DNA of 64,000 nt, from the NCBI GenBank assembly GCA_019058315.1, contig JAHPZH010000001.1:881432-945431 (forward strand), read 5' to 3'. A model generated the notes under the pieces. The model ran no database searches and was not told the DNA's origin. It worked only from the letters and a program-made list of their open reading frames with translations. Of the stretch, positions 1-64,000 are shown piece after piece. Within the stretch, counting starts at the first letter, position 1. The number at the start of each line of letters is the position of its first letter. This DNA comes from Candidatus Helarchaeota archaeon. Lineage in GTDB: Archaea > Asgardarchaeota > Lokiarchaeia > Helarchaeales > RDOG01. A program made the position numbers and the translations under genes.

Positions 1-218
1 CTCCAGTCCCATCAAAAGGACCTCCTTCAAAATTATCTCCAGTCCCATCAAAAGGACCTCCTTCAAAATTACCTCCAGTCCCATCAAAAGGACCTCCTTC
101 AAAATTACCTCCAGTCCCGTCTAAAAGCACTCCCCCAAAATTAGCTTCTATCCCATCAAAAGGATCTTCTTTGACTTCATCCTCAATTCCATCAAAAAAG
201 GTACCTCCAAAATTATCA
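1..218 (+). repeat. 36-bp in-frame tandem repeat (12-residue coding unit)
   Basis: Units of 36 bp follow each other without spacers. The first three are almost identical at DNA level, with unit starts at about 3, 39 and 75. The next three (111, 147, 183) are diverged. Translation in the frame of the following gene gives a Pro/Ser/Lys 12-mer. Near-identity of the outer units suggests recent expansion by slippage or unequal crossover. The array continues off the left edge. Confidence 0.9.
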
Positions 219-1100
219 TCTGATGATTCACAATCCATACCACAAAAATCACTAAGTACTTCCCCATTGGAATTAAATGAAGAGACTAGAGCTATTATTC
301 AAAAAGATCTCCCAGAAGTTATGATGGATACATTAGAAGAATTACATGAAATCGAACCCGCTAAAACTTATATCGAAGTTGATGAAGAAGAAAAAAAGAA
401 AATATTGGTAATGAGGAAAACAATTCAAGAGGTTGAAGATTTATTAGAATCCTATACAGAAGAAGTTGATAAATTTTCTCCGAATGAAATTAAAGGTGCT
501 TTTAAATTATTAGCTCGAGTTCATAAGGTTGATATCGAAAATGTTACACCTAAAGAAATTAGAGAGATAATAACACTTGCAGAAGAATTAAAAGTTAAGA
601 GAGACATTATAAGTGTTCAATTAGAACATTTAAAAGCTATTGATATTGAAAAGAAATTAAGTGAAGCTTCGATAAAAACTTTAGAAAGTAGACTCGAATT
701 AATTGTTCGATATTTTGATGATCAAATATTAGAACTACAAGCATTTATAGCACATTTAGGTGAAAAAACCGAATTTTATTTAAAGGAATATCAGAAAAAA
801 GCTGGAAAAGCCTATTGGTTAAGAATAAAAATTGGCAAGCTTAGGATTGAATTAAAAGAGAACGTCCAATTTTTAATAAAATTTGCTATGTTAAATGATG
901 AATCTCTAAGAAATGCAAATCAATACTATTCTAAAATGCAAGATAATAGGACAAAAAGAAGAAATAAGCTCGTAGGACAGAATGCTCAAAAACTTGCAAA
1001 AATATTAGGAGTAAAAAAGAAAAAAGTTCTAGAATTAACAAGACAAAGCGAGTTAAAATCCTCTATCGAAGAAATTTTTAAGATTAGATTGAAAAAATAA
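3..1100 (+). CDS. Partial gene: proline-rich repeat plus coiled-coil protein (5' end outside window)
   Basis: The frame is open from base 3 with no stop, so the gene enters from the left and its true start is not visible; a TTG at 171 is only an internal codon. The first 72 codons are about six 12-residue units close to PPVPSKGPPSKL, the last three degenerate. The remaining roughly 290 residues are charged, rich in Glu, Lys and Leu, with long heptad-like helices (for example IEKKLSEASIKTLESRLELI), so an extended coiled coil is likely. I see no catalytic motif, signal peptide or membrane segment in the visible part. The product is probably a structural or scaffolding protein, but I do not recognise the family. 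A Lys-rich tail ends the protein. Confidence 0.75.
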   Translation, partial: PVPSKGPPSKLSPVPSKGPPSKLPPVPSKGPPSKLPPVPSKSTPPKLASIPSKGSSLTSSSIPSKKVPPKLSSDDSQSIPQKSLSTSPLELNEETRAIIQKDLPEVMMDTLEELHEIEPAKTYIEVDEEEKKKILVMRKTIQEVEDLLESYTEEVDKFSPNEIKGAFKLLARVHKVDIENVTPKEIREIITLAEELKVKRDIISVQLEHLKAIDIEKKLSEASIKTLESRLELIVRYFDDQILELQAFIAHLGEKTEFYLKEYQKKAGKAYWLRIKIGKLRIELKENVQFLIKFAMLNDESLRNANQYYSKMQDNRTKRRNKLVGQNAQKLAKILGVKKKKVLELTRQSELKSSIEEIFKIRLKK

Positions 1101-1133
1101 AGATATTTAAATAATTTTTAATAATCAGTTCCT

Positions 1134-1433
1134 TTGGTCTTTATATTGAAAATAAATTTAAATGAATTATATCAAAAGATTACAGCTTTAATACCTGTAT
1201 ATTCTAAAAAATTTTCTATTTCATTAGATGGTAGCAAAACTTTCTTAAAATTAGCAATAATTGAAGCTATAAAATTGAATCCAGAATTAGATCTAACGGA
1301 AAATGAAAATGGATTTATTGTAGGTGATGATAATAGAATTCAAAATCTAATAAATGAAATTGAAAATTGGGATGAAAACGAATTTGATCTAGAAGATTTT
1401 GAGGTAATTGGTTATTGTAAAAATATTAGATAA
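1134..1433 (+). CDS. Small hypothetical acidic protein
   Basis: An unrecognised protein of up to 99 residues. It starts at TTG 1134; a second TTG at 1146 gives a slightly shorter form beginning LKINLNELYQK, and no strong SD decides between them. The N-terminal half looks helical and mildly hydrophobic; the C-terminal half is very acidic (NEIENWDENEFDLEDFE). It lies 33 bp after the coiled-coil gene and 19 bp before the dehydrogenase gene on the same strand, so the three may be co-transcribed. No function is assigned. Confidence 0.55.
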   Translation: MVFILKINLNELYQKITALIPVYSKKFSISLDGSKTFLKLAIIEAIKLNPELDLTENENGFIVGDDNRIQNLINEIENWDENEFDLEDFEVIGYCKNIR

Positions 1434-1452
1434 CTTTAAAGAATGATTATTT

Positions 1453-2583
1453 ATGAAGAAAATTTGTTTAATTGGTGGTGAGGGGATCGGAATTGAGGTA
1501 ATCGATTCAGCTTATCAAATATTGAGGGAATTATCATTACCAAATACAGAAATTATAGAAGCTTTTGCTGGTGAAATTGCTGAAAAAGAATTTGGCAATG
1601 CTTTTCCCCAAGAAACTAGGGCTGCTATTGATGATTCGAATGCAATTTTGTTTGGTGCAACCGAAAACAAAGCTGTCGGAACGTTGATGTATCTTCGCTT
1701 TGGTTTGGATAATTTTGCTAATATTAGACCTGTGAAATTATATAAAGGATTAAGATCACCAATAAAAGATGTAAAAAACATAGACTTCATCATTATTCGT
1801 GAGAATTTAGAAGGTCTCTATAGTGTTATAAAAATTGGTGAAGGGAATATCAAAAAATTGGTAAAACATGGAATTTTAAGAGAAGACGATTATGCAGAAT
1901 TTTTTCATCAAAGTAAGGGATATTATGCTACAAAAATAATTACAGAGTATGAATCGAAGCGAGTGGCTAAATTAGCATGTGAAAAAACCCTTGAACGAAA
2001 GAATACAGGATTTCCAGGAAGATTAACCATAGTTCATAAAGCAAATGTCATGTTATTAACGGATGGTCTTTTTAAAAAGGTTGCCTATTCAATGGCAAAA
2101 GATTATATAAAAAATCATAAAATTAAAGTCGACAATTATCATGTCGATATCATGGCTGCAAATCTTATACGATATCCTGAAACCTATGATGTAATATTAG
2201 CAATTAATGAATATGGCGACATTTTAAGTGATTTGGGTGCTGAATTGGTAGGTGGTATGGGTATTGCTCCAAGTGCATGTATTGGTTCTGACCACCCTTA
2301 TTTTGAGCCAGTTCATGGCAGTGCTCCAGATATCGCTGGAAAAGGTATTGCTAATCCTCTAGCTGCAATTCTATCATTAAAAATGTTATTAGAATATTTA
2401 AAATTCAAAGAGGTAAAATTACTAGAAGGAGCTATAGAAGAATATTTTCTTCAGGTAGCAGATCCTGCTAAAAATTGGAAATGTTTACCTCCTGATTTAG
2501 TCCCAAAAATTTATAGAGAACAAAATAAATTTGCAAAAACTGAAAAAGTTACTCAAAATATAATTGAGAAAATAAAAGAATAA
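1453..2583 (+). CDS. Isocitrate/isopropylmalate dehydrogenase family protein
   Basis: A cytosolic NAD(P)-dependent beta-decarboxylating dehydrogenase of 376 residues, the usual length. Family signatures are visible: GEGIGIEV at the N-terminus, RFGLDNFANIRPVK (substrate Arg region), IIRENLEGLYS (the REN-EG loop), VHKANVM with the catalytic Lys, DIMAANLI plus NEYGDILSD with the metal-binding Asp residues, and HGSAPDIAGKGIANP (nucleotide loop). An Asp-Ile pair in that last loop is typical of NAD-preferring members. Candidate substrates are 3-isopropylmalate (leucine synthesis), isocitrate or homoisocitrate. The sequence alone does not separate them, and no leuA, leuC or leuD neighbour is present. 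The ATG start has no strong SD. Confidence 0.85.
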   Translation: MKKICLIGGEGIGIEVIDSAYQILRELSLPNTEIIEAFAGEIAEKEFGNAFPQETRAAIDDSNAILFGATENKAVGTLMYLRFGLDNFANIRPVKLYKGLRSPIKDVKNIDFIIIRENLEGLYSVIKIGEGNIKKLVKHGILREDDYAEFFHQSKGYYATKIITEYESKRVAKLACEKTLERKNTGFPGRLTIVHKANVMLLTDGLFKKVAYSMAKDYIKNHKIKVDNYHVDIMAANLIRYPETYDVILAINEYGDILSDLGAELVGGMGIAPSACIGSDHPYFEPVHGSAPDIAGKGIANPLAAILSLKMLLEYLKFKEVKLLEGAIEEYFLQVADPAKNWKCLPPDLVPKIYREQNKFAKTEKVTQNIIEKIKE

Positions 2584-2585
2584 TA

Positions 2586-3665
2586 TTAATCATATTCTGG
2601 AACAAAAGAGAAGTTATTTCCTACTAATTCAGTTGCCGTTTCGAAATTTTTTAGATTAACTGCAGAAGTAGCATATTTTGCAAATTTTTGGAAAAATTGG
2701 TTTGCGAATGAATAAAATGCATCTCTTAAAGTTCGAGTTGATCTATCTGTAACTAACACACACACAATAGGATGTTCATCGCTTTTTCTTAAGATTAGAA
2801 TTCCTTGTTTGAGATGAACCTCTTGAACATTACCACTTTCTAAAGTTTCTTCTACGAAGGAGCTGATTGCATTAAGCATACCAGAAAAGAGTATATCATC
2901 AACTTTTTTTGATTTAATAGCCCAGACATGTGTAAATAAAGGGGAACCACTTTTAGTTTGAATAACAGTTAATCTTCGAGCCTTAAATGGCAGAACGAAC
3001 CCCAATCTTGGTTCAAGCGCCCAAGCAATAGAACAAAATAATGCACCGATTGCTAATACTATGGAAAAAATTCCTGGAATAACCCAAGGTAATCCTGAAA
3101 TTAGAATTATAATTGGAAATATCCCACTAGTGAATCCAGCAAATAGATTGATTAATGAAAATTTTTTTAGGGTCTTCGGAGAATTTAGGAAAATTTTTAA
3201 CATTGTATAAAAATAGGAGCTACCAGCTAAACATATCATGATTAAAAGTGAAATTATTGTGGCTTGATTTGGAAATAATGCGAGTTCACCATTTGGAAAG
3301 ATATAGTAAATTGTAGAACCGGGGGCTATTGCAGTAAAAACAACACTCGTCCCAATCACCGAGACTAAAATTAATTTAATTGGATCTATCCGTTCTCTCA
3401 TTATTGAATCTTGAAGTAAGACTAAAAAAATTGCTAATGGTATTAATGCAAAATGTCCCATGATTATATAAGGTGGAGATAGAAACAAATTACCTAATCC
3501 CCAAAAAATAGTCCAAAGAGCTATAAAAAACCAGCCAAAAGCATGAAAAAATGCATGACGATATCGAAGTTTGTAATATTGATAAGACGTTATTAAACAA
3601 GCAGTAATAGGAAGTGAACTAAAAGACAAGTAAATTATACTACTTAAAGTTATATTGAGAGTCAT
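2586..3665 (-). CDS. Seven-helix membrane protein with C-terminal longin/roadblock-like domain
   Basis: About seven hydrophobic helices occupy residues 1-225. A soluble domain of about 130 residues follows, beginning near RRLTVIQTKSGSPLFTHVW. It has the alternating strand/helix pattern of longin or roadblock/LC7 domains, including KVDDILFSGMLNAISSFVEE and the strand pair EVHLKQGILILRK. In Asgard genomes such 7TM-longin fusions are common and are thought to link membrane sensing to small GTPases; that role is inferred here. The ATG is preceded by AGAGG at 9 nt spacing. The gene is convergent with the dehydrogenase, with only 2 bp between stops. Confidence 0.72.
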   Translation of the reverse strand: MTLNITLSSIIYLSFSSLPITACLITSYQYYKLRYRHAFFHAFGWFFIALWTIFWGLGNLFLSPPYIIMGHFALIPLAIFLVLLQDSIMRERIDPIKLILVSVIGTSVVFTAIAPGSTIYYIFPNGELALFPNQATIISLLIMICLAGSSYFYTMLKIFLNSPKTLKKFSLINLFAGFTSGIFPIIILISGLPWVIPGIFSIVLAIGALFCSIAWALEPRLGFVLPFKARRLTVIQTKSGSPLFTHVWAIKSKKVDDILFSGMLNAISSFVEETLESGNVQEVHLKQGILILRKSDEHPIVCVLVTDRSTRTLRDAFYSFANQFFQKFAKYATSAVNLKNFETATELVGNNFSFVPEYD

Positions 3666-3820
3666 GCTAATAATCCTCTTATGTTATATGAATAAAGGTT
3701 TTATTATTACTTTTTTTATATTTCCTTTGAATGATATTTATATATAAATTTAGTTTAAATGCAATCAATGGAATAATTATACTCTAAATTGAATTATTAT
3801 TTCATTTTTAAAAAAATATC

Positions 3821-3837
3821 AGGAGGTTATTAAAATT
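3821..3837 (+). promoter_or_regulatory. Strong SD (AGGAGGT) seven bases before an ATT codon
   Basis: AGGAGGT at 3821-3827 is the best SD in this part of the window. The first in-frame ATG lies 25 bases beyond it, too far, whereas ATT at 3835 is at 7 nt spacing and in frame. This supports ATT initiation. Confidence 0.55.
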
Positions 3838-4329
3838 TCATCATTAAAATATATGCATCTAGACAGAAGATGGAGAGAAATTATCGAAAATATACCTATC
3901 ACAGCAAATATGGGAGAATTTTTAATCATGAAATTTTTAGTGCAAAATCAAACAAAGCTCTCAATCATAAATCAATATCCATATATATACGGTTACAACT
4001 TTCCACTCGATCCGAGATATCCCGAAATCGGTAAAATTGATCTATTATTAGTTGATAGCAACATGAATTTTTTAGCAATAAAAATTAAATACTTTGGTGG
4101 GAGTTCAGGAAGCAATGAGGAAAAGAATAGAAAAAAGGAACGAAATGAAATCGATAATCAAGCTTCAACATTCGCGAAAAAATTTAAAGCAGCTCATCCA
4201 GATTATATCATAGATTCATTGTTAATTTCAGATGAATCATTTGAATTAGACTATAAAGATTTTTACATAGATTTTAAGAACTTTATGGATGTAGAATGGA
4301 AAAAAGCTTTAGAAATTTACAAAGAATAA
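3835..4329 (+). CDS. Hypothetical protein, possible PD-(D/E)XK-like nuclease fold
   Basis: A protein of 164 residues if it starts at ATT 3835, or 158 from ATG 3853. The core GKIDLLLVDSNMNFLAIKIK resembles the strand-turn-strand of PD-(D/E)XK nucleases (Asp on the first strand, Lys on the second), but the usual Glu of the E-x-K pair is Ile here. Either the enzyme is inactive or the resemblance is superficial. A charged helical segment follows, then a C-terminal Asp/Phe-rich stretch. It is a single gene facing away from the 7TM-longin gene. The AT-rich stretch around 3735-3755 may hold its promoter. Confidence 0.5.
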   Translation: MSSLKYMHLDRRWREIIENIPITANMGEFLIMKFLVQNQTKLSIINQYPYIYGYNFPLDPRYPEIGKIDLLLVDSNMNFLAIKIKYFGGSSGSNEEKNRKKERNEIDNQASTFAKKFKAAHPDYIIDSLLISDESFELDYKDFYIDFKNFMDVEWKKALEIYKE

Positions 4330-4338
4330 GAATAGGTG

Positions 4339-5319
4339 TTATTGAAAATATCTTTTAAATACACGGCAAACTGCTAAAGTTAGCCACAGATCAACATCTT
4401 TATCCTTACCCTTTCCGCTAGCTAATTTTGCTTTCCATAATCCATTATCTTCTTGGTTTGAAACTAACCAATTTAATGCTTTTTCAATTTTAGGATCACT
4501 CCTTGAGAAGCCTAAAAAAGAGAGAGAATCAAGAGATGATAAAATATCAGTCCAGCGAAATGGAAAAGTCAATTTCTCCCAATAATCCGCTTTTTTACGG
4601 TCAGGATACTTATCTGGTTGAAAGAATCGTGATATCATAAGTTTTCCAACATCATTAGCATCTTTACTTTTACAATATCTCGGATGTGCAGCAAATGCAC
4701 GTAATACAATTCCCGTTATTAAATGAGAAAAAGGTTTTGATGTAATAGGTCTTAATCGTTCTGAACTGCCTAATGCATCAGCATATTTGAGCTTTCTAGT
4801 TCTCATTGCTACCACCCATCCTCCATCATCTTGCCGAATAGATAGAAGCCATTTAAAACCTTTTTCTATTCGTGGATCATCTCCATAACCTGCTTTTATT
4901 AAAAGTTCGATGATGCCAGCAGAATAATTAGGGCTATATTGGTGGCCATATATTCCTTCAAAGTCTCCTTCATCTGATTGACAGCTAAAAAGAAATTCGG
5001 CTGCATCTTTGATTGTATGATGATCTTTATTAAAACCATATTTTTCAACCAATTCCATTAATGCTCTATAAGTTTCAAGTTGATTATAATCCTCTTGTGA
5101 ACGTATATTTTCCTTACCTCCACCAGGATATTTCCAAGAACCATCTTTCTGTTGCATTTTTAGAATTTTTTTAACAATTGATAATTCCCATATAACATTT
5201 ACTGGTTCTACCTTTTTCTCAAGAAGATCTTTTTGTGTAAAATATAAAATTGCTCTATTTTGTGTTGCGGTAAGCCTTTTTAAAGGATCTATTTTGAATT
5301 TTTTCTTCCATTCACTCAT
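4339..5319 (-). CDS. Alpha/alpha-toroid protein of the terpenoid cyclase/prenyltransferase superfamily
   Basis: A protein of 326 residues made of repeated helix pairs with QW-like motifs: MQQKDGSWKYPGGG, SCQSDEGDFEG, SIRQDDGGWVV and SNQEDNGLWKAK. This is the fold of squalene-hopene cyclases and protein prenyltransferases. It has about half the length of a squalene cyclase and I see no DXDD acid motif, so cyclase chemistry is doubtful. A role in binding isoprenoid or peptide ligands is equally possible. The start overlaps the last 8 bp of the QueG-like gene upstream, so the two are translationally coupled and probably work together. Confidence 0.7.
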   Translation of the reverse strand: MSEWKKKFKIDPLKRLTATQNRAILYFTQKDLLEKKVEPVNVIWELSIVKKILKMQQKDGSWKYPGGGKENIRSQEDYNQLETYRALMELVEKYGFNKDHHTIKDAAEFLFSCQSDEGDFEGIYGHQYSPNYSAGIIELLIKAGYGDDPRIEKGFKWLLSIRQDDGGWVVAMRTRKLKYADALGSSERLRPITSKPFSHLITGIVLRAFAAHPRYCKSKDANDVGKLMISRFFQPDKYPDRKKADYWEKLTFPFRWTDILSSLDSLSFLGFSRSDPKIEKALNWLVSNQEDNGLWKAKLASGKGKDKDVDLWLTLAVCRVFKRYFQ

Positions 5320-6247
5320 CTTCAGTCACTGGAACCTTATAAGTACAAGGTAATCCGACTTGACATTTTCCACATCCATATTGCGGAATTCCATAATGTT
5401 CTCTACTGTAAGGAGCCATTTCACCGAAGACATACCCTGCACAAATATCTTTATCATGACCATATTTTTCTGTCTTTAACGCATTAACGGGACACTTTGA
5501 AACACAATCACCACATTTTTTACCTTCCGATCTATACCAAAGACAATTTTCCTGATGATTGGTATGAATTCTTTGAGTAACTGGAAGTTCAAGTTCTGTA
5601 ACAATGACACCAATTCTATGGGCAATACCTCCAGCATCAGTTATGAATCCTTCGTTAAGCGAAAATGTGCCAAGTCCAGCAGCAAATGCTGCATGTCTAA
5701 CGGAGAATTGAGATGCATATATTCTTTTTGTTGTTGGATTCCAAGATTGTTTAAATTTTTTAATTTGATATCCTTTAACATGAATTGGACTACATGTAAA
5801 ATATCCTTGAGCTTTTAAGATTTTTGATAATTCTTCACCCAATTCTTCAAAAATTAGTTCATGTTTATATTTTGCCAGAACCCAACCCTCTGATGGGATT
5901 GCTTTGTCTTCAAGATTTGATTTTATAACTTCTCGACTATGTAAAAGGATATAAACAAGAACTGATTTTATACTTAATTCAGAATCCCAACCTTCTTCAG
6001 CAGCTTTTTTTTGACAAGCTTCAATGGGAGTCCAAATTTTTGGATGAGCTACTTCTTTATATTTGTTAAAAATAGGATCGGTAGCATCTGCAACACCAAA
6101 AATAACATCACGCATTAACGGGAATTCTTTACCACTTTTAGTTTTCATAATTGCTCTAGATGGGTCAGATAAAAAAGAACGTATAAAATTCGTAATCTGC
6201 TGGAAATTTTCTTTTGGATTATCTTTTAAAATTGTGATTTGTTTCAT
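5312..6247 (-). CDS. QueG-like ferredoxin-domain reductase
   Basis: A protein of 311 residues. The C-terminal part carries Cys clusters for Fe-S binding: CLWYRSEGKKCGDCVSKCP, then DICAGYVF and GCGKCQVGLPC. The middle (RHAAFAAGLGTFSLNEGFIT) matches the conserved core of epoxyqueuosine-reductase-like proteins, where a cobalamin-binding domain precedes two 4Fe-4S clusters. True QueG acts on tRNA. This protein has a different Cys layout and pairs with an alpha/alpha-toroid gene, so a different substrate is likely. I would call it a corrinoid/Fe-S oxidoreductase of unknown substrate. Confidence 0.72.
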   Translation of the reverse strand: MKQITILKDNPKENFQQITNFIRSFLSDPSRAIMKTKSGKEFPLMRDVIFGVADATDPIFNKYKEVAHPKIWTPIEACQKKAAEEGWDSELSIKSVLVYILLHSREVIKSNLEDKAIPSEGWVLAKYKHELIFEELGEELSKILKAQGYFTCSPIHVKGYQIKKFKQSWNPTTKRIYASQFSVRHAAFAAGLGTFSLNEGFITDAGGIAHRIGVIVTELELPVTQRIHTNHQENCLWYRSEGKKCGDCVSKCPVNALKTEKYGHDKDICAGYVFGEMAPYSREHYGIPQYGCGKCQVGLPCTYKVPVTEDE

Positions 6248-6308
6248 ATTATTTAATCATAATAATTTATTTTAATAATTTTTTCATTATTACTTTGGCA
6301 ACTCTGGA

Positions 6309-7229
6309 TCAACGTTGTAAAATCCAATCCCTAATAGCGTCCCACCCACCTAGATCAACCATTGCTGGATCAGAATATAAACAATGATAAGCACCTTCTA
6401 ATTCGATAAATTTTTTATCATTTATGGTTAAATTATTAAAAAATTCTTTTACTCCCGCTGGAGAGACTAATTCATCTTTAGTGCCTTGCAAAATTAACAC
6501 AGGATAGGATATTTTGCTTGCATTCTTAAATGCTTTTTTCACCCATTTACCAATTTGAAGTAAATATCTAATAGACACTTTTTTGATACGATATTCATCA
6601 TTCTCATCATATTTTGTTCTTAGGGGATTACGAGTTCCAAGTCCTTTATTTCTTTTTGCAATATCAACAACGGGTTTTCCTCTAATAAAGATATAACTGA
6701 AAACTAGTCCGAGAACTCTTAAAATATCCAAAAAGCTTACTTTGTAACTTCTTTTCACTGCTGGAGCCATTAAAATTAATCCATTAATTATGTTAGGATA
6801 CAAAATTCCATAATTGGCCCCGATACAACCTCCCATACTCAATCCCATTAAAAAAATCGGTTGATTCTCATGTTTTTCCTTAAGAAATAAAATAAATTCA
6901 TTAACTTGCTCAATTAAAATTTTAAAATCTTTTAAATCTCCTTTTTTTCCTGTAGATTTCCCGTGATGTTTTAAGTCCAAAGCATATGTAGTTATATTAC
7001 TTGAGATTAATTGATCGGCTACTTGAACATAATATTCGCCGTGCGCAGCCATTCCATGAATTCCTAAAAGTATTTTTTTTGAGTTCTCACTTTCCCAAGT
7101 TCTATAAAAAAGTTTATCCCCTGATTTAGTTGTAAAATATTGTCCTACTCCATTATTTGCTTGAGGATTTACTCTCATTTCCATTAAATAGCTATTATAT
7201 TCTAAAGTTTCTGGAGATTCCTTATCCAA
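6309..7229 (-). CDS. Alpha/beta hydrolase, monoacylglycerol-lipase-like
   Basis: A serine hydrolase of 306 residues with the family landmarks in order: oxyanion strand LLGIHGMAAHGEYY, nucleophile elbow GLSMGG with Ser as nucleophile, acid LQGTKDELVSP with Asp, and catalytic His in EGAYHCLYSD. The helical cap region in the middle fits monoglyceride lipase and lysophospholipase types. No signal peptide is seen, so it is probably cytosolic or peripheral. It starts at TTG 7229 behind GGTGAG. It likely hydrolyses a carboxylic ester; the substrate is not determined. Confidence 0.8.
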   Translation of the reverse strand: MDKESPETLEYNSYLMEMRVNPQANNGVGQYFTTKSGDKLFYRTWESENSKKILLGIHGMAAHGEYYVQVADQLISSNITTYALDLKHHGKSTGKKGDLKDFKILIEQVNEFILFLKEKHENQPIFLMGLSMGGCIGANYGILYPNIINGLILMAPAVKRSYKVSFLDILRVLGLVFSYIFIRGKPVVDIAKRNKGLGTRNPLRTKYDENDEYRIKKVSIRYLLQIGKWVKKAFKNASKISYPVLILQGTKDELVSPAGVKEFFNNLTINDKKFIELEGAYHCLYSDPAMVDLGGWDAIRDWILQR

Positions 7230-7331
7230 TAATTCTCACCTATCACAACATGTAAAGATTTAATAGTACATCTAATAGGTGATAAATAAATATTCTTTAA
7301 AATAAAAAAATTAGAAAGGTTTGATAAAAGT

Positions 7332-8015
7332 TTAAAGATTAATAAGTTCTTTTTTATTTGCTTGATTAATTGCTTCCTTCAATCTGTGTTGCCAAGCGTG
7401 AATTCTATCCACTTCATCAAAAACTTTGCGTTCTTCCATTCCGTAATCAGTTACTTCTTGGATATTGTAGTAGTCGATATATTCTTCTTCAATCTTATGT
7501 CCTTGTTCACTTAGAGATTGCTTCATTTTGTATACTGGCATCACTGTTTGCCATTTTATGAATTTATCAGTAGTCTCTGTTATTTCAACACCTGTTGCTA
7601 ATTTTGGAATCGCTTGTGCAGCTTGTTCGAGCTTTGGTGCGATATCATTCTTCAAAACCAAGAGTTCCGGAACAGTTAATTCTTTTTCAGTACCATCTAA
7701 ATCTATAATTTTCGCTTTGGCTACTTGATTAGTTAAAGAAATTCTCAAAGCTAATTTTTTATCTTCATCTATTAATTCTTGTATTTTTTTTCTACATTCC
7801 TCGATTGTATAATTTCGGTCATAATCTTTTTTAGTTCCTGGGATTGGCTTGAATTTATCGTCTCCTTCGATCTTTTTTGTTTGATAACTGATAGTATCAC
7901 GACCTGCGAGTTTTAAACGATTAATCCAAGTTTGAATTTCTGCTTCTATTTGTTTACGTCTAGAAAACGCATCTCCTAAAGTTAAAGCGATTTTAAACAC
8001 CTCTAATACATTCAT
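7332..8015 (-). CDS. Conserved helical protein, possibly DIP1984/septicolysin-like
   Basis: A protein of 227 residues, mostly charged helices. The arrangement of an N-terminal LGDAFSRRKQIEAEI helix, then IQELIDEDKKLALRISLTNQ, then ELTVPELLVLKND recalls the DIP1984 (septicolysin-like) family, where RADLQ, INRTN and RD-L motifs occupy similar positions. This is a recollection of a pattern and not a firm match. The function is unknown. Its start lies only 22 bp from the first structured RNA of the neighbouring island, so their promoters must share or overlap sequence. Confidence 0.5.
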   Translation of the reverse strand: MNVLEVFKIALTLGDAFSRRKQIEAEIQTWINRLKLAGRDTISYQTKKIEGDDKFKPIPGTKKDYDRNYTIEECRKKIQELIDEDKKLALRISLTNQVAKAKIIDLDGTEKELTVPELLVLKNDIAPKLEQAAQAIPKLATGVEITETTDKFIKWQTVMPVYKMKQSLSEQGHKIEEEYIDYYNIQEVTDYGMEERKVFDEVDRIHAWQHRLKEAINQANKKELINL

Positions 8016-8036
8016 AATTAATTTATATTAAATATT

Positions 8037-8242
8037 GGTGCCGGGGCTAGGGCGTCAAGGCTTGAAAGAGCCTTAATTAGATCTTGCTTACATAATTTAA
8101 TTTATATTATTTCTTAAAAATACTTAAATATAAAAATATCGCATACACCCATAAGCGCGGCGGACGCTTAGATAGACCGTCTAAGTTCTGTGCATTATTC
8201 GGATTACTGGTATACAACCTTCAATTCGATCCTGCCCCAGCT
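8037..8242 (+). ncRNA. Structured RNA candidate, copy 1 of a tandem pair
   Basis: A GC-rich island in AT-rich DNA with no coding frame. The ends pair in a long stem: 8040-8047 plus 8049-8051 with 8231-8241, one bulged base (T8048) and one mismatch. Inside are hairpin P2 (8057-8062 with 8069-8074, capped by a GAAA-type loop), P3 (8153-8157 with 8165-8169, loop CGGCGGA) and P4 (8167-8172 with 8180-8185, loop TAGACCG). The 3' strand holds TCAATTCGATCC, shared with copy 2. The GAAA cap argues for the plus strand. I cannot place it in tRNA, SRP, 5S, RNase P or a known riboswitch class. Confidence 0.6.
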
Positions 8243-8304
8243 ATAAAGTGAATTTCCCGTACTATTTAAATCTTTGGAAATTTCTTCGTTGTATTATGTT
8301 CAAA

Positions 8305-8318
8305 TTTTTTTTTCTTTA
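8305..8318 (+). terminator. T-tract downstream of RNA copy 1
   Basis: A run of nine T (8305-8313) followed by CTTT, about 60 bases past the closing stem of copy 1. Archaeal RNA polymerase often stops at such tracts without a hairpin. AT-rich background weakens the call. Confidence 0.35.
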
Positions 8319-8366
8319 ATCTATGATGATTAAATTATTAAAATAAAAAATGAATAAAAGTAATAG

Positions 8367-8565
8367 GGTGCCAGGACGGAGGTAAGTCAAGGCCTGACGG
8401 AGCCTTAAATTCGGATACACTTATTAATCTATTTTAAATAAGTTTTGAGACGTAAGGTTTACATCTTACAACCGTTGGAATGACGGATTCCAAGATAGAC
8501 CATCTTACAATTACCAAGTAAGGATATGAGTTCTACAACCATCAATTCGATCCTCGTCCTGGCGT
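8367..8565 (+). ncRNA. Structured RNA candidate, copy 2 of a tandem pair
   Basis: It is homologous to copy 1 and lies about 125 bp downstream. The terminal stem is fully paired: 8370-8378 plus 8380-8382 with 8552-8563, and a bulged G8379 at the equivalent place. Relative to copy 1, two stem positions change from G-C to A-U on both sides, and the third base pair is repaired. P2 is 8389-8393 with 8402-8406, P3 is 8475-8480 with 8488-8493 (loop TGACGGA), and P4 is 8492-8495 with 8503-8506 (loop TAGACCA). The AT-rich stretch around 8331-8350 is well placed as a TATA-type promoter for a start near 8366. Confidence 0.6.
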
Positions 8566-8623
8566 TATAAATAAGGTTTGTATTTTATTTAAAATTTTCC
8601 TATTAAATTGGAATTCAAAATCT

Positions 8624-8841
8624 AATATTGAAGGGGGTCAAAAAACGGCACAAATGATACAAGATGAGAGTAGAAACTCTTTATTTTTAAAAGTCGATGT
8701 ATCAAAAAAAGACGAAGTTAGAGCACTCATAAAGCAGTCAGTGGGCTATGCTCTAATGCAGCATCATTCGTCACAGGTCATAATTTAGTTGTTGATGGTG
8801 GATTTATCGCCAGTATTCCACCTCCAATACCACAGAAGTAA
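8624..8841 (+). pseudogene. Broken short-chain dehydrogenase/reductase (SDR) remnant
   Basis: Two SDR pieces are joined with a large internal deletion and a frame change. The first, in the frame of 8624, reads through EGGQKTAQMIQDES and LFLKVDVSKKDEVRAL, which is the beta3-alpha3 region ending in the conserved D-V-S. The second, in another frame from about 8757 to the TAA at 8839, reads NAASFVTGHNLVVDGGF, the SDR C-terminal signature. The Rossmann glycine motif, the YxxxK catalytic pair and over half the gene are missing. It is certainly non-functional as an SDR and sits directly after RNA copy 2. Confidence 0.75.
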
Positions 8842-8917
8842 TTAGAATAATAGAAGATTCATATTAAATTTTAAATGGAAAGAATGAATAAAATTTTGAT
8901 TAAAAACAATCAAAATT

Positions 8918-9070
8918 TCAATCTTCTCTTCTATTCCAAACTTCTTGTTTTAATAAGTCTCTCACTGCGACCCGAATTGCTTCACTTCTATTCGGATATA
9001 TTCCCCATGATATTAACTTTTCTAATCCTTCAAGATAAGATTTTGGCAGATGTAAGGTAATTATTTCCAT
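8918..9070 (-). CDS. Ribbon-helix-helix (CopG/NikR-type) DNA-binding protein
   Basis: A complete 50-residue gene. Residues 1-8 (MEIITLHL) form the DNA-reading beta strand, residues 10-21 the first helix, and YPNRSEAIRVAVRDLL the turn and second helix with the classic N-R-S-E-A-I-R signature. The protein should dimerise and bind a short inverted repeat. No toxin gene adjoins it, so it is probably a stand-alone regulator. It is divergent from the phosphoglycerate mutase gene, and inverted repeats lie between the two starts. Confidence 0.85.
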   Translation of the reverse strand: MEIITLHLPKSYLEGLEKLISWGIYPNRSEAIRVAVRDLLKQEVWNRRED

Positions 9071-9113
9071 TCACAACACCTCTTTTTTTTGGTATTTTTC
9101 TGATATATCTTCT

Positions 9114-9169
9114 AGTAATACTTTGATATAAAACTGAGTACTCCCACAGTATTACTTATCAAACGTAAT
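9114..9169. promoter_or_regulatory. Inverted repeats between the RHH gene and phosphoglycerate mutase gene
   Basis: AGTAATAC (9114-9121) is the inverse complement of GTATTACT (9149-9156). ATTAC (9151-9155) also pairs with GTAAT (9165-9169). Three half-sites of the same sequence in a divergent promoter region suit an RHH operator, so autoregulation by the adjacent 50-residue protein is plausible. The assignment is inferred from position and symmetry only. Confidence 0.5.
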
Positions 9170-9252
9170 AATTTATAAAGAAATTTTCAATAAGAATAGA
9201 AAAGTAGTGTATGATTTAGATATTATTATAAAAAATGAGTCGAGGTTACCAA

Positions 9253-10161
9253 ATGGTTCATAAACTTGTTTTAATAAGACACGGAGAAAGTGCTTGGAAC
9301 CTAGAAAATAGGTTCACGGGATGGACAGATGTTGGATTAACGAAAAAAGGAATTAAGGAAAATATACAAGCTGCAAAAATCCTAAAAAATGAAGGTTACA
9401 CATTTGATGTTGCTTTTACTTCAGTTTTAAAGCGTGGAATAAGTACTTTATGGACTATTCTTGAAGAAATGGATTTAATGTGGATACCCGTTTATAAAAC
9501 TTGGAAACTTAATGAGCGAATGTACGGGGCTCTCCAGGGACTTAATAAATCTGAGACTGCTAAAAAACTCGGAGAAGAACAAGTTCTAATATGGCGTCGA
9601 TCGTATGATGTCGCTCCTCCTGCATTAGATAAAACAGATAAAAGGTATCCTGGGAATGATCCAAAATATAGTAATTTAGATCCAGATGAAATCCCACTTA
9701 CAGAAAGTTTAAAAGACACAATTGCAAGGGTTCTGCCATATTGGGATGATGTTATCGCTCCTATAATAAAGGATGGAGCAAAAGTTATTATATCCGCTCA
9801 TGGTAATAGTTTAAGAGCTTTAGTAAAATATTTAGATGATGTTTCTAACGAAGAAATAATAAAATTAAACATACCTACTGGTATTCCGTTAATTTATGAA
9901 CTAGATGATGATTTAAAACCAATAAAGCATTATTATCTTGGAGATCAAGAACAGATTGAAAAATCAATTGCGGTTACCAGGGATCAAGGATTAGCTGAAC
10001 GTCATTATTATATTGATGATCCAGAGGAAATAGAGAAAGCTTTAGAAACCATTAAAATTCAAGAGATAAAAGCCAGTGAAGAAAAACCAAGATACTTCTA
10101 CATAGACGACCCTGAAGAAATAAAAAAATCATTAGAAAAAAATGATAAAAAAGAGGATTAG
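9253..10161 (+). CDS. gpmA: 2,3-bisphosphoglycerate-dependent phosphoglycerate mutase with repeated C-terminal tail
   Basis: A cofactor-dependent mutase that interconverts 3- and 2-phosphoglycerate in glycolysis/gluconeogenesis. The phosphohistidine motif [35 protein letters not shown] and the second catalytic His in [10 protein letters not shown] are all intact. The start is set at ATG 9253, with GAGGT just upstream; ATG 9235 would add six residues. A normal GpmA ends near [13 protein letters not shown]. Here about 60 more residues follow, containing two further copies of that element ([14 protein letters not shown] and [14 protein letters not shown]). The core enzyme is about 230 residues, and the tail is unusual. 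Confidence 0.88.
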
Positions 10162-10181
10162 ATATAAAAATTTATTAGATT

Positions 10182-11249
10182 TTAACTATATAATTTTTTA
10201 TGTTTTCGAGGGAATTCTTCAAACATCCTTTGTGCTTCATCAGGAGGGAGAATAACAATCTCACCATCTGGTTTTTGAAGTACACATCCTGAATTTATGA
10301 GAAGATCATAATTTTTGCGATTTTCATCTTTATCTCCCCAACAAACCTTTTGACACATACCACATGTCATACGTAAATTTACACCTGGTAGAAGAGGATT
10401 TTCAAAACCTCCTGGTGGTTTACGCTCTGGCCATTTTGTATATTTATAGACTGCTGTACCAGTAGCAAGTATAATTTTTTTTTCTTCAGTTGGTATTTCA
10501 AACCGCCCGGGAGACCAAGTGGACCACTTTCCACTTGGGTGAAGTCCACAAAATCCACCACAAACGAAATTACACCACATTTTATTGTTCCGGCGGCTAT
10601 ATGTAAATTTTTCTCCTCCAATTGTGACCTCTGATATTTCTTTTGCATCAAACATTTTGGATGGACATGCAGCAACGCATAATTTACAATTTATGCAAAA
10701 ACCTTCTCCTGGAGGAATTCTTTTTGTTGCTGTAAGCTCAGCATTTGTAACGACAGTACCTAACAAAATTGCAGTTCCATAACCTTTAATACCTATATTT
10801 CCCGACCAACCAAATGAACCTACCCCAGATACTGCAGCTATATATCGGTGAGAAATGTCTGGATACATTTCTCTTCTCCAATTTTCTATATTAGTTCTAT
10901 ATACTTCATTTTCCTTTATTGCTACAGCTTTGAAACCCTTTTTTTCTAACCATTCAACTAATTCATTACTAGTTTGATCGATTTTTTTCCTTATCTTAAT
11001 TTGATCATCCTCAGCTTTTTTATGTGCTTGAATGCTCTTTTTTGCCATAAAACCTCTGATTAATTCTTTATTAAGTGGTAGAGCGAAACTAATTGCTGAT
11101 TTTGCTTCTGGAAGAACATAAGCTAAATTTACGCTTGGAGGACCACCTGCTAGAGTTTCTAGAGTGGCAAATCCAATGTTAATCGTTCCTTTTTTGTTTA
11201 AAAAATCTTTAATTTCCTTATTTAAAGTAATAATAGTCTTTTGAGACAT
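10182..11249 (-). CDS. QueG-like 4Fe-4S oxidoreductase
   Basis: A protein of 355 residues with the same broad plan as the protein at 5312-6247 but clearly diverged. The core VSGVGSFGWSGNIGIKGYG is the conserved QueG-like loop. A ferredoxin motif CINCKLCVAACP follows, and a later CGMCQKVC gives the second cluster. Extra Cys lie in CNFVCGGFCGLHP. The epoxyqueuosine reductase family uses cobalamin and Fe-S clusters; the substrate here is unknown. Only 4 bp separate it from the DUF998-like membrane gene upstream, so they form an operon. Confidence 0.7.
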   Translation of the reverse strand: MSQKTIITLNKEIKDFLNKKGTINIGFATLETLAGGPPSVNLAYVLPEAKSAISFALPLNKELIRGFMAKKSIQAHKKAEDDQIKIRKKIDQTSNELVEWLEKKGFKAVAIKENEVYRTNIENWRREMYPDISHRYIAAVSGVGSFGWSGNIGIKGYGTAILLGTVVTNAELTATKRIPPGEGFCINCKLCVAACPSKMFDAKEISEVTIGGEKFTYSRRNNKMWCNFVCGGFCGLHPSGKWSTWSPGRFEIPTEEKKIILATGTAVYKYTKWPERKPPGGFENPLLPGVNLRMTCGMCQKVCWGDKDENRKNYDLLINSGCVLQKPDGEIVILPPDEAQRMFEEFPRKHKKLYS

Positions 11250-11253
11250 TTAA

Positions 11254-11976
11254 TCAATCTCCATTATGTATAATTACTAAACCTAAGGGAACAATCCAAG
11301 CTACAATAGAAAAAAGCAGCATCCATTCCCAAAATGGACCACCTACAATACCAAATATTATTAAAGTCCCTAAAGGACCAACTAAACCATAAATTCCCAG
11401 CGGTTTAGGTATTTCTGTATCATTATAGAATAATATTATTAAACCAAAGAACATTGCCCCAAATGTAAAACCTCCAAAAGCCATTCCTGAAGTTATACCA
11501 TGCAAACCGAAATAGCCTCTATCCTCAGAAAAGACTCCTACTCCAATATATCCAATATTTCCAATTATAGACCAAAACCATGCAAGAGATCCTAATCTAA
11601 GTCGCATTCTTGAACTATCTAAAGGAATAAAACGATGTTCTAAATAGAAACTAATAGGAAGAGTAAGAGCTCCAGCAAATATAGCCGCTAGATCATAAAG
11701 ATAAGGTGCAGGGGTATATCTAATGCTACCGAGATCACTTATCCAGTGAGTAGCAATAGAATAACGGTCCCATCTAATACTCCCATGGTTAAATATATAA
11801 TCTGGTAAGAGAGGTATGAAGTTCTCAGGACCTAAATAGGCTACAATTACTCCCATTATTAATAGGGGAAAATATATCAGCATTACAAGCATTGTGCACT
11901 TTTTACAAAAGTCAAATTCCGTAACTTTGTCATAAAATCGTTCTTTTAAATCAATTATCATATCTTTGAATGTCAT
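11254..11976 (-). CDS. DUF998-like integral membrane protein
   Basis: A protein of 240 residues with about six hydrophobic helices after a short charged N-terminus. The segment HWISDLGSIRYTPAPYLYDL, in a loop between helices, is typical of DUF998 proteins, whose function is not established. The start ATG has GGAG at 7 nt spacing. It is followed after 4 bp by the QueG-like gene, which suggests a membrane partner for that Fe-S protein. Confidence 0.65.
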   Translation of the reverse strand: MTFKDMIIDLKERFYDKVTEFDFCKKCTMLVMLIYFPLLIMGVIVAYLGPENFIPLLPDYIFNHGSIRWDRYSIATHWISDLGSIRYTPAPYLYDLAAIFAGALTLPISFYLEHRFIPLDSSRMRLRLGSLAWFWSIIGNIGYIGVGVFSEDRGYFGLHGITSGMAFGGFTFGAMFFGLIILFYNDTEIPKPLGIYGLVGPLGTLIIFGIVGGPFWEWMLLFSIVAWIVPLGLVIIHNGD

Positions 11977-12076
11977 TTTAAAACTCCTGTTTAAAAATTA
12001 TATTTTTTTAAGATAAACAATTCCGAATAAATGGTTAATAGAAAAATCGTTTAATAATTTTTTTAGTAATAAAATG

Positions 12077-15000
12077 TCAATTACTAAAGATTTCTAGAGC
12101 AATTGGACCAATTTTTGTAAATACACTTATTTTGCCATTATATTTTGGAAGTTCTTTATGATAAAATTTTTCAATTTCGTCTACTGTTTGTTTTAATTTT
12201 TCTCTTAAAGTGATGAGATTTTCTTCAGTAATTAATGCGGCACTTATATATTTTCCATGCTCAAAGAGGATGTCCATATCTTCTTGTTCAATCACTTTTA
12301 TGTTTGTATCAGTTCTTGTTACGTGTTGAATCATAGATTCGACTCCTGTAAGACCACCAGCTACTAATGTAGGTGACACTTCTTTATCCTTCTTAAAAGA
12401 ATGATTAAAAATACATGCTCCATCCCGTAAATAAAAGTAGATATGATGAATTCTATTGAACCAATTTAGCTCAGATTCTGTTTTTAAATCGGTTTTTTGT
12501 AAATCTCCAATATCTAATGAAGAACTTATTTCTATTGGACAAGAAGGGGCAGAAATTCCAATGCTGGACTCTGAAATTTGTGGTTTTTCAATAATTTTCA
12601 AGGCAGAAATAAGGGTTGCTTTTTCTTTTTTTATCATATTCAAATAATTTGAAACATCTTTTCTTTTCTGAACATAACCTGCCTTATTAAACATATCTTT
12701 AGCTGAATTGAGGTAATGAATCGCTACATTTAAATGTTTATCTTTTTTTGATAATTCTATTTCTTTATCCGCTTTAATTAAATACCATAATCCATCAAAA
12801 AATGTAGAAGTTGCTAAAGCCCATTGTGCGTCTTTTTTGAAACCTCCAAGTTGATAATTTCTGGCCGAATCCCGAAGAAATATCTTAATTTTTCTATAAA
12901 AATCTATTTTTTCTTCTAAATCCGAACCATCAAATAAAGTTCCGTATTGGAGAGCATTACAATATTGAGCATTACCAACAGATAACTTTTTCATTCTACT
13001 TTCCGGGAATATATTTGCAGCTTTTTTAAATAGTTCAGCTGCAGCTGCATAAGTCGATGATTTTTGTTCGACATAAGCTTTTTCCATACTTTTCCAAGCA
13101 TTACATAGGTAATAAATACCCGTTAATTCGTCTTTTTCTTTTTGAAGTTTAAATGATTGGCACAAATTCTCAAAGATGTCTCCTGCTTTACCATAAAATT
13201 CAGCAGCTACTAAATTGTTTCCTTTTTTACTTTCTATACGTGCAGTTTCAATTTGATTCCTTGCCATACAATAATTATCCCGAACTCGTGCTACTTGTAT
13301 TAATTTTAAGATTCGTTTTTTAATATCAGGTGGTATTCGTCTTTTTAAATAAGAATTAAAAACCTCTACAGCTTCTTCGAAACCCCTTTCCGCATTTAAA
13401 TAAGCTACTGCAGATTTTTTATGTTCACCGCTTTTACTCAAATATTCTGCTTTCTCTAGCATTGCCCATGCTGAGTAAAATGGTGCTTCAAATTTATATT
13501 CCTGAATTTTACTTAATAATTGGGTTGCCTTTTCATAATGTTTTTGAGCAGTAGTATGATCTTCTTTTATATGATTAGCTTTTGCTAGCTCAATAATTTG
13601 CCAAGCTTTCACATAATTTTTTAAATGTTCAATTTTATGACCAAAACTAGAATAACTAATTGTTAACATAGCTTTTTCAAAAAAATCAATTGATTTTTTA
13701 TAATTTTCTGTAGCAGAAAGATAATTTCCTAATCGGTCTTCAATTTGTGCTAGGTTGTTATAAGCTAAGCCGATTAAATTAAAAAATCCTTTATCTTTAC
13801 AGTATTCTATCGATTCAATATAGGAATTATAAGATTTTCTATAAATTTCCTCTTCATTTGTTAATTTTCCAAGTTCAAAATAAGTGTCTCCGAGTAAAAA
13901 CATATTTTCCAAGGTTTGGTATTCCTTAGGGGTATTTTCTAAGAGATCTATCGTTATTTGATAAAAATCAATTTTATCCGATTCATTTGAAGAATTTTTT
14001 GCCAAAATTAATCCATTTCGTGAAATATTGTAAAGATATTCATTATAATAAGAATTTGTTGAGCTATATTTAGGATGTATAAAATTAGGTATGTCTAGAT
14101 AAAGTTTTACTGCTTTTTGTATATGATCTTGATCTTTAAGTAAATCTCCTAAAATACCATACGCTGCACATAATTTATATTTCTGCATTAAACTAAATAT
14201 TCTATATTTGGGGTCTTTTAATAGCGATAATTGATCTGTGGGTAATTCGATCAGTTCAAGAGATTTATTTGCAAATGTAATTCGTAATTCATCAGCAATT
14301 TGGCGAGTAGAGAGCGAAATTTCAAGAAGTGATTCAGCTGCATCTAAAATTACTTGTGTAATTGTGATTTTAGGAAAACTTAAAGTACCTGATACAATTA
14401 AATTGTCCAAATCTATTAAGGTTGATTTAAAATCCTTAGTAAAATATCCTAAAGAAGTTAAACATAATGAAACCGTAAAATTGCAATAATAAAATAATGA
14501 TAATGCGTGATTTGCATGAATTATTAATGCTTCACCTTTTTTGAGCCATTTCTGGGCTTTTTTTAGATATCTTCTTTCTTCGAATTGATTTTTTGCATAA
14601 TATTTAGAATGAAGCAGACATAAAAAAGCAAAAATAGTATAAGAATAAAATAAGGATAAAATATTTGGTGTATCTTCCAAAGAAATAATAAAATGCTTTA
14701 ATTTATCCATTGTTGAAATTAAAAAATCCTCGATATTCAATTGCCCCATTGGAAATAAAGAAACTATCCACCCAGAAGCGTCCCTTACACTCTTTAAAAA
14801 TTGATAAATATAAATTTCAGAAAAATCTTGATATCTTCCAATATTTTCCCAAATATATGAAATTAATTCTTCAAATTCAATAGTTAAATCTTTTAGAAGT
14901 TGTTTTTCACCAATTCTAACTATATTTTCACCAATTAACAAAACTAAAGATCTAACTTCAAGAATCGTCAATTTTATTGACTCTTCATCCCCTAAATTTA

Positions 15001-15421
15001 ATTTTCTAGCTTTGTCGAAGTGTAATTTTGCATTTTCTAAAAAATTTAATTTTGAATCCTCCTCACCCCCTGAACTCCCTGATATATATTTTAATAAATT
15101 AATGAACCCTAAGGTCAAATTCTCATATTTTTTATTATTTGATTCAATAGCAATTTGGTAAGCTTTTTCAAAACTTGATATTGAGGAGTTAAATTTTATT
15201 TGCGCTCTTTCTTTGGTTTTTTCAAAATCCGCTATACTTTGATAAATTTCTCCTAATTTATAATAAACTTCAAAATTTTTTATTTCATTATCAAGACAAA
15301 TTTTTTCTGCTTCTTTTAATAGCTCTATAGCCTTAATCCAATCATATTTACGTTCTTTCTCTTGAGATTGCTTGAACAAAGCCTTTATTTGTTCTTCTTC
15401 ATTTAGAGCTATTTCTGACAT
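12077..15421 (-). CDS. Large TPR protein with C-terminal longin/roadblock-like domain
   Basis: A protein of 1114 residues, among the largest in the window. Residues about 1-950 are tandem helix pairs of TPR type, for example LGNYLSATENYKKSIDFFEK and IYRKSYNSYIESIEYCKDKG. The last roughly 135 residues are a mixed alpha/beta domain (IHHIYFYLRDGACIFNHSF, VAGGLTGVESMIQHVTR, KYISAALITEENLITLREK) of the longin/roadblock type often found in Asgard proteins. Such fusions may act as scaffolds that bring a small-GTPase-type regulator to client proteins; this is an inference. No enzyme motif or signal peptide is seen. Confidence 0.75.
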   Translation of the reverse strand: MSEIALNEEEQIKALFKQSQEKERKYDWIKAIELLKEAEKICLDNEIKNFEVYYKLGEIYQSIADFEKTKERAQIKFNSSISSFEKAYQIAIESNNKKYENLTLGFINLLKYISGSSGGEEDSKLNFLENAKLHFDKARKLNLGDEESIKLTILEVRSLVLLIGENIVRIGEKQLLKDLTIEFEELISYIWENIGRYQDFSEIYIYQFLKSVRDASGWIVSLFPMGQLNIEDFLISTMDKLKHFIISLEDTPNILSLFYSYTIFAFLCLLHSKYYAKNQFEERRYLKKAQKWLKKGEALIIHANHALSLFYYCNFTVSLCLTSLGYFTKDFKSTLIDLDNLIVSGTLSFPKITITQVILDAAESLLEISLSTRQIADELRITFANKSLELIELPTDQLSLLKDPKYRIFSLMQKYKLCAAYGILGDLLKDQDHIQKAVKLYLDIPNFIHPKYSSTNSYYNEYLYNISRNGLILAKNSSNESDKIDFYQITIDLLENTPKEYQTLENMFLLGDTYFELGKLTNEEEIYRKSYNSYIESIEYCKDKGFFNLIGLAYNNLAQIEDRLGNYLSATENYKKSIDFFEKAMLTISYSSFGHKIEHLKNYVKAWQIIELAKANHIKEDHTTAQKHYEKATQLLSKIQEYKFEAPFYSAWAMLEKAEYLSKSGEHKKSAVAYLNAERGFEEAVEVFNSYLKRRIPPDIKKRILKLIQVARVRDNYCMARNQIETARIESKKGNNLVAAEFYGKAGDIFENLCQSFKLQKEKDELTGIYYLCNAWKSMEKAYVEQKSSTYAAAAELFKKAANIFPESRMKKLSVGNAQYCNALQYGTLFDGSDLEEKIDFYRKIKIFLRDSARNYQLGGFKKDAQWALATSTFFDGLWYLIKADKEIELSKKDKHLNVAIHYLNSAKDMFNKAGYVQKRKDVSNYLNMIKKEKATLISALKIIEKPQISESSIGISAPSCPIEISSSLDIGDLQKTDLKTESELNWFNRIHHIYFYLRDGACIFNHSFKKDKEVSPTLVAGGLTGVESMIQHVTRTDTNIKVIEQEDMDILFEHGKYISAALITEENLITLREKLKQTVDEIEKFYHKELPKYNGKISVFTKIGPIALEIFSN

Positions 15422-15496
15422 TTATAAGTCTTCCGGTAAAATTTTCCCGGTTTTTAGAAAATTATTATATAAAAATTGCATATAGCTTATTGCTTT

Positions 15497-16138
15497 TTAT
15501 TCTTCTTGTAGATCTTGTTCTCTAGGTTTTAATAAAATTGTAATTTCACCATGTGGATCTCCACGGACAAAGCATTTAGTCTCTCTGGCTATTACATTAT
15601 ATTCGTTGCCTACATAATCTTGCAATGCTTGTAAAATTCCTTTAAAAATAGCTGCAAGAACTTCACCAGGAGTAAATATTCCAAAATGTTCATGAGTCAG
15701 TTTACTTTCTTCAGCACAAAACAAACAAAATTTTTGTTGCAATGTCAGTCTTACAGTTCCATCATCTTCCATTGAAAGTTCGGGCTCTGTCCACATTTCC
15801 TTATAATCCTTGCCAAAAATTGCCCAAAAGATTAAAGTAGAAATAAAAATGATATCTTCAATACTTTTACTCATAACGCTACTCATTGAAACCCCTAGTA
15901 AAATTGGAGTATCGATCATTTCTGAAATTATATTTTTTGATTCTTCCTCTACTTGTGTAGCAAAATCATGAACAGCTTGCTGATAATCTCCATTATTTAT
16001 ACCTGCATACAAATGGAGAATATTTCTAACCATAGAATTAACTGAATAGAGGTTAATCTTTTTGGCTTTTCTGAAAAATATTCGTTTCCCAAATCCTGCA
16101 ATCTTTTTTCTAAACCAACCTAATTTTTCAACAGGAAT
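15497..16138 (-). CDS. V4R/TRAPP-like protein, N-terminus extended to an ATT start
   Basis: A protein of 213 residues if it starts at ATT 16138; ATG 16033 would give 178. The region between the two is open, basic and protein-like (KLGWFRKKIAGFGKR), and it aligns in position with the N-terminus of the neighbouring paralogue (KLEVFDLARRGTAKVF), so the longer form is preferred. The C-terminal RETKCFVRGDPHGEITILL resembles the end of V4R domains, which bind small hydrophobic ligands or metals via a Cys. It lies two bases downstream of the paralogous gene. Function unknown, probably sensing or ligand binding. Confidence 0.6.
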   Translation of the reverse strand: MPVEKLGWFRKKIAGFGKRIFFRKAKKINLYSVNSMVRNILHLYAGINNGDYQQAVHDFATQVEEESKNIISEMIDTPILLGVSMSSVMSKSIEDIIFISTLIFWAIFGKDYKEMWTEPELSMEDDGTVRLTLQQKFCLFCAEESKLTHEHFGIFTPGEVLAAIFKGILQALQDYVGNEYNVIARETKCFVRGDPHGEITILLKPREQDLQEE

Positions 16139-16150
16139 TTTTATGCCCCC
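16136..16150 (-). promoter_or_regulatory. G-rich SD-like site before an ATT codon
   Basis: On the minus strand AAGGGGG ends at 16146 and ATT occupies 16138-16136, a gap of 7 nt. The G run also encodes the last residues of the upstream gene, so the two reading frames are coupled. No ATG, GTG or TTG is available near it in the right frame. Confidence 0.45.
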
Positions 16151-16656
16151 TTAAATTGTATAGAATGAATACATGCTTTATCACCCGTTCCCCTCGAAGA
16201 TATTGTCTTGACTTCAAATGTGTTTCTAGGAAGTTCTAATTTTTCTCGTTCTGTAAGAACAGTGAGCAACCTTTCAATTGATCCAGAGTAAGGAGTGCAA
16301 TAATGAAAAGGTAGACCTTCTAATTTAATATCTGTACATAATATACAGTCATCATCAATTACGTGATAGATATCTTCTGTGATTTTCTTTATCTTTACTT
16401 TGCTACTATAAAAAATATCAAAGAAATCTTTTATATAATCCTGAAATTTGTTTCTTTTGAGATTATAAATATTTAAAAAATCATCCATTATATTGGAACC
16501 TAGTTTTCTTAATGCTTCAATAGCCCCCTCCGTATCAAAGTTTTGATAACAATAAGATAATACTGCAGGGTAGATCATAGTTACAACTAAAACGTTCATT
16601 TTCTTAGTCGAAAAGACCTTTGCAGTCCCACGACGAGCGAGATCAAACACCTCCAA
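16141..16656 (-). CDS. V4R/TRAPP-like protein (paralogue of next gene)
   Basis: A protein of 171 residues starting at TTG 16656 with GAGG at about 9 nt. The layout matches the adjacent protein: an N-terminal basic helix, a central four-helix region (YPAVLSYCYQNFDTEGAIEA), and a C-terminal sheet with paired Cys residues (DDCILCTDIKLEGLPFHYC, then DKACIHSIQF). The Cys spacing could bind a metal or cofactor as in V4R proteins. The pair probably arose by duplication and may form a heterodimer. Confidence 0.6.
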   Translation of the reverse strand: MEVFDLARRGTAKVFSTKKMNVLVVTMIYPAVLSYCYQNFDTEGAIEALRKLGSNIMDDFLNIYNLKRNKFQDYIKDFFDIFYSSKVKIKKITEDIYHVIDDDCILCTDIKLEGLPFHYCTPYSGSIERLLTVLTEREKLELPRNTFEVKTISSRGTGDKACIHSIQFKGA

Positions 16657-16746
16657 TTTTTCAAACCTCTTATTTCAGTAAATAATGAGTAAAATTCAAT
16701 ATTTATTACTAATAGTTTTCAACTTATAAATTTGAAAATTATTTCT

Positions 16747-17898
16747 CTAAATAAATCTTGTTTCTTCTCCTATACCTATGGAAATAATTTTAGAAGTATC
16801 AATTTTTTCTGAGGCTGGAGTTTCATGAGAAACATCTAAATATACGCACCTTGAAGCTTCGTCCCATTCCAAACCTAAATCATTACAAAAAATTCTTGTT
16901 TGCTTATCTTTTCTTGTAATTGAATATTTTTTCATAATATCTTTCTCCTTAAGATATGGAAATTCTGCGGAGAGTGATTCTGCTGGACGGGGAACGCCTT
17001 CCTCTTCCCAAGGTTGCCTATAAAAAATATCAAGAAATTCTGGAAAATTTTCTTTATACCATGAATGATTTCCCATGTTATCCCCTTGACAATATAGCTT
17101 ATGTTGGGTTGTTAGACCCGCTAGCGTTAAAATAAATTTTCTTCTTCCTCCTACGCTAAAATTCTGGATTAAAGGAGGCCACGGACAATATGCGAAAAAT
17201 TGATCAGGAACACCTAATCTTTTAGCAGATAAACCATCCCAAATCCCTCCAATCGATTCGTAGTTGCTGGTGTATCCAACTTGATCGATAAACCCTGTAA
17301 ACCAAGTAACACAAGTGTAATAATGAGAGTGTTGCCAATGGGGAGTTCTTTCATTTCGTATATCTTTTAAAATATCAATTGCTCTCATTCCTAATTCCAT
17401 AAAATTTTTAATTTTTTTAGGAAAATCTCTTAATTTAATACCAAGCTTTAAATGACGGCGATCTAAGACCTCATCATCTCCTCCAACATAAAACCAATCG
17501 ACAGGAACTCCCTCTTCACCATGAGCATTGAAAATAAATGCAAGCTCGTTTTTATCATCATCAATTACAAGAAAAGTCGTATCAGTTGATGAACCATATA
17601 ATAGTTTCATCATACCAATCTGCAAATCTTGACGGGTTGTTACAACAGGAGGAAAGATGGTGTAGGCTAATAGTTTATCAGGCTCCTTATATTTCCCTTC
17701 TAATACATCTCTAGCGGTCTTTATTGAATCGTTAATACGATTTACTGCAATTTTATAAAGATCTCTTGAAAAAATTCCGAACGCTCTTTTAAAATAATCC
17801 CAACCTAGTTCTTCATAACTCTTCCATAAATTATGAAGCAATGGAAGAAAATTTTTAGTTGTAACATCTTCTGGAATGTCTGAATAACGATAAGGCAT
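16747..17898 (-). CDS. Unrecognised 383-residue protein next to the V4R-like pair
   Basis: I do not recognise this family. It is soluble, with no signal peptide or membrane helix. It is rich in aromatic residues and His, for example ERTPHWQHSHYYTCVTWF and FFAYCPWPPLIQNFSVGG. The first 100 residues look helical (YKIAVNRINDSIKTARDVL). A strand-rich middle (TTFLVIDDDKNELAFIFNAH) could be a sensor or ligand-binding fold. It starts at ATG 17898 and ends 90 bp before the V4R-like pair on the same strand, so a shared pathway is likely. No catalytic residues can be named. Confidence 0.6.
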   Translation of the reverse strand: MPYRYSDIPEDVTTKNFLPLLHNLWKSYEELGWDYFKRAFGIFSRDLYKIAVNRINDSIKTARDVLEGKYKEPDKLLAYTIFPPVVTTRQDLQIGMMKLLYGSSTDTTFLVIDDDKNELAFIFNAHGEEGVPVDWFYVGGDDEVLDRRHLKLGIKLRDFPKKIKNFMELGMRAIDILKDIRNERTPHWQHSHYYTCVTWFTGFIDQVGYTSNYESIGGIWDGLSAKRLGVPDQFFAYCPWPPLIQNFSVGGRRKFILTLAGLTTQHKLYCQGDNMGNHSWYKENFPEFLDIFYRQPWEEEGVPRPAESLSAEFPYLKEKDIMKKYSITRKDKQTRIFCNDLGLEWDEASRCVYLDVSHETPASEKIDTSKIISIGIGEETRFI

Positions 17899-18114
17899 TT
17901 TAATTTCTTTCCAAATCTTATTTTATGAGAAGTAAAATCAAATTTAATATTACTATCTAAAGATTTATTGAAAAAAAAATCTTACTATTATTTTAGATAA
18001 ATGAATATAAAAAGAAAATTTTAATACTCTTGATGAAATGGATATCATATATTAAAGGATATCGTTTCTAATTTTAGTTTCTGTAATACATTAATCTTTT
18101 CTAAAGTAAATTTT

Positions 18115-18435
18115 CTAGATTTTCAAAATCTTTTCAAAAGAACAATTTTTACATTTAATTTCCATGATTTTTTTATTGATTGTCATTGTAATATTTTCGG
18201 ATTCGCATTTTGGACAACTAATGTATCTTAAAATTTTGTGATAGCATTTCTTACAATAAACTACAACTCCTTCAACAAGTGGATTGGAACTGGATAAAAT
18301 AAGTATTTTATTTAATCTATATTTCCTTTTACAAACTTGACATGTGCATCTGCAATTATCACAGAGATATTTTCCCTTATAATTTTGCAGTGCGTCCTCT
18401 GTAAAGGATTGAAAACAACTATCACATTTTCTCAA
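18115..18435 (-). CDS. Small protein with three zinc-ribbon or LIM-like Cys clusters
   Basis: A protein of 106 residues starting at TTG 18435. Cys pairs occur at CDSC, CDNC with CTCQVC, CKKC, CPKC and CKNC, enough for three or more zinc sites. The first half (ALQNYKGKYLCDNC) has the spacing of LIM or treble-clef fingers; the last (ISCPKCESENITMTINKKIM) is a plain zinc ribbon. It may bind nucleic acid or protein. It is isolated: the 215 bp upstream and 40 bp downstream hold no other gene. Confidence 0.65.
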   Translation of the reverse strand: MRKCDSCFQSFTEDALQNYKGKYLCDNCRCTCQVCKRKYRLNKILILSSSNPLVEGVVVYCKKCYHKILRYISCPKCESENITMTINKKIMEIKCKNCSFEKILKI

Positions 18436-18477
18436 TTTTTATTGTCCATACTAATTTAATAATAAAAAAAAGAAATT

Positions 18478-19617
18478 TTATTCTAATAGATTCATTACGA
18501 TATCGTGGAGGTCTAATAGGGTTATATTTCTTCCTTCGATTCCGAGAGCCAGATTGTCGAAACAAGCTGGACAGGATGTAACAATAACCTCTGCTCCTGC
18601 TTCTATATATTTATCTACTACGCTTTTTGAGATCTTTTTTGCGGTTTCTGGATATGCCGCTTTACACAGTCCTCCTCCACCACAGCAATAAGCATCAGCC
18701 TTTTCTCGCTCTAATTCGATTAACTCAAGACCCGGAATGCTTTTTAAAATAATCCTAGGAGCTTCATAAATTCCACTGTGTCTTCCTAATTCACAAGGAT
18801 CTTGAAAAACTACTTTTTTCTTAAATTCTTTTTCGATTTTTAATTTTCCTTCCTTTACTAAATCAGCGAGAACTTCTGTTGAATGTAAAATTTCAAATGG
18901 AAGATCTTTTTTAATTTTCTTATAATCGTCATTCCATGCTTTATAACAACCTGGACATGTAGTTATGATTTTTTTAACACCTAAAGAAGACATTTTTTCA
19001 GTGTTATGTTCTAATAACTCATTGACTTTTTCATCCTTTAGCCCTAAAAGAAAATATGGTGCACCACAACACCATTCGTCTTTACCAAGGAGTGTATAAT
19101 CATAATTCAACTTGTTGAATATTTTTACTAATGCTTCAGGAATGTTATAAAGTGAACCCTTGAATGATTCTTGACAACCAACGAAAATTGCATTTTCTGA
19201 TTGCTTATTTATTTTATCTTTAATTTCATCTTCAATATCTGATGCCCAGTCCATTCGATCCTCGTTATCTAACATAAAAACATTTTTTTCTCCTATAATA
19301 CTATTAATTAATTGTGTCAAGTTTTCTGGACCTTCGCCCTTATCAAGGATATATTTTCTAGTAGCTTTAATAGTTTCGACTACATCAACGCCTGAAGGAC
19401 AACTATTATTACATAAACCACATAATGTACAAGAAAATATTATATCTTTTACTTTTTGTGTTATTCCCAAATTATTTAAATACAAATTTCCTGCTATTGT
19501 CATTCGAGAGCGTGGAGAAAGTGCTTCTGTTATATCAGTTCTAAATAGAGTGCATAATTGTCTGCAACCACCGCAATTATTACATAAGTAATAATATTTA
19601 ATCATCTCTTCGCTCAT
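18478..19617 (-). CDS. Fe-S subunit with two CCG domains (GlpC/HdrD/LutA type)
   Basis: A protein of 379 residues that would carry electrons from the FAD subunit. An N-terminal ferredoxin-like part has CNNCGGCRQLC and CTLCGLCNNSCP. Two CCG domains follow: EWCCGAPYFLLGL with TTCPGCYKAW, and AYCCGGGGLCKAAYP with TSCPACFDNL. CCG domains bind 4Fe-4S or noncubane clusters in heterodisulfide reductases and glycolate/lactate oxidases. It overlaps the FAD oxidase gene by 4 bp (ATGA), a standard coupled arrangement. It is likely the partner of a membrane- or ferredoxin-linked lactate/glycolate dehydrogenase. Confidence 0.85.
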   Translation of the reverse strand: MSEEMIKYYYLCNNCGGCRQLCTLFRTDITEALSPRSRMTIAGNLYLNNLGITQKVKDIIFSCTLCGLCNNSCPSGVDVVETIKATRKYILDKGEGPENLTQLINSIIGEKNVFMLDNEDRMDWASDIEDEIKDKINKQSENAIFVGCQESFKGSLYNIPEALVKIFNKLNYDYTLLGKDEWCCGAPYFLLGLKDEKVNELLEHNTEKMSSLGVKKIITTCPGCYKAWNDDYKKIKKDLPFEILHSTEVLADLVKEGKLKIEKEFKKKVVFQDPCELGRHSGIYEAPRIILKSIPGLELIELEREKADAYCCGGGGLCKAAYPETAKKISKSVVDKYIEAGAEVIVTSCPACFDNLALGIEGRNITLLDLHDIVMNLLE

Positions 19618-21146
19618 CTTTTTTCACCTAACTCCTCAAAATTTATAATTTTTGGAATTTCTTCACTTAATGCCATCTTTCCTGGATTTAAAATATTATT
19701 TGGATCGAATGCACGTTTAATCATTCTCATAGCTTCAATAGTTTCTTTTCCAAATTCTTTTTCTAAGAATCCTTGTTTCCATAATCCTATTCCATGTTCA
19801 GCTGTTATTGTCCCACCTAGTGAAAAGACTAAATCAAGTATCTTCTCTTGAAATCCTTTTATTTTAGGCATATTTTCATCAGTCATATTTTGTGCTGATA
19901 TTAGGTGAACATTACCATCCATAACATGGCCGAAAGTAACAGGTAAAAAACCATAAGAGGTGGATATTTCTTTCGCTTTTTTTAAGAATTCGGGAACTTT
20001 TTTAGGAGGAACAGCTATATCTAATATTGCTGGGATAAACATTCTTGGAAGCGTGGGTGGAGCCATACTTCTAGCTAACCCAGGTCCCGCATTGTGACGA
20101 GCATTCCAAAGGATCTCTTGGTCAATTGGAGTATCTAATAATAAAGTCTTTGGTGGATTTTCAGCAAATAATTCACTATTTAATAAATTCTGTAAGCTTT
20201 CTAGATCTTGTTTTACATTTTTCTCATTAGTTCCAATGATTTTAATTAATAAAGTTCCCGCTTTCTTAGGAACTTTCATTTTTTTCTTAATTTTACCTTG
20301 TTTTAATTGAAACTTGAAATTTTTATTCATCCCATCTAATGTCATTTCATCCGCATACTCAAGAAGGGCTAAATTCACTCCCAAATCTCTAATTCTTTCA
20401 ATTGCTTCAAAACATTTATCCACATCTCCAAATGAAACAACTATTGAAACCTCATGCTTTGGATATGGTTGAATTTTTAGAGTAATTTCCGTAAAAATTC
20501 CTAATGTCCCTTCAGAACCAACAAACAAAGAAGTTAGATCATAACCCGAAACTGATTTTTCAGTTCCTTTTCTGTGGTTACCCGTTCTAATTACTTTTCC
20601 ATTTGCTAGTACTACCTCTAATCCTTTGGTATAATCCCTTGTCGTACCAAATCGGAAACTAGTTGCGCCAGATGCATTATTTCCCACCATTCCTCCAATC
20701 ATACATGCAAATGCACTCCCTGGTTCTGCTGGAAAGAAATATCCTTTTTTTGCCAATTCATGCTGTAAATACCAAAATTCAACTCCTGGTTCAACAACAC
20801 AATCTTCCTCATCTAAGTTTATTTCTAGTATTTTATTCATATTTTTTCCAAAATCCATCATAATCGTATTCGGATAAACAGGCAAAACTTGCCCACCATA
20901 TGAAGTATTTGCTGCACGTGGGATTATGGGAATTTTATTATCATTTGCATAATTTAGTATCTTGATTATTTCTTCCTTATTTTTTGGAGTTACTAAAAAT
21001 CCAGCTTTAAAGCTAATATCTTTATAAATCGCCTCTAAACCTTTAGCTATCCAATCACCAGTTGCAATTAAATCAGCATCATCAATAGAAACATCATTTT
21101 TGCCGCAAATATCAACTAATTTATTGTAAATTTCATCTTTATTCAT
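19614..21146 (-). CDS. FAD-linked oxidase, GlcD/D-lactate dehydrogenase type
   Basis: A protein of 510 residues. The N-terminal PCMH-type FAD domain is shown by IPIIPRAANTSYGGQVLP and GGMVGNNASGATSFRFGTT; the C-terminal FAD-oxidase domain by ITAEHGIGLWKQGFLEKEFG and the closing DPNNILNPGKM. These are hallmarks of D-lactate/glycolate dehydrogenases. Together with the overlapping CCG protein it should oxidise a 2-hydroxyacid and pass electrons to Fe-S clusters. The exact substrate is not visible. The upstream 180 bp is shared with a divergent membrane-protein gene. Confidence 0.88.
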   Translation of the reverse strand: MNKDEIYNKLVDICGKNDVSIDDADLIATGDWIAKGLEAIYKDISFKAGFLVTPKNKEEIIKILNYANDNKIPIIPRAANTSYGGQVLPVYPNTIMMDFGKNMNKILEINLDEEDCVVEPGVEFWYLQHELAKKGYFFPAEPGSAFACMIGGMVGNNASGATSFRFGTTRDYTKGLEVVLANGKVIRTGNHRKGTEKSVSGYDLTSLFVGSEGTLGIFTEITLKIQPYPKHEVSIVVSFGDVDKCFEAIERIRDLGVNLALLEYADEMTLDGMNKNFKFQLKQGKIKKKMKVPKKAGTLLIKIIGTNEKNVKQDLESLQNLLNSELFAENPPKTLLLDTPIDQEILWNARHNAGPGLARSMAPPTLPRMFIPAILDIAVPPKKVPEFLKKAKEISTSYGFLPVTFGHVMDGNVHLISAQNMTDENMPKIKGFQEKILDLVFSLGGTITAEHGIGLWKQGFLEKEFGKETIEAMRMIKRAFDPNNILNPGKMALSEEIPKIINFEELGEKR

Positions 21147-21329
21147 AATAATCGCCTTAATCTTTATTAAATGAATTAATAAATCAATTCAGTGAAAAAA
21201 ATCTTTCCTACTTATTAAATACTCATAATGAAAAAAATTATATAAATAATTTAAAATAATATCAGAAAAAACCTAACATAATTAATTATTTCCATTACTA
21301 ATTAATTAAATATTAATGAGGGAAAAAAA

Positions 21330-22112
21330 TTGGCGTTTAATTTGGAATACATTTGGAAATCATTTTCAGATGATATAATGAAAATGTTAACAGGTTATAT
21401 GGGTTTTATAACTCCTCTTTGGATTGTTGGGACAATCATATTGGCTATAGATTTATTTTTAGGAATTTATTGTATGTATATAATAATGAAAAAATATAGG
21501 GAAACCGAAGATATTAACACATTAATTTTTTTCACTTCTGGATTAAGTTTATTTATTTCCCTTGGTATTTTAACTGTTCTTAATTTTGCCTTTCCAACTA
21601 GTTATATGACAGAACTAAGACAAAGTTTAGCAATTACTGGGCTCTTATCTGCCGTAACTAGTATGACAATTCTTGATTTATTTGCATTTCGTTCTACTTA
21701 TCCTGAACATGTTAAACTTTTAACTGCTTTTGTTGTTATATTGAGTGTTATTTTTGCAGGAGCTTCAATCTGGGCAGGTATTGAAGGACCCCCATCTATT
21801 ATGTATCACCCAACCTTACTAATAATAAGTTATTGTACGTTAATTGGTCCTGCGGCAATAGGACCAGCAATTTTCTTCTATTATGCTATAAAAGTCAAGA
21901 AAGAGGATAAGCCAAAAAGTGATTTATCTTTTACATTTGGGCTAGGGCTTTTATTGGCAGTTATAAGTGTAATTAGTGAATTGGGCATGATTAGTGCTGA
22001 AGTTTTTGTAATGACAGTTTTTCGATTCCTGGGTTTGGCATTTATAATTATTTTCGTCATTGTTTGGAAAATGCCAGATTGGTATAAACGCATGATTGGA
22101 TGGTCTGATTAA
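21330..22112 (+). CDS. Seven-helix integral membrane protein
   Basis: A protein of 260 residues with about seven hydrophobic helices and short loops, starting at TTG 21330 after GAGGG. A distinctive loop is FRSTYPEHVKL. No quinone- or heme-binding motif can be recognised. It begins a plus-strand run with the LutA- and LutB-like genes and is divergent from the FAD/CCG pair, so it may be a membrane anchor or electron acceptor for these dehydrogenases; that is inferred from position only. Confidence 0.6.
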   Translation: MAFNLEYIWKSFSDDIMKMLTGYMGFITPLWIVGTIILAIDLFLGIYCMYIIMKKYRETEDINTLIFFTSGLSLFISLGILTVLNFAFPTSYMTELRQSLAITGLLSAVTSMTILDLFAFRSTYPEHVKLLTAFVVILSVIFAGASIWAGIEGPPSIMYHPTLLIISYCTLIGPAAIGPAIFFYYAIKVKKEDKPKSDLSFTFGLGLLLAVISVISELGMISAEVFVMTVFRFLGLAFIIIFVIVWKMPDWYKRMIGWSD

Positions 22113-22180
22113 TCATATTTTAACTACAAGCTATACCTTACAATATTAATATAAAAAATAAAAATTATTGATATATTGAA

Positions 22181-22939
22181 GTGAAAAATTTGTCAGATGA
22201 AAATTCCAATATGTTTTTCGTGGGTTGTACAATCTCATACTCCTATCCTAGAGCAGCACAATTAATGACAAAGATTCTAGCTAAATACGGAATGAAATAT
22301 GGAACTTATGATGATGAACCATGTTGCGGCGGTGTGTTATTTAAATTGGGGCAATCTAAAGAAGCGGAAGAAAAGGTGAGAAAAAATATACAATATTTTA
22401 AAAATCTTGGAATTAAAAGAATAGTAACAAATTGTCCTGAATGCTATATGGCATTTAAAAAAGAATATACTAAAATTGACCCCAATTTTGATAAAGAAAT
22501 TGAAATTTTACATTATACCACACTTTTTGCAAACCTTATACGCGAAAAGAAAATGATCTTTGAGAAAGAGGTTCCAATTAAAGCTACATATCATGATCCA
22601 TGTGAACTTGGACGTCATATGGAAATTTATGAAGATCCTCGAATTGTTATTAAAGCTATACCAGGTATTCAATTTAAGGAATTAAAAAGAAATCTTGAAT
22701 ATACTCAATGTTGTGGAGGACCAATTCGAATTCCGTATGTTCAATTAAGAAACATTTTAACAAAAAGTATTTTAAAAGAGGCTAAGAGGAATTATTTGGT
22801 CACAGCTTGTCCAGCTTGTTATTATAATTTTCGAGCTGTAAAAGAACTTTTAGGAGCAAAAAGCATACCAATTGATTTAGTTGAATTAGTGGCATATGCT
22901 TTAGATTTAATCCCTAATTTATTGGAGGAAAATGAATAG
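22181..22939 (+). CDS. LutA/HdrB-like protein with two CCG domains
   Basis: A protein of 252 residues starting at GTG 22181. It consists only of two CCG domains: EPCCGGVLFKLGQ with TNCPECYMAF, and TQCCGGPIRIP with TACPACYYNF. There is no ferredoxin domain, unlike the protein at 18478. LutA in bacterial lactate oxidation and HdrB have this form. It is followed immediately by a LUD-domain Fe-S protein, which supports a LutAB-like function. The start of the next gene lies at or just past the stop, so translation is coupled. Confidence 0.82.
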   Translation: MKNLSDENSNMFFVGCTISYSYPRAAQLMTKILAKYGMKYGTYDDEPCCGGVLFKLGQSKEAEEKVRKNIQYFKNLGIKRIVTNCPECYMAFKKEYTKIDPNFDKEIEILHYTTLFANLIREKKMIFEKEVPIKATYHDPCELGRHMEIYEDPRIVIKAIPGIQFKELKRNLEYTQCCGGPIRIPYVQLRNILTKSILKEAKRNYLVTACPACYYNFRAVKELLGAKSIPIDLVELVAYALDLIPNLLEENE

Positions 22940-22948
22940 GTGATGTTT

Positions 22949-24223
22949 ATGTCAATTTATGAAGATTTAATGAATATCATTGATAAAGAAATAGAAGAAA
23001 GTGGCAGAATAACTACGCTTTTACAATTGGGAGCTTCTAGTATTATTGAAAGGATTAAAAAGCTAAAGCCTGAATTTGAAGAATTTAAAAGAATTAAACA
23101 TTATTCAATAGACCATTTAGATGAATTGGTAGAACAAGCAACCGAATCATTAAAAGCGGCAGATTGTAAGGTTTTTTATGCAAAAACCGCAGAGGATGCA
23201 TTGTCTTATATTTTAGATGTATTAGGAGAGGAGAAGATGGTAGTAAAATCAAAATCAAATACAGCAAAAGAAATTGGTTTGCTTGAGAAATTTGAGGAAT
23301 TGGGAATTGAAATTATTGAAACCGATCTTGGAGATCGTATTGTTCAATTAATGAAAGCTCGACCTAGCCATCCTATGGGTCCAGGAGTTCATTTAATGCC
23401 TGTCGATATTGCTGCTGCCTTCTCAAAACAGTATAATCAAGATGTAGAACCAACTGCTGAGGCTATAATTAAAATAGCTAGAGTAGGAATTCGAGAAAAA
23501 ATATTAAAAGCTCATGTTGGAATTACTGGGGCTAATGTTATAGTTGCTGAAGAAGGGATGATTGGTCTAATTGAAAATGAAGGTAATATTTCCTTAATTA
23601 CTCGTTTACCTGAAAAGCATATTTGTATTGCTGGCATCGATAAAATAGTACCCACCTGGAAGGATGCAGTTGAAGTTTGTAAAGTTGCCGAGAAGACCAT
23701 AAGCCTTAGAGGTGCCTATATCTCATTCATAAGAGGTCCAAGCCGAACGGGGGATATTCAAGGTCGAGAAGTTCTTGGTATGCATGGTGCAAAAGAAGTT
23801 CATGTCGTATTAGTAGATCAATATAGGACAAAAGCATTAAAAGAAAGCTTTAAGGAGTTGTTGTATTGTATTAATTGTGGGGCCTGTTTTCTTTCATGTT
23901 TAATTAGTAATTATATAGGATTAGGAACCTTCGGATCAAAAATTGCTCGAGGTCCTATTGGGATTATAAAGACTGCTTTTATTAAAGGTATAGAAGAAGC
24001 TGTAAAAGCTGGATTATATGTCTGTGCTCAATGTAAACAATGTAGCGAAACGTGTCCTTCTGGAATAAATATTTACGAATTAAATCAAAAAGTGCGAGAA
24101 AAAGCTGTTCAACAAGGATTTATAATGCCCGAACATGAAGAAATTGTTAAAAATATTAAAGAAAAGGATAATCCCTTCGGTCAAAAATTAGAAGATAAAA
24201 TGAAGTGGCGAGAGAGTGGATAA
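22949..24223 (+). CDS. LutB-like protein: LUD domain plus 4Fe-4S clusters
   Basis: A protein of 424 residues from ATG 22949, placed behind AGGTGAT; GTG 22940 would add three residues. The LUD region is shown by VVKSKSNTAKEIGL, GDRIVQLMKARPSHPMGPG and GITGANVIVAEEGMIGLIEN. The C-terminus has CINCGACFLSC and CAQCKQCSETCPSG, two 4Fe-4S motifs. In LutABC systems this subunit helps oxidise L-lactate. A separate LutC is not seen here, but the FAD oxidase across the divergent promoter could supply the flavin part. Confidence 0.85.
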   Translation: MSIYEDLMNIIDKEIEESGRITTLLQLGASSIIERIKKLKPEFEEFKRIKHYSIDHLDELVEQATESLKAADCKVFYAKTAEDALSYILDVLGEEKMVVKSKSNTAKEIGLLEKFEELGIEIIETDLGDRIVQLMKARPSHPMGPGVHLMPVDIAAAFSKQYNQDVEPTAEAIIKIARVGIREKILKAHVGITGANVIVAEEGMIGLIENEGNISLITRLPEKHICIAGIDKIVPTWKDAVEVCKVAEKTISLRGAYISFIRGPSRTGDIQGREVLGMHGAKEVHVVLVDQYRTKALKESFKELLYCINCGACFLSCLISNYIGLGTFGSKIARGPIGIIKTAFIKGIEEAVKAGLYVCAQCKQCSETCPSGINIYELNQKVREKAVQQGFIMPEHEEIVKNIKEKDNPFGQKLEDKMKWRESG

Positions 24224-24269
24224 AATAATATTTTTAACTTAATTTATTAAGAATGTGAGTTGAATTAGA

Positions 24270-24431
24270 ATGAAAATTAAAAAATATCTCATATATGTTC
24301 CAATATTCGCATTTTTCACAGTTATAATTCTAATAATGTTGCTGTATATACATCCCCAAAATATTAATCAAAAGAATATGGAAATCCTTCTCTCAAATTT
24401 CATTTTTAGATATTTATATGGATTTAAATAA
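24270..24431 (+). CDS. Small single-pass membrane protein
   Basis: A 53-residue frame starting at ATG 24270. It has a Lys-rich N-terminus (MKIKKY) followed by a hydrophobic helix of about 20 residues (IYVPIFAFFTVIILIMLLY) and a short polar tail. The positive-inside pattern suggests a real membrane protein or signal-anchor. It sits 46 bp after the LutB-like gene on the same strand. No homology is recognised, and chance occurrence in AT-rich DNA cannot be excluded. Confidence 0.45.
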   Translation: MKIKKYLIYVPIFAFFTVIILIMLLYIHPQNINQKNMEILLSNFIFRYLYGFK

Positions 24432-24628
24432 TATGAACCAAGTATTTTTAAAAAAATCTTTAATAATTATCTATTTGATTTATTTCTAACATTTAATTAA
24501 TTCATAATTTAAGCTTCAAGTAAAAAATAGTAGTTTAATAAGAATTCTCTAAAAATACCATAAGTAATATAAGTTATATGAAATAATAAGTTATTATAAA
24601 ATTACAAATCCAGACCTAAATACAAATT

Positions 24629-24645
24629 GGAGGTCACTCTCAATT
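24629..24645 (+). promoter_or_regulatory. SD (GGAGGT) eight bases before an ATT codon
   Basis: GGAGGT at 24629-24634 is followed by ATT at 24643, in frame with the secreted-protein gene. The nearest TTG (24667) is 32 bases away and would cut off the basic part of the signal peptide. Confidence 0.6.
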
Positions 24646-25065
24646 AAAAAGAAATCAGCTATACTCTTGGGTATGACTATTTGTCTAATGATATTGCCAT
24701 TATTTTACTTAGAATGCAATTTAAATATTTCACTAGCTAATATCTTACCCAATATATTTCAGAAACCTTCAACTCCCCGTGATCTTCCCTCTATTAAAAG
24801 TTCTACAGGAACACAAAGCGATAAAGTTAAAACACAAGTTGAGGTTGAAGATTGGCCGATTACTGTTATTGGTAACTCCATTTATTATGAATGGGATTTG
24901 TTAAACGGAACTGGACGAATTGCATGGAGTGGGACTACATTTGACCCATTAAATATCCAAATTTCTAACACAGAAGAAGGATTTGATCTATATATGTCAT
25001 TTTCCTTTGATAGTCTTGAGTGGGGAAAATCTTTGACATATTTAGGATATGCTGTACCATTCTAA
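24643..25065 (+). CDS. Secreted or lipid-anchored small protein with signal peptide
   Basis: A protein of 140 residues from ATT 24643. The N-terminus then reads KKKSAILLGMTICLMILPLF, a proper signal peptide with a basic region and a hydrophobic core. Starting at TTG 24667 would lose the Lys residues. The mature part begins with a Ser/Pro/Thr-rich linker and ends in a beta-rich segment (WPITVIGNSIYYEWDLLNGTG), perhaps a small extracellular sandwich. The Cys at the end of the hydrophobic core (LECN) could be lipid-modified, though the motif is weak. Function unknown. Confidence 0.6.
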   Translation: MKKKSAILLGMTICLMILPLFYLECNLNISLANILPNIFQKPSTPRDLPSIKSSTGTQSDKVKTQVEVEDWPITVIGNSIYYEWDLLNGTGRIAWSGTTFDPLNIQISNTEEGFDLYMSFSFDSLEWGKSLTYLGYAVPF

Positions 25066-25081
25066 TCTAATTAAGATAGAG

Positions 25082-26443
25082 TTATAAATTATTTAAAGTA
25101 TCATTTACTAGTTTTTTTGCAAATTCTTCTAATTCTTGGATTCTTTGTTTCGTCTTTGCTTCTGCCATTATCCTAAAAATCGGTTCAGTTCCCGATGGGC
25201 GTAATAATAACCAACCATCTGAATAATTAATGCGAAGACCATCTATGGTTATTAAATCTTGGTCTTTGGGGATTTTTTCTTCAATTTTTTTTAATAAAAT
25301 TTCTTTTTTATCATTTGGACAAGGTATTTTAACTTTTATTTGTTCATATTGTGGGAGCATTTCATTTAATTCCTTAAATGATTTATTTTCTTTTGCCATT
25401 AATTCTAAAATTAAAGCAGTGGTAAAGATTCCATCCCTTGCATAGGACCAACCTTTATAAATTACTCCGCCATTTTCCTCCCCACCAATTTCTGCGTTAT
25501 TTTTTTTCATCATTTCAACAATTTTTGGTTCACCCACAATGGAATAAAGCACACGTGCATTTACTAATTTTGCAGCGTCCTCTACTACTGTACCAGTAGA
25601 AACTGTCGAAACAATAGTTCCCCCTCTATTTTTCAAAAAAGCATAACATGCCAGAGCAAATGAACGGTCACCCATTTGGTAAAATCCTTCATTATCGATA
25701 TGTACTGCTCTGTCTGCATCTCCATCTTGGGCTACTCCTAGATCTGCACTTGTTTCTTTGACTAATTTCTTAATTTCACTTAAATTTTCTTCTATTGGCT
25801 CTGAACTTCTTCCTGGAAATGTGCCATCAGGTTCATTAAATAAAGGTATTACATTACATCCTAATGCCTGAAGTAATTGAGGGGTAATATAACAAGCACA
25901 ACCATGGCCACAATCAGCTACAACAGTAAAGTTGGCCTTTTTAATAGCCTCCCAATCAATCTTCGCCTTAACATTTTGTATGTATTCTGTATTTAAATTT
26001 TCAATAGTCTTAATTTTATTGTATTTTGGTTTAACTGCATTGAAACTTCGACTATAATAAATTTTTTCAAGTTCTCTATCTTGCTCCATTCTAAATCCTG
26101 AACCGTCCGCATTCCAGAACTTAAGACCATTATATTCTTTGGGATTATGGCTGGCAGTAATCATGACTCCACCATCCATATTTTTACGTGGAATGAAGAA
26201 TGATAAAAGAGGTGTTCCGACGCAACCAAATTTATATACCTCACAACCTGTAGAAATCAAACCTTTTATTAACTCTACTTGTAATTCGTCGCAAGAAACT
26301 CTGGTATCATGTCCTATTCCAATTTTTTTACCTTTTCCAAGGTAAGTCCCTAAAGCATGACCCAAGAGATTAGCAGTTTCAGGAAATAATTCTTTATTAA
26401 AAATTCCTCTTACTCCGAAAGTACCAAAAATTTTTTTTACCAA
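25082..26443 (-). CDS. Phosphohexomutase, GlmM/ManB archaeal type
   Basis: A protein of 453 residues starting at TTG 26443 with GGAG at about 10 nt. All alpha-D-phosphohexomutase motifs are present: FGTFGVRG, phosphoserine loop TASHNPKEYNGLK, metal site DGDADRAV, sugar loop GGEENGG and phosphate loop RPSGTEPIFR. In archaea such enzymes convert glucosamine-6-P to glucosamine-1-P or interconvert mannose/glucose phosphates. With GlmS at 32.9-34.7 kb and a second mutase at 30.1 kb, an amino-sugar nucleotide role is likely for at least one of the two. Confidence 0.87.
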   Translation of the reverse strand: MVKKIFGTFGVRGIFNKELFPETANLLGHALGTYLGKGKKIGIGHDTRVSCDELQVELIKGLISTGCEVYKFGCVGTPLLSFFIPRKNMDGGVMITASHNPKEYNGLKFWNADGSGFRMEQDRELEKIYYSRSFNAVKPKYNKIKTIENLNTEYIQNVKAKIDWEAIKKANFTVVADCGHGCACYITPQLLQALGCNVIPLFNEPDGTFPGRSSEPIEENLSEIKKLVKETSADLGVAQDGDADRAVHIDNEGFYQMGDRSFALACYAFLKNRGGTIVSTVSTGTVVEDAAKLVNARVLYSIVGEPKIVEMMKKNNAEIGGEENGGVIYKGWSYARDGIFTTALILELMAKENKSFKELNEMLPQYEQIKVKIPCPNDKKEILLKKIEEKIPKDQDLITIDGLRINYSDGWLLLRPSGTEPIFRIMAEAKTKQRIQELEEFAKKLVNDTLNNL

Positions 26444-26467
26444 ATGAGCTCTTCTCCTTTTTTCAAA

Positions 26468-28072
26468 TTAATATTTTTTTCGTTTAGCTTTCCTTTTTTG
26501 TTCTTTTACAACATCTATTTTTACTCCTAGCTTTTTTTCAAGTTGCTCTATAGTTTTACCCTTTTTACCAATAAGATAAGGGATATCTGATTTATTTAAT
26601 ACAACACTTACGTTGTTTTTACTAGTAAAAAAACACTCAAATTTAGAATTTGGAATAATTTCTTCTATTGCATCCCTGATTTTTTCTATAGCTAAGGTTT
26701 CAACAGATGAGCCTATTCGTTTACCTTTTTCAATTTCAATTATTATTGTTTGTTCTCCATAAGTGTAAATTTCGTATTTTAAAATATTGTTTATATCCCT
26801 AACTTCTACAATCGGGCGAGCTAAATCTGATTCTCTCATACCTGCAGGAACCCTAACTAGAGTCCGGAGGGTATAAATATCTTTAATTATTCCTTTATCA
26901 AGAAAAATTACTGTATCCACAATGTTTGAAATCAATCCAAGTTCTACTCTTGAAAGAAACCGTTGAATTGCATCAATCGGTCTTGAACTGTGAATAACAC
27001 CAACTAATCCAATTCCAGATAACCTCAAATCAGAATATATTTTGAAATCATTAGATTTTCTAATTTCATCAAAAATTACATAGTCAGGACGGACAAGAAG
27101 TAAAATATCATAAATTTTCTCAATATCTTTCTCATCCTTTGTATATTGTGTAATTTCTTTGCTAACTTGAAGATCTCTTGGTTTCTCTAGAGTTTTAACG
27201 ATTTTTTTATTTTCTAAATAGAATTCTGCTAATGCACTTGCAAAAGTAGATTTTCCAGAACCAACTGATCCAGCTATTAATATACCTTCAGCTCTTTCCT
27301 TAAGTCTCTTTATGATTGATTTGGATAAGTCATAATCTTTAATTTGTAATTTAATGATGGGTCTGACTGCTGTTAATTCCAATTTTTTTGAAAATGGCGG
27401 TTGGGTAATAACAACCCGATAATTCCTGAATTGGATAATTAGTACGCCTTCTTTTTCAATCTCTAAAAAGGAATCTTTTTGTTTTTTACTTTTACGCACT
27501 AGAAAATAAATTAAATCATCTAAATCACTTGGTTTAATAGTTTCATCGCTGATTTTTATTAAATTCCATTGGCTTGGATTCCCAACTTTTGCTAATGGGA
27601 TATTTCCCTCTTTTAAATGGATAGACATCATGTCTTTTTCAAATATATCATCTAACATATATTTAGGCTTTCTAGGTTTTTCTCTTAGAAATATTGCATT
27701 TACTCCTTCAATTAGAGCAAAGTCTACTTGGATTTTATCACCTGATAATAATGTGGCTTCATTAATTTTCGCTTCATTTCGGATTAATGCATCAAGTTCA
27801 CCACCACCAGCGAGTTTAATCTCATCTAATGAGGGTCGTTCCCCTGAAAATCGTAGAATAATGTTTCCTTGATTCTTTAATCTTCGTAATGATTCTAATG
27901 TTAAAATACCAATTTTTCCAATTTTTTTGCCAATATTTGCTTGAAATTCAATTTCTGCTAGTACAACTTCTGGAATTATTATCTCAACAGGTAATTTTTC
28001 AGAATTCTGTTTTATAAAATCCAAAATTAATTGATTAACAATAACTGAAGTATCTGGTACGTATTTTTCCAT
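26468..28072 (-). CDS. PIN domain-ATPase-KH domain protein (archaeal PINc-VirB11-like)
   Basis: About 534 residues from ATG 28072; TTG 28081 would add three. The N-terminal PIN nuclease domain shows VPDTSVIVNQL with the first Asp and GGELDALIRNEA plus LLSGDKIQVD for the others. The central RecA/VirB11-like ATPase has Walker A GSVGSGKSTFAS and Walker B PDYVIFDEI. The C-terminal KH domain has IPYLIGKKGKTIEQLE. This architecture is widely conserved in archaea and is thought to act in RNA processing or decay. It starts 4-13 bp after the HEAT/TPR gene, so they are co-transcribed. Confidence 0.9.
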   Translation of the reverse strand: MEKYVPDTSVIVNQLILDFIKQNSEKLPVEIIIPEVVLAEIEFQANIGKKIGKIGILTLESLRRLKNQGNIILRFSGERPSLDEIKLAGGGELDALIRNEAKINEATLLSGDKIQVDFALIEGVNAIFLREKPRKPKYMLDDIFEKDMMSIHLKEGNIPLAKVGNPSQWNLIKISDETIKPSDLDDLIYFLVRKSKKQKDSFLEIEKEGVLIIQFRNYRVVITQPPFSKKLELTAVRPIIKLQIKDYDLSKSIIKRLKERAEGILIAGSVGSGKSTFASALAEFYLENKKIVKTLEKPRDLQVSKEITQYTKDEKDIEKIYDILLLVRPDYVIFDEIRKSNDFKIYSDLRLSGIGLVGVIHSSRPIDAIQRFLSRVELGLISNIVDTVIFLDKGIIKDIYTLRTLVRVPAGMRESDLARPIVEVRDINNILKYEIYTYGEQTIIIEIEKGKRIGSSVETLAIEKIRDAIEEIIPNSKFECFFTSKNNVSVVLNKSDIPYLIGKKGKTIEQLEKKLGVKIDVVKEQKRKAKRKKY

Positions 28073-28084
28073 TTTTATCAAATT

Positions 28085-30070
28085 TTATTCAATTTCTAAA
28101 AGAGTTCCATCTTGTTTTTCAATTAGAACAAATTCACATGATTCTTTGATATATAATACCAACTCATCATAATAATTCTGTAAATCTAAAATATCTTGTT
28201 TATCTAAAATTGTGTCCAAAATTTCATCAAACATATCTCTATAATAAAATCTAAGAATGAGAGCATCAGTTAAATCTTTTAATCCAATAAGAAGTCTAAC
28301 ATACCATTTTTCTTCATAATGCAAACCAATTTCTAAATTAGATTTTTCTCCAAAATATCTTCCAAATACTGGTGGTTCGACGTTGATTCCGGAATTTATG
28401 CTATTTTTGAAAAAGATGTTCCAGTTTCGTGCTTCTTGCCATTTAGCTTTATCTAACAGCTCAGAAAAATAATTAATATCTTCAATCTCTTTTTCTGTAT
28501 ATTTTTTTATAGAAGGTGATTTCTCAACATCTGTAGAAAATTTCTCAAATTTTCTAAATTTGATTATTTCTTTTGTAAGTTTAATGAAATCTGGGTCTTC
28601 ATAATATTCCTCAAAATCTTCCTCATTTGCTGCCTCCTTTTTATACTTTTCATCAATATTAATAGCTTTTTTCAGAAATTTAAAGGAATGTTTCTTATCT
28701 TGCAATAGCGAATATGCAGCAGCGACCCAAAATAAAGTTTTAGCATGATTAGGATTTTTCTCCAATAATTCAAGGTAAAGTTCAATAGCTTTTTTGAGAT
28801 ATGTTTTAGCTTCTTCTCTGTTGTTTTGTAATATCTTCATATGACCTGCACAGTGAAAATATTCAGGAATTCTATCATTATGAGATATTAATCTTTTAAA
28901 TTTGTTAAATGCCTTCTCATATTCTTTATTATTTTTACAAATTAAAGCTTCGTTAAAAACTTCTTCAGGATCAAAATAGTCCATTTTTAGAAAATTTGCT
29001 AAACCTCTACGGTAACTAAGATACGAATCCCCGCTGGCACTTTCAACTACTTTAAAACCACAATTAATTCCAGCACGTCTTAAATCTCCCGAAATATTTG
29101 CATAATGCCATACCGCAGGGCTATTTATAAAACCTACTAATATTTTTTTCTGTAGATTATTTAATTCTTTCACTAATACCACTGGATTTTTCTCATTGTA
29201 TTCTTTAAAAGCAAATGAAAGTAGTGCATTTGCCATATTAAGACCATTATTTCCGTCTTCTTCTTTTTTAAGTATTTCAATTAAGGAGTCAATTAATAAT
29301 TCTAATTGGTTAAGATTAAGCTCTTTAAAATAATCAAAAAGATTCTCATGAGCCATTTCACTTCCTCTCGTATTAAGCTTCTGTAGATCTAAGAATAGAT
29401 TCCAGTTATTTAGGAGCCTTTTTAGTCCATTAAGATTTTTTTCACTTATTTTATCTTTGTAGACCTTAATATAACCTAATAAAACTGCTAATTTTATAAA
29501 ATTGTCGTTATTTGCCAATAATAAGTCTTCAAATTTTTTGTAAATTTCAAGATTATTTTGTAAAAGAAGACCGATACATAAACCGATAACCGCTTTCAAT
29601 AATTTTCTCTCTTTATCATCCTCAAATAATTTAATATATAATTCGGTAATCTCGTTTTTCTTATTTTCGAAGCATGAAAGTAAATATACAGCAAATATTT
29701 GTTCATCTAACTTTTTTGAATTCAAAAATTTCACATAAGTTTTAAAACCTTTTTCAAATTCAGATTTAATAGTAACTAAAAAATCTTTATTTTTTGAGTA
29801 ACCTGTAACTAAATGATTCAAAAAAATTAAAAGTTCAAGTGTTACAGGTCCATTATTTTCAAGAATTTCAATTAAAAATGGTATTGAATATGAAGTCGCT
29901 GAATATATGGTTCCTTGGTGCCAAATAGTTCCATATAACCCCCATAATGCATTATCACGGTCTGCAGAGTTTTTAGATATTAAATCTTTTATGAGCTCTG
30001 GAATATCATCTGCTTCTCCATAAGCATGACTTAAGTTTTTCCAATCAACATTATCCAAGTTTTCCAACAT
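28085..30070 (-). CDS. HEAT- and TPR-repeat protein
   Basis: A protein of 661 residues. Residues 1-330 are HEAT-like and begin with SHAYGEADDIPELIKDL and LWGLYGTIWHQGTIYSATS, a signature also known in bacterial HEAT-repeat proteins of unknown role. Residues about 370-500 hold TPRs (YEKAFNKFKRLISH, AKTYLKKAIELYLELLEKNP). A C-terminal domain of about 110 residues follows with no recognised motif. It is probably a protein-interaction scaffold. It lies 10 bp after the phosphohexomutase gene and just before PINc-ATPase in the same operon. Confidence 0.72.
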   Translation of the reverse strand: MLENLDNVDWKNLSHAYGEADDIPELIKDLISKNSADRDNALWGLYGTIWHQGTIYSATSYSIPFLIEILENNGPVTLELLIFLNHLVTGYSKNKDFLVTIKSEFEKGFKTYVKFLNSKKLDEQIFAVYLLSCFENKKNEITELYIKLFEDDKERKLLKAVIGLCIGLLLQNNLEIYKKFEDLLLANNDNFIKLAVLLGYIKVYKDKISEKNLNGLKRLLNNWNLFLDLQKLNTRGSEMAHENLFDYFKELNLNQLELLIDSLIEILKKEEDGNNGLNMANALLSFAFKEYNEKNPVVLVKELNNLQKKILVGFINSPAVWHYANISGDLRRAGINCGFKVVESASGDSYLSYRRGLANFLKMDYFDPEEVFNEALICKNNKEYEKAFNKFKRLISHNDRIPEYFHCAGHMKILQNNREEAKTYLKKAIELYLELLEKNPNHAKTLFWVAAAYSLLQDKKHSFKFLKKAINIDEKYKKEAANEEDFEEYYEDPDFIKLTKEIIKFRKFEKFSTDVEKSPSIKKYTEKEIEDINYFSELLDKAKWQEARNWNIFFKNSINSGINVEPPVFGRYFGEKSNLEIGLHYEEKWYVRLLIGLKDLTDALILRFYYRDMFDEILDTILDKQDILDLQNYYDELVLYIKESCEFVLIEKQDGTLLEIE

Positions 30071-30079
30071 TTTAATTAA

Positions 30080-31525
30080 TCAGCTTTTATTTTTTGCTAT
30101 TTCTAATAGTTTAACTCCTTCCTTAAGAATATCTTCTAAATTTTCTTCATTTAAAGCTTCTGCAGAACAACGCAAAAGTGGTTCTGTCCCCGATGGTCGG
30201 ATTAAAAGCCAACTTCCATCTTCTAAAACAAATTTAAAACCATCTAGCTCAATTCTATCTATAATCTTTTTACCCAAAATCTCATTTGGTAAGATTTCTT
30301 TAATTTTTGCCATGACTTTTGGTTTTAATTCGTCCTCACACTCGAAATTTAGCAATTTTGTATATATTTCTCCAAATTCATTAGTTAAATCTGTATATAT
30401 TTTTGACAATGGTAAATTATAATATAACATCATTTCTAAAATTTTTAAATCGGTATAAATACCATCTTTTTCGGGTATATGTTCCTTAAACATAAGCCCC
30501 CCTGATTCTTCTCCTCCCATTAAAATATCTTTTGTCCGCATATGCTCTCCTACATATTTTGAACCTACAGCTACTTCGTAAAATGGGATTTTATAAGCTT
30601 TCGCAATCCTGTCTATCAAATTTGTTGTGCTAACTGTTCGAACTACCCCTCCTTTTTTTCCTTTATCTAAGAGATATTTTAATAACATTGCAAATATCTG
30701 GTTTGCACTTACAAATTCGCCTCTCTCGTTGATAGCAGCACTCCTATCTGAATCCCCATCACAAGCCAAACCAACATCAAGTTGCTTTTCTTTAACAATT
30801 TTACTTAATTCACTTAAATTTTTTTCACTAGGATTTGGAGATCCAAATCCACCAAAATTAGGGTCTAATTCGTCATGTAAAGTTATTACTTTTGTATTTA
30901 AATTCCTTAAAATGGCAGAAATATATGTCCTACCTGTTCCATATACTGGATCAAATGCGATTTTAATTGGATTTTCTTTTAAACCTTCTAAATCAACTAA
31001 TTTTAAAACACGATCAATATAAGCTTCTTTTGGGGAAAAGATTTCTAACATTTCTTCTTTTTTTGCTGATTCTAAATCATCAATTTTATTGATTTCTTGG
31101 GATTCTAAAATTCTATAAACTTCCTCAGTGATCTTATTCGTTACATCCGGCATAGCTGGTGCTGCATATTCTGGAATAAATTTAATCCCATGATATATAG
31201 CAGGATTATGAGATGCGGTTAGCATTACCGCTCCATCTAATTTAAGGTGGACTATAGAATATGTAATTACAGGTGTTGGAACATCTTCATTAGATAAATA
31301 ACACTTGATGCCGTTTCCGATTAGAACACGAGAAACTTCATCTGCAAATTCCTTAGAATTGCGCCGTGTATCGTATCCAATTGCAATTCTAATTTGTCCC
31401 GATTTAATTTTATTTAAATAATCTGCGATTGCTTGAGCTACAACTGCTACATTTTCTATTGTGAAATCTTCGTCCATTCGATCTCTCCAACCATCAGTAC
31501 CGAATTTAATACTTGGTTTCATCAT
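30080..31525 (-). CDS. Second phosphohexomutase (phosphoglucomutase/phosphomannomutase)
   Basis: A protein of 481 residues with FGTDGWRD, TASHNPAIYHGIKF, DGDSDRSAAI, GGEESGG and RPSGTEPLLR: all four functional loops of the alpha-D-phosphohexomutase family. The GGEESGG loop, as compared with GGEENGG in the first mutase, suggests a different sugar, with glucose or mannose phosphates more likely. It heads a minus-strand operon with the HEAT/TPR and PINc genes. ATG 31525 is followed directly by a second ATG; either could serve. Confidence 0.87.
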   Translation of the reverse strand: MMKPSIKFGTDGWRDRMDEDFTIENVAVVAQAIADYLNKIKSGQIRIAIGYDTRRNSKEFADEVSRVLIGNGIKCYLSNEDVPTPVITYSIVHLKLDGAVMLTASHNPAIYHGIKFIPEYAAPAMPDVTNKITEEVYRILESQEINKIDDLESAKKEEMLEIFSPKEAYIDRVLKLVDLEGLKENPIKIAFDPVYGTGRTYISAILRNLNTKVITLHDELDPNFGGFGSPNPSEKNLSELSKIVKEKQLDVGLACDGDSDRSAAINERGEFVSANQIFAMLLKYLLDKGKKGGVVRTVSTTNLIDRIAKAYKIPFYEVAVGSKYVGEHMRTKDILMGGEESGGLMFKEHIPEKDGIYTDLKILEMMLYYNLPLSKIYTDLTNEFGEIYTKLLNFECEDELKPKVMAKIKEILPNEILGKKIIDRIELDGFKFVLEDGSWLLIRPSGTEPLLRCSAEALNEENLEDILKEGVKLLEIAKNKS

Positions 31526-31643
31526 ATGTGCCTCATGAATTTTTAATTAGATTTGAATTACATATAAAAGGCTTTTTTCTATCTTTAGATTAAATTATTT
31601 TACAAATAAATCTTTCAAATTAAATTACTTTTGTCGATGTTTA

Positions 31644-32534
31644 ATGATTCCTATAACTGATAAAATCTTTTTCATTGAAGGAAAGAGTCATGGTAGATAC
31701 ATTTTTTCAAATTCTCTCTACATCGAGGATGATCAAAAAGCAATAATTGATACAGGAACTGGAAAATCAGCTCTTAGAAAATTAAAAAAGAATAATGTTG
31801 GAAATAATGATATTTTAATTATTAATTCTCATGTTCATGAGGATCATATTTGTGGAAATTACATATTTAGAAATTCAAAGATTGCTATTCATCGGTTAGA
31901 AGTCCCAATATTGGAAAACATAGATAGATTGGCAGAATTATATGGTATTGACGATCCTAAATATAAAGAGATGAATGAGCAGTTTTTTGCAATTTTTAAT
32001 CTTAAAAATTATAAAGTAGATATTAAGATCGAGAATAACCATATTTTTGATTTAGGAGAGATTAAACTTCAGACTATACATGCACCTGGTCATTGTGCTG
32101 GGCATTGTATGTTTTGGGAACCTAGTAATAAAATTTTATTTCTTGCCGATATTGATTTAAGCTCATTTGGTCCTTGGTATGGTGATATTTCATCAAGCGT
32201 TACTGATTTTATAGATTCTATTAATAAGGCAATAAAATTAAATCCAGATATTGCTATTTCAAGCCATAAAGGAGTTTATAAAGAGAGAATTAGAGAAAAA
32301 TTAAAGATTTTTTTAGATAAAATTTATGAGAGGGAAGGAAAAATACTCAATTTTCTGGAAAGAAAGCACACATTAGAAGAAATTGTAAAACAAGCTTTTA
32401 TTTATGGAAAATTTCCTGAACCTGAAGAAATGTTTGCTATTGCAGAAAGAATAATGGTTAAATTACATATTAATAGATTGTTAAATACAAAAAAAATTGA
32501 AGAAAATCCTAAGTATTCATTTATTGCTATTTAA
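31644..32534 (+). CDS. Metallo-beta-lactamase-fold hydrolase
   Basis: A protein of 296 residues. The zinc motif HVHEDHICG (H-x-H-x-D-H), the second His in APGHCAGHC, an Asp in FLADIDLSSFGPWY and a final His in SSHKGVY are all present, so a two-metal hydrolase is expected. The C-terminal third is a helical winged-type segment (HTLEEIVKQAFIYG) as seen in the lactamase_B/glyoxalase-like subgroup. The substrate is not evident. It is followed by a small OB-like gene after a good SD, and both may be co-transcribed. Confidence 0.83.
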   Translation: MIPITDKIFFIEGKSHGRYIFSNSLYIEDDQKAIIDTGTGKSALRKLKKNNVGNNDILIINSHVHEDHICGNYIFRNSKIAIHRLEVPILENIDRLAELYGIDDPKYKEMNEQFFAIFNLKNYKVDIKIENNHIFDLGEIKLQTIHAPGHCAGHCMFWEPSNKILFLADIDLSSFGPWYGDISSSVTDFIDSINKAIKLNPDIAISSHKGVYKERIREKLKIFLDKIYEREGKILNFLERKHTLEEIVKQAFIYGKFPEPEEMFAIAERIMVKLHINRLLNTKKIEENPKYSFIAI

Positions 32535-32557
32535 CAAGTAAAAGGAGGTTTAAGGTT

Positions 32558-32857
32558 ATGAAAATAAATTTAGGCAAAAAAATTATTAATGGTACTATTA
32601 CTTCAATACCTATTAACGTTGGTCATGGTTATAGTAATGCTAATAGTTGTGTTATTAAATTAGACGCCGAAATTGAAGGTATTCCCGATGAACTTGTTGT
32701 AAAATACTTTACTGCTAATGGTTTTTATGTCAGACCGGGAGATAAAGTTCTTATTCAAGGTAAAATCTATCGAGAAAGAATAAAATTTTGGAATAAAAAT
32801 TTTATTTGGGTAAATGCTAACCACATTTTTAATCAAACACTGAATTGTGGTTTTTAA
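32558..32857 (+). CDS. Small OB-fold-like protein
   Basis: A protein of 99 residues with ATG 9 nt after GGAGG. It is strand-rich: INGTITSIPINVGHGYSNA, PDELVVKYFTANG and RPGDKVLIQGKIYRE. The last segment has the look of an OB-fold strand pair, similar to nucleic-acid-binding small proteins, but no family can be named. It lies 23 bp after the MBL gene on the same strand. Confidence 0.5.
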   Translation: MKINLGKKIINGTITSIPINVGHGYSNANSCVIKLDAEIEGIPDELVVKYFTANGFYVRPGDKVLIQGKIYRERIKFWNKNFIWVNANHIFNQTLNCGF

Positions 32858-32890
32858 TAGCTAATTAAATTAATTTTAAAATCTAAAAAA

Positions 32891-34723
32891 TTAATGAACT
32901 GTAACCGTTTTAGCTAAATTTCTAGGTTTATCTGGATCAAATCCTCTTTTAATTGCAGAAAAATAAGCAAACATTTGAAGTGGAACAATATAAGCCACTG
33001 GAGTAAATATATTAGGAACTTTAGAGGGAATAATGAATTTTATATCTGATAATTTTTGTATTTTTAAATCATCAATTTCAACAACACTAATGATTTTTGC
33101 TCCACGAGCTTTCATTTCCATAATATTTGTTATTAAACGCTCTTGAGTATCATCAGGAGGGGCAACAAACACAACTGGAAAATCAGGTTCTATTAAAGCA
33201 ATAGGTCCATGCTTACTTTCTCCTGCTGGATAACTTTCTGCATGGATATATGAAATTTCTTTTAATTTTAATGCTCCTTCCGAGGCAGTTGCGGTATTGA
33301 TTCCTCGACCTAAATATAAAAAATTGTCTTTTTTTGAAAATTGATCAGCAGCGATTTTAATATTTTCTTCTTGGTTTATAATGATTTTTTGGACAATATC
33401 AGGTAAAAAATCCAAATGATGCTTTAAATCTCTAAATTCCGACTGATCAATTGCTCCTTTAATTTTTCCTAATTGCATACCTAGCATACAGAATGCAATT
33501 AATTGAACTACAAAGGTTTTAGTTGCAGCTACACCTATTTCAGGTCCAGCTTGAGTATTAATTATATGATCTGAAAGTCTTGTAATAGAGCTTCCTACAA
33601 CATTAGTTATTGATATAATCTTAGCACCTGCTTTTTTAGCAAATTTCAACGCAGTTAAAGTATCCATTGATTCTCCAGATTGTGAAACACCTAAAACTAC
33701 AGAATCGTCATCGATTATATTTCCTACATTATCAATAAATTCCGATGAAATTAACGCCCTATTATTAGTTTTAGTGAGATTGTTAAATATATAAGAACCA
33801 GCAAGACCTGCATGGAAAGATGTCCCTGCAGCTGTAATAAATACGTTTTTCGTGTTATTAATCATTTTAGCAATATCAATAATATTTTCAGGGTCAATTA
33901 ACAAAGTATTTCTAATTGCTCTTGGTTGTTCATGAATTTCTTTCAACATGAAATGAGGCATTCCACCTTTTTGTGCCATTTCTGAAGTCCATTGGATAGT
34001 TATTGGTTCTCTTGGTATGATTGTGTTTGGATCACTTAATTTATAAATTTCTACCCTATTAGGAGTTAAAACAGCAATTTCTTCATCTTCTAATATTAGT
34101 GCTTGATTTGTAAGGTGTAAAAAAGCAGGAATATCACTCGCAGCAAATACTGCGTTAGAACCAATGCCAATTACAAGGGGACTATCTTTTCTAGCGACAA
34201 TAATTTGTTGGGGGTAGTCCTCATGTAAAATTGCAACAGCATATTCGCCATGAACTCTTTTTAAAGCTCTTATAACTGCTTCTTTCAACTTTGTTTTTCT
34301 TTTTCGTAAATTTATTTCTATTAAATGCGGCAAAACTTCGGTATCACATTCACTAATAAATTTATGCCCCATTTCTTCAATTTCTTCTTGTAGATCTAGA
34401 AAGTTACTAATGATTCCATTATGAACAACGGCTAATTTATTAGTACAACAATGATGTGGATGGGCATTTAGTTTTGTTACGCCTCCATGAGTTGCCCATC
34501 TAGTGTGCGCTATTCCAATATTTCCTGGTAAATCTGTAAGGGTAATTCTTTCTTCTACTTCATCGATTTTACCTTTATCTTTTTTGATATAAATTTTTCC
34601 TTCAGAAATTGTGGCTAAACCTACACTATCATACCCTCTATATTCGAGGCGTTTTAAAGAATCTTTTAATAATGGTGCAACTTGAGTATTATCGTTGAAA
34701 ACCATCGCAATTATGCCGCACGT
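32891..34723 (-). CDS. glmS: Glutamine-fructose-6-phosphate aminotransferase, ACG start
   Basis: GlmS makes glucosamine-6-phosphate from fructose-6-P and glutamine. The amidotransferase domain needs Cys right after the initiator, and the sequence reads CGIIAMVFNDN only when translation starts at the codon before that Cys, which is ACG at 34723-34721. The first ATG (34705) would delete the nucleophile. Other motifs are GIAHTRWATHGG, HNGIISNF, the isomerase loops SQSGESMDTLTAL and AAGTSFHAGLAG, and the C-terminal PRNLAKTVTV. The length of 610 residues matches the family. An in-frame TGA at 34738-34736 excludes a longer form. Confidence 0.9.
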   Translation of the reverse strand, partial: TCGIIAMVFNDNTQVAPLLKDSLKRLEYRGYDSVGLATISEGKIYIKKDKGKIDEVEERITLTDLPGNIGIAHTRWATHGGVTKLNAHPHHCCTNKLAVVHNGIISNFLDLQEEIEEMGHKFISECDTEVLPHLIEINLRKRKTKLKEAVIRALKRVHGEYAVAILHEDYPQQIIVARKDSPLVIGIGSNAVFAASDIPAFLHLTNQALILEDEEIAVLTPNRVEIYKLSDPNTIIPREPITIQWTSEMAQKGGMPHFMLKEIHEQPRAIRNTLLIDPENIIDIAKMINNTKNVFITAAGTSFHAGLAGSYIFNNLTKTNNRALISSEFIDNVGNIIDDDSVVLGVSQSGESMDTLTALKFAKKAGAKIISITNVVGSSITRLSDHIINTQAGPEIGVAATKTFVVQLIAFCMLGMQLGKIKGAIDQSEFRDLKHHLDFLPDIVQKIIINQEENIKIAADQFSKKDNFLYLGRGINTATASEGALKLKEISYIHAESYPAGESKHGPIALIEPDFPVVFVAPPDDTQERLITNIMEMKARGAKIISVVEIDDLKIQKLSDIKFIIPSKVPNIFTPVAYIVPLQMFAYFSAIKRGFDPDKPRNLAKTVTVH

Positions 34724-34737
34724 TTTAAATTCGCCTC
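34721..34737 (-). promoter_or_regulatory. SD (GAGG) ten bases before an ACG initiation codon
   Basis: GAGG at 34737-34734 and ACG at 34723-34721 on the minus strand. The next codon encodes the obligatory N-terminal Cys of the glutaminase domain, so the start position is fixed by function. Confidence 0.6.
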
Positions 34738-34948
34738 AAATATATAGTTACTAAATTAAAGTTTAACTCAAAATATTTATTTTTTTATATTATAATTAAA
34801 TACTCTTTAAATAATTTTGTAACTGAAAAAGCTAAAAACAGATTATTTCAATAAAAAATAAAAGAAATAACATAAAAATAGCTAACATTAGATTTAATCT
34901 TAATATAATTTCTAAAAAATTAAATTAACAAAATAAAATTAGAATGTT

Positions 34949-36202
34949 TTACTTGTGATCTGCATCAGAAATATGTTTCTTTATTGTTTCTTTGCTGGTT
35001 AGCATCTCTTTTTCTAAATTTTGGAGTTCCATTTCTAATTCTATTTCAGAATCGTTTATATTTGATGTAATATTTAATGGCCGAGTACCACTTATGATGT
35101 CCTTATAATCGAGTGTTTTTATATCATAAACTAAATTTCTCATTTTCTTTTTCAAAACTGCTTGATTATATGCTTGAAAACTCTGGGGTGGGAGGCTATT
35201 TGATAAAATTCCTGTAATTCTATTTGCGATGGGAATTAATGATATATTCTGAATTGCATTAGTTAATATAGAATATTTATTAGTTTTATCCTTATGATAT
35301 GTATTAATTCTCCAAATATTATAGTGATCATAAGGTGAAAAATATAAAAATTCTCGTTCTATTCCTTGATTACTATCCTTAAAAATCTTCGTGAATTCTC
35401 CAGGATGCATTAAATAAAATAAAAGTTCAGTATCAAGTCTAGGTAATCGCCATTTCTTTGAACTCATTCCCAATTTGACTTGGTAGTGATGCTCGATTGC
35501 TACAGAAATTTCAGTTGTTTCAGGATTATTAAGTAAACCTGATAGACTTTTATTAGATGTATAACAAAAATCAATCATGGGGTTTAGGATCTTAAGTTTT
35601 TCGGTCTCTATAATTCTAGTGGCATCATTATCAAATAATACAGCATCAGGAGAAGAATTATCAATAAGATCTATTGCATGCCCTCTTATATCATCTATTA
35701 ATTTTAAGGGCTGGTCCAATATATTAAATTTCACTTGATTATTTAAAAATTCAATTAAAATACAATTACATTTTTCGGAAACATCGGGTAAAGTCTTGAA
35801 TAATAAGGTTCTATAAAGTAAATGTTCTGGTAAAAGACCAAATTTTTTAACCATTAAGAATTCGCGTAAATCACTAAAATTTATAATATTAGTTATTGAG
35901 CCTGTTAAACTACTATCTATCAAACTTTCGGATAATACCTCAAATTCGTCTTTAGTTATTATTTTTTTATCCGATTTTCTACTTTCTGTTGTAATATCCA
36001 TCAAATATTCAATTATTAGTTTAATATCTCTTGTAGGAGATACCCCATATAGATGTTTTTGATAATAAACATCTTCTTCAATAATTCTATTTGATAAATA
36101 ACCCAGAACTTGGGAGAATCTTAAGTCCCCTAAAATATTTCGCCATTTTTGGACTTCAGATAACGATAGGACTCCTAAAATTTTTAGACTATCTACTCCC
36201 AT
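34949..36202 (-). CDS. Unrecognised 417-residue protein, coupled to a winged-helix regulator
   Basis: I do not recognise this family. It is soluble and mixed alpha/beta, with strand-like segments (CNCILIEFLNNQVKFNIL, FLYFSPYDHYNIWRI) and a charged, coiled-coil-like C-terminus (EIELEMELQNLEKEMLTSKE). A conserved-looking stretch is IPIANRITGILSNSLPPQSF. It lies 10 bp after the winged-helix gene, so the two form an operon and could be an effector and its regulator. No membrane segment, nuclease or ATPase motif is seen. Confidence 0.55.
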   Translation of the reverse strand: MGVDSLKILGVLSLSEVQKWRNILGDLRFSQVLGYLSNRIIEEDVYYQKHLYGVSPTRDIKLIIEYLMDITTESRKSDKKIITKDEFEVLSESLIDSSLTGSITNIINFSDLREFLMVKKFGLLPEHLLYRTLLFKTLPDVSEKCNCILIEFLNNQVKFNILDQPLKLIDDIRGHAIDLIDNSSPDAVLFDNDATRIIETEKLKILNPMIDFCYTSNKSLSGLLNNPETTEISVAIEHHYQVKLGMSSKKWRLPRLDTELLFYLMHPGEFTKIFKDSNQGIEREFLYFSPYDHYNIWRINTYHKDKTNKYSILTNAIQNISLIPIANRITGILSNSLPPQSFQAYNQAVLKKKMRNLVYDIKTLDYKDIISGTRPLNITSNINDSEIELEMELQNLEKEMLTSKETIKKHISDADHK

Positions 36203-36212
36203 TTAATACATC

Positions 36213-36875
36213 CTAATCGGGTCTTATAGTATATCTAAATTTACATTTATCTTCTAATTTCTTTTCAGAAATTACATTAAATTCATAAAGAGGAAATAAA
36301 GAGTTTATCACTTTACGTACAACTTTATCACAAAACCCACATAATTCCTTTTTACAAAATGACGAGTTTATGGGTTTTGTTAAATTTACTCCAACTAAAA
36401 TATATCCATGCCTTATTTTCTTTGTATATACATCTGTAGGGACATTAACCCTATCTTCAATTTCTTTTGAAAGGAACTCGGCAACATTGATATGAGTTTT
36501 ATCTTCTAATAAATCAAGAACAGAATTAAATCTAGAAAGTATAGAGTGAATTTCAGGAGACAATTTATAATAAGTATTTCTTGCATCAATTCCTGCTGCA
36601 ACAAGTTCCGTAACTAAACCAGTTTCAGTTAGTGATTTTAAACGTCTCCGAAGGGAAGAAATTGATACATTTGAATCTTTTGACCTTGAAATGTTATTTA
36701 ATAGTTCTTTTTGAGTTAAAGGTGAGCTGAAATCTTCATTTAACACCTTCAAAATTTTAAATGCCTCGTTACGAAGTTCACCAGGTGATTGGGAAAAAAA
36801 AGCTCTAATAAAGGCGTTTAAAACCTCGTTTTTTTCCTTAAATCTTTCTAAAGTGTCAGTCAAATTATTAGACAC
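36213..36875 (-). CDS. Winged-helix regulator with Cys-rich C-terminal sensor
   Basis: A protein of 220 residues starting at GTG 36875 with GAGG at 8 nt. Residues about 40-125 are a winged helix: LTQKELLNNISRS, then SISSLRRRLKSLTETGLV as recognition helix, and the wing to YYKLSPE. The C-terminal half carries CKKELCGFCDKVVRKVI and EKKLEDKCKFRYTI. This Cys layout recalls V4R-type sensor domains in archaeal redox regulators, so metal or redox sensing is plausible. A 16-bp palindrome about 100 bp upstream may be its operator. Confidence 0.65.
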   Translation of the reverse strand: MSNNLTDTLERFKEKNEVLNAFIRAFFSQSPGELRNEAFKILKVLNEDFSSPLTQKELLNNISRSKDSNVSISSLRRRLKSLTETGLVTELVAAGIDARNTYYKLSPEIHSILSRFNSVLDLLEDKTHINVAEFLSKEIEDRVNVPTDVYTKKIRHGYILVGVNLTKPINSSFCKKELCGFCDKVVRKVINSLFPLYEFNVISEKKLEDKCKFRYTIRPD

Positions 36876-36977
36876 AGTTCATTCCTCTAAATCTAATGGA
36901 TTTTTGTGTTATTAAATAAAAATCATTAAAACAATCCATTATTAAAAAAGAAGTAAATGATGATTCTTAAAACTAAC

Positions 36978-36993
36978 GAATACTGCAGTATTC
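36978..36993. promoter_or_regulatory. Perfect 16-bp palindrome GAATACTGCAGTATTC
   Basis: A symmetrical site between the stop of the TrmB-like gene and the start of the winged-helix gene. It is a candidate operator for the latter. A TTTTCTTTTTT run follows on the plus strand, but no plus-strand gene ends here, so a terminator role is less likely. Confidence 0.45.
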
Positions 36994-37025
36994 TTTTCTT
37001 TTTTAAATTATTTTCTAGTGGGATA

Positions 37026-37118
37026 TTAAGTTAAAAATTGTTTTAAATCAACTGGAATTTTATCTCTAGAAATTGGAACTTGAGGTTCTATCTTGCTAAA
37101 GGTGTTTTTAACGTATTG
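37026..37118 (-). other. In-frame open tail after the stop of the shortest TrmB-like paralogue
   Basis: After the TAA of the gene at 37119 the same frame stays open for 30 codons to the next TAA (37028-37026). It reads QYVKNTFSKIEPQVPISRD onwards, which aligns in position with the linker after the equivalent module in the two longer paralogues. It may be a remnant of a longer protein cut by a new stop, or a read-through tail. Confidence 0.4.
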
Positions 37119-38909
37119 TTAAAGTTCTTTAGAAATTTCTGTAAGCCACTGAAGGCGAATATCATAGGCATCAGACCAAAGTTTCTGGAATATGGAAATA
37201 TATTTTTTTATAAGGAAATTATCCATAATCAGATTTAATTTTGAATGCTCTGAGTATTCAAAAAGACAAAGAATATTTTGATCAATAATAGCAAACTGGA
37301 ATTGTTCAAATGAAATTTGTCTCATTTGAAATTGGGGATATAAACTTAAGATAAAATCTATAAAGAATCGTTTTAACTCGTCCTTTGAATAAATTGTTAA
37401 GTGCGGAAAGGTGTTGTTCCTTATCCATTTAAAGGTTACTCCCTCCTTGATTTTTTTCGGTACTAATGAATTCAACTTATCATAGAATTTTTCTTGAGAA
37501 AAAGTTTCTAATACCGAAAGAGTTCCTTCACTTGATTTAAAAATAGGTCCCTGAACGGTTAATACTTCATTTTTTGCATTTTTAAATAAATGTATATAAA
37601 ATTTTAATCCCAATTTCAATCCTGGGATTATGATAAATTTATCTGTGAAATTATATTTTATTGGGAATTTCCTTTCTGACTGCTTAATTGCTTTTTCTAA
37701 ATCCATATTAATTTTATAATCTATTATTGCATCTCTTATATCTAAACTATTTTCCCAAATCCGATCAAATTCAAACTTTATCTGTCTTGCTGTTAAATTA
37801 TTATTTATAACTAATCCATTCACGTTCTCAGTTAATTCATATATTCCAATAGCTTGAAATATAATATTTTCATCAATAACAAATCTAAATTCTCTTTTTT
37901 CCTTTTCAATAGGAACTTTAATTTCAAATTTATTTTGATAAATTTCTGTTATGAATTGTAAGAAGATATTATCGAATTTATGGACAAGCCAATCATCAAT
38001 ATATATAAGAATTCTTAGGTTAAATTCAACTTTTTTTCTCAAAATTTCTAACAAACTATAAAAAATTTCTTCCAAAAATCGCTTAATAGGGTCTATTCTT
38101 TCAAAATTACATCGAAAATCAATGAGAATCTCTTTATCTGCATTTTTAATTAATTCTATTATTGTTTCTTTAATCTCATTTATATTAGCTTTTATTTCAA
38201 AATCTTTTAATTTTTCTGGGATTTTCTTTTGTGTCTGTTGAAAATATTCAATAATTTCATTCATTCTTTTTTCTCTCTCACTCCAAAGATCCTCTTGAAA
38301 TTGTTGTTCAATTTTTATAATTGATCTTATGCTTTTTGGATAATAAAAATTCACTCTACCGATCTTCTGTCTAATAATTAATCCTCTTTTTTCCAATAAA
38401 TGCAAATTATATCTTATAGTTGGTTCTTTATTTTTACTTTTAGACTTTTGGCTAATATCCTTAAGACTCATGACATTTGGAGAAGTTTTATCATTGAAAT
38501 TTAAGAATAAAATGTTTAAAATTTCAACCATTTCGTTTGTTAGTCTTAATTGAGCACTTGAAATTTTTAAAATATCAAATTGACCTTTCTTATCCTTTAT
38601 TTTTTCTAAAAATGTATCAAAAAGTTGTTTTTTCTTCAAATGCGTGTTTTTTTCTTCTTGTAAAAGCTCTTTAAATCTAATTTCGTTAAATTGATACATA
38701 ATTGGGCGACGATCTTTTAATACAAATAAAAATTTCTTATCTATTAAATCTTGTAATACTTCGCGATAAAAAGATTTTTTAGATTTGATTAAATTTTTAA
38801 TTTTTTTAAAGCTTAAATCTTTCTTAGCTCTATTCTGAATAAAGAATTTGAGTAATTTTGCTTGATTTTTTGTTAGCCCCCAAACTTGTAAATTTTCTAA
38901 TGTAATCAT
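37119..38909 (-). CDS. TrmB-like regulator with two sensor modules
   Basis: A protein of 596 residues. Residues 1-80 are a TrmB-type winged helix (VWGLTKNQAKLLKFFIQN, SFYREVLQDLIDKKFL). Residues about 125-200 form a second winged helix (IRYNLHLLEKRGLIIRQK). Two sensor modules of about 150 residues follow (243-393 and 425-586), each starting with a strand such as KEILIDFR and closing with the motif W-x(3-4)-D-I-R (IWENSLDIR, LWSDAYDIR). Modules of this type resemble the PLD-like effector-binding domain of TrmB sugar regulators. It is the smallest of three tandem paralogues. It probably senses a small molecule; the ligand is unknown. Confidence 0.7.
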   Translation of the reverse strand: MITLENLQVWGLTKNQAKLLKFFIQNRAKKDLSFKKIKNLIKSKKSFYREVLQDLIDKKFLFVLKDRRPIMYQFNEIRFKELLQEEKNTHLKKKQLFDTFLEKIKDKKGQFDILKISSAQLRLTNEMVEILNILFLNFNDKTSPNVMSLKDISQKSKSKNKEPTIRYNLHLLEKRGLIIRQKIGRVNFYYPKSIRSIIKIEQQFQEDLWSEREKRMNEIIEYFQQTQKKIPEKLKDFEIKANINEIKETIIELIKNADKEILIDFRCNFERIDPIKRFLEEIFYSLLEILRKKVEFNLRILIYIDDWLVHKFDNIFLQFITEIYQNKFEIKVPIEKEKREFRFVIDENIIFQAIGIYELTENVNGLVINNNLTARQIKFEFDRIWENSLDIRDAIIDYKINMDLEKAIKQSERKFPIKYNFTDKFIIIPGLKLGLKFYIHLFKNAKNEVLTVQGPIFKSSEGTLSVLETFSQEKFYDKLNSLVPKKIKEGVTFKWIRNNTFPHLTIYSKDELKRFFIDFILSLYPQFQMRQISFEQFQFAIIDQNILCLFEYSEHSKLNLIMDNFLIKKYISIFQKLWSDAYDIRLQWLTEISKEL

Positions 38910-39026
38910 TTAAATCAAAATTAAAGATAAAAATTAATAATTACTTTCTACTATTTTCATCAAAATTTTTAAATTTTCCTTATCCCTACTTAATTTAACT
39001 AATAAAATATTATATTAACATAATTT

Positions 39027-39045
39027 GAGGGTCTGAGGGGGACCA
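39027..39045. other. G-rich motif, copy A, upstream of TrmB-like gene
   Basis: A G-rich island (GAGGGTCTGAGGGGGACCA) in very AT-rich DNA, about 120 bp upstream of the start at 38909. A similar motif ending in GGGACCA lies upstream of the first paralogue at 44903. It is a possible shared regulatory site or structured RNA element. Confidence 0.3.
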
Positions 39046-39079
39046 CTTATATTAATTAGCTATTAAAAAAATAGTTATA

Positions 39080-41599
39080 TTATAATGGTGGAAATAATTT
39101 CCGAATTTCCTCTAACGAATATTCATGTTCTAATTTGAATTTATTAATTGATTCATTAGCTAAATCTTTCTTTTTTTTCGATCCATAAATTTGAAATATC
39201 TGTCGTAAATCTATTGTATTATTCCAAGTATTCTCAAATTGGGATTTATAATAGTGTATAAGATTATAATCGTTTATAACAAGCATTTGGAAATTATTAG
39301 AAGCTAAATCACCGATAACCAATGTGACATAATTGTCATAAATACCATAAATTGTGTTCAGTTCTAATCCAGCAGGAAGAAAATGAACTTGGTATCTAGG
39401 ATGCAAGTCTAGGCTCTGCTTCAAAATTTTATTTGAAATCGCATTTAGATAGTTAGGAAGATAAGAAAGAATGACACGTGCTTTCATCTTCTTATTTTCT
39501 ACAGTGTTTATTACCTCTTGTCCATATGATAAAACTAGATCAGCAAAAGTTTTTGCATATTCAGAATTTTCGATATTATTAATAAAATGTTCTGAAAATG
39601 ATTGAAAAATATTTACTTGATTTTTATTAATCTTTAATAGATGGGTAACTAAATATGTCGTATATTTTCCATCAAATACTTTCATTTCCCCTCTTTCGGG
39701 TAGGGAAATTGTTAATTCTAAATCATTTAAAGTATGTTTAAATAAATCCTGTAAAGATTTTGATTGATCTGAAAGCCAACTAAGTCTAAAGTCTAAAGAA
39801 TTAGACCAAGCATTCTGGAATATAAATAGAAACTGTTCAACGATATGTCGATCAGTAAAAAAAGTAAATTTGATTCTACCAGATTCTAAATATTCGGGAA
39901 TTAACAAGAGTTGTTTATCAATTATGATGAATTGATATTGTGGCATTTCTATTTGCCGCATTTGAAGGTATGGTGTTAAATTATATACTTGTTGGAGTTC
40001 ATTTTTTATTGTTTCTAAATCTTGTATAATATTAACATTAGCATCTGAGGAATTTCTTAATAATTTTACTTTTATACCATTTCTACATTTTTCAATTAAA
40101 ATTTTGAATAAATTTTTATAAAATAATCTTTGATAAGAAATATCACTATCATTATGAATACCAACTTTTTTAACTGATAATAAATCACCAAGGATAAGGA
40201 CCTCTGACTCTGCAGCTTTCAATAGATTTAAATTTACACTTAGAACATCTCTAAAACCAGTGATTATGACAGGATTTTTTCCGAATTTATATACTGGCGG
40301 ATTTCTTGTCATTGATTCAATAATTATGTTTTCTAGCTCATTACTAATCGATTCTCCCATTAATATATCTCTAATATCTATAGCACTATCCCAAACTCGC
40401 TCAAACTGCCGTTTCGCATTTTTAACACTTAATTCATTTTTATTTAATAAGATTTTATCAAATTGTGCCAGATCCTGCTTCACCATAAAATCTATTAAAG
40501 TAGAATTATCTATAATAATTTTAGCAGTCTTATAGTCACTCTCTGACGGTATTTTCAATTCTAATTTCCCTTGAGATATTAATTGAATTAATTGAGTGTA
40601 AAGAGATTCTAATTTTTGCAATACCCAGCTATCATAATACATAAGTAGTCTTACTTTTAGATTTGATTTCTCTCTCAGATTTAATATCTCTATAAAACTA
40701 TTGTAAAATTCTTTAGCAATATTTAATTTTGCAACGTTTCTTTCCGCTTTTAACCTAAAATCTAGCAAAATTTCTCCTTTTGCATTAATTAATTGGGTCT
40801 TTACCCATTTAACTACATCCATACGAAAATCAATTAACTGATATATATTATTAAGTGCTCTTTGAGGCTTTAAATCTTCCGAAATTTGATTATTATTAAT
40901 ATAATTGAGTGCATCCTGTAAGCGTGACTTTTTATTTTCCCAAATTGTTTGAAGGGATTTTTTTTCATTTTTTAAAATTGTAAGTAAATTTTTTGAAATA
41001 TAAGTTTTCGAACGTCCATCCTTTCTCGAAGAAATAAATCCCTGTTTCTCTAAAGAATTTAAGTAATATCTGATGTTATGAGCTTTTAATTTACCATTAT
41101 ATGGACTAATCATCTCTTTAATCTGTCTAATAGACCTGGCTATTGGAACGATTTTGCCATTTTCTTTAGAAAATAAGGTATTTAAAATATAGATTTTGTC
41201 CATACTTAATTTTAATTCAGGTATTGTTGTTTGTAATAATTCAAATACATGATTTAAATCAAAATCTTCGTTAATCTTATCTTGTTCTAATTCTTTTATT
41301 AGCTCTTCAATTTTTTTTTGTGAATTTGTATAATTATCCTCTTGTGCCTTTAATATATTCTCAAGTCTTGATTCATCATATTGATAAACACAAGGTTTTG
41401 TTTCTTTAGTAATGATTAAAAATTCTTGTTTAATTAAATCATCCAAAAGCTCCCAGTAAAATGATTCTTGTAGATTGAATTCATCTTCAATTAGTTTGTA
41501 TGTTAATGCAGATCTATGTTTTGAATTAATAATAAAGTTTAGAAGCTTTGCCTGATTTTCACTTAAACCAAATTCTTTTAATTTTTCAATCTCTATCAT
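39080..41599 (-). CDS. TrmB-like regulator with three sensor modules
   Basis: A protein of 839 residues, paralogous to its two neighbours. It has an N-terminal winged helix (EFGLSENQAKLLNFIINS, SFYWELLDDLIKQEFL), a second winged helix (NIRYYLNSLEKQGFISSRK) and three sensor modules ending in VWDSAIDIR, AWSNSLDFR and TWNNTIDLR. The third module, introduced by ISLPERGEMKVFDGKY, is absent from the shorter paralogue. It starts at ATG 41599, 40 bp after the largest paralogue, and is probably in the same operon. The ligand is unknown; known TrmB proteins sense sugars. Confidence 0.7.
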   Translation of the reverse strand: MIEIEKLKEFGLSENQAKLLNFIINSKHRSALTYKLIEDEFNLQESFYWELLDDLIKQEFLIITKETKPCVYQYDESRLENILKAQEDNYTNSQKKIEELIKELEQDKINEDFDLNHVFELLQTTIPELKLSMDKIYILNTLFSKENGKIVPIARSIRQIKEMISPYNGKLKAHNIRYYLNSLEKQGFISSRKDGRSKTYISKNLLTILKNEKKSLQTIWENKKSRLQDALNYINNNQISEDLKPQRALNNIYQLIDFRMDVVKWVKTQLINAKGEILLDFRLKAERNVAKLNIAKEFYNSFIEILNLREKSNLKVRLLMYYDSWVLQKLESLYTQLIQLISQGKLELKIPSESDYKTAKIIIDNSTLIDFMVKQDLAQFDKILLNKNELSVKNAKRQFERVWDSAIDIRDILMGESISNELENIIIESMTRNPPVYKFGKNPVIITGFRDVLSVNLNLLKAAESEVLILGDLLSVKKVGIHNDSDISYQRLFYKNLFKILIEKCRNGIKVKLLRNSSDANVNIIQDLETIKNELQQVYNLTPYLQMRQIEMPQYQFIIIDKQLLLIPEYLESGRIKFTFFTDRHIVEQFLFIFQNAWSNSLDFRLSWLSDQSKSLQDLFKHTLNDLELTISLPERGEMKVFDGKYTTYLVTHLLKINKNQVNIFQSFSEHFINNIENSEYAKTFADLVLSYGQEVINTVENKKMKARVILSYLPNYLNAISNKILKQSLDLHPRYQVHFLPAGLELNTIYGIYDNYVTLVIGDLASNNFQMLVINDYNLIHYYKSQFENTWNNTIDLRQIFQIYGSKKKKDLANESINKFKLEHEYSLEEIRKLFPPL

Positions 41600-41638
41600 T
41601 AAAATTACCTTTTACAACCTTTTATTATTATTAAATAT

Positions 41639-44600
41639 CTAAACAGCATCAATTGATTTTTTAATTGGAAAAAATTGTCGAATTTCTTCCGAAGTATATT
41701 TTTTTTCCAATTTAATCCTTTTATAAGATTTTGAAATTAGTTCTTTCTTTCTATTTGAGCCATATTCATAATAAACCTGCCTAACATCAATTGAATTATT
41801 CCAGGCGTTAATAAATTGATTTAAATAATTTCCTCTAAAATTCACATCATTAATGAGAAGTAATTGGAACAGACTTGAGCTATTCTCGCCAAGAATCAGT
41901 ATAGTATAATGGTCATAAATAGTATATATGATGTTAGATTGATAAGGGGGTAGTGAAAAACGAAGTTGATAAACAGGATAGAGATCTAAAGCTCTTTTAA
42001 TATCATTATATGTTATAGCACTTAAAAAAGTCGGTTGAAATGATGCGATAACTCGCGATTGAATCTTTTTATTCTTAATAGCTTCCATCACATCTCTGCT
42101 AAATGATAACACCATGTGTGCAAAAGCTTCTTTTCCTTTAGATTGTTTTATAAAGTCTTTTGAAGCTGCAAGAAACATATAAAATTCTTGATGTGTATTA
42201 TCCAATAGACATTTCAAAATATGTCTTAGATATTTTGCATCATAAATTCGCATCTCGCCTCGTTCTGGTAAAGTCATTTGGAATTCAAGCTGGTCAAATG
42301 AACTTAAAATCTCTTTTTTAAAAGTTGGATCCCCGGCTGACAACCAAATCAATCTAATATCTAATGCTTTGTCCCAAGCATCTTGAAATGTCTTTTCATA
42401 TTTCTTTACTAATAAATTTTCTGATATTATAATTATTTTTAATTGATTTGATTCTAAGAACTCATGAATTATTAGAGTTTTATTATCAATAATTATAAAA
42501 TTAGAATGCGCTAAATCAATCTGTCTGAATTGAAACATAGGAAATAAAGATATCAAAGTTTTTAATTGAAGTTTTGTTTGGGATTCGTCCTTAATCTGAC
42601 TTATTACTGGTTTTGAGGAGTTTCTTAAAATTTTTACAGTAATATTATCTTTGACCTTATTCGTGAATACTTCAAAATAGCTACTATACAACTCTCTTTG
42701 ATGAACTGTTTCAAAAGCCTCATGCCTGCCATCTCTAGAAATAAAAAAAGGATTTGCAACTATTAAAATTTCTTTCTTGGCTTTTCTAAGTAAATTCAGA
42801 ACTATCTCAATTACATCCCTTTTTCCTTGCATTACTATGGGTCTAGTTCCAATATTATAAATAGGGGGATTCTTTATCAAAGATTGTTTTGCTGTTTTTT
42901 CCAATTCTTTATCAATGTCATATTGCATTATTGTATTCCTAAAATCGGTACTTTGTCCAAATTTTTTATTAAATTGAGTTTTAATTTCTGAGATACTCAC
43001 TGGATTTCTTATTATTAAGGCATTATAAGATGAAATGGTCTTTCGATCTGTCATAATTTGGAATGATAGAGAATCATCAATTATTATTGCTCTATTTAAT
43101 ATGGTATTTTCAGTTTGAACTCTAAATTCTAATTTCCCTTGAGACATTAATTTAATTAAATCAATGAAAATCTTATCCAATTTATTAACTAACCAGGAAT
43201 TGATTCCTAAAAGTAATTTAACCTTTAAATCCTTTTTATTTAATACATCAATTAAATCACTGAAAAAATTTCTAAAATAATCTTCTACAACCTGAAGTCT
43301 TTCAATATCCCCCCTAAAATCTAATATAATTTCATGATTTGCAAGTCTCAAATAATCTTTAAAAATTTCTACTATATTTTTTCCAAGATGTATAATTTCA
43401 TAATCACTTTTATTTTCATGCACGATTGGATAATTATTTAATGATTCTTCGATCTCCTGTGCTAATTGTTCCTTTAATTTTTTATTACGGGTTAATCGAA
43501 TCCGAAAATCTTCCGCTATTTTCCAACTTTTATAAAATTCAGTCTCGTATAAATTTACTGTTTGTTCATCTTGGATTAGCATAAAATCTAGACTGTTTTG
43601 AAAGGCGTGAATTGTATATTTAGAATCAATTATAATTGTGAATGTATTTAATAACCTTGAAGTGGTCTTAACTTCAATATGTGGTATTTTTTTTAAAACT
43701 TGTCTAATTATTTCCGGATCTAAATCTTCTATCTTTCCTGCAATTAGAACTTTTATTTGGACTTCAGACCTATCTAAATAGCTTAAAATTTTTTCAATAA
43801 TAATTTGAACTCTTTTATTTATCGAATCTGTTTTTCCTTTATAAAAGGGATGAATTATTAGAATCTCTTTATTAGCAAATTCTATATAATTCTGTAATTT
43901 TGAGACTCCACTGAATTTTTGAACTTCTTCCTTATCAATCGAAGGTTTTGTATGAAAATATTGTATGACTTCTTGCATAAACCTCTTTTTGTCCAGCCAT
44001 TTTTTCTTTTGAAAATCTTTCTCAATTTTAAATAATGTCACTAAATCATTTGGTTCATAACTATTTCTCCGACCTATCTTTTTTAATTTAATAAAATCTC
44101 TATTCACTAATAATTTCAAATTATAACGAACATTATTTTCGCCAATTTTGTCAGTAATCTCTTTAATAGTCATCGAAATTGGAACAATTTTCCCATTTTT
44201 CTGAGAAAATAATGTATAAATAATTGAAATACTTTCATCATTCAAACCTAATAGACTTTCTGAATCCTTAAGGATTCCTTTAACTTGTTTTACGTTTGAT
44301 TTTTGATCTAGAAGAATTTTTATTTCTTTAATTTTTTTATCGAATTCCTTTTGTTCATTTAGATATGAATCCTGTCCCTCTTGGATAATTTCCGCCATTC
44401 TGGAATCATTATAGCGATAGACGAATGGTTTTGTCGTCGTTTTAGTTTTAGACGAATGGTTTTGTCCTTTTAATGACGGTTTTGTCTTATTAATAACTTG
44501 TAAAAAACCGGCTTTCGTTAAATCACTAACTAATTCCCGATAAAATGATTTATTGGATTTAAAATTTTTCTTAATTTCCTTAAAAGTAAGGTTATTACCC

Positions 44601-44698
44601 ATAATATTTTCTTTTCGATATGATTCAATGAAAAATTTTAGCAAATTTGCTTGATTTGTAGTCAGTCCAAATACTTTTAATTTTGAAATATCTTCCAT
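41639..44698 (-). CDS. TrmB-like regulator with four sensor modules
   Basis: A protein of 1019 residues, far longer than typical TrmB proteins (about 250-350). The N-terminal winged helix (VFGLTTNQANLLKFFIES) is followed by a second (NVRYNLKLLVNRDFIKLKK) and four modules ending in SWKIAEDFR, KFGQSTDFR, AWDKALDIR and AWNNSIDVR. The first module is extra relative to the 839-residue paralogue. Around residues 72-92 there is a 17-residue insertion (SLKGQNHSSKTKTTTKP) made by a local DNA duplication. It is the first gene of the regulator operon. Confidence 0.7.
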   Translation of the reverse strand: MEDISKLKVFGLTTNQANLLKFFIESYRKENIMGNNLTFKEIKKNFKSNKSFYRELVSDLTKAGFLQVINKTKPSLKGQNHSSKTKTTTKPFVYRYNDSRMAEIIQEGQDSYLNEQKEFDKKIKEIKILLDQKSNVKQVKGILKDSESLLGLNDESISIIYTLFSQKNGKIVPISMTIKEITDKIGENNVRYNLKLLVNRDFIKLKKIGRRNSYEPNDLVTLFKIEKDFQKKKWLDKKRFMQEVIQYFHTKPSIDKEEVQKFSGVSKLQNYIEFANKEILIIHPFYKGKTDSINKRVQIIIEKILSYLDRSEVQIKVLIAGKIEDLDPEIIRQVLKKIPHIEVKTTSRLLNTFTIIIDSKYTIHAFQNSLDFMLIQDEQTVNLYETEFYKSWKIAEDFRIRLTRNKKLKEQLAQEIEESLNNYPIVHENKSDYEIIHLGKNIVEIFKDYLRLANHEIILDFRGDIERLQVVEDYFRNFFSDLIDVLNKKDLKVKLLLGINSWLVNKLDKIFIDLIKLMSQGKLEFRVQTENTILNRAIIIDDSLSFQIMTDRKTISSYNALIIRNPVSISEIKTQFNKKFGQSTDFRNTIMQYDIDKELEKTAKQSLIKNPPIYNIGTRPIVMQGKRDVIEIVLNLLRKAKKEILIVANPFFISRDGRHEAFETVHQRELYSSYFEVFTNKVKDNITVKILRNSSKPVISQIKDESQTKLQLKTLISLFPMFQFRQIDLAHSNFIIIDNKTLIIHEFLESNQLKIIIISENLLVKKYEKTFQDAWDKALDIRLIWLSAGDPTFKKEILSSFDQLEFQMTLPERGEMRIYDAKYLRHILKCLLDNTHQEFYMFLAASKDFIKQSKGKEAFAHMVLSFSRDVMEAIKNKKIQSRVIASFQPTFLSAITYNDIKRALDLYPVYQLRFSLPPYQSNIIYTIYDHYTILILGENSSSLFQLLLINDVNFRGNYLNQFINAWNNSIDVRQVYYEYGSNRKKELISKSYKRIKLEKKYTSEEIRQFFPIKKSIDAV
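44420..44466. repeat. Direct repeat of 17 bp inside the 1019-residue regulator gene
   Basis: AGACGAATGGTTTTGTC occurs at 44420-44436 and again at 44450-44466, with a third partial copy just after. The copies are read in different frames, and together they encode the insertion between the first winged helix and the rest. It looks like a recent microduplication that kept the overall frame. Confidence 0.7.
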
Positions 44699-45128
44699 TG
44701 AGAAAAACCTTTATTAATTATTATTCTTATAAAAGTTTATTCGTCTACTTTTACACTTAAATAAGAATTAATAATCTTTATAATTATTAAAAAGTTTCTT
44801 CTATAGTATTGACAACTTTTATATTTTAGATCTGATAAAATTAAACTACGAGTTTCATGATTATTGATTGAGATACTCCGTGCCTACAAATAATGAAGAA
44901 GTGGAGGGCAGGGAGGGACCAATCCTATAATTTTTTTTTATAAATATTCTGCATTTTTTTTAATTTATTTCATTTTTTATTTATGTAATTAATTAAAAGA
45001 ATTATTAAATTCATTTTACGATTAATTATTATAGTAAACCTCATTTTATCTGGATTAGTTAAATTATAAGATTTAAATTTCAAATTAACAATATTTCTTG
45101 TAATATTTGTTAATTCAAGGCATATACA
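44699..45128. other. Intergenic region, 430 bp, between divergent genes
   Basis: No coding frame is convincing here. It holds the divergent promoters of the TrmB-like operon (leftward) and the TPR gene (rightward). It also holds a G-rich motif at 44903-44922 (GGAGGGCAGGGAGGGACC) with four G runs that could form a quadruplex. A T9 run follows at about 44931. Otherwise only AT-rich sequence is seen. Confidence 0.5.
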
Positions 45129-45509
45129 ATGGTTAAATTATCAAATAACAAGTTAATAAAATATGGCAATAGACATATTGAATTAAGAAAATACCCTGGA
45201 GCAATTAGACTTTTTTATAGGGTTTTAAAGAATAATCCAAGAGATAAAATTAAAATCCAAGCTTATCTTGGACTTGGAGATGCTCTCAGAGCGGAGTATG
45301 AAATAGAATTAGCTGAGGAAATATTTAAGAAAGCGTTAAATCTAGCAGAGATTATCGAAGATACTAAAATGATTAAATTTATTGAGGATAAGATCGAAAA
45401 TATTTATGTTTTTAAAAAAGAACAGGAGTTAAATCCAATACAAATAGGATTTTTTATGAGAGCAATAATGAAATTATTATCCTTTCTAGGGAAAACAGAT
45501 TGGTTTTAA
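45129..45509 (+). CDS. Small TPR protein
   Basis: A protein of 126 residues. Two to three TPR-like helix pairs are present: YGNRHIELRKYPGAIRLFYR, then AYLGLGDALRAEYEIELAEE with FKKALNLAEI. The C-terminus (GFFMRAIMKLLSFLGK) is amphipathic or weakly hydrophobic and might touch the membrane. It is 62 bp upstream of the B12/radical-SAM gene on the same strand. It is probably an adaptor; partner unknown. Confidence 0.65.
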   Translation: MVKLSNNKLIKYGNRHIELRKYPGAIRLFYRVLKNNPRDKIKIQAYLGLGDALRAEYEIELAEEIFKKALNLAEIIEDTKMIKFIEDKIENIYVFKKEQELNPIQIGFFMRAIMKLLSFLGKTDWF

Positions 45510-45571
45510 TGTGATATATAAAATTTCATATTTACACTAGGCAATCTCTAAAATAAAATGGAAGAAATATA

Positions 45572-47530
45572 TTGACCTTTAATAAAATATTAATGCTAAA
45601 GCCACAAGGAGCTGCAGGCCTAGGTATTATAGTAGGTGCTTTAATACCCCATGCATGTGAGTATCTTGCTGGTGCCATTGAAGATATGGTTGAAAGAGTC
45701 GAAATATTAGACAGGGATTTTCATCATTTTTCAAATAAATATTATCTTGGCTTTCTTAAGAAATTAAAACCGGATTGTATTGGAATTTCAATGGAAGCAA
45801 CGGAGCATAATGATGGAATTCGGCTTGCCAAACTTTCTAAACAGTTCAATCCCGAAGTTAAAATTGTTGTCGGGGGATTTCAACCAACTGCATTACCTGA
45901 ATTGTTTTTAAATGAAAATTGTATTGATATTGTTGTAAGAGGGGAGGGAGAAGAAACTTTTCAAGAAATTATAAAGAAAGAGAATGCTAAAAATATATTG
46001 GGAAGTTCATATAAAGAGAATGGTGCAATAATCCATAATGAAGATAGACCCCTTATCGAAAACCTCGATAAGCTACCATTTCCTGCACGTCACCTACGAA
46101 GATATGAGTATCATTTTTCATGGGCATTAGATAAAGAGGCGGATCAAGTATCTTGGGGTAGGGGATGCTATGGTAAATGTACTTTCTGTAATGAACCAAG
46201 AATGAGTAGAAGTACAATTCGACACCGATCTCCTAAAAATGTTATTGATGAACTATATAGCATTGTAGAACTTCATAAAAAACCCACTCATATAATGATA
46301 GCTGATCCTAATGTAATGGGGAGAAAAGAATCTGATATAAAATGGATCGAAGAAATTGTGGATCAAATCATTGAACTTCAAAAAGAAAAAAGAATAAACC
46401 TTACATTTAATGCAATGGTTAGATGTGATGTGGTCGCAAGTCATCCTAATACAATGAAAAAAATGATACAGGCTAAAATATCTCGTTTTTGTATGGGAAT
46501 AGAATCCGATAATCCTGAGGATTTCAAAAAAACGCATAAAGGGACTCTAAGTGGGGATATTCAAAGAAAAGCAATACAAACAATTCGTAAATATGGAGGG
46601 GTAGCAGGTGGGACTTTTGTTATTGGACTTCCTTGGCATAAAAAGGAAGAAATGATCGCATTTCCAAGATATGCTAAATCGATTGCCCTAATGTACTCCG
46701 CCTACGGAATAGCCACTCCTTTTCCGGGTAGTGATTTTTATGACGAATTGAAAAGTAAGAACTTAATATACGAGAAAAACTGGAGCTTTTTCGATGAAAT
46801 GCATGGAACTTTCAATATAGATGGTATAAAAAAAGGCGAAATGGAGATAATTAACGCTATATGTCTCGGGAGATTCTATACACCTGATACTTTATTGGAT
46901 CAATTAAAAATTGAAAGGATTCGAATTAATAAAAAGAAAATCCATATATTAGATTTCATTTCATCACGAATAAATGGTATGTTTTTTATGTCTCATGGTG
47001 GTTTAGGCTTGAGGGGGAGAGAATTTAAGAGGGATGCCAAATATTTCTTTGAAGGTCAAGCATTAGACGGAAAAATAATCAGGAATAGAACGAGTAAATC
47101 AATAAGAAAAGGAGGAGTGAAAGCGAGTGATATTCTTGAAATGAAAAATTTTTTAAGATTTATGGGTAATCAAAAAATCCAAATAACTCTTAATAATTAC
47201 GGCAGACCGCTTACGAGTTATATATTAAAATCTAATAACTATGAATTAGAATATATCGAAGTAGTGCCAGGTATGTTAAGAGATAATATTACAAGTCAAT
47301 TTAATGTTGACTTAAACGATTTGGAAATAAATCATCCATGGCAAATTCCTGGATTTTTTTATCGAGGACTCATTAAACCTTATTATAATTTTCACCAAAG
47401 TCCAATTGAAACTATAAAGAGATTTTTTTATCAAACTCGAATGTTTTTAGCTACTGCGTATTTAGGTATTGAGCTAGTATTAAGGAAATTTTATAATTTT
47501 TTAAAGCAAATTTTTCCAAGAAAGAAATGA
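45572..47530 (+). CDS. Cobalamin-binding radical SAM protein
   Basis: A protein of 652 residues starting at TTG 45572 after GGAAG. The N-terminal B12-binding domain is shown by KPDCIGISMEATEHNDGI and KIVVGGFQPTALPELFL. The radical SAM domain has the cluster motif SWGRGCYGKCTFC (C-x3-C-x2-C), then IMIADPNVMG and GTFVIGLPWHKKEEM. The last roughly 200 residues are basic and unrecognised. Relatives methylate or rearrange unactivated carbons in lipids and natural products; the substrate here is unknown. The usual H of the D-x-H B12 loop is not obvious, so cobalamin may bind base-on or not at all. Confidence 0.82.
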   Translation: MTFNKILMLKPQGAAGLGIIVGALIPHACEYLAGAIEDMVERVEILDRDFHHFSNKYYLGFLKKLKPDCIGISMEATEHNDGIRLAKLSKQFNPEVKIVVGGFQPTALPELFLNENCIDIVVRGEGEETFQEIIKKENAKNILGSSYKENGAIIHNEDRPLIENLDKLPFPARHLRRYEYHFSWALDKEADQVSWGRGCYGKCTFCNEPRMSRSTIRHRSPKNVIDELYSIVELHKKPTHIMIADPNVMGRKESDIKWIEEIVDQIIELQKEKRINLTFNAMVRCDVVASHPNTMKKMIQAKISRFCMGIESDNPEDFKKTHKGTLSGDIQRKAIQTIRKYGGVAGGTFVIGLPWHKKEEMIAFPRYAKSIALMYSAYGIATPFPGSDFYDELKSKNLIYEKNWSFFDEMHGTFNIDGIKKGEMEIINAICLGRFYTPDTLLDQLKIERIRINKKKIHILDFISSRINGMFFMSHGGLGLRGREFKRDAKYFFEGQALDGKIIRNRTSKSIRKGGVKASDILEMKNFLRFMGNQKIQITLNNYGRPLTSYILKSNNYELEYIEVVPGMLRDNITSQFNVDLNDLEINHPWQIPGFFYRGLIKPYYNFHQSPIETIKRFFYQTRMFLATAYLGIELVLRKFYNFLKQIFPRKK

Positions 47531-47805
47531 GGAAAATAAATACGAATTGGGTGAAAAATTAGGGCATTTAGAGAGCGGAGATAGATCTACATATTATAAT
47601 TTATTCCATGGCATTTCAAGGACCCTAAATTTTAGACAATTACTGAAAGGTGATAAATCTATCTCTTCTAGCATGTTCATTTCAATTTAAGTAATTGGAT
47701 TAAAAAGATGATAATTTTTAATTTACGAGAATAAATTTTAGAAATATTGATATATTTGTTTTAAAATATTTAATCTAGATAAGATTTATTTCTTATTTTT
47801 TTATT

Positions 47806-48042
47806 ATGTATCTTGGGTATGAGAAATTGTTTGAGGAATTCGAGAAAAGAAAATACCATATTAACCGACCACCTCCCACTGATATGTCTGACTTTATTTT
47901 AATAGAAAAGAAAGAAGTGGATGACTTTAGATGTGGGGAGTGCGATGGGATAATGTATTTATCTATATACTATTGTTCTTCTCCCAGTAGATATATTAAG
48001 CATTTTAAATGTTCAAAATGCGATTTAGAAACTTGGAGATAA
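47806..48042 (+). CDS. Small zinc-finger-like protein
   Basis: A protein of 78 residues. CGECDG and CSKCDL give two Cys pairs separated by about 25 residues, a zinc-ribbon arrangement. The N-terminal half is charged and helical with a Pro-rich break (NRPPPTDMSDF). It stands alone, with 275 bp of unassigned sequence before it and 227 bp after it, and no clear SD. It may be leaderless. Nucleic-acid or protein binding is a guess. Confidence 0.5.
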   Translation: MYLGYEKLFEEFEKRKYHINRPPPTDMSDFILIEKKEVDDFRCGECDGIMYLSIYYCSSPSRYIKHFKCSKCDLETWR

Positions 48043-48269
48043 ACTTTTTAATCAAACTTACATTTGATTTTTGATAGAAATTGTTATATTTGATTATAAA
48101 CACAAAACTCTAAAATTTTATATTATCAATTATCTAATTTAATTAGAAATATTTTAATAAAAAGAAGTTATTAGAGATTAAAGAATTTATACTACTTTTT
48201 TTTATTAAACAAAGATGTAGTTATAAAAAAATATTATCATTCTAGATTTAAAATTATCGAGGTAGAAGA

Positions 48270-48776
48270 ATGAAATTAGTCGAATTAGCGAAGAAAGCAA
48301 TAAGCCTACTTCAAGAAGCTGGTGATAAAGGTTTCAACAACATTGACCTAGCTCAAAAACTTCATATGCCTAGAAGAAGAGTATATGATATTATTGCTAT
48401 TCTAAGGGCTGCAGGATTAGTTGAAGCCAAAAGAGAAAAGGGTGGCACAAGAATAAAATGGAGCGGTATACCTGTTGTTAGTGAGGTTAAGCCAGACTCA
48501 AGTGTAAGCCCCGATCTAATGGATAAATTAAATAAAGTTACTCAAGAAAAGAACGAATTAGAGTCGCAATTAGATGAATTGAAAGATAAAGTATCGAAAT
48601 TAAAAGAAGAACAAGAAACCTCTACCATGGAAGTTAGTACTAGCAAGACGAAATTCGAGGTTCAAAAAATCAGCATAAAAACATTAAAATCCGCAAAAAT
48701 TACTAAAGTTCAGACATCACCTATTGAAATCGTTCTAGAAGCAGATAAAAAGGGATTTGTTATAGAACCTGGATAG
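48270..48776 (+). CDS. E2F/DP-like winged-helix protein with coiled coil
   Basis: A protein of 168 residues with ATG 7 nt after GAGGT. Residues 3-66 match the E2F/DP DNA-binding fold: an N-terminal helix, DLAQKLHMP, then RRRVYDIIAILRAAGLVEA with the R-R-x-Y-D-I motif at 35-41, and a wing closing at IKWSG (62-66). Residues about 81-117 are a Leu/Glu/Lys heptad coiled coil. Residues 125-168 look strand-rich (AKITKVQTSPIEIVLEA), as in the E2F coiled-coil/marked-box module. In eukaryotes E2F and DP dimerise to control cell-cycle genes. The match to that full architecture is my inference from sequence pattern. Confidence 0.7.
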   Translation: MKLVELAKKAISLLQEAGDKGFNNIDLAQKLHMPRRRVYDIIAILRAAGLVEAKREKGGTRIKWSGIPVVSEVKPDSSVSPDLMDKLNKVTQEKNELESQLDELKDKVSKLKEEQETSTMEVSTSKTKFEVQKISIKTLKSAKITKVQTSPIEIVLEADKKGFVIEPG

Positions 48777-48806
48777 ACTTATTTAATTGTATACTTGAGA
48801 TTTTTT

Positions 48807-49193
48807 CTATTCACGATCAATAATAATTGTAGTTCCAGCTTTCGCTTTTGATTTTAATAGGTCTAGATTTTCAGTAATTTTACCTATTACATTTACTTCT
48901 GAGTAGGGCTCAATCTTTTCTAAAAAGATGCAAATGCCATCTCCCAATGGCCAATAAGCGATTTCGCCTTCCTCAATGTCCATGGTCGGTTTTTCCCGCC
49001 CCCTCTTAATGCCTATACCTTGAATATATATTTCTTTTTCTTTGTATATGCTCATTCTGTCTTGAATAGGTAAGATATCCCAAATGGCTTCAGCAGTTAA
49101 AGGATTTTTTACTCTTTGAAAAATTCCCTTGACTGTTTCAGATTCTCCTGGAATCTTAATTATTATTTTATAAACTACACTCAACTTAATCAA
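48807..49193 (-). CDS. DUF369 cyclophilin-like protein
   Basis: A protein of 128 residues (119 if it starts at the TTG ten codons in, which is better spaced from GGAAG). The motifs NPLTAEAIWDILPI, EGEIAYWPLGDGICIF and SEVNVIGKI are the hallmark of the archaeal/bacterial cyclophilin-like family (DUF369). The fold resembles cyclophilin, but the active-site residues of prolyl isomerases are not conserved and the function is unknown. It lies 11 bp after a 65-residue coiled-coil gene in the same direction. Confidence 0.85.
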   Translation of the reverse strand: MIKLSVVYKIIIKIPGESETVKGIFQRVKNPLTAEAIWDILPIQDRMSIYKEKEIYIQGIGIKRGREKPTMDIEEGEIAYWPLGDGICIFLEKIEPYSEVNVIGKITENLDLLKSKAKAGTTIIIDRE

Positions 49194-49204
49194 CTTCCAT
49201 AAAT

Positions 49205-49402
49205 TTATCCTTTTAGGAATCGATATTGGACCAAACGATCCATAACTTCAACAATTTTTCGTTCAATTTTATTCTTTTCAATTTCATAGTCATCTTCAGA
49301 AATCTCATTTCTAGATTTTATATTTTCTAATTTTTCCATTTCGTTTATTAATTTCTGTTTCTCCTTCTCCATTCTTTTGATTTCGCCTTCTATTGATACC
49401 AT
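49205..49402 (-). CDS. Short coiled-coil protein
   Basis: A protein of 65 residues, nearly all charged helix: KRMEKEKQKLINEMEKLENI, then SEDDYEIEKNKIERKIVEV. Two helices separated by a short turn would form an antiparallel hairpin. It precedes the DUF369 gene by 11 bp and is probably translated with it. No enzymatic role is expected. Confidence 0.6.
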   Translation of the reverse strand: MVSIEGEIKRMEKEKQKLINEMEKLENIKSRNEISEDDYEIEKNKIERKIVEVMDRLVQYRFLKG

Positions 49403-49550
49403 GAGATTTCTTCCAATTTCAATATATTATATGATATCATAACTATCTATTTTAATTTAAAATTATGAATTATCAAAATATTTAAACTTTCGCGCACGAA
49501 TGTAATATAACCAAAAAAAATTTAAAATCTTTGATTTCGGAGTTGAAAAT

Positions 49551-49913
49551 TTGGAAAAAGAGGACGAAAAAGTCCTAATACAGTTTATTTATAAAGACAA
49601 TACCAAGAAATCTCTATTAATTCCACCTGATCATGCAAAAGAACTCGAGATTCTAGCAATTACTGGAGTACCAAGAAGAATCATAAAGGCAATTTTACGA
49701 ATCGGAAAAATATTTTTAGATCGCAAAGGTGAAGTAAATAAAAATGATGTCCTTTCACCCTCGAGGAGTGGAGATCTTTACAATGCCTTAAATTATCTAA
49801 TTAAAGAGAAAATAATCGAAAAAAATAAAGATAGAAAGACTTTAAAAGTTATTGATTTAGATAAACTCAATTCTTTACTATCTGAATTAAAAGATTTAGT
49901 ACGAGAAAAATGA
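49551..49913 (+). CDS. Small winged-helix-like protein
   Basis: A protein of 120 residues starting at TTG 49551 with GGAG at 8 nt. The C-terminal two-thirds looks like a winged helix: PRRIIKAILRIGKIFLDR, then SRSGDLYNALNYLIKEKIIE and a short wing KDRKTLKVI. The N-terminal strand pair (KVLIQFIYKDNTKKSLLI) is atypical and may serve in dimerisation. A local regulator is plausible. Confidence 0.55.
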   Translation: MEKEDEKVLIQFIYKDNTKKSLLIPPDHAKELEILAITGVPRRIIKAILRIGKIFLDRKGEVNKNDVLSPSRSGDLYNALNYLIKEKIIEKNKDRKTLKVIDLDKLNSLLSELKDLVREK

Positions 49914-50075
49914 TCATTCTCATTTTATAATTTTTAGAATAAAATACTGGTTTTTAATTCATATAATTAGAAATTAAAATATACAAACGGATTCTTTGGA
50001 TATTATCCACATATTCTCTACCAAAATAAAGTCTTGATAATCAACTAAAATTAAATTACATATGAGGAAGCAAAA

Positions 50076-50216
50076 ATGGATGAATATTATCATGACTTAA
50101 AAAAAGCAATAGCTGCATTGGAAAAATACATGGCATCGTTGGAGAAAGATGAATATAATTATTTGTATTCTTCTTTAGAACGTATATCTGATATACAAAA
50201 AAATTTTCGCTTTTAA
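50076..50216 (+). CDS. Very small helical protein (46 residues)
   Basis: The ATG at 50076 follows GAGGAAG at 5 nt spacing, which supports translation. The product is a single charged helix pair (YHDLKKAIAALEKYMASLEK and YLYSSLERISDIQKNF). There is no homology I can name. It is too short for routine gene calls but has a clear ribosome site. Confidence 0.5.
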   Translation: MDEYYHDLKKAIAALEKYMASLEKDEYNYLYSSLERISDIQKNFRF

Positions 50217-50321
50217 ATCATTTTTTTAGTTTTATTAAAGCCAGATTTGGTATAATTATTCCGAATTCTATTGAATTTATTTAAAAAATAAAGAAAAGTT
50301 AGAAATAGTGCTATTTTTGTT

Positions 50322-50492
50322 TTATACAATTACCCAATCTGCAAATAATGTTCCGCAATTAGGGCATTTATTTGATTTCCAAAATGATTTACAGCTATTA
50401 CATAGGGGAAATCCTGCTTTACATTTCTTACAAACTGCTGTCGCATGAACGAAACTGGAACCACATTTTGCGCATTTTCCGCTAATTTTCAT
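50322..50492 (-). CDS. Small zinc-ribbon protein (56 residues)
   Basis: A complete gene with four Cys pairs: CAKC, CKKC, CNSC and CPNC, the last in NKCPNCGTLFADW. This is a double zinc ribbon. The start ATG 50492 is preceded by GGAG. It is convergent with the 46-residue gene. Such small Cys-rich proteins are common in archaea and often bind nucleic acid or serve as subunits. The role is unknown. Confidence 0.7.
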   Translation of the reverse strand: MKISGKCAKCGSSFVHATAVCKKCKAGFPLCNSCKSFWKSNKCPNCGTLFADWVIV

Positions 50493-50652
50493 CTACTCCG
50501 TATATTCGATTTATTTTTTTTTAAGATATTAATATAATCTAACGGTTTAAGAAAAATGTATTTTATTATATTTAAATTAAATTATTAAAGTAGGAAATAT
50601 TGAATGATTAGTCATAAAATAAGTTCATATATTTTATAGTGAATGTGATGAA

Positions 50653-50928
50653 TTGCCTGAAGATCTGAATAAAGAAAAAGAACGTTTAATTAAAGCTAAA
50701 GAGAGTTTTATAAAAAAAATATTAGAAAATAAGACTGAAGCTCTATTAGCAAAAAAATATTACTCCGAAATTGAAGAATTAATTAAAACAAAGAAATGCA
50801 TCTCCATTGATGAGGTCTCAAAAAGGTTAAATCTGAATAACACTGATGTAAGGACTATTTTTGAAGAACTCATATTATATAATGTTGTTTCTGGGAAAAT
50901 AGAAAAAGATCAATTGATTTTAGATTAA
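50653..50928 (+). CDS. Small winged-helix-like protein upstream of the AOR cluster
   Basis: A protein of 91 residues starting at TTG 50653. An N-terminal charged helix (KEKERLIKAKESFIKKIL) is followed by a winged-helix-like part (ISIDEVSKRLNLNNTDVRTI and LYNVVSGKIEKDQLIL). It is 17 bp before the GltD-like gene on the same strand, so it may be the cluster regulator or a co-expressed bystander. Confidence 0.55.
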   Translation: MPEDLNKEKERLIKAKESFIKKILENKTEALLAKKYYSEIEELIKTKKCISIDEVSKRLNLNNTDVRTIFEELILYNVVSGKIEKDQLILD

Positions 50929-50945
50929 TTACTTGAGGAATTGAG

Positions 50946-52343
50946 TTGTCTAATCAGAAAAAAAAGGTAAAGAGTAAAATCGCTATAAAAACCCATCTTT
51001 TACCAGTTGAGGAACGAAAAACTAATTTTAAAGAAGTAAATTTAGGATATTTTGATGAAAAAGAAGTTATTAAGGAATGTGAACGATGTTTTCAATGTTA
51101 CAAAAAACAAGATCCAAATGTTAAACCTCCTCCATGTATGGAACAATGTCCAACCCATTGTAATTCTCGAGAAATCATTCAAAATATATTAGATGGTAAT
51201 GTTGATGAAGCACTTAAAATCATTTATGAACACTATGCATTTCCAAAATCGGTTGAAAGAATTTGTCCTGGATTCTGTCAAACAAAATGTACAGCAGGTA
51301 AAAAAGGGGATCCAATCCAAATTCCCCATTTGAAACGATATTTTGTTGATCATTATGGCTTACCTAATGATTATTTTAAATGTGAACCTGATACTGGAAA
51401 AAAAGTGGCAATTATAGGTTCTGGTCCCTTAGGTTTAACTGCTGCTTATTTTTTGCGTAAATTTGGTCATGGGGTTTCTGTTTTTGAAAAATTGGATGTA
51501 ATAGGCGGAATGTTAGCAGTAGGAATCCCCGAATTTAGATTACCCAAGGCTATTTTAAATGAAGAAATTGAAAATTTAAAAAAACTGGGAATTAAATTCG
51601 TCACAAATAAAAATTATAGTAAGGAATTTAATTATAAAACAATCTTCGAGTCTGGATTTGATGCGATTTTATTAGGAATTGGAACACATAAATCTAAATG
51701 GATGAAAATTCCTGGAGAAGAAAGTAAAGGAGTATTACATGCTATTGACTTTCTAAGAGATTTCAACCTTGAAAATGAAATACCAGATGTATCCGGTAAA
51801 AAGATTATAGTTGTGGGTGGAGGAAGTTCTGCAACGGATGCCGCAAGAGTTGCTAAAAGGCTTGGGGCAGATGTTAATATAGTATATCGAAGACAGAAGG
51901 AGCAGATGCCGGCTGGAGAGCAAGAAATAAGCGAGACTGAAGAAGAAGGTATTCCTATCTTATTCTTAACAAATCCGTCAGAATTTATTTGTTGTGATGA
52001 TGAAGTTGAGAGTATCAATTGCATAAAAATGGAATTAGGTGAATTAGACAAAAGTGGACGTCCTCGACCAATTCCAATCGAAGGCTCCGAATTCAATATA
52101 GATGCAGATATAATTATCGAGGCTATTAGTCAAGAACCAGACCTAACTGGATTTGATGATAAGAAGTTTGAAATTAGTCGATGGAATACTTTTGAAGTCG
52201 ATGAACATTATTCAACAACAATTCCGGGAGTTTTTGCAGGTGGAGACTGTGTAACGGGCCCAAAAACTGTAGTTGAAGCCGTTGCACAAGGAAAGGAAAT
52301 TGCAAATGAAATTCATAAATATTTAGGATTCGAAATTAGTTGA
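50946..52343 (+). CDS. GltD-like NAD(P)H oxidoreductase with N-terminal Fe-S domain
   Basis: A protein of 465 residues starting at TTG 50946, 7 nt after GAGG. The N-terminal region has Cys clusters (CERCFQCYKKQ, PPCMEQCPTHC, ICPGFCQTKC), as in the glutamate synthase small subunit and NfnB-type proteins. Two nucleotide-binding domains follow: FAD site KVAIIGSGPLGLTAAYFL and NAD(P) site KIIVVGGGSSATDAARVAKR. The C-terminus has PGVFAGGDCVTGP. No glutamate synthase large subunit is near. The neighbours are polyferredoxins and AOR, so it most likely moves electrons between AOR and NAD(P)H. Confidence 0.85.
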   Translation: MSNQKKKVKSKIAIKTHLLPVEERKTNFKEVNLGYFDEKEVIKECERCFQCYKKQDPNVKPPPCMEQCPTHCNSREIIQNILDGNVDEALKIIYEHYAFPKSVERICPGFCQTKCTAGKKGDPIQIPHLKRYFVDHYGLPNDYFKCEPDTGKKVAIIGSGPLGLTAAYFLRKFGHGVSVFEKLDVIGGMLAVGIPEFRLPKAILNEEIENLKKLGIKFVTNKNYSKEFNYKTIFESGFDAILLGIGTHKSKWMKIPGEESKGVLHAIDFLRDFNLENEIPDVSGKKIIVVGGGSSATDAARVAKRLGADVNIVYRRQKEQMPAGEQEISETEEEGIPILFLTNPSEFICCDDEVESINCIKMELGELDKSGRPRPIPIEGSEFNIDADIIIEAISQEPDLTGFDDKKFEISRWNTFEVDEHYSTTIPGVFAGGDCVTGPKTVVEAVAQGKEIANEIHKYLGFEIS

Positions 52344-52466
52344 TTAAATTAATCAATTTACGTTTAATTATTCCAAAATAAATTAACATGGCTCCAACAA
52401 GCAAAATTCAATAAAAAATGCAGCCATTATCATTAAAATAATTCGTCTCGTTGTTACTCCATCCAT
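52336..52466 (-). pseudogene. Frameshifted small membrane protein remnant
   Basis: From ATG 52466 the frame reads DGVTTRRIILMIMAAFFIE and then shifts. A second frame continues ILLVGAMLIYFGIIKRK to a TAA at 52338-52336. Joined, they give one hydrophobic helix with flanking basic residues. The end overlaps the GltD-like gene by 8 bp. It may be a decayed single-pass protein or chance hydrophobic frames. Confidence 0.3.
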
Positions 52467-52596
52467 TTCAAAAACCAACTTGAATAGAATATTTAATGAA
52501 ATTGTCTCATGACTATACTATAAATTTTTAATTAATTTTCAAAATGTATTAGTAACTAAGGTCCTTTAGTTAGAATAAAAAAAGTAGTGATTTAAA

Positions 52597-53049
52597 TTGA
52601 TTATAAACGTAGATATTGAGAAATGTAACGGTTGTAAACTTTGTGAAATAGTTTGCAGCCTTAAACATGAAGGTGTGCCGTATCCAGCACGATCTAGAAT
52701 AGAGATTATAGAAGCTAAGGATTTCGTATGGGTTCCAGTCTTTTGTTTTCAATGTGAGGATGCTAGCTGTATGAAAGTATGCCCCGTAAATGCTCTAACC
52801 CGAGATAGTAAAGAGGATCTTATAATTATGGATAAAGAAACTTGTATCAATTGTAAAGCTTGTGCTTTTGCATGTCCTTTTGGTTCAATCGGAATTGATT
52901 CCGAAGGAAAGACTTTTAAATGCGATTTATGCGATAATGACCCATTATGTGTTAAAATTTGTCCGGTGCAAGCATTGACATATGTTCATCCTGAAACAGT
53001 TACTTATCAGAAAAAACTTGCAATAGCTGAGAAATTACTAACTCCTTAA
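52597..53049 (+). CDS. Four-cluster ferredoxin subunit (HycB/CooF-like)
   Basis: A protein of 150 residues starting at TTG 52597 after GTGAT. Cys motifs for 4Fe-4S clusters are CNGCKLCEIVCS, CFQCEDASCMKVCP, CINCKACAFACP and CDLCDNDPLCVKICP, which is the standard electron-transfer subunit layout. Such subunits link AOR, CO dehydrogenase or hydrogenase to other carriers. A second ferredoxin gene follows after 14 bp and AOR after that, which makes an AOR role very likely. Confidence 0.87.
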   Translation: MIINVDIEKCNGCKLCEIVCSLKHEGVPYPARSRIEIIEAKDFVWVPVFCFQCEDASCMKVCPVNALTRDSKEDLIIMDKETCINCKACAFACPFGSIGIDSEGKTFKCDLCDNDPLCVKICPVQALTYVHPETVTYQKKLAIAEKLLTP

Positions 53050-53063
53050 AAGGAAGAAATTTT

Positions 53064-53657
53064 GTGGAATACAAACTTCTCGTTTTTGACCCTGAAAAAT
53101 GTATTGGCTGTGGAAATTGTTTAACTGTATGTCCAACCAATGCTCTAATTTATGAACCTACATCTTATGGTCATGGTTCTACTTTAAAAAATACTTTAAA
53201 AGTGGTTAATGGTAAGGTAAGTGGCGAAAATATCTGTCATCAATGTATAGGGAATGATAAACTGGGAAATGCACCTTGTATTGCAGCATGTCCAGAGAAA
53301 ATTCTGAAAAAAAGTGATGAAGGTATTACACTTTTAGGTTATGATTTAACCGAAGAAGACATCGAAAAATATCAAAAGATTCTAGAAATTTGTAAAAAAT
53401 GTAAAGATACTCCATGCATTGAAGCTTGTCCTTATAACCACATAACTATTGTACCAATTTTTATTAAATCGGAGAAATTTGCTGTACCTGTAAAGTGTGA
53501 TCAATGTAAGGGAGATCCAGAATGTGTGAAAGTTTGTCCCACAAATGCTTTAAGATATATAAGTATAAAAGAGAAGTTTTTTGATAAATTAAAGCTGGCA
53601 GAAGAACTTGCTAAAAGTACGGGTCTGCCAGTCAAACTATTAAAAGTTTTTAAGTAA
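53064..53657 (+). CDS. Second polyferredoxin subunit of the AOR cluster
   Basis: A protein of 197 residues starting at GTG 53064. Visible Cys groups are CIGCGNCLTVCP, CHQCIGNDKLGNAPCIAACP, CKKCKDTPCIEACP and CDQCKGDPECVKVCP, giving up to four 4Fe-4S clusters. It is longer than its neighbour through an insert of about 25 residues after the first motif (TSYGHGSTLKNTLKVVNG). It is 30 bp before the AOR gene and probably takes electrons directly from the tungsten enzyme. Confidence 0.85.
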   Translation: MEYKLLVFDPEKCIGCGNCLTVCPTNALIYEPTSYGHGSTLKNTLKVVNGKVSGENICHQCIGNDKLGNAPCIAACPEKILKKSDEGITLLGYDLTEEDIEKYQKILEICKKCKDTPCIEACPYNHITIVPIFIKSEKFAVPVKCDQCKGDPECVKVCPTNALRYISIKEKFFDKLKLAEELAKSTGLPVKLLKVFK

Positions 53658-53687
53658 AATATAGACTTATGATAGGAGATATGTATT

Positions 53688-55550
53688 ATGAATGGGTATT
53701 TAGGAAAAATACTTCGAATAGACCTAACAAATCAAAAAATAAAAGAAGAAAAAATTAATCCTAAAGATGCAGAGATGTTCATGGGAGGTCAAGGTCTTGC
53801 TAGTAAAATCCTTTACGATGAACTGCCAGCAGATGTTAAAGGGCTAGATCCTGAAAATAAATTGGTGTTTATGACAGGACCATTAACTGGTATTGTATCA
53901 TCAAAATTTGAAGCAGTAACAAAAAGTCCTTTATCAAAATTTCTTGGTGATGCAAATTCAGGTGGCTTTTGGGGACCTGAATTGAGATTTGCTGGATATG
54001 ATGGGCTGATTCTTGAAGGAGCCGTTCCAGAACCTAAAAAGAAAAATTCAGTATACATTACTATATTTGATAATGATGTCGAAATAAGAAATGCAAAACA
54101 AGCCAAGATCTGGGGAAAATCCATAGAAAAAACTGTTACACAAATAAAAAAGATTCATAATGATCCGAAAATTAAAATAGCAGCAATTGGACCAGCTGGA
54201 GAAAATTTAGTAAGATATGCTAATATAATGACAGATTATCGTGCATTAGGTCGTTGTGGTATGGGTGCTGTCATGGGTTCTAAAGGTGTTAAAGCGATTG
54301 CAATTCGTGGTATAAATAAAAATGCAATCCCTGTAGCAGATCCAGATAAAGTAATTAATATAATTACTACCCTAAATGAAAATGTGATGGCAGATGTATC
54401 CACAATGGGCTTTTCAATGGCAGGAACTCCTGTAAATGTCATAGTTTCTCACTCAATGGGTGATTTACCTGTAAAATATTGGAGAAAAGGTGTTTTTAAT
54501 ATTAAAAAAATTGATGGACAAGCAATATTGGACATAAATATCAAAGCTCCAACTTGTTATGCTTGTCCGATACATTGCCACCGCTATATTAAACTTGATT
54601 CTATGAACTATGTCGGTAAAGGTCCAGAATATGAAACAATAGGTGCTTTTGGTTCATTACTAATGATTGATGAACTTGAACCAATTGTTGAGGCAAATAA
54701 ACTATGTAATGATCTAGGTATGGATACCATTTCCTGCGGAAGTTCTATTGGCTTTGCAATGGAAGCGTTTGAAAGAGGAATAATTACTGAAGAAGAAATA
54801 GGCATGGATCTTACCTGGGGAAATGCCGAATCAATGATAAAATTGGTCAACATGATTGCAAAAAGAGACGGATTTGGAGATGTTTTAGCTGAGGGTGTCA
54901 TGAGGGCTGGTGAAAAAATTGGCAAAGGGGCGGCAGATTTTGCCCAACATGTCAAAGGAATGGAAACCCCTATGCATGATCCAAGGGCCCTGCAAGGTTT
55001 GGGTTTACATTATGCCACTGAACCTAGCGGAGCTCGCCATTCTAATGCACATAATTTAATAACTTATGAATTACCTAATATTGCCAGTCCACAATTAGGA
55101 ATTAAGAAAATTATCAAACGTGATGTCGCAGAAGGTAAAGCCGAAATTGTCAAAAAAGTGCAAGACTATTCAGTTGTTGTTGCTTCTTATGTAGTATGCG
55201 GATTTGCAAGCGTAGGTAAAAGTATTATTACCCATCTAGATGCTTATAACGCAATTGTAGGCAAGGAATATACAATCGATGATATATTAACGATTGGTGA
55301 ACGAATATCGAACATAAGAAGAGCATTAAATATTAAATTGGGCGCAACAGCTTCTGATGACACTTTACCAAAACGTTTAACTGCTGAACCTGTAGATGAA
55401 GGAGGATCAAAAGGTATAGTAAGTAAACTAGATGTAATGTTGCCAAAATATTATGAAATCCGCGATTGGGACCCCGAATCAGGAAAACCCAGTAAAGCTA
55501 AACTAGAATCATTAGGCTTAAAGAAAATCGCTAAAGATCTGTGGGGATAA
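53688..55550 (+). CDS. aor: Tungsten aldehyde:ferredoxin oxidoreductase
   Basis: A protein of 620 residues, the normal AOR length, with ATG 9 nt after GGAG. The N-terminal bis-pterin domain shows GGQGLASKILYDELP, SGGFWGPELRFAGYDGLILE and GRCGMGAVMGSKGVKAIAIR. The proximal 4Fe-4S cluster uses C290, C293 and C297 (PTCYACPIHC), with a fourth Cys later in SYVVCGFAS. AORs oxidise aldehydes to acids and reduce ferredoxin. With GltD-like and two ferredoxin subunits upstream, electrons could go to NAD(P). The aldehyde is not identified. Confidence 0.92.
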   Translation: MNGYLGKILRIDLTNQKIKEEKINPKDAEMFMGGQGLASKILYDELPADVKGLDPENKLVFMTGPLTGIVSSKFEAVTKSPLSKFLGDANSGGFWGPELRFAGYDGLILEGAVPEPKKKNSVYITIFDNDVEIRNAKQAKIWGKSIEKTVTQIKKIHNDPKIKIAAIGPAGENLVRYANIMTDYRALGRCGMGAVMGSKGVKAIAIRGINKNAIPVADPDKVINIITTLNENVMADVSTMGFSMAGTPVNVIVSHSMGDLPVKYWRKGVFNIKKIDGQAILDINIKAPTCYACPIHCHRYIKLDSMNYVGKGPEYETIGAFGSLLMIDELEPIVEANKLCNDLGMDTISCGSSIGFAMEAFERGIITEEEIGMDLTWGNAESMIKLVNMIAKRDGFGDVLAEGVMRAGEKIGKGAADFAQHVKGMETPMHDPRALQGLGLHYATEPSGARHSNAHNLITYELPNIASPQLGIKKIIKRDVAEGKAEIVKKVQDYSVVVASYVVCGFASVGKSIITHLDAYNAIVGKEYTIDDILTIGERISNIRRALNIKLGATASDDTLPKRLTAEPVDEGGSKGIVSKLDVMLPKYYEIRDWDPESGKPSKAKLESLGLKKIAKDLWG

Positions 55551-55593
55551 ACCATCGAATAAATAATTTTTTCTTTTATTTGTTTTTTTTTTA

Positions 55594-57276
55594 TTATTCA
55601 GTAATCTGTTCGCGAACTTTAAATACCAAAAAAAAGCAGAAGAGTGACACTCCACCGTAGAATGATACCATAATTAAAATATTTATGAGAGGTGCGTTGG
55701 TAGCAATTCCATAAATAAAAGTACAACATAATGCCACAGTGAAACATAAAATATAAAGATAATATGGTTCCGCGTGATTTTCTTCTCTTTTCTTTTGCTT
55801 GGTATAAATTTCGGTGACTACAATTTCTTCTAATTCTCTTCCTTTGCTCTCAGGAGCTAATAGATAGGCAGTAAACATTACTGTACATAATGGAAAAATC
55901 ATCAATAAGAACATAAACTGGTATGAGAGGCCTAAACCTCCCAACTTTTCTGCACCAAACATCATTAAGAAAGGAGCCAAGACGGTTGCCCCTCGTGAAA
56001 TAGTGCCAGTCCAACCAGCCGCAGTGCTCCTGATATGAGTCGGTGTCATTTCAACACCTATAATCACACCTGCTGTTAATAATAAGGTTGCTCCTATACC
56101 ACCTAATATTCCACCAATAATAACAAGAATTATTACAAATGGATTAAACAAATCACCACAAACAAAAACTGTAGGCCAAGAAAAAATTACAGTCCCAAGT
56201 AATGTTATACATCCAGAGCGATGAATAGTTGGTATGCGACCCCATCGGTCAGTAACGGAACCTGCTATGAAACAACCTATTCCACCCGCGAGTATTAACG
56301 GCATAGCTGCGATACCAATTAATTCTGAAGACATATTTAATTCCTTTGCAAAATAGAGTGCAAAAAATGTCAATTGAGCAAAGCTCATCAATGTCCCTAA
56401 AAAGCCAACAATGCATCCTAGAACCATTACACGTCTAAAATCTTTTTTCCAAGGCGTAAACCATCCGGTCTTAGGTTTCAACCCCCTGTTTTTTCGCCAA
56501 TTCTCATACTTTTTCATAGCTTCAAATCGCTTGGTTTCTTTTAAAAAGAAAAATAATGGAATGATAAAGATATATCCAACACTAGTTAAGAAGAACATGC
56601 TCTGCCAAGTCGTTAAAATTGTTGATGAAATTTGAACTTGAATTCCAGTAGCTTGAATTATTCCACAAGCAACCCCTCCAATTGAGCCTATTGCTAGAAG
56701 CATTCCAATTAATCTACCTCTTATATCATTAGGTGATTCTTCCGCTATAATAAGTATAACAATATCTGCAGAAAGAAAATAATTTGCCAGAATTCGAAAT
56801 ATTAGAAATATTCTTAATCCATCAATTCCAAGTGGGGAAAATGAAATAAAAACTGAAAAGGTAATAAAGGCAAGTGAAGTCACAATAGTTAAAGGACGGC
56901 GACCATATTTATCAACTAAATATTTAAAAGAGACTGAAGCCATTACACCAATTCCTGCAATACTAAGGACAATTCCCATTGTGACAGGACTACCTGCAAT
57001 GCCAAAATAAGTAAAAAAATCAGGATTTGTCAGTTTTAGTAAATCCAAATTAATGCCTCCACTAAAACCCGACATTGCTAGAGTAATTGCAATTGTGCAC
57101 CACTCATCAAAAAAATTAACAATTCCAGTAAAAATGAGGACGAACCATAAATATCTATTCATTTTAGTCGGAAGACCCACTTCAGCTCTCCTTTTTTCCC
57201 TAATCTTACGGCGCTCTTCTTTTGGCAAATCTTTAAAAGCCTTAAGGCTTTCTTTTTTTTCTTTTTCCTTAATCAA
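55594..57276 (-). CDS. MFS transporter, sugar/organic-acid porter type
   Basis: About 560 residues from TTG 57276, which is 9 nt after GGAG; TTG 57282 is too close to the SD. Twelve helices are expected, with signatures KYGRRPLTIVT in the 2-3 loop, RWGRIPTIHRSG in the 8-9 loop and PESKGRELEEIVV after helix 12, typical of the sugar porter/metabolite:H+ symporter group. Beyond this the C-terminus carries two more helices (YLYILCFTVALCCTFIYG and INILIMVSFYGGVSLFCFF). The basic N-terminus is cytosolic. It is a tandem paralogue of the next gene. Confidence 0.82.
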   Translation of the reverse strand: MIKEKEKKESLKAFKDLPKEERRKIREKRRAEVGLPTKMNRYLWFVLIFTGIVNFFDEWCTIAITLAMSGFSGGINLDLLKLTNPDFFTYFGIAGSPVTMGIVLSIAGIGVMASVSFKYLVDKYGRRPLTIVTSLAFITFSVFISFSPLGIDGLRIFLIFRILANYFLSADIVILIIAEESPNDIRGRLIGMLLAIGSIGGVACGIIQATGIQVQISSTILTTWQSMFFLTSVGYIFIIPLFFFLKETKRFEAMKKYENWRKNRGLKPKTGWFTPWKKDFRRVMVLGCIVGFLGTLMSFAQLTFFALYFAKELNMSSELIGIAAMPLILAGGIGCFIAGSVTDRWGRIPTIHRSGCITLLGTVIFSWPTVFVCGDLFNPFVIILVIIGGILGGIGATLLLTAGVIIGVEMTPTHIRSTAAGWTGTISRGATVLAPFLMMFGAEKLGGLGLSYQFMFLLMIFPLCTVMFTAYLLAPESKGRELEEIVVTEIYTKQKKREENHAEPYYLYILCFTVALCCTFIYGIATNAPLINILIMVSFYGGVSLFCFFLVFKVREQITE

Positions 57277-57325
57277 TATCAAAATCTCCTTGTTAAAAAT
57301 ATTTAATGTTAAACATTTTTTGTTC

Positions 57326-59014
57326 TCACTCTGTAATCATTTCACGAACACGAATCACCAATATAAAACAAATCATGGAAACTCCGCCATAAAATCCAAT
57401 AATAATTAATATATTAAGAATAGGACTATCTGTGGTTAAACCATAGATTATTGTGCAGCCTAAAGCTATAGCAAAACTTAAAAGATAAAAGTAATACGGT
57501 TCTTTATGTTTCTTTTCGCGTAATTTCTTTTGTTTACCATAAATTTCAGTAACAATGATTTCTTCTAGCTCTCTCCCTTTTGACTCAGGGGCTAAAAGGT
57601 AGGCAGTAAACATTACTGTACACAATGGAAATATCATTAAAATAAACATGAACTGATATGTAAGCCCTAAACCTCCTAATTTTTCTGCACCAAACATCAT
57701 AAGAAAGGGTGCTACGACAGTTGCTCCCCTTGAAATTGTACCTGTCCAACCTCCAGCAGTGCTTCTAATATGAGTAGGTGTTATTTCTATGCCTATAACT
57801 ACACCCGCAGTTGTTAAAAGGGTTCCACCTAAAATCCCTAACATCCCACCAATAATAACTAGACTAATAATAAATGGATTTAGTAGATCTCCACAAACAA
57901 ACACGGTGGGCCAAGAAAAAAGAACGAGTCCAATTAAGGTTATTATTCCCGATCTATGTATAGTTGGAATCCTACCCCAACGGTCAAGTATAGGTCCTGC
58001 AATAAAACAACCCGTTCCCGTTGCAAGTAAAAGAGGTATGGATGAAATTCCAATTAACTCTGAAGACATATTCAGGTCTTTTGCGAAGTAAAGTGCAAAA
58101 AATGTTATTTGAGCAAAGCCAATGAGCGTACCTAAAAATCCAATAATACACCCTAAAATCATTACGCGACGAAAATCTTTTTTCCAAGGTGTAAACCATC
58201 CAGTTTTGGGCTTTAAACCTTTCTTTTTTCTCCAATCTTCATATTTTTTCATTGCGTCAAACCGCTTCGTCTCTTTCAAAAAGAAAAATAATGGAATGAT
58301 AAAAAAATATCCTATACTAGTTAAGAAAAATATACTTTGCCAAGTAGTTAGGATCATTCCATTGAAAAGTTCAACTCTTATTCCAGATGCTTGAATAATC
58401 CCACATGCAATCCCCCCAATTGCACCTATAGCAAGAACCGCACTTATGAGGTTTCCTCTTAAATCATTAGGAGCTTCCTCTGCCATTATAAGTACTACAA
58501 TATCCGCAGAGAGAAAATAATTTGCACAAATTCGTAAAATTAGAAAAACTATTAAGCCATTAGATCTAGGGGGTGAAAATGATATTAAAACTGAGAATGA
58601 AATAAAGGCAATAGAAGTCCAGATGGTTAATGGCCGACGACCATATTTGTCAACTAAATATTTAAATGAAACTGAAGCCATAACACCAATGCCTGCAATA
58701 CTAAGAACTATTCCCATTGTAATTGGATTACCCGCAATGTCGAAATATGTAAAAAAATCTGGATTCGTAAATTTATTCCAATTAAATTGAATCCCACCAC
58801 CAAAACCTCCCATGGCTAATGTAATTGCAATTGAACACCAACCATCAAAAAAATTAACAATTCCAGCAAAAATGAGGACGAACCAGAGGTATTTGTTCAT
58901 CTTAGTTGGAACCCCCATTTCTGCTCTCCGCTTCTCCCTTAATTTACGGCGTTCTTCTTTTGATAATTTTTTTGAAGATTTGATAGTTTTTATTTTTTCT
59001 TTTTCTTCTGTCAG
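57326..59014 (-). CDS. MFS transporter paralogue, CTG start
   Basis: A very close paralogue of the adjacent porter. ATG 58918 would remove 32 residues, including the conserved basic LSKEERRKLREKRRAE, which the other copy has as LPKEERRKIREKRRAE. Aligning the two upstream regions, GGAGATTTTGATATTG in one equals GGAGATTTGGATTCTG in the other, so the TTG start of the first corresponds to CTG here (59014-59012). The length is then 562 residues. The same MFS motifs (KYGRRPLTIWT, RWGRIPTIHRSG, PESKGRELEEI) and two extra C-terminal helices are present. Probably a recent duplication with related substrates. Confidence 0.8.
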   Translation of the reverse strand: MTEEKEKIKTIKSSKKLSKEERRKLREKRRAEMGVPTKMNKYLWFVLIFAGIVNFFDGWCSIAITLAMGGFGGGIQFNWNKFTNPDFFTYFDIAGNPITMGIVLSIAGIGVMASVSFKYLVDKYGRRPLTIWTSIAFISFSVLISFSPPRSNGLIVFLILRICANYFLSADIVVLIMAEEAPNDLRGNLISAVLAIGAIGGIACGIIQASGIRVELFNGMILTTWQSIFFLTSIGYFFIIPLFFFLKETKRFDAMKKYEDWRKKKGLKPKTGWFTPWKKDFRRVMILGCIIGFLGTLIGFAQITFFALYFAKDLNMSSELIGISSIPLLLATGTGCFIAGPILDRWGRIPTIHRSGIITLIGLVLFSWPTVFVCGDLLNPFIISLVIIGGMLGILGGTLLTTAGVVIGIEITPTHIRSTAGGWTGTISRGATVVAPFLMMFGAEKLGGLGLTYQFMFILMIFPLCTVMFTAYLLAPESKGRELEEIIVTEIYGKQKKLREKKHKEPYYFYLLSFAIALGCTIIYGLTTDSPILNILIIIGFYGGVSMICFILVIRVREMITE

Positions 59015-59027
59015 AATCCAAATCTCC
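59012..59027 (-). promoter_or_regulatory. SD (GGAG) nine bases before a CTG initiation codon
   Basis: GGAG at 59027-59024 and CTG at 59014-59012 on the minus strand. Position and spacing equal those of the TTG start of the neighbouring paralogue, which is the main support. An ATT lies just before the CTG and is an alternative. Confidence 0.5.
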
Positions 59028-59084
59028 TTATTGAAAATTTTTAATAATAAAATTACTTTTCTAGGTATATTATAAAATTATAGC

Positions 59085-59822
59085 TTGGTGGTTTTAATCA
59101 CATCAAAAATCAAATGTATAGGTTTTGACTTATATTCAACTCTAATTAATACTGATGACCATAATTGGGATGAAATGATAAAAGTTGTTTTTCCTATCAT
59201 TCAAAATCTTGGGTATAAAGATACATTCGATAGTTTTTTAAAAATACAGAATGAAATATATTGGAAATGGAGAGATTATAGAGAAAAAAATTATGTTGAA
59301 GTAGACAATAGGATTTGGTGGAGAGAAACTCTCGAAGCATTAGATGTTAAGTTTAATGATGATGATATTTCCAAAATCATCATAGTAAGCCATAACAAAT
59401 GGAGAACTCAGATAAAATTATACCCCAAAGTAAAAGAATTGCTATCAGATTTAAAAAAAAGTTATAAACTCGCCTTAATTTCCAATATTTCAACAGGAGA
59501 CCTGTCCAGGGGGGATATGGAAATATTTGGGATATTGGATCTATTTGATATTGTAGTTATGTCTTCAGATTTAGAAATAAGAAAACCATCTCCTAAAATC
59601 TTTGAATATGTGTTAGAAAAATTAAATATTAAAAAAGATGAAATGATTTTTATTGGGGACACTTTGTATGATGATATACAAGGTGCTAAAAATGCAGGTT
59701 TACTTATGGCAATTCATATAAAAAGAAATAGGTCATATTACTTTCCTGATTATTATATTAAACCTGACAAGACAGTTAATAACTTGCAAGAAATTTATAA
59801 GATATTGGATTTAGTAAAATAA
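59085..59822 (+). CDS. HAD-superfamily hydrolase
   Basis: A protein of 245 residues, TTG or GTG start at 59085/59088. HAD motifs in order: I FDLYSTLINTDD (nucleophile Asp), II LALISNIS, III EIRKPSPKIFE with Lys, and IV FIGDTLYDDIQGAKNAG with the metal-binding Asp residues. The D-x-Y-x-T form of motif I is also found in haloacid dehalogenase-like phosphatases. A helical cap sits between motifs I and II. It probably dephosphorylates a small metabolite. It is isolated from neighbouring operons. Confidence 0.83.
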   Translation: MVVLITSKIKCIGFDLYSTLINTDDHNWDEMIKVVFPIIQNLGYKDTFDSFLKIQNEIYWKWRDYREKNYVEVDNRIWWRETLEALDVKFNDDDISKIIIVSHNKWRTQIKLYPKVKELLSDLKKSYKLALISNISTGDLSRGDMEIFGILDLFDIVVMSSDLEIRKPSPKIFEYVLEKLNIKKDEMIFIGDTLYDDIQGAKNAGLLMAIHIKRNRSYYFPDYYIKPDKTVNNLQEIYKILDLVK

Positions 59823-59951
59823 GTATGAAAAAAAACAGAATTATTTAAGAAATCTGTTGTTGTTAGAAGAATAAAGAAGTTTTTGGCTCTTACTTGATTG
59901 AAAATTTGGAATTGTAATACATGAAACGGATTTTGTTTGATAAGCTTAGCT

Positions 59952-61046
59952 TTAGTTTATACGTACCGGGAAACCTAAGTTATCTTCCCAATAATACGTT
60001 TTTTTATAAGTAAGAACTATTAGGATAAGTGTTATTATTGCCAATATAAGATGTGGAGAAATTAAAATTATATTTTTCTGATAACGATCTAACCTACACA
60101 AAGTCATAAAAATAGCACTAATAAAAGCTTGCTCGGGGGGAGGTGGAACATCAAATCCTAAATTTGCAAGAAAACCGAACCAATATAAAAATTCATTTGG
60201 AAGTTCATTTATTTTTATCAAAATTTGAATTAGCCCAAACATATTTAATGTACTAAAAAAAATGCTTGCACAAAGCCCTAATCCAAAACCAACCTTTTTT
60301 AGGCTATTATATTTTTGTATTCCATAAATTATAAAACAAATACTTGAGTTTATTAAGGCGATTATCCCAATAATATATGAAAATCCAATAAACTCTAATA
60401 AATTAAAAGTAAAACTATACCCACCATCATCTCCACTATGTCTAGTAGGAAATCTTATTATAAAATGTTCAGGTAACCATAATGAGGGTATAAAAATTAT
60501 TATTAAAGAGATGATAAAAATTATTGATCCAAAGATTAATGCCAAATTAAAAGGAGCATCCGCTTCATTTTTTGAAGAAAATCTAGATTTATCTATTTTA
60601 ATTAAATTAATTTTATGAGCGTGATGTATAACAACTATTAATGTAATTAGATTAAGTACGAAATGAACTAAAAGCCAAACTAAATCTATTATATATTCTT
60701 GAATTTTTTGTACATAAATTAGACCATAAATGTCGAGTATAATTAACAATAGACTTGAAACAAGGCTTAAAACAAATGCAACACTTTTTACTTTTTCATC
60801 CTCTTTCACACTTTTAACAAAGTAAAATATACTAGCAAATATTAAAAGTATTAATCCAAGAATAGTTAATATTCGAGGAATATCTTTAAGCTCAAAATGA
60901 TGACGAGTATATGAAAAATAATCACCAGTATATGCAAATGACCACCAAAATTTCGGTATAATTAATTTAATCAAAAAAATAATAAAGATTAGTATTCCGA
61001 TTTTTAAACAATTTTTATCTAGTACTTTAATATTCATTTTACTCAT
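59952..61046 (-). CDS. Multi-pass membrane protein of unknown function
   Basis: A protein of 364 residues with about eight or nine hydrophobic helices and an N-terminal signal-anchor-like helix (CLKIGILIFIIFLIKLIIP). The two halves share the pattern of an extracellular aromatic loop (FWWSFAYTGDYFSYTRHHF; LWLPEHFIIRFPTRHSGDDG) before a helix, so an internal duplication is possible. No transporter or enzyme motif is seen. It is a single gene with AT-rich flanks. Confidence 0.55.
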   Translation of the reverse strand: MSKMNIKVLDKNCLKIGILIFIIFLIKLIIPKFWWSFAYTGDYFSYTRHHFELKDIPRILTILGLILLIFASIFYFVKSVKEDEKVKSVAFVLSLVSSLLLIILDIYGLIYVQKIQEYIIDLVWLLVHFVLNLITLIVVIHHAHKINLIKIDKSRFSSKNEADAPFNLALIFGSIIFIISLIIIFIPSLWLPEHFIIRFPTRHSGDDGGYSFTFNLLEFIGFSYIIGIIALINSSICFIIYGIQKYNSLKKVGFGLGLCASIFFSTLNMFGLIQILIKINELPNEFLYWFGFLANLGFDVPPPPEQAFISAIFMTLCRLDRYQKNIILISPHLILAIITLILIVLTYKKTYYWEDNLGFPVRIN

Positions 61047-61262
61047 TTTATTACAATAATTAATAATCTTTTTCTGTATTATTATACTACAACAATACTA
61101 TTTAAATATTGTTATGAGAAATAATTTAGTGTGAAAGAATAATTACCCAATCAATTTTTATCAGAAAATACTTAATGAAATGTGAAAGAGGTTTATATTA
61201 GATCTCTTTTTTAGAACTGTTAAAGATTAAAAACAAGTAAAACTGGATTAAATTTTATAAAG

Positions 61263-62738
61263 ATGATTTTAATGGCTTTAATTGATGAATTACAGAAAAT
61301 TGTCGGAGAAGATTGGGTAACTAATCGCCCGGAAGAATTAATAATTTATAGTAAAGATATGACAGAAAATGAACCTTGTAAACCAGATGTTGTGGTCATG
61401 CCAAAATCGGCAGAAGAAGTTCAAAAAATAGTCATATTAGCAAATGAGAAAAAAATTCCAATAACTCCATATGTTGCAGGAGCTAATGTTGGCGGACTTG
61501 CAATCCCTACAAAAGGTGGAATCCTTATTGATCTTAAACGTATGGATCAAATCCTCGAGGTTGATGAATCTAATATGTATGCAGTAATAGAACCTGGGGT
61601 CACTTTTGGCCTTCTTAAAAAATTATTGGATGATGAATATCCTCAACTTCGTTATTCTTATCCACTAGCACCACCATATACTTCAGTAGTTTGTAATGCA
61701 CTTTTATCAGGATTAGGAAATCTCAGTGTTCGTTATGGTTCGATGTCTGATATGGTTTCAGGACTAGAAGTTGTGTTACCTACCGGAGAAGTTACAAAAA
61801 TTGGTGTGTGTGCCGTTTCACCATATTGGATTGGAAAACATCCATTACCTGATTTAATGGGATTATTTATTAATTGGCAGGGAACTACAGGTATCGTTAC
61901 AAAAATGGGGATTAATTTATGGCCAAAACCTCCAATAGTGAAAAATGCAGTAATTCTAACTATGGGTGGCCCAGAAGATATTTACACTAGTCTAATTTTC
62001 AAGCTCGTGCATCTTCAGGTTTGTGATGAAATAGCTGGAGGATTGTTTCATTACGAAATGAGCCGAGGTATGCTTCCTGTAGATGATATAAAGGGTATGA
62101 TTACAGCGATTGTTAAAGTAGATGATATGGAAAACCGTTCCTTTTTTTTGACTCAACTAACGGTTAGTGCAAATGATGATAAAGAACTTAAACAAAAATT
62201 TAAATTAATTAACAAATTAGTTAACGAAACAAATAAAAATGAAGGTAGACAACTATTTTTATTTAAAACAGATGATCTTGCTGATATTGGGAAAAAAATA
62301 GATAATTTTATGGAGCTCCCCTCCCAAATTCCATCATTATATGATATCAGAGCAGGAGGAGGATTGACTTGGGTTGGTTCTTATGTTCCTTTAAATCGAT
62401 GGCTTGAAGGGTGTCAACGTGGTCTTAAAGTGATGGAAAAATATGGATGGGTTCCCGGTGTCCTCCATCGTCCTATGAAAACAGGGCATTATAGCGTAAT
62501 GAGGTTTTTTATTCCTTTAAACAAATCTGATCCAGAAGAATTAAAAAAAGCTAGAAAGATGTGTGAAGAGATTGTAGATATTGTATTAGATATCGGGGGT
62601 TTTCCTTATAAAGTTCCAACCTGGGCTGCAAAAAAAGCATTTGAAAAAACGGATCCAAATTTTGTTGGATTAATGAAGAAAATAAAGAATCTATTGGATC
62701 CAAATGGAATAATGAACCCTGGGAGACTAATATTTTAG
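61263..62738 (+). CDS. FAD-linked oxidase, GlcD-like but lacking the EHGxG motif
   Basis: A protein of 491 residues (ATG 61263; a second ATG at 61272 is equally likely). The FAD-binding domain shows PITPYVAGANVGGLAIPTKG and EPGVTFGLLKKLL, and the family ending DPNGIMNPGRL is intact. In the C-terminal domain the usual E-H-G-x-G after the Gly pair is replaced by GGFPYKVPTWAAKK, and His residues lie instead in VLHRPMKTGHYSVMRFF. The active site therefore differs from the oxidase at 19.6 kb, and the substrate may be different. It is 10 bp upstream of its CCG partner. Confidence 0.83.
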   Translation: MILMALIDELQKIVGEDWVTNRPEELIIYSKDMTENEPCKPDVVVMPKSAEEVQKIVILANEKKIPITPYVAGANVGGLAIPTKGGILIDLKRMDQILEVDESNMYAVIEPGVTFGLLKKLLDDEYPQLRYSYPLAPPYTSVVCNALLSGLGNLSVRYGSMSDMVSGLEVVLPTGEVTKIGVCAVSPYWIGKHPLPDLMGLFINWQGTTGIVTKMGINLWPKPPIVKNAVILTMGGPEDIYTSLIFKLVHLQVCDEIAGGLFHYEMSRGMLPVDDIKGMITAIVKVDDMENRSFFLTQLTVSANDDKELKQKFKLINKLVNETNKNEGRQLFLFKTDDLADIGKKIDNFMELPSQIPSLYDIRAGGGLTWVGSYVPLNRWLEGCQRGLKVMEKYGWVPGVLHRPMKTGHYSVMRFFIPLNKSDPEELKKARKMCEEIVDIVLDIGGFPYKVPTWAAKKAFEKTDPNFVGLMKKIKNLLDPNGIMNPGRLIF

Positions 62739-62748
62739 GGGTGAGATT

Positions 62749-63885
62749 ATGGATCTAAAAGATTTAAAAGACTGGCTTTATAGATGTCCAAAATGTAATT
62801 CTTGTAAATATTTATATAAGGATTATAATAAATCTTGTCCATCTGGAGAAAAATTCCGTTGGGAAACTTATTGGGGCTCTGGAAGGGTTTGGATGGCATA
62901 TGCACTTAAAAATGGAGAGCTTGAATGGAGCGATTCGATAATAAAAGCTATATTTGCATGTCCTACTTGCGGAAATTGTGCTGAACAATGTGAGCAAGAA
63001 ATAAAAGACCATTTAATCGACATTTTCGAAGCTTTAAGAGCAGAAGCTGTAAAATCTGGTTATGGTCCTATGCCTGAACAGAAAATGTATGCACAATTTG
63101 CTGCAGAAAAACATAATCCATATAATGAAAAACATGAAGAAAGAACCAGCTGGATGCCAAATCCAATTACGATGAAAGATAATGCTGAAATCCTATATTT
63201 TGTAGGTTGTACTTCTTCCTATCGGGAAAAAGAGATTGCAAATGCAACTCTTGAAATTTTAAAAAAATTGAATCTTGATTTTACAGTATCGAAAGATGAA
63301 TGGTGTTGTGGATCTCCACTATTGAGGACTGGACAAATAGAGGATGTAAAAAATTTAATAGAACATAATATTGAACTCTTTAAAAAAATGGGGATTAAAA
63401 AGATAATTACGTCATGTGCAGGATGCTTTAGAACTTTAAATAAGGACTACACAGATTTGAAAGATTTAGGAATTGAAATTCAACATATATCTGACTTTCT
63501 ACTTGAAAAACTAAAAGATGCCGACTTAAAGGAGATGGGTGTAAAAGTTACGTATCATGATCCCTGTCATATTGGCCGGCATTCGGGAATATTTGACACA
63601 CCAAGAGATTTAATAAAAAGTATCCCCGGAGTAGATCTTGTAGAAATGAAAAGAATTCGTGAGAATGCTTGGTGTTGTGGTGCTGGGGGAGGTGTCAAAT
63701 CAGCATTTAAAGATTGGGCTGTTGAAATTGCAATTGAAAGAATTAAAGAAGCAGAGGAAACTGGTGCAAGTATTCTACTATCATCATGTCCATTCTGTCA
63801 CAGAAATTTGAATGATGCAATTAAAAAATCTGGTTCCAAAATGAAAATGATAGATATTGTAGAATTATTGCAAGAACAAATTTAA
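62749..63885 (+). CDS. Fe-S subunit with two CCG domains, partner of the FAD oxidase
   Basis: A protein of 378 residues with ATG just after GGTGAG. The N-terminal ferredoxin part is altered: CPKCNSCKYLY and then CPTCGNCAEQC. Two CCG domains follow, EWCCGSPLLRTGQ with TSCAGCFRTL and AWCCGAGGGVKSAF with SSCPFCHRNL. It is similar in plan to the protein at 18.5 kb but the first Cys group lacks the usual final Cys-Pro. It transfers electrons from the adjacent flavin subunit, probably to a membrane or heterodisulfide-type acceptor. Confidence 0.84.
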   Translation: MDLKDLKDWLYRCPKCNSCKYLYKDYNKSCPSGEKFRWETYWGSGRVWMAYALKNGELEWSDSIIKAIFACPTCGNCAEQCEQEIKDHLIDIFEALRAEAVKSGYGPMPEQKMYAQFAAEKHNPYNEKHEERTSWMPNPITMKDNAEILYFVGCTSSYREKEIANATLEILKKLNLDFTVSKDEWCCGSPLLRTGQIEDVKNLIEHNIELFKKMGIKKIITSCAGCFRTLNKDYTDLKDLGIEIQHISDFLLEKLKDADLKEMGVKVTYHDPCHIGRHSGIFDTPRDLIKSIPGVDLVEMKRIRENAWCCGAGGGVKSAFKDWAVEIAIERIKEAEETGASILLSSCPFCHRNLNDAIKKSGSKMKMIDIVELLQEQI

Positions 63886-63913
63886 TTTTTTATTTTTTGT
63901 TTAGTGAATTTAT

Positions 63914-64000
63914 TTGAATCAAACAACCAGTAATAGCAATGAACAAAAAGATAAACAAGTAGAAACAAGTAACAATACATTTTGGATGCCTACTGGGAGA
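63914..64000 (+). CDS. Start of a gene cut by the window edge
   Basis: A frame opens at TTG 63914 and stays open to the edge. The 29 visible residues are polar (NQTTSNSNEQKDKQVETS) and then read FWMPTGR. There is no clear SD and the family cannot be told. It follows the CCG gene by 28 bp on the same strand and could belong to that operon. Confidence 0.4.
   Translation, partial: MNQTTSNSNEQKDKQVETSNNTFWMPTGR

What the first reader, a model, noticed from the sequence alone, without database searches (positions are those of the whole stretch)
8037..8565. Tandem pair of homologous structured RNAs of unknown class
Two GC-rich, non-coding elements of about 200 nt lie 125 bp apart. Both close with a long terminal stem that has a single bulge at the same place. 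Between copies, two stem pairs change G-C to A-U on both strands, the third pair is repaired and copy 2 gains one pair: covariation within one genome. Both share hairpin P2, a P3/P4 pair and the strand TCAATTCGATCC. They match none of the standard RNAs I tested by eye. This is the best candidate for an undescribed element here.
Basis: seen in the sequence. Interest (0 to 1): 0.8.

Follow-up and report, generated by a model that had tools for sequence, protein, structure and literature searches.

The report
New Asgard pseudoknot RNA family
Two neighbouring stretches of this Asgard archaeal genome encode an undescribed, intricately folded RNA that sits just in front of a gene of unknown function in every complete relative found, which suggests a previously unseen RNA–protein partnership.

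Summary
Window 8040-8241 and 8370-8563 are homologous structured elements with the covariation described. The strand is wrong. Homologues, G·U pairs and TATA boxes 28-31 nt from the first paired base show that the RNA is made from the minus strand, as the 5' leader of gene 7332-8015, a distant DUF6847/DIP1984 relative. All ten homologous gene loci with intact upstream sequence carry the element. Four further diverged copies stand alone beside proA. With fixed windows and partners swapped, P is at most 2e-4 for P1 and for the pseudoknot. Rfam has no match; the genome's RNase P RNA is elsewhere. Each window copy has its own TATA box. The canonical DIP1984 genes examined, two in Asgard genomes and seven on bacterial plasmids, have a different structured element 3' of the gene, and one helix of the bacterial elements covaries (P=1/720). 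Best reading: a new ncRNA family that works as an RNP with, or controls, a DUF6847-type protein. Structure and linkage are shown; mechanism is inferred.

The parts
8040..8241 (-). RNA copy 1 (gene-proximal), about 202 nt, P1 to P1; 5' leader of the gene at 7332-8015
   Evidence: R1 match 148.6 bits (training member); homologous leaders in all intact related gene loci
8370..8563 (-). RNA copy 2 (distal), about 194 nt, with its own TATA box and a T-rich stretch after its 3' end on the minus strand
   Evidence: R1 match 130.2 bits (training member); T-rich stretch read
8263..8270 (-). TATA box TTTAAATA of copy 1, 29 nt upstream of its first paired base
8586..8593 (-). TATA box TTTAAATA of copy 2, 30 nt upstream of its first paired base
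8231..8241 (-). copy 1, P1 5' strand GCUGGGGCAGG; pairs with 8040-8051
   Evidence: covariation
8040..8051 (-). copy 1, P1 3' strand CCUAGCCCCGGC with a bulged A
   Evidence: same
8218..8224 (-). copy 1, pseudoknot 5' strand UUGAAGG after the conserved AUCGAA; pairs with the P2 loop 8062-8069
   Evidence: fixed-window own versus swapped partner test
8057..8074 (-). copy 1, P2 hairpin AAGGC[UCUUUCAA]GCCUU; the loop forms the pseudoknot
8153..8182 (-). copy 1, P4 (AGA/UCU, loop CGGUCUA) and P3 (AAGCG/CGCUU)
   Evidence: P3 covaries in 10 sequences; P4 weaker and not clear in all
8539..8544 (-). copy 2, pseudoknot 5' strand UGAUGG; pairs with its P2 loop 8394-8401
8389..8406 (-). copy 2, P2 hairpin AAGGC[UCCGUCAG]GCCUU
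8475..8505 (-). copy 2, P4 and P3 (UUGGAAU/AUUCCAA)
7332..8015 (-). linked protein gene, 227 aa, distant DUF6847/DIP1984 relative
   Evidence: PF20935 E=0.0078, below cut-off; profile comparison with a canonical DUF6847 paralogue E=2.4e-4; homologues in 11 of 228 genomes of the phylum
8626..8841 (+). decayed short-chain dehydrogenase; an intact relative sits in the same place and orientation in G005 and G015
   Evidence: tblastn E=6e-6 over the C-terminal 24 residues

Best explanation
The elements are two copies of an undescribed structured noncoding RNA family of Asgard archaea, about 190-240 nt, transcribed from the minus strand with transcription starting at or near the first base of P1. 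Shown by sequence: P1 closure, hairpin P2, a pseudoknot between the P2 loop and the strand after GAUCRAA, hairpin P3, a conserved TATA position, and constant placement just 5' of a DUF6847-like gene. Inferred: the RNA is a partner RNA that binds the DUF6847-type protein. The leader copy supplies RNA and message from one promoter, and stand-alone copies such as copy 2 supply RNA alone. The target of such an RNP is unknown.
For: All ten gene loci with intact upstream sequence carry the element in the same orientation, 16-50 nt from the gene; the eleventh (G013) is cut by its contig end. Own versus swapped partner tests: P1 P<=2e-4, pseudoknot P<=2e-4; P2 and P3 with hand-set strands P=5e-5. TATA at -28 to -31 in 7 of 11 loci, 11 of 15 with the stand-alone copies, against a mean of 0.55 at other offsets. 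On the minus strand 20 G·U against 5 A·C. The covariance model recovered held-out G166 and G168 and four stand-alone copies beside proA, two of them in genomes where no gene homologue was found. For an RNP: copy 2 has its own TATA box, stand-alone copies exist, and the canonical DIP1984 genes examined have a different structured element 3' of the gene.
Against: No expression or binding data. The protein has no recognised RNA-binding fold: Pfam only weak, no significant Foldseek hit. The 5' leader position fits cis regulation equally well. The stand-alone proA copies have a degraded P1 (own partner ranks 10, 6 and 2 of 14) and one has lost its 3' half, so they may be decaying. The Asgard 5' elements and the bacterial 3' elements have not been shown to be homologous.
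Confidence: 0.5

Rival explanations
1. A cis-acting leader: a riboswitch or autoregulatory leader that controls the DUF6847-like gene through the P1/P2 pseudoknot fold; copy 2 is a duplicated leader.
For: Every gene-linked copy is directly upstream in sense; most loci have a GGTGA-type ribosome site and start codon after P1; the pseudoknot with the closing helix resembles a ligand-binding core.
Against: Stand-alone copies have no gene downstream; copy 2 has its own TATA box and a T-rich end; no obvious expression platform, since P1 ends before the ribosome site (read by eye); one gene family only, unlike most metabolite riboswitches.
Confidence: 0.32
2. A type III toxin-antitoxin-like cassette: the RNA neutralises the protein it precedes.
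For: RNA directly 5' of a small gene on the same strand, pseudoknotted RNA, patchy distribution (11 of 228 genomes), stand-alone RNAs.
Against: No match to a ToxN-type family in Pfam or PADLOC and no fold match; RNA copies are about 200 nt and spaced, not short tandem repeats; stand-alone RNA where no gene was found is not expected of an addiction pair.
Confidence: 0.09
3. A plus-strand RNA, divergent from the gene.
For: Helices can be drawn on either strand and plus-strand folding energies are similar.
Against: No TATA at a consistent offset on the plus side; the P1 end lies as little as 16 nt from the divergent start codon; internal non-canonical pairs are A·C on plus, G·U on minus.
Confidence: 0.03
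4. A diverged member of a known RNA (RNase P, SRP, tmRNA, tRNA) or a DNA-level repeat or transposon end.
For: A P1 plus pseudoknot layout recalls several of these.
Against: Rfam 15 without hits above gathering score; a genuine RNase P RNA elsewhere at 158.8 bits; ARAGORN finds nothing; G·U pairs and a promoter fit RNA, not DNA.
Confidence: 0.03

Closest known systems
Structured leader RNAs (riboswitches, protein-binding mRNA leaders)
   Same: 5' leader position, pseudoknotted core, promoter directly upstream, ribosome site after the closing stem
   Different: no Rfam family; stand-alone copies with no gene downstream; no identifiable expression platform or ligand
Type III toxin-antitoxin systems (ToxIN, CptIN, TenpIN; from general knowledge, not compared by sequence)
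   Same: pseudoknotted RNA encoded just 5' of a small protein gene on the same strand, patchy spread
   Different: no ToxN-type protein family match; about 200 nt units rather than short tandem repeats
Ro60 with Y RNA/YrlA, and OLE RNA with its Oap proteins (from general knowledge)
   Same: RNP in which a structured ncRNA gene neighbours the gene of its protein
   Different: no TROVE or Oap protein recognised; different RNA; no Rfam match
DIP1984/DUF6847 protein family (PF20935, NF038048, PDB 3kdq)
   Same: shared central region (LIxEDxxLALRISxTN...DGxExxLTIPELLxLKN) with a canonical paralogue, E=2.4e-4
   Different: longer (216-227 against about 150-166 aa), extra C-terminal part, below Pfam cut-off, RNA on the 5' instead of the 3' side

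Membership tests
Any Rfam 15 family | score at or above the gathering cut-off | tested here: not met
   0 hits in the window and in 15 related loci; best sub-threshold hits look like chance
RNase P / MRP RNA | RNaseP_arch covariance model match; only such RNA in the genome | tested here: not met
   true RNase P RNA at G000:C5, 158.8 bits; only other match 9.9 bits, not at this locus
tRNA / tmRNA | ARAGORN detection | tested here: not met
   none in the window
Riboswitch / cis-regulatory leader | located in the 5' leader of the gene, same strand, promoter upstream | tested here: met
Riboswitch / cis-regulatory leader | expression platform (terminator or ribosome-site sequestration coupled to the core) | tested here: inconclusive
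   none seen by eye; P1 ends before the ribosome site
Riboswitch / cis-regulatory leader | copies always precede a gene they could regulate | tested here: not met
   stand-alone copies beside proA with no sense gene downstream; their function is unproven
Type III toxin-antitoxin | ToxN/AbiQ-type endoribonuclease | tested here: not met
Type III toxin-antitoxin | protein toxic without the RNA | not testable with these tools
   needs an expression assay
DUF6847 / DIP1984 protein family (linked gene) | Pfam PF20935 or NCBIfam NF038048 above cut-off | tested here: not met
   PF20935 16.6 bits against cut-off 27; no NCBIfam match
DUF6847 / DIP1984 protein family (linked gene) | profile-level homology to a canonical member | tested here: met
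   hhalign E=2.4e-4, probability 44%, against L063; L063 matches NF038048 E=1.5e-13, below its cut-off, and 3kdq E=7e-5

The most novel reading that the evidence does not exclude
DUF6847/DIP1984-type proteins of bacteria and archaea are dedicated partners of large structured RNAs encoded beside them, 3' in canonical members and 5' in the Asgard branch: a widespread RNP system not recognised before.
Probability: 0.4. Interest if true: 0.9.

Novelty: categorically new. Interest (0 to 1): 0.77.

Why it matters
Large structured RNAs conserved across lineages are rare and usually turn out to be important (RNase P, tmRNA, OLE). This one is tied to a protein family of unknown function that has a solved but unexplained structure (3kdq) and is common on Acinetobacter plasmids. 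The pairing gives a concrete, testable lead on what DIP1984-type proteins do, and adds an undescribed RNA family to the archaea closest to eukaryotes.

Tried and rejected
BLAST of the 546-base pair against 147 relatives gave only A+T-rich chance matches in the variable arm. An RNase P-like reading, suggested by vague motif similarity, was dropped when the true RNase P RNA was found elsewhere. Viral contigs, phages and plasmids held no relative of the window protein that passed confirmation, nor of L063 or L079 in plasmids; three weak phage hits to L079 looked like coiled-coil matches, and one region was read without use. Foldseek against PDB gave no significant match. Covariance model R1 has a variable arm in it, missed G166 and G168 under default filters and found them with filters off. 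In the longer-range duplex test on canonical DIP1984 3' regions only two of nine loci beat shuffles, so the claim there rests on the motif-anchored helix and on the L063/L078 conservation. Papers naming DIP1984 (one) or septicolysin (24) looked from their titles and abstracts like annotation mentions and were not read; DUF6847 is in none. No paper describing this RNA was found.

Full report
WHAT WAS CHECKED. The two elements exist as described: 8040-8241 and 8370-8563, 128 bp apart, with shared P2, the shared TCAATTCGATCC strand and the stated P1 changes. Rfam 15 gives no match at gathering score in the window, and the best sub-threshold hits in the region look like chance. ARAGORN gives none. 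The genome's RNase P RNA is elsewhere. Folding z-scores are moderate on both strands, so the case rests on comparison, not on energy.

HOMOLOGUES COME FROM THE NEIGHBOUR GENE. BLAST with the DNA finds nothing useful in relatives. The gene that starts 25 bp from the elements (7332-8015, minus) has relatives in 6 of 60 genomes in the first search, counting this one, and in 11 of 228 genomes of the phylum. Reading upstream of each shows the element in every locus whose upstream sequence is present: G000 (the window), G051, G005, G015, G043, G065, G192, G166, G168, G071. G013 is cut at its contig end.

STRUCTURE. P1 (10-12 bp) closes the RNA and is rewritten in nearly every genome: GCCAGCACGG/CCGUGCUGGC, GCCGAAGCGGG/CCCGCUUCGGU, ACUGGAGUUGG/CCAACUCCAGC, ACCGGGAUGGG/CCCAUCCCGGC (minus-strand reading). 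Examples are UGAAGG/CCUUCA, GUGGAU/AUCCAC and UUGAG/CUCAA. With fixed windows and swapped partners, own-partner energy is -16.3 against -8.2 kcal/mol for P1 and -6.3 against -2.9 for the pseudoknot, each P<=2e-4, n=14. P2 and P3 also pass with hand-set strands, which are biased towards the model. P4 is weaker: its pairs do not hold in G043, G065, G192 and G071 in the alignment used.

STRAND. Three lines point to the minus strand. (1) A TATA box of at least 7/8 match to TTTAWATA starts 28-31 nt before the first paired base in 7 of 11 loci, or 11 of 15 with the stand-alone copies; other offsets average 0.55. Each tandem copy has its own. (2) On the minus strand there are 20 G·U and 5 A·C; an earlier count with slightly different helices gave 12 to 7 in the same direction. 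(3) The 3' end of P1 is followed within 16-50 nt by a start codon, in most loci after a ribosome-site-like GGTGA. So the RNA is the leader of the gene and transcription most likely starts at P1. No transcript data were available.

STAND-ALONE COPIES. Covariance model R1 found four further copies in genus g10, in genomes G013, G022, G059 and G051 at 35-53 bits, all beside proA and divergent from it, with a conserved TATA at -31 and no sense gene downstream in three; in G022 the 3' half is replaced. No gene homologue was found in G022 and G059, though G059 is only 64% complete. Their P1 is degraded, so some may be decaying. In the window, copy 2 is followed on the minus strand by a T-rich stretch, which would suit termination; this was read by eye.

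THE PROTEIN. The window protein matches PF20935 (DUF6847) only below cut-off. Against a canonical paralogue in the same genome (L063), which matches NF038048 (E=1.5e-13, below its cut-off) and PDB 3kdq (E=7e-5), profile comparison gives E=2.4e-4 at 44% probability, aligned over the N-terminal and central region up to the LALRISxTN...DG...L stretch. AlphaFold2 gives a mostly confident model of helices and long beta strands (mean pLDDT 85.7) with no significant PDB match.

CANONICAL DIP1984 GENES ARE ALSO RNA-LINKED. Directly 3' of the canonical genes in G000 (L063) and G002 (L078) lies a different conserved structured element (z=-3.6 for L078 but only -0.95 for L063). The third, in G071, is cut by its contig end. 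Seven bacterial plasmid loci (two Picosynechococcus, Streptomyces, Mycobacterium branderi, Paracoccus, Acinetobacter lwoffii, Enterococcus faecium) share in their 3' intergenic region an RGCGN internal loop flanked by covarying helices: own -17.9, swapped -8.6, P=1/720 over six loci. A broader unanchored duplex test was mostly negative. Rfam has nothing for the first six of these loci; Enterococcus was not scanned. This is suggestive of a general pairing between DIP1984-type proteins and structured RNA, from few loci and motifs picked by eye.

MECHANISM. Best supported: an ncRNA that partners a DUF6847-type protein (about 0.5). Close rival: a cis-acting leader (0.32). Less likely: a type III toxin-antitoxin-like cassette (0.09). 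Nothing here shows binding.

LIMITS. The alignment used to build R1 was made from sequences with bulges removed; E-values from R1 are rough; several genomes are incomplete; helix strands were chosen by hand.

Noticed in passing
L063 minus 1470-1235 (G000:C5) and L078 1930-2155 (G002:C281): A second, different structured element 3' of canonical DUF6847 genes; shared ACCGTGGAT, GTTGGG.TGCTTTA, TTAAGGCTCAC, ATCAAATTC/ATTCAAATTC. L078 closes TGTAGCGAA/TTCGCTACA; L063 also holds a T-arm-like GGTTCGAGTCC.
   Followed up: partly
L081 from 2460, L085 from 1960, L083 from 1972, L084 from 1966, L086 from 1663, L082 from 1948, L087 from 1651: Structured element 3' of bacterial DIP1984 genes with an RGCGN/(U)GA internal loop that resembles a kink-turn between covarying helices.
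   Followed up: partly
L072, L073, L074, L077: Diverged copies of the family divergent from proA in four genomes of one genus, with a conserved TATA box.
   Followed up: yes
window 8626-8841 (+): Remnant of a short-chain dehydrogenase gene; an intact relative occupies the same place in G005 and G015.
   Followed up: yes
window about 7991-8015: Where homologues start with ATG after a GGTGA site, this gene reads ATC after GAGGTG; the in-frame ATG at 8015 adds about 8 residues. Possible alternative start or sequence error.
   Followed up: no
L054 / G071:C216: A contig labelled Bathyarchaeota in its public record matches a G071 contig placed in the window's class; the label is probably wrong.
   Followed up: no
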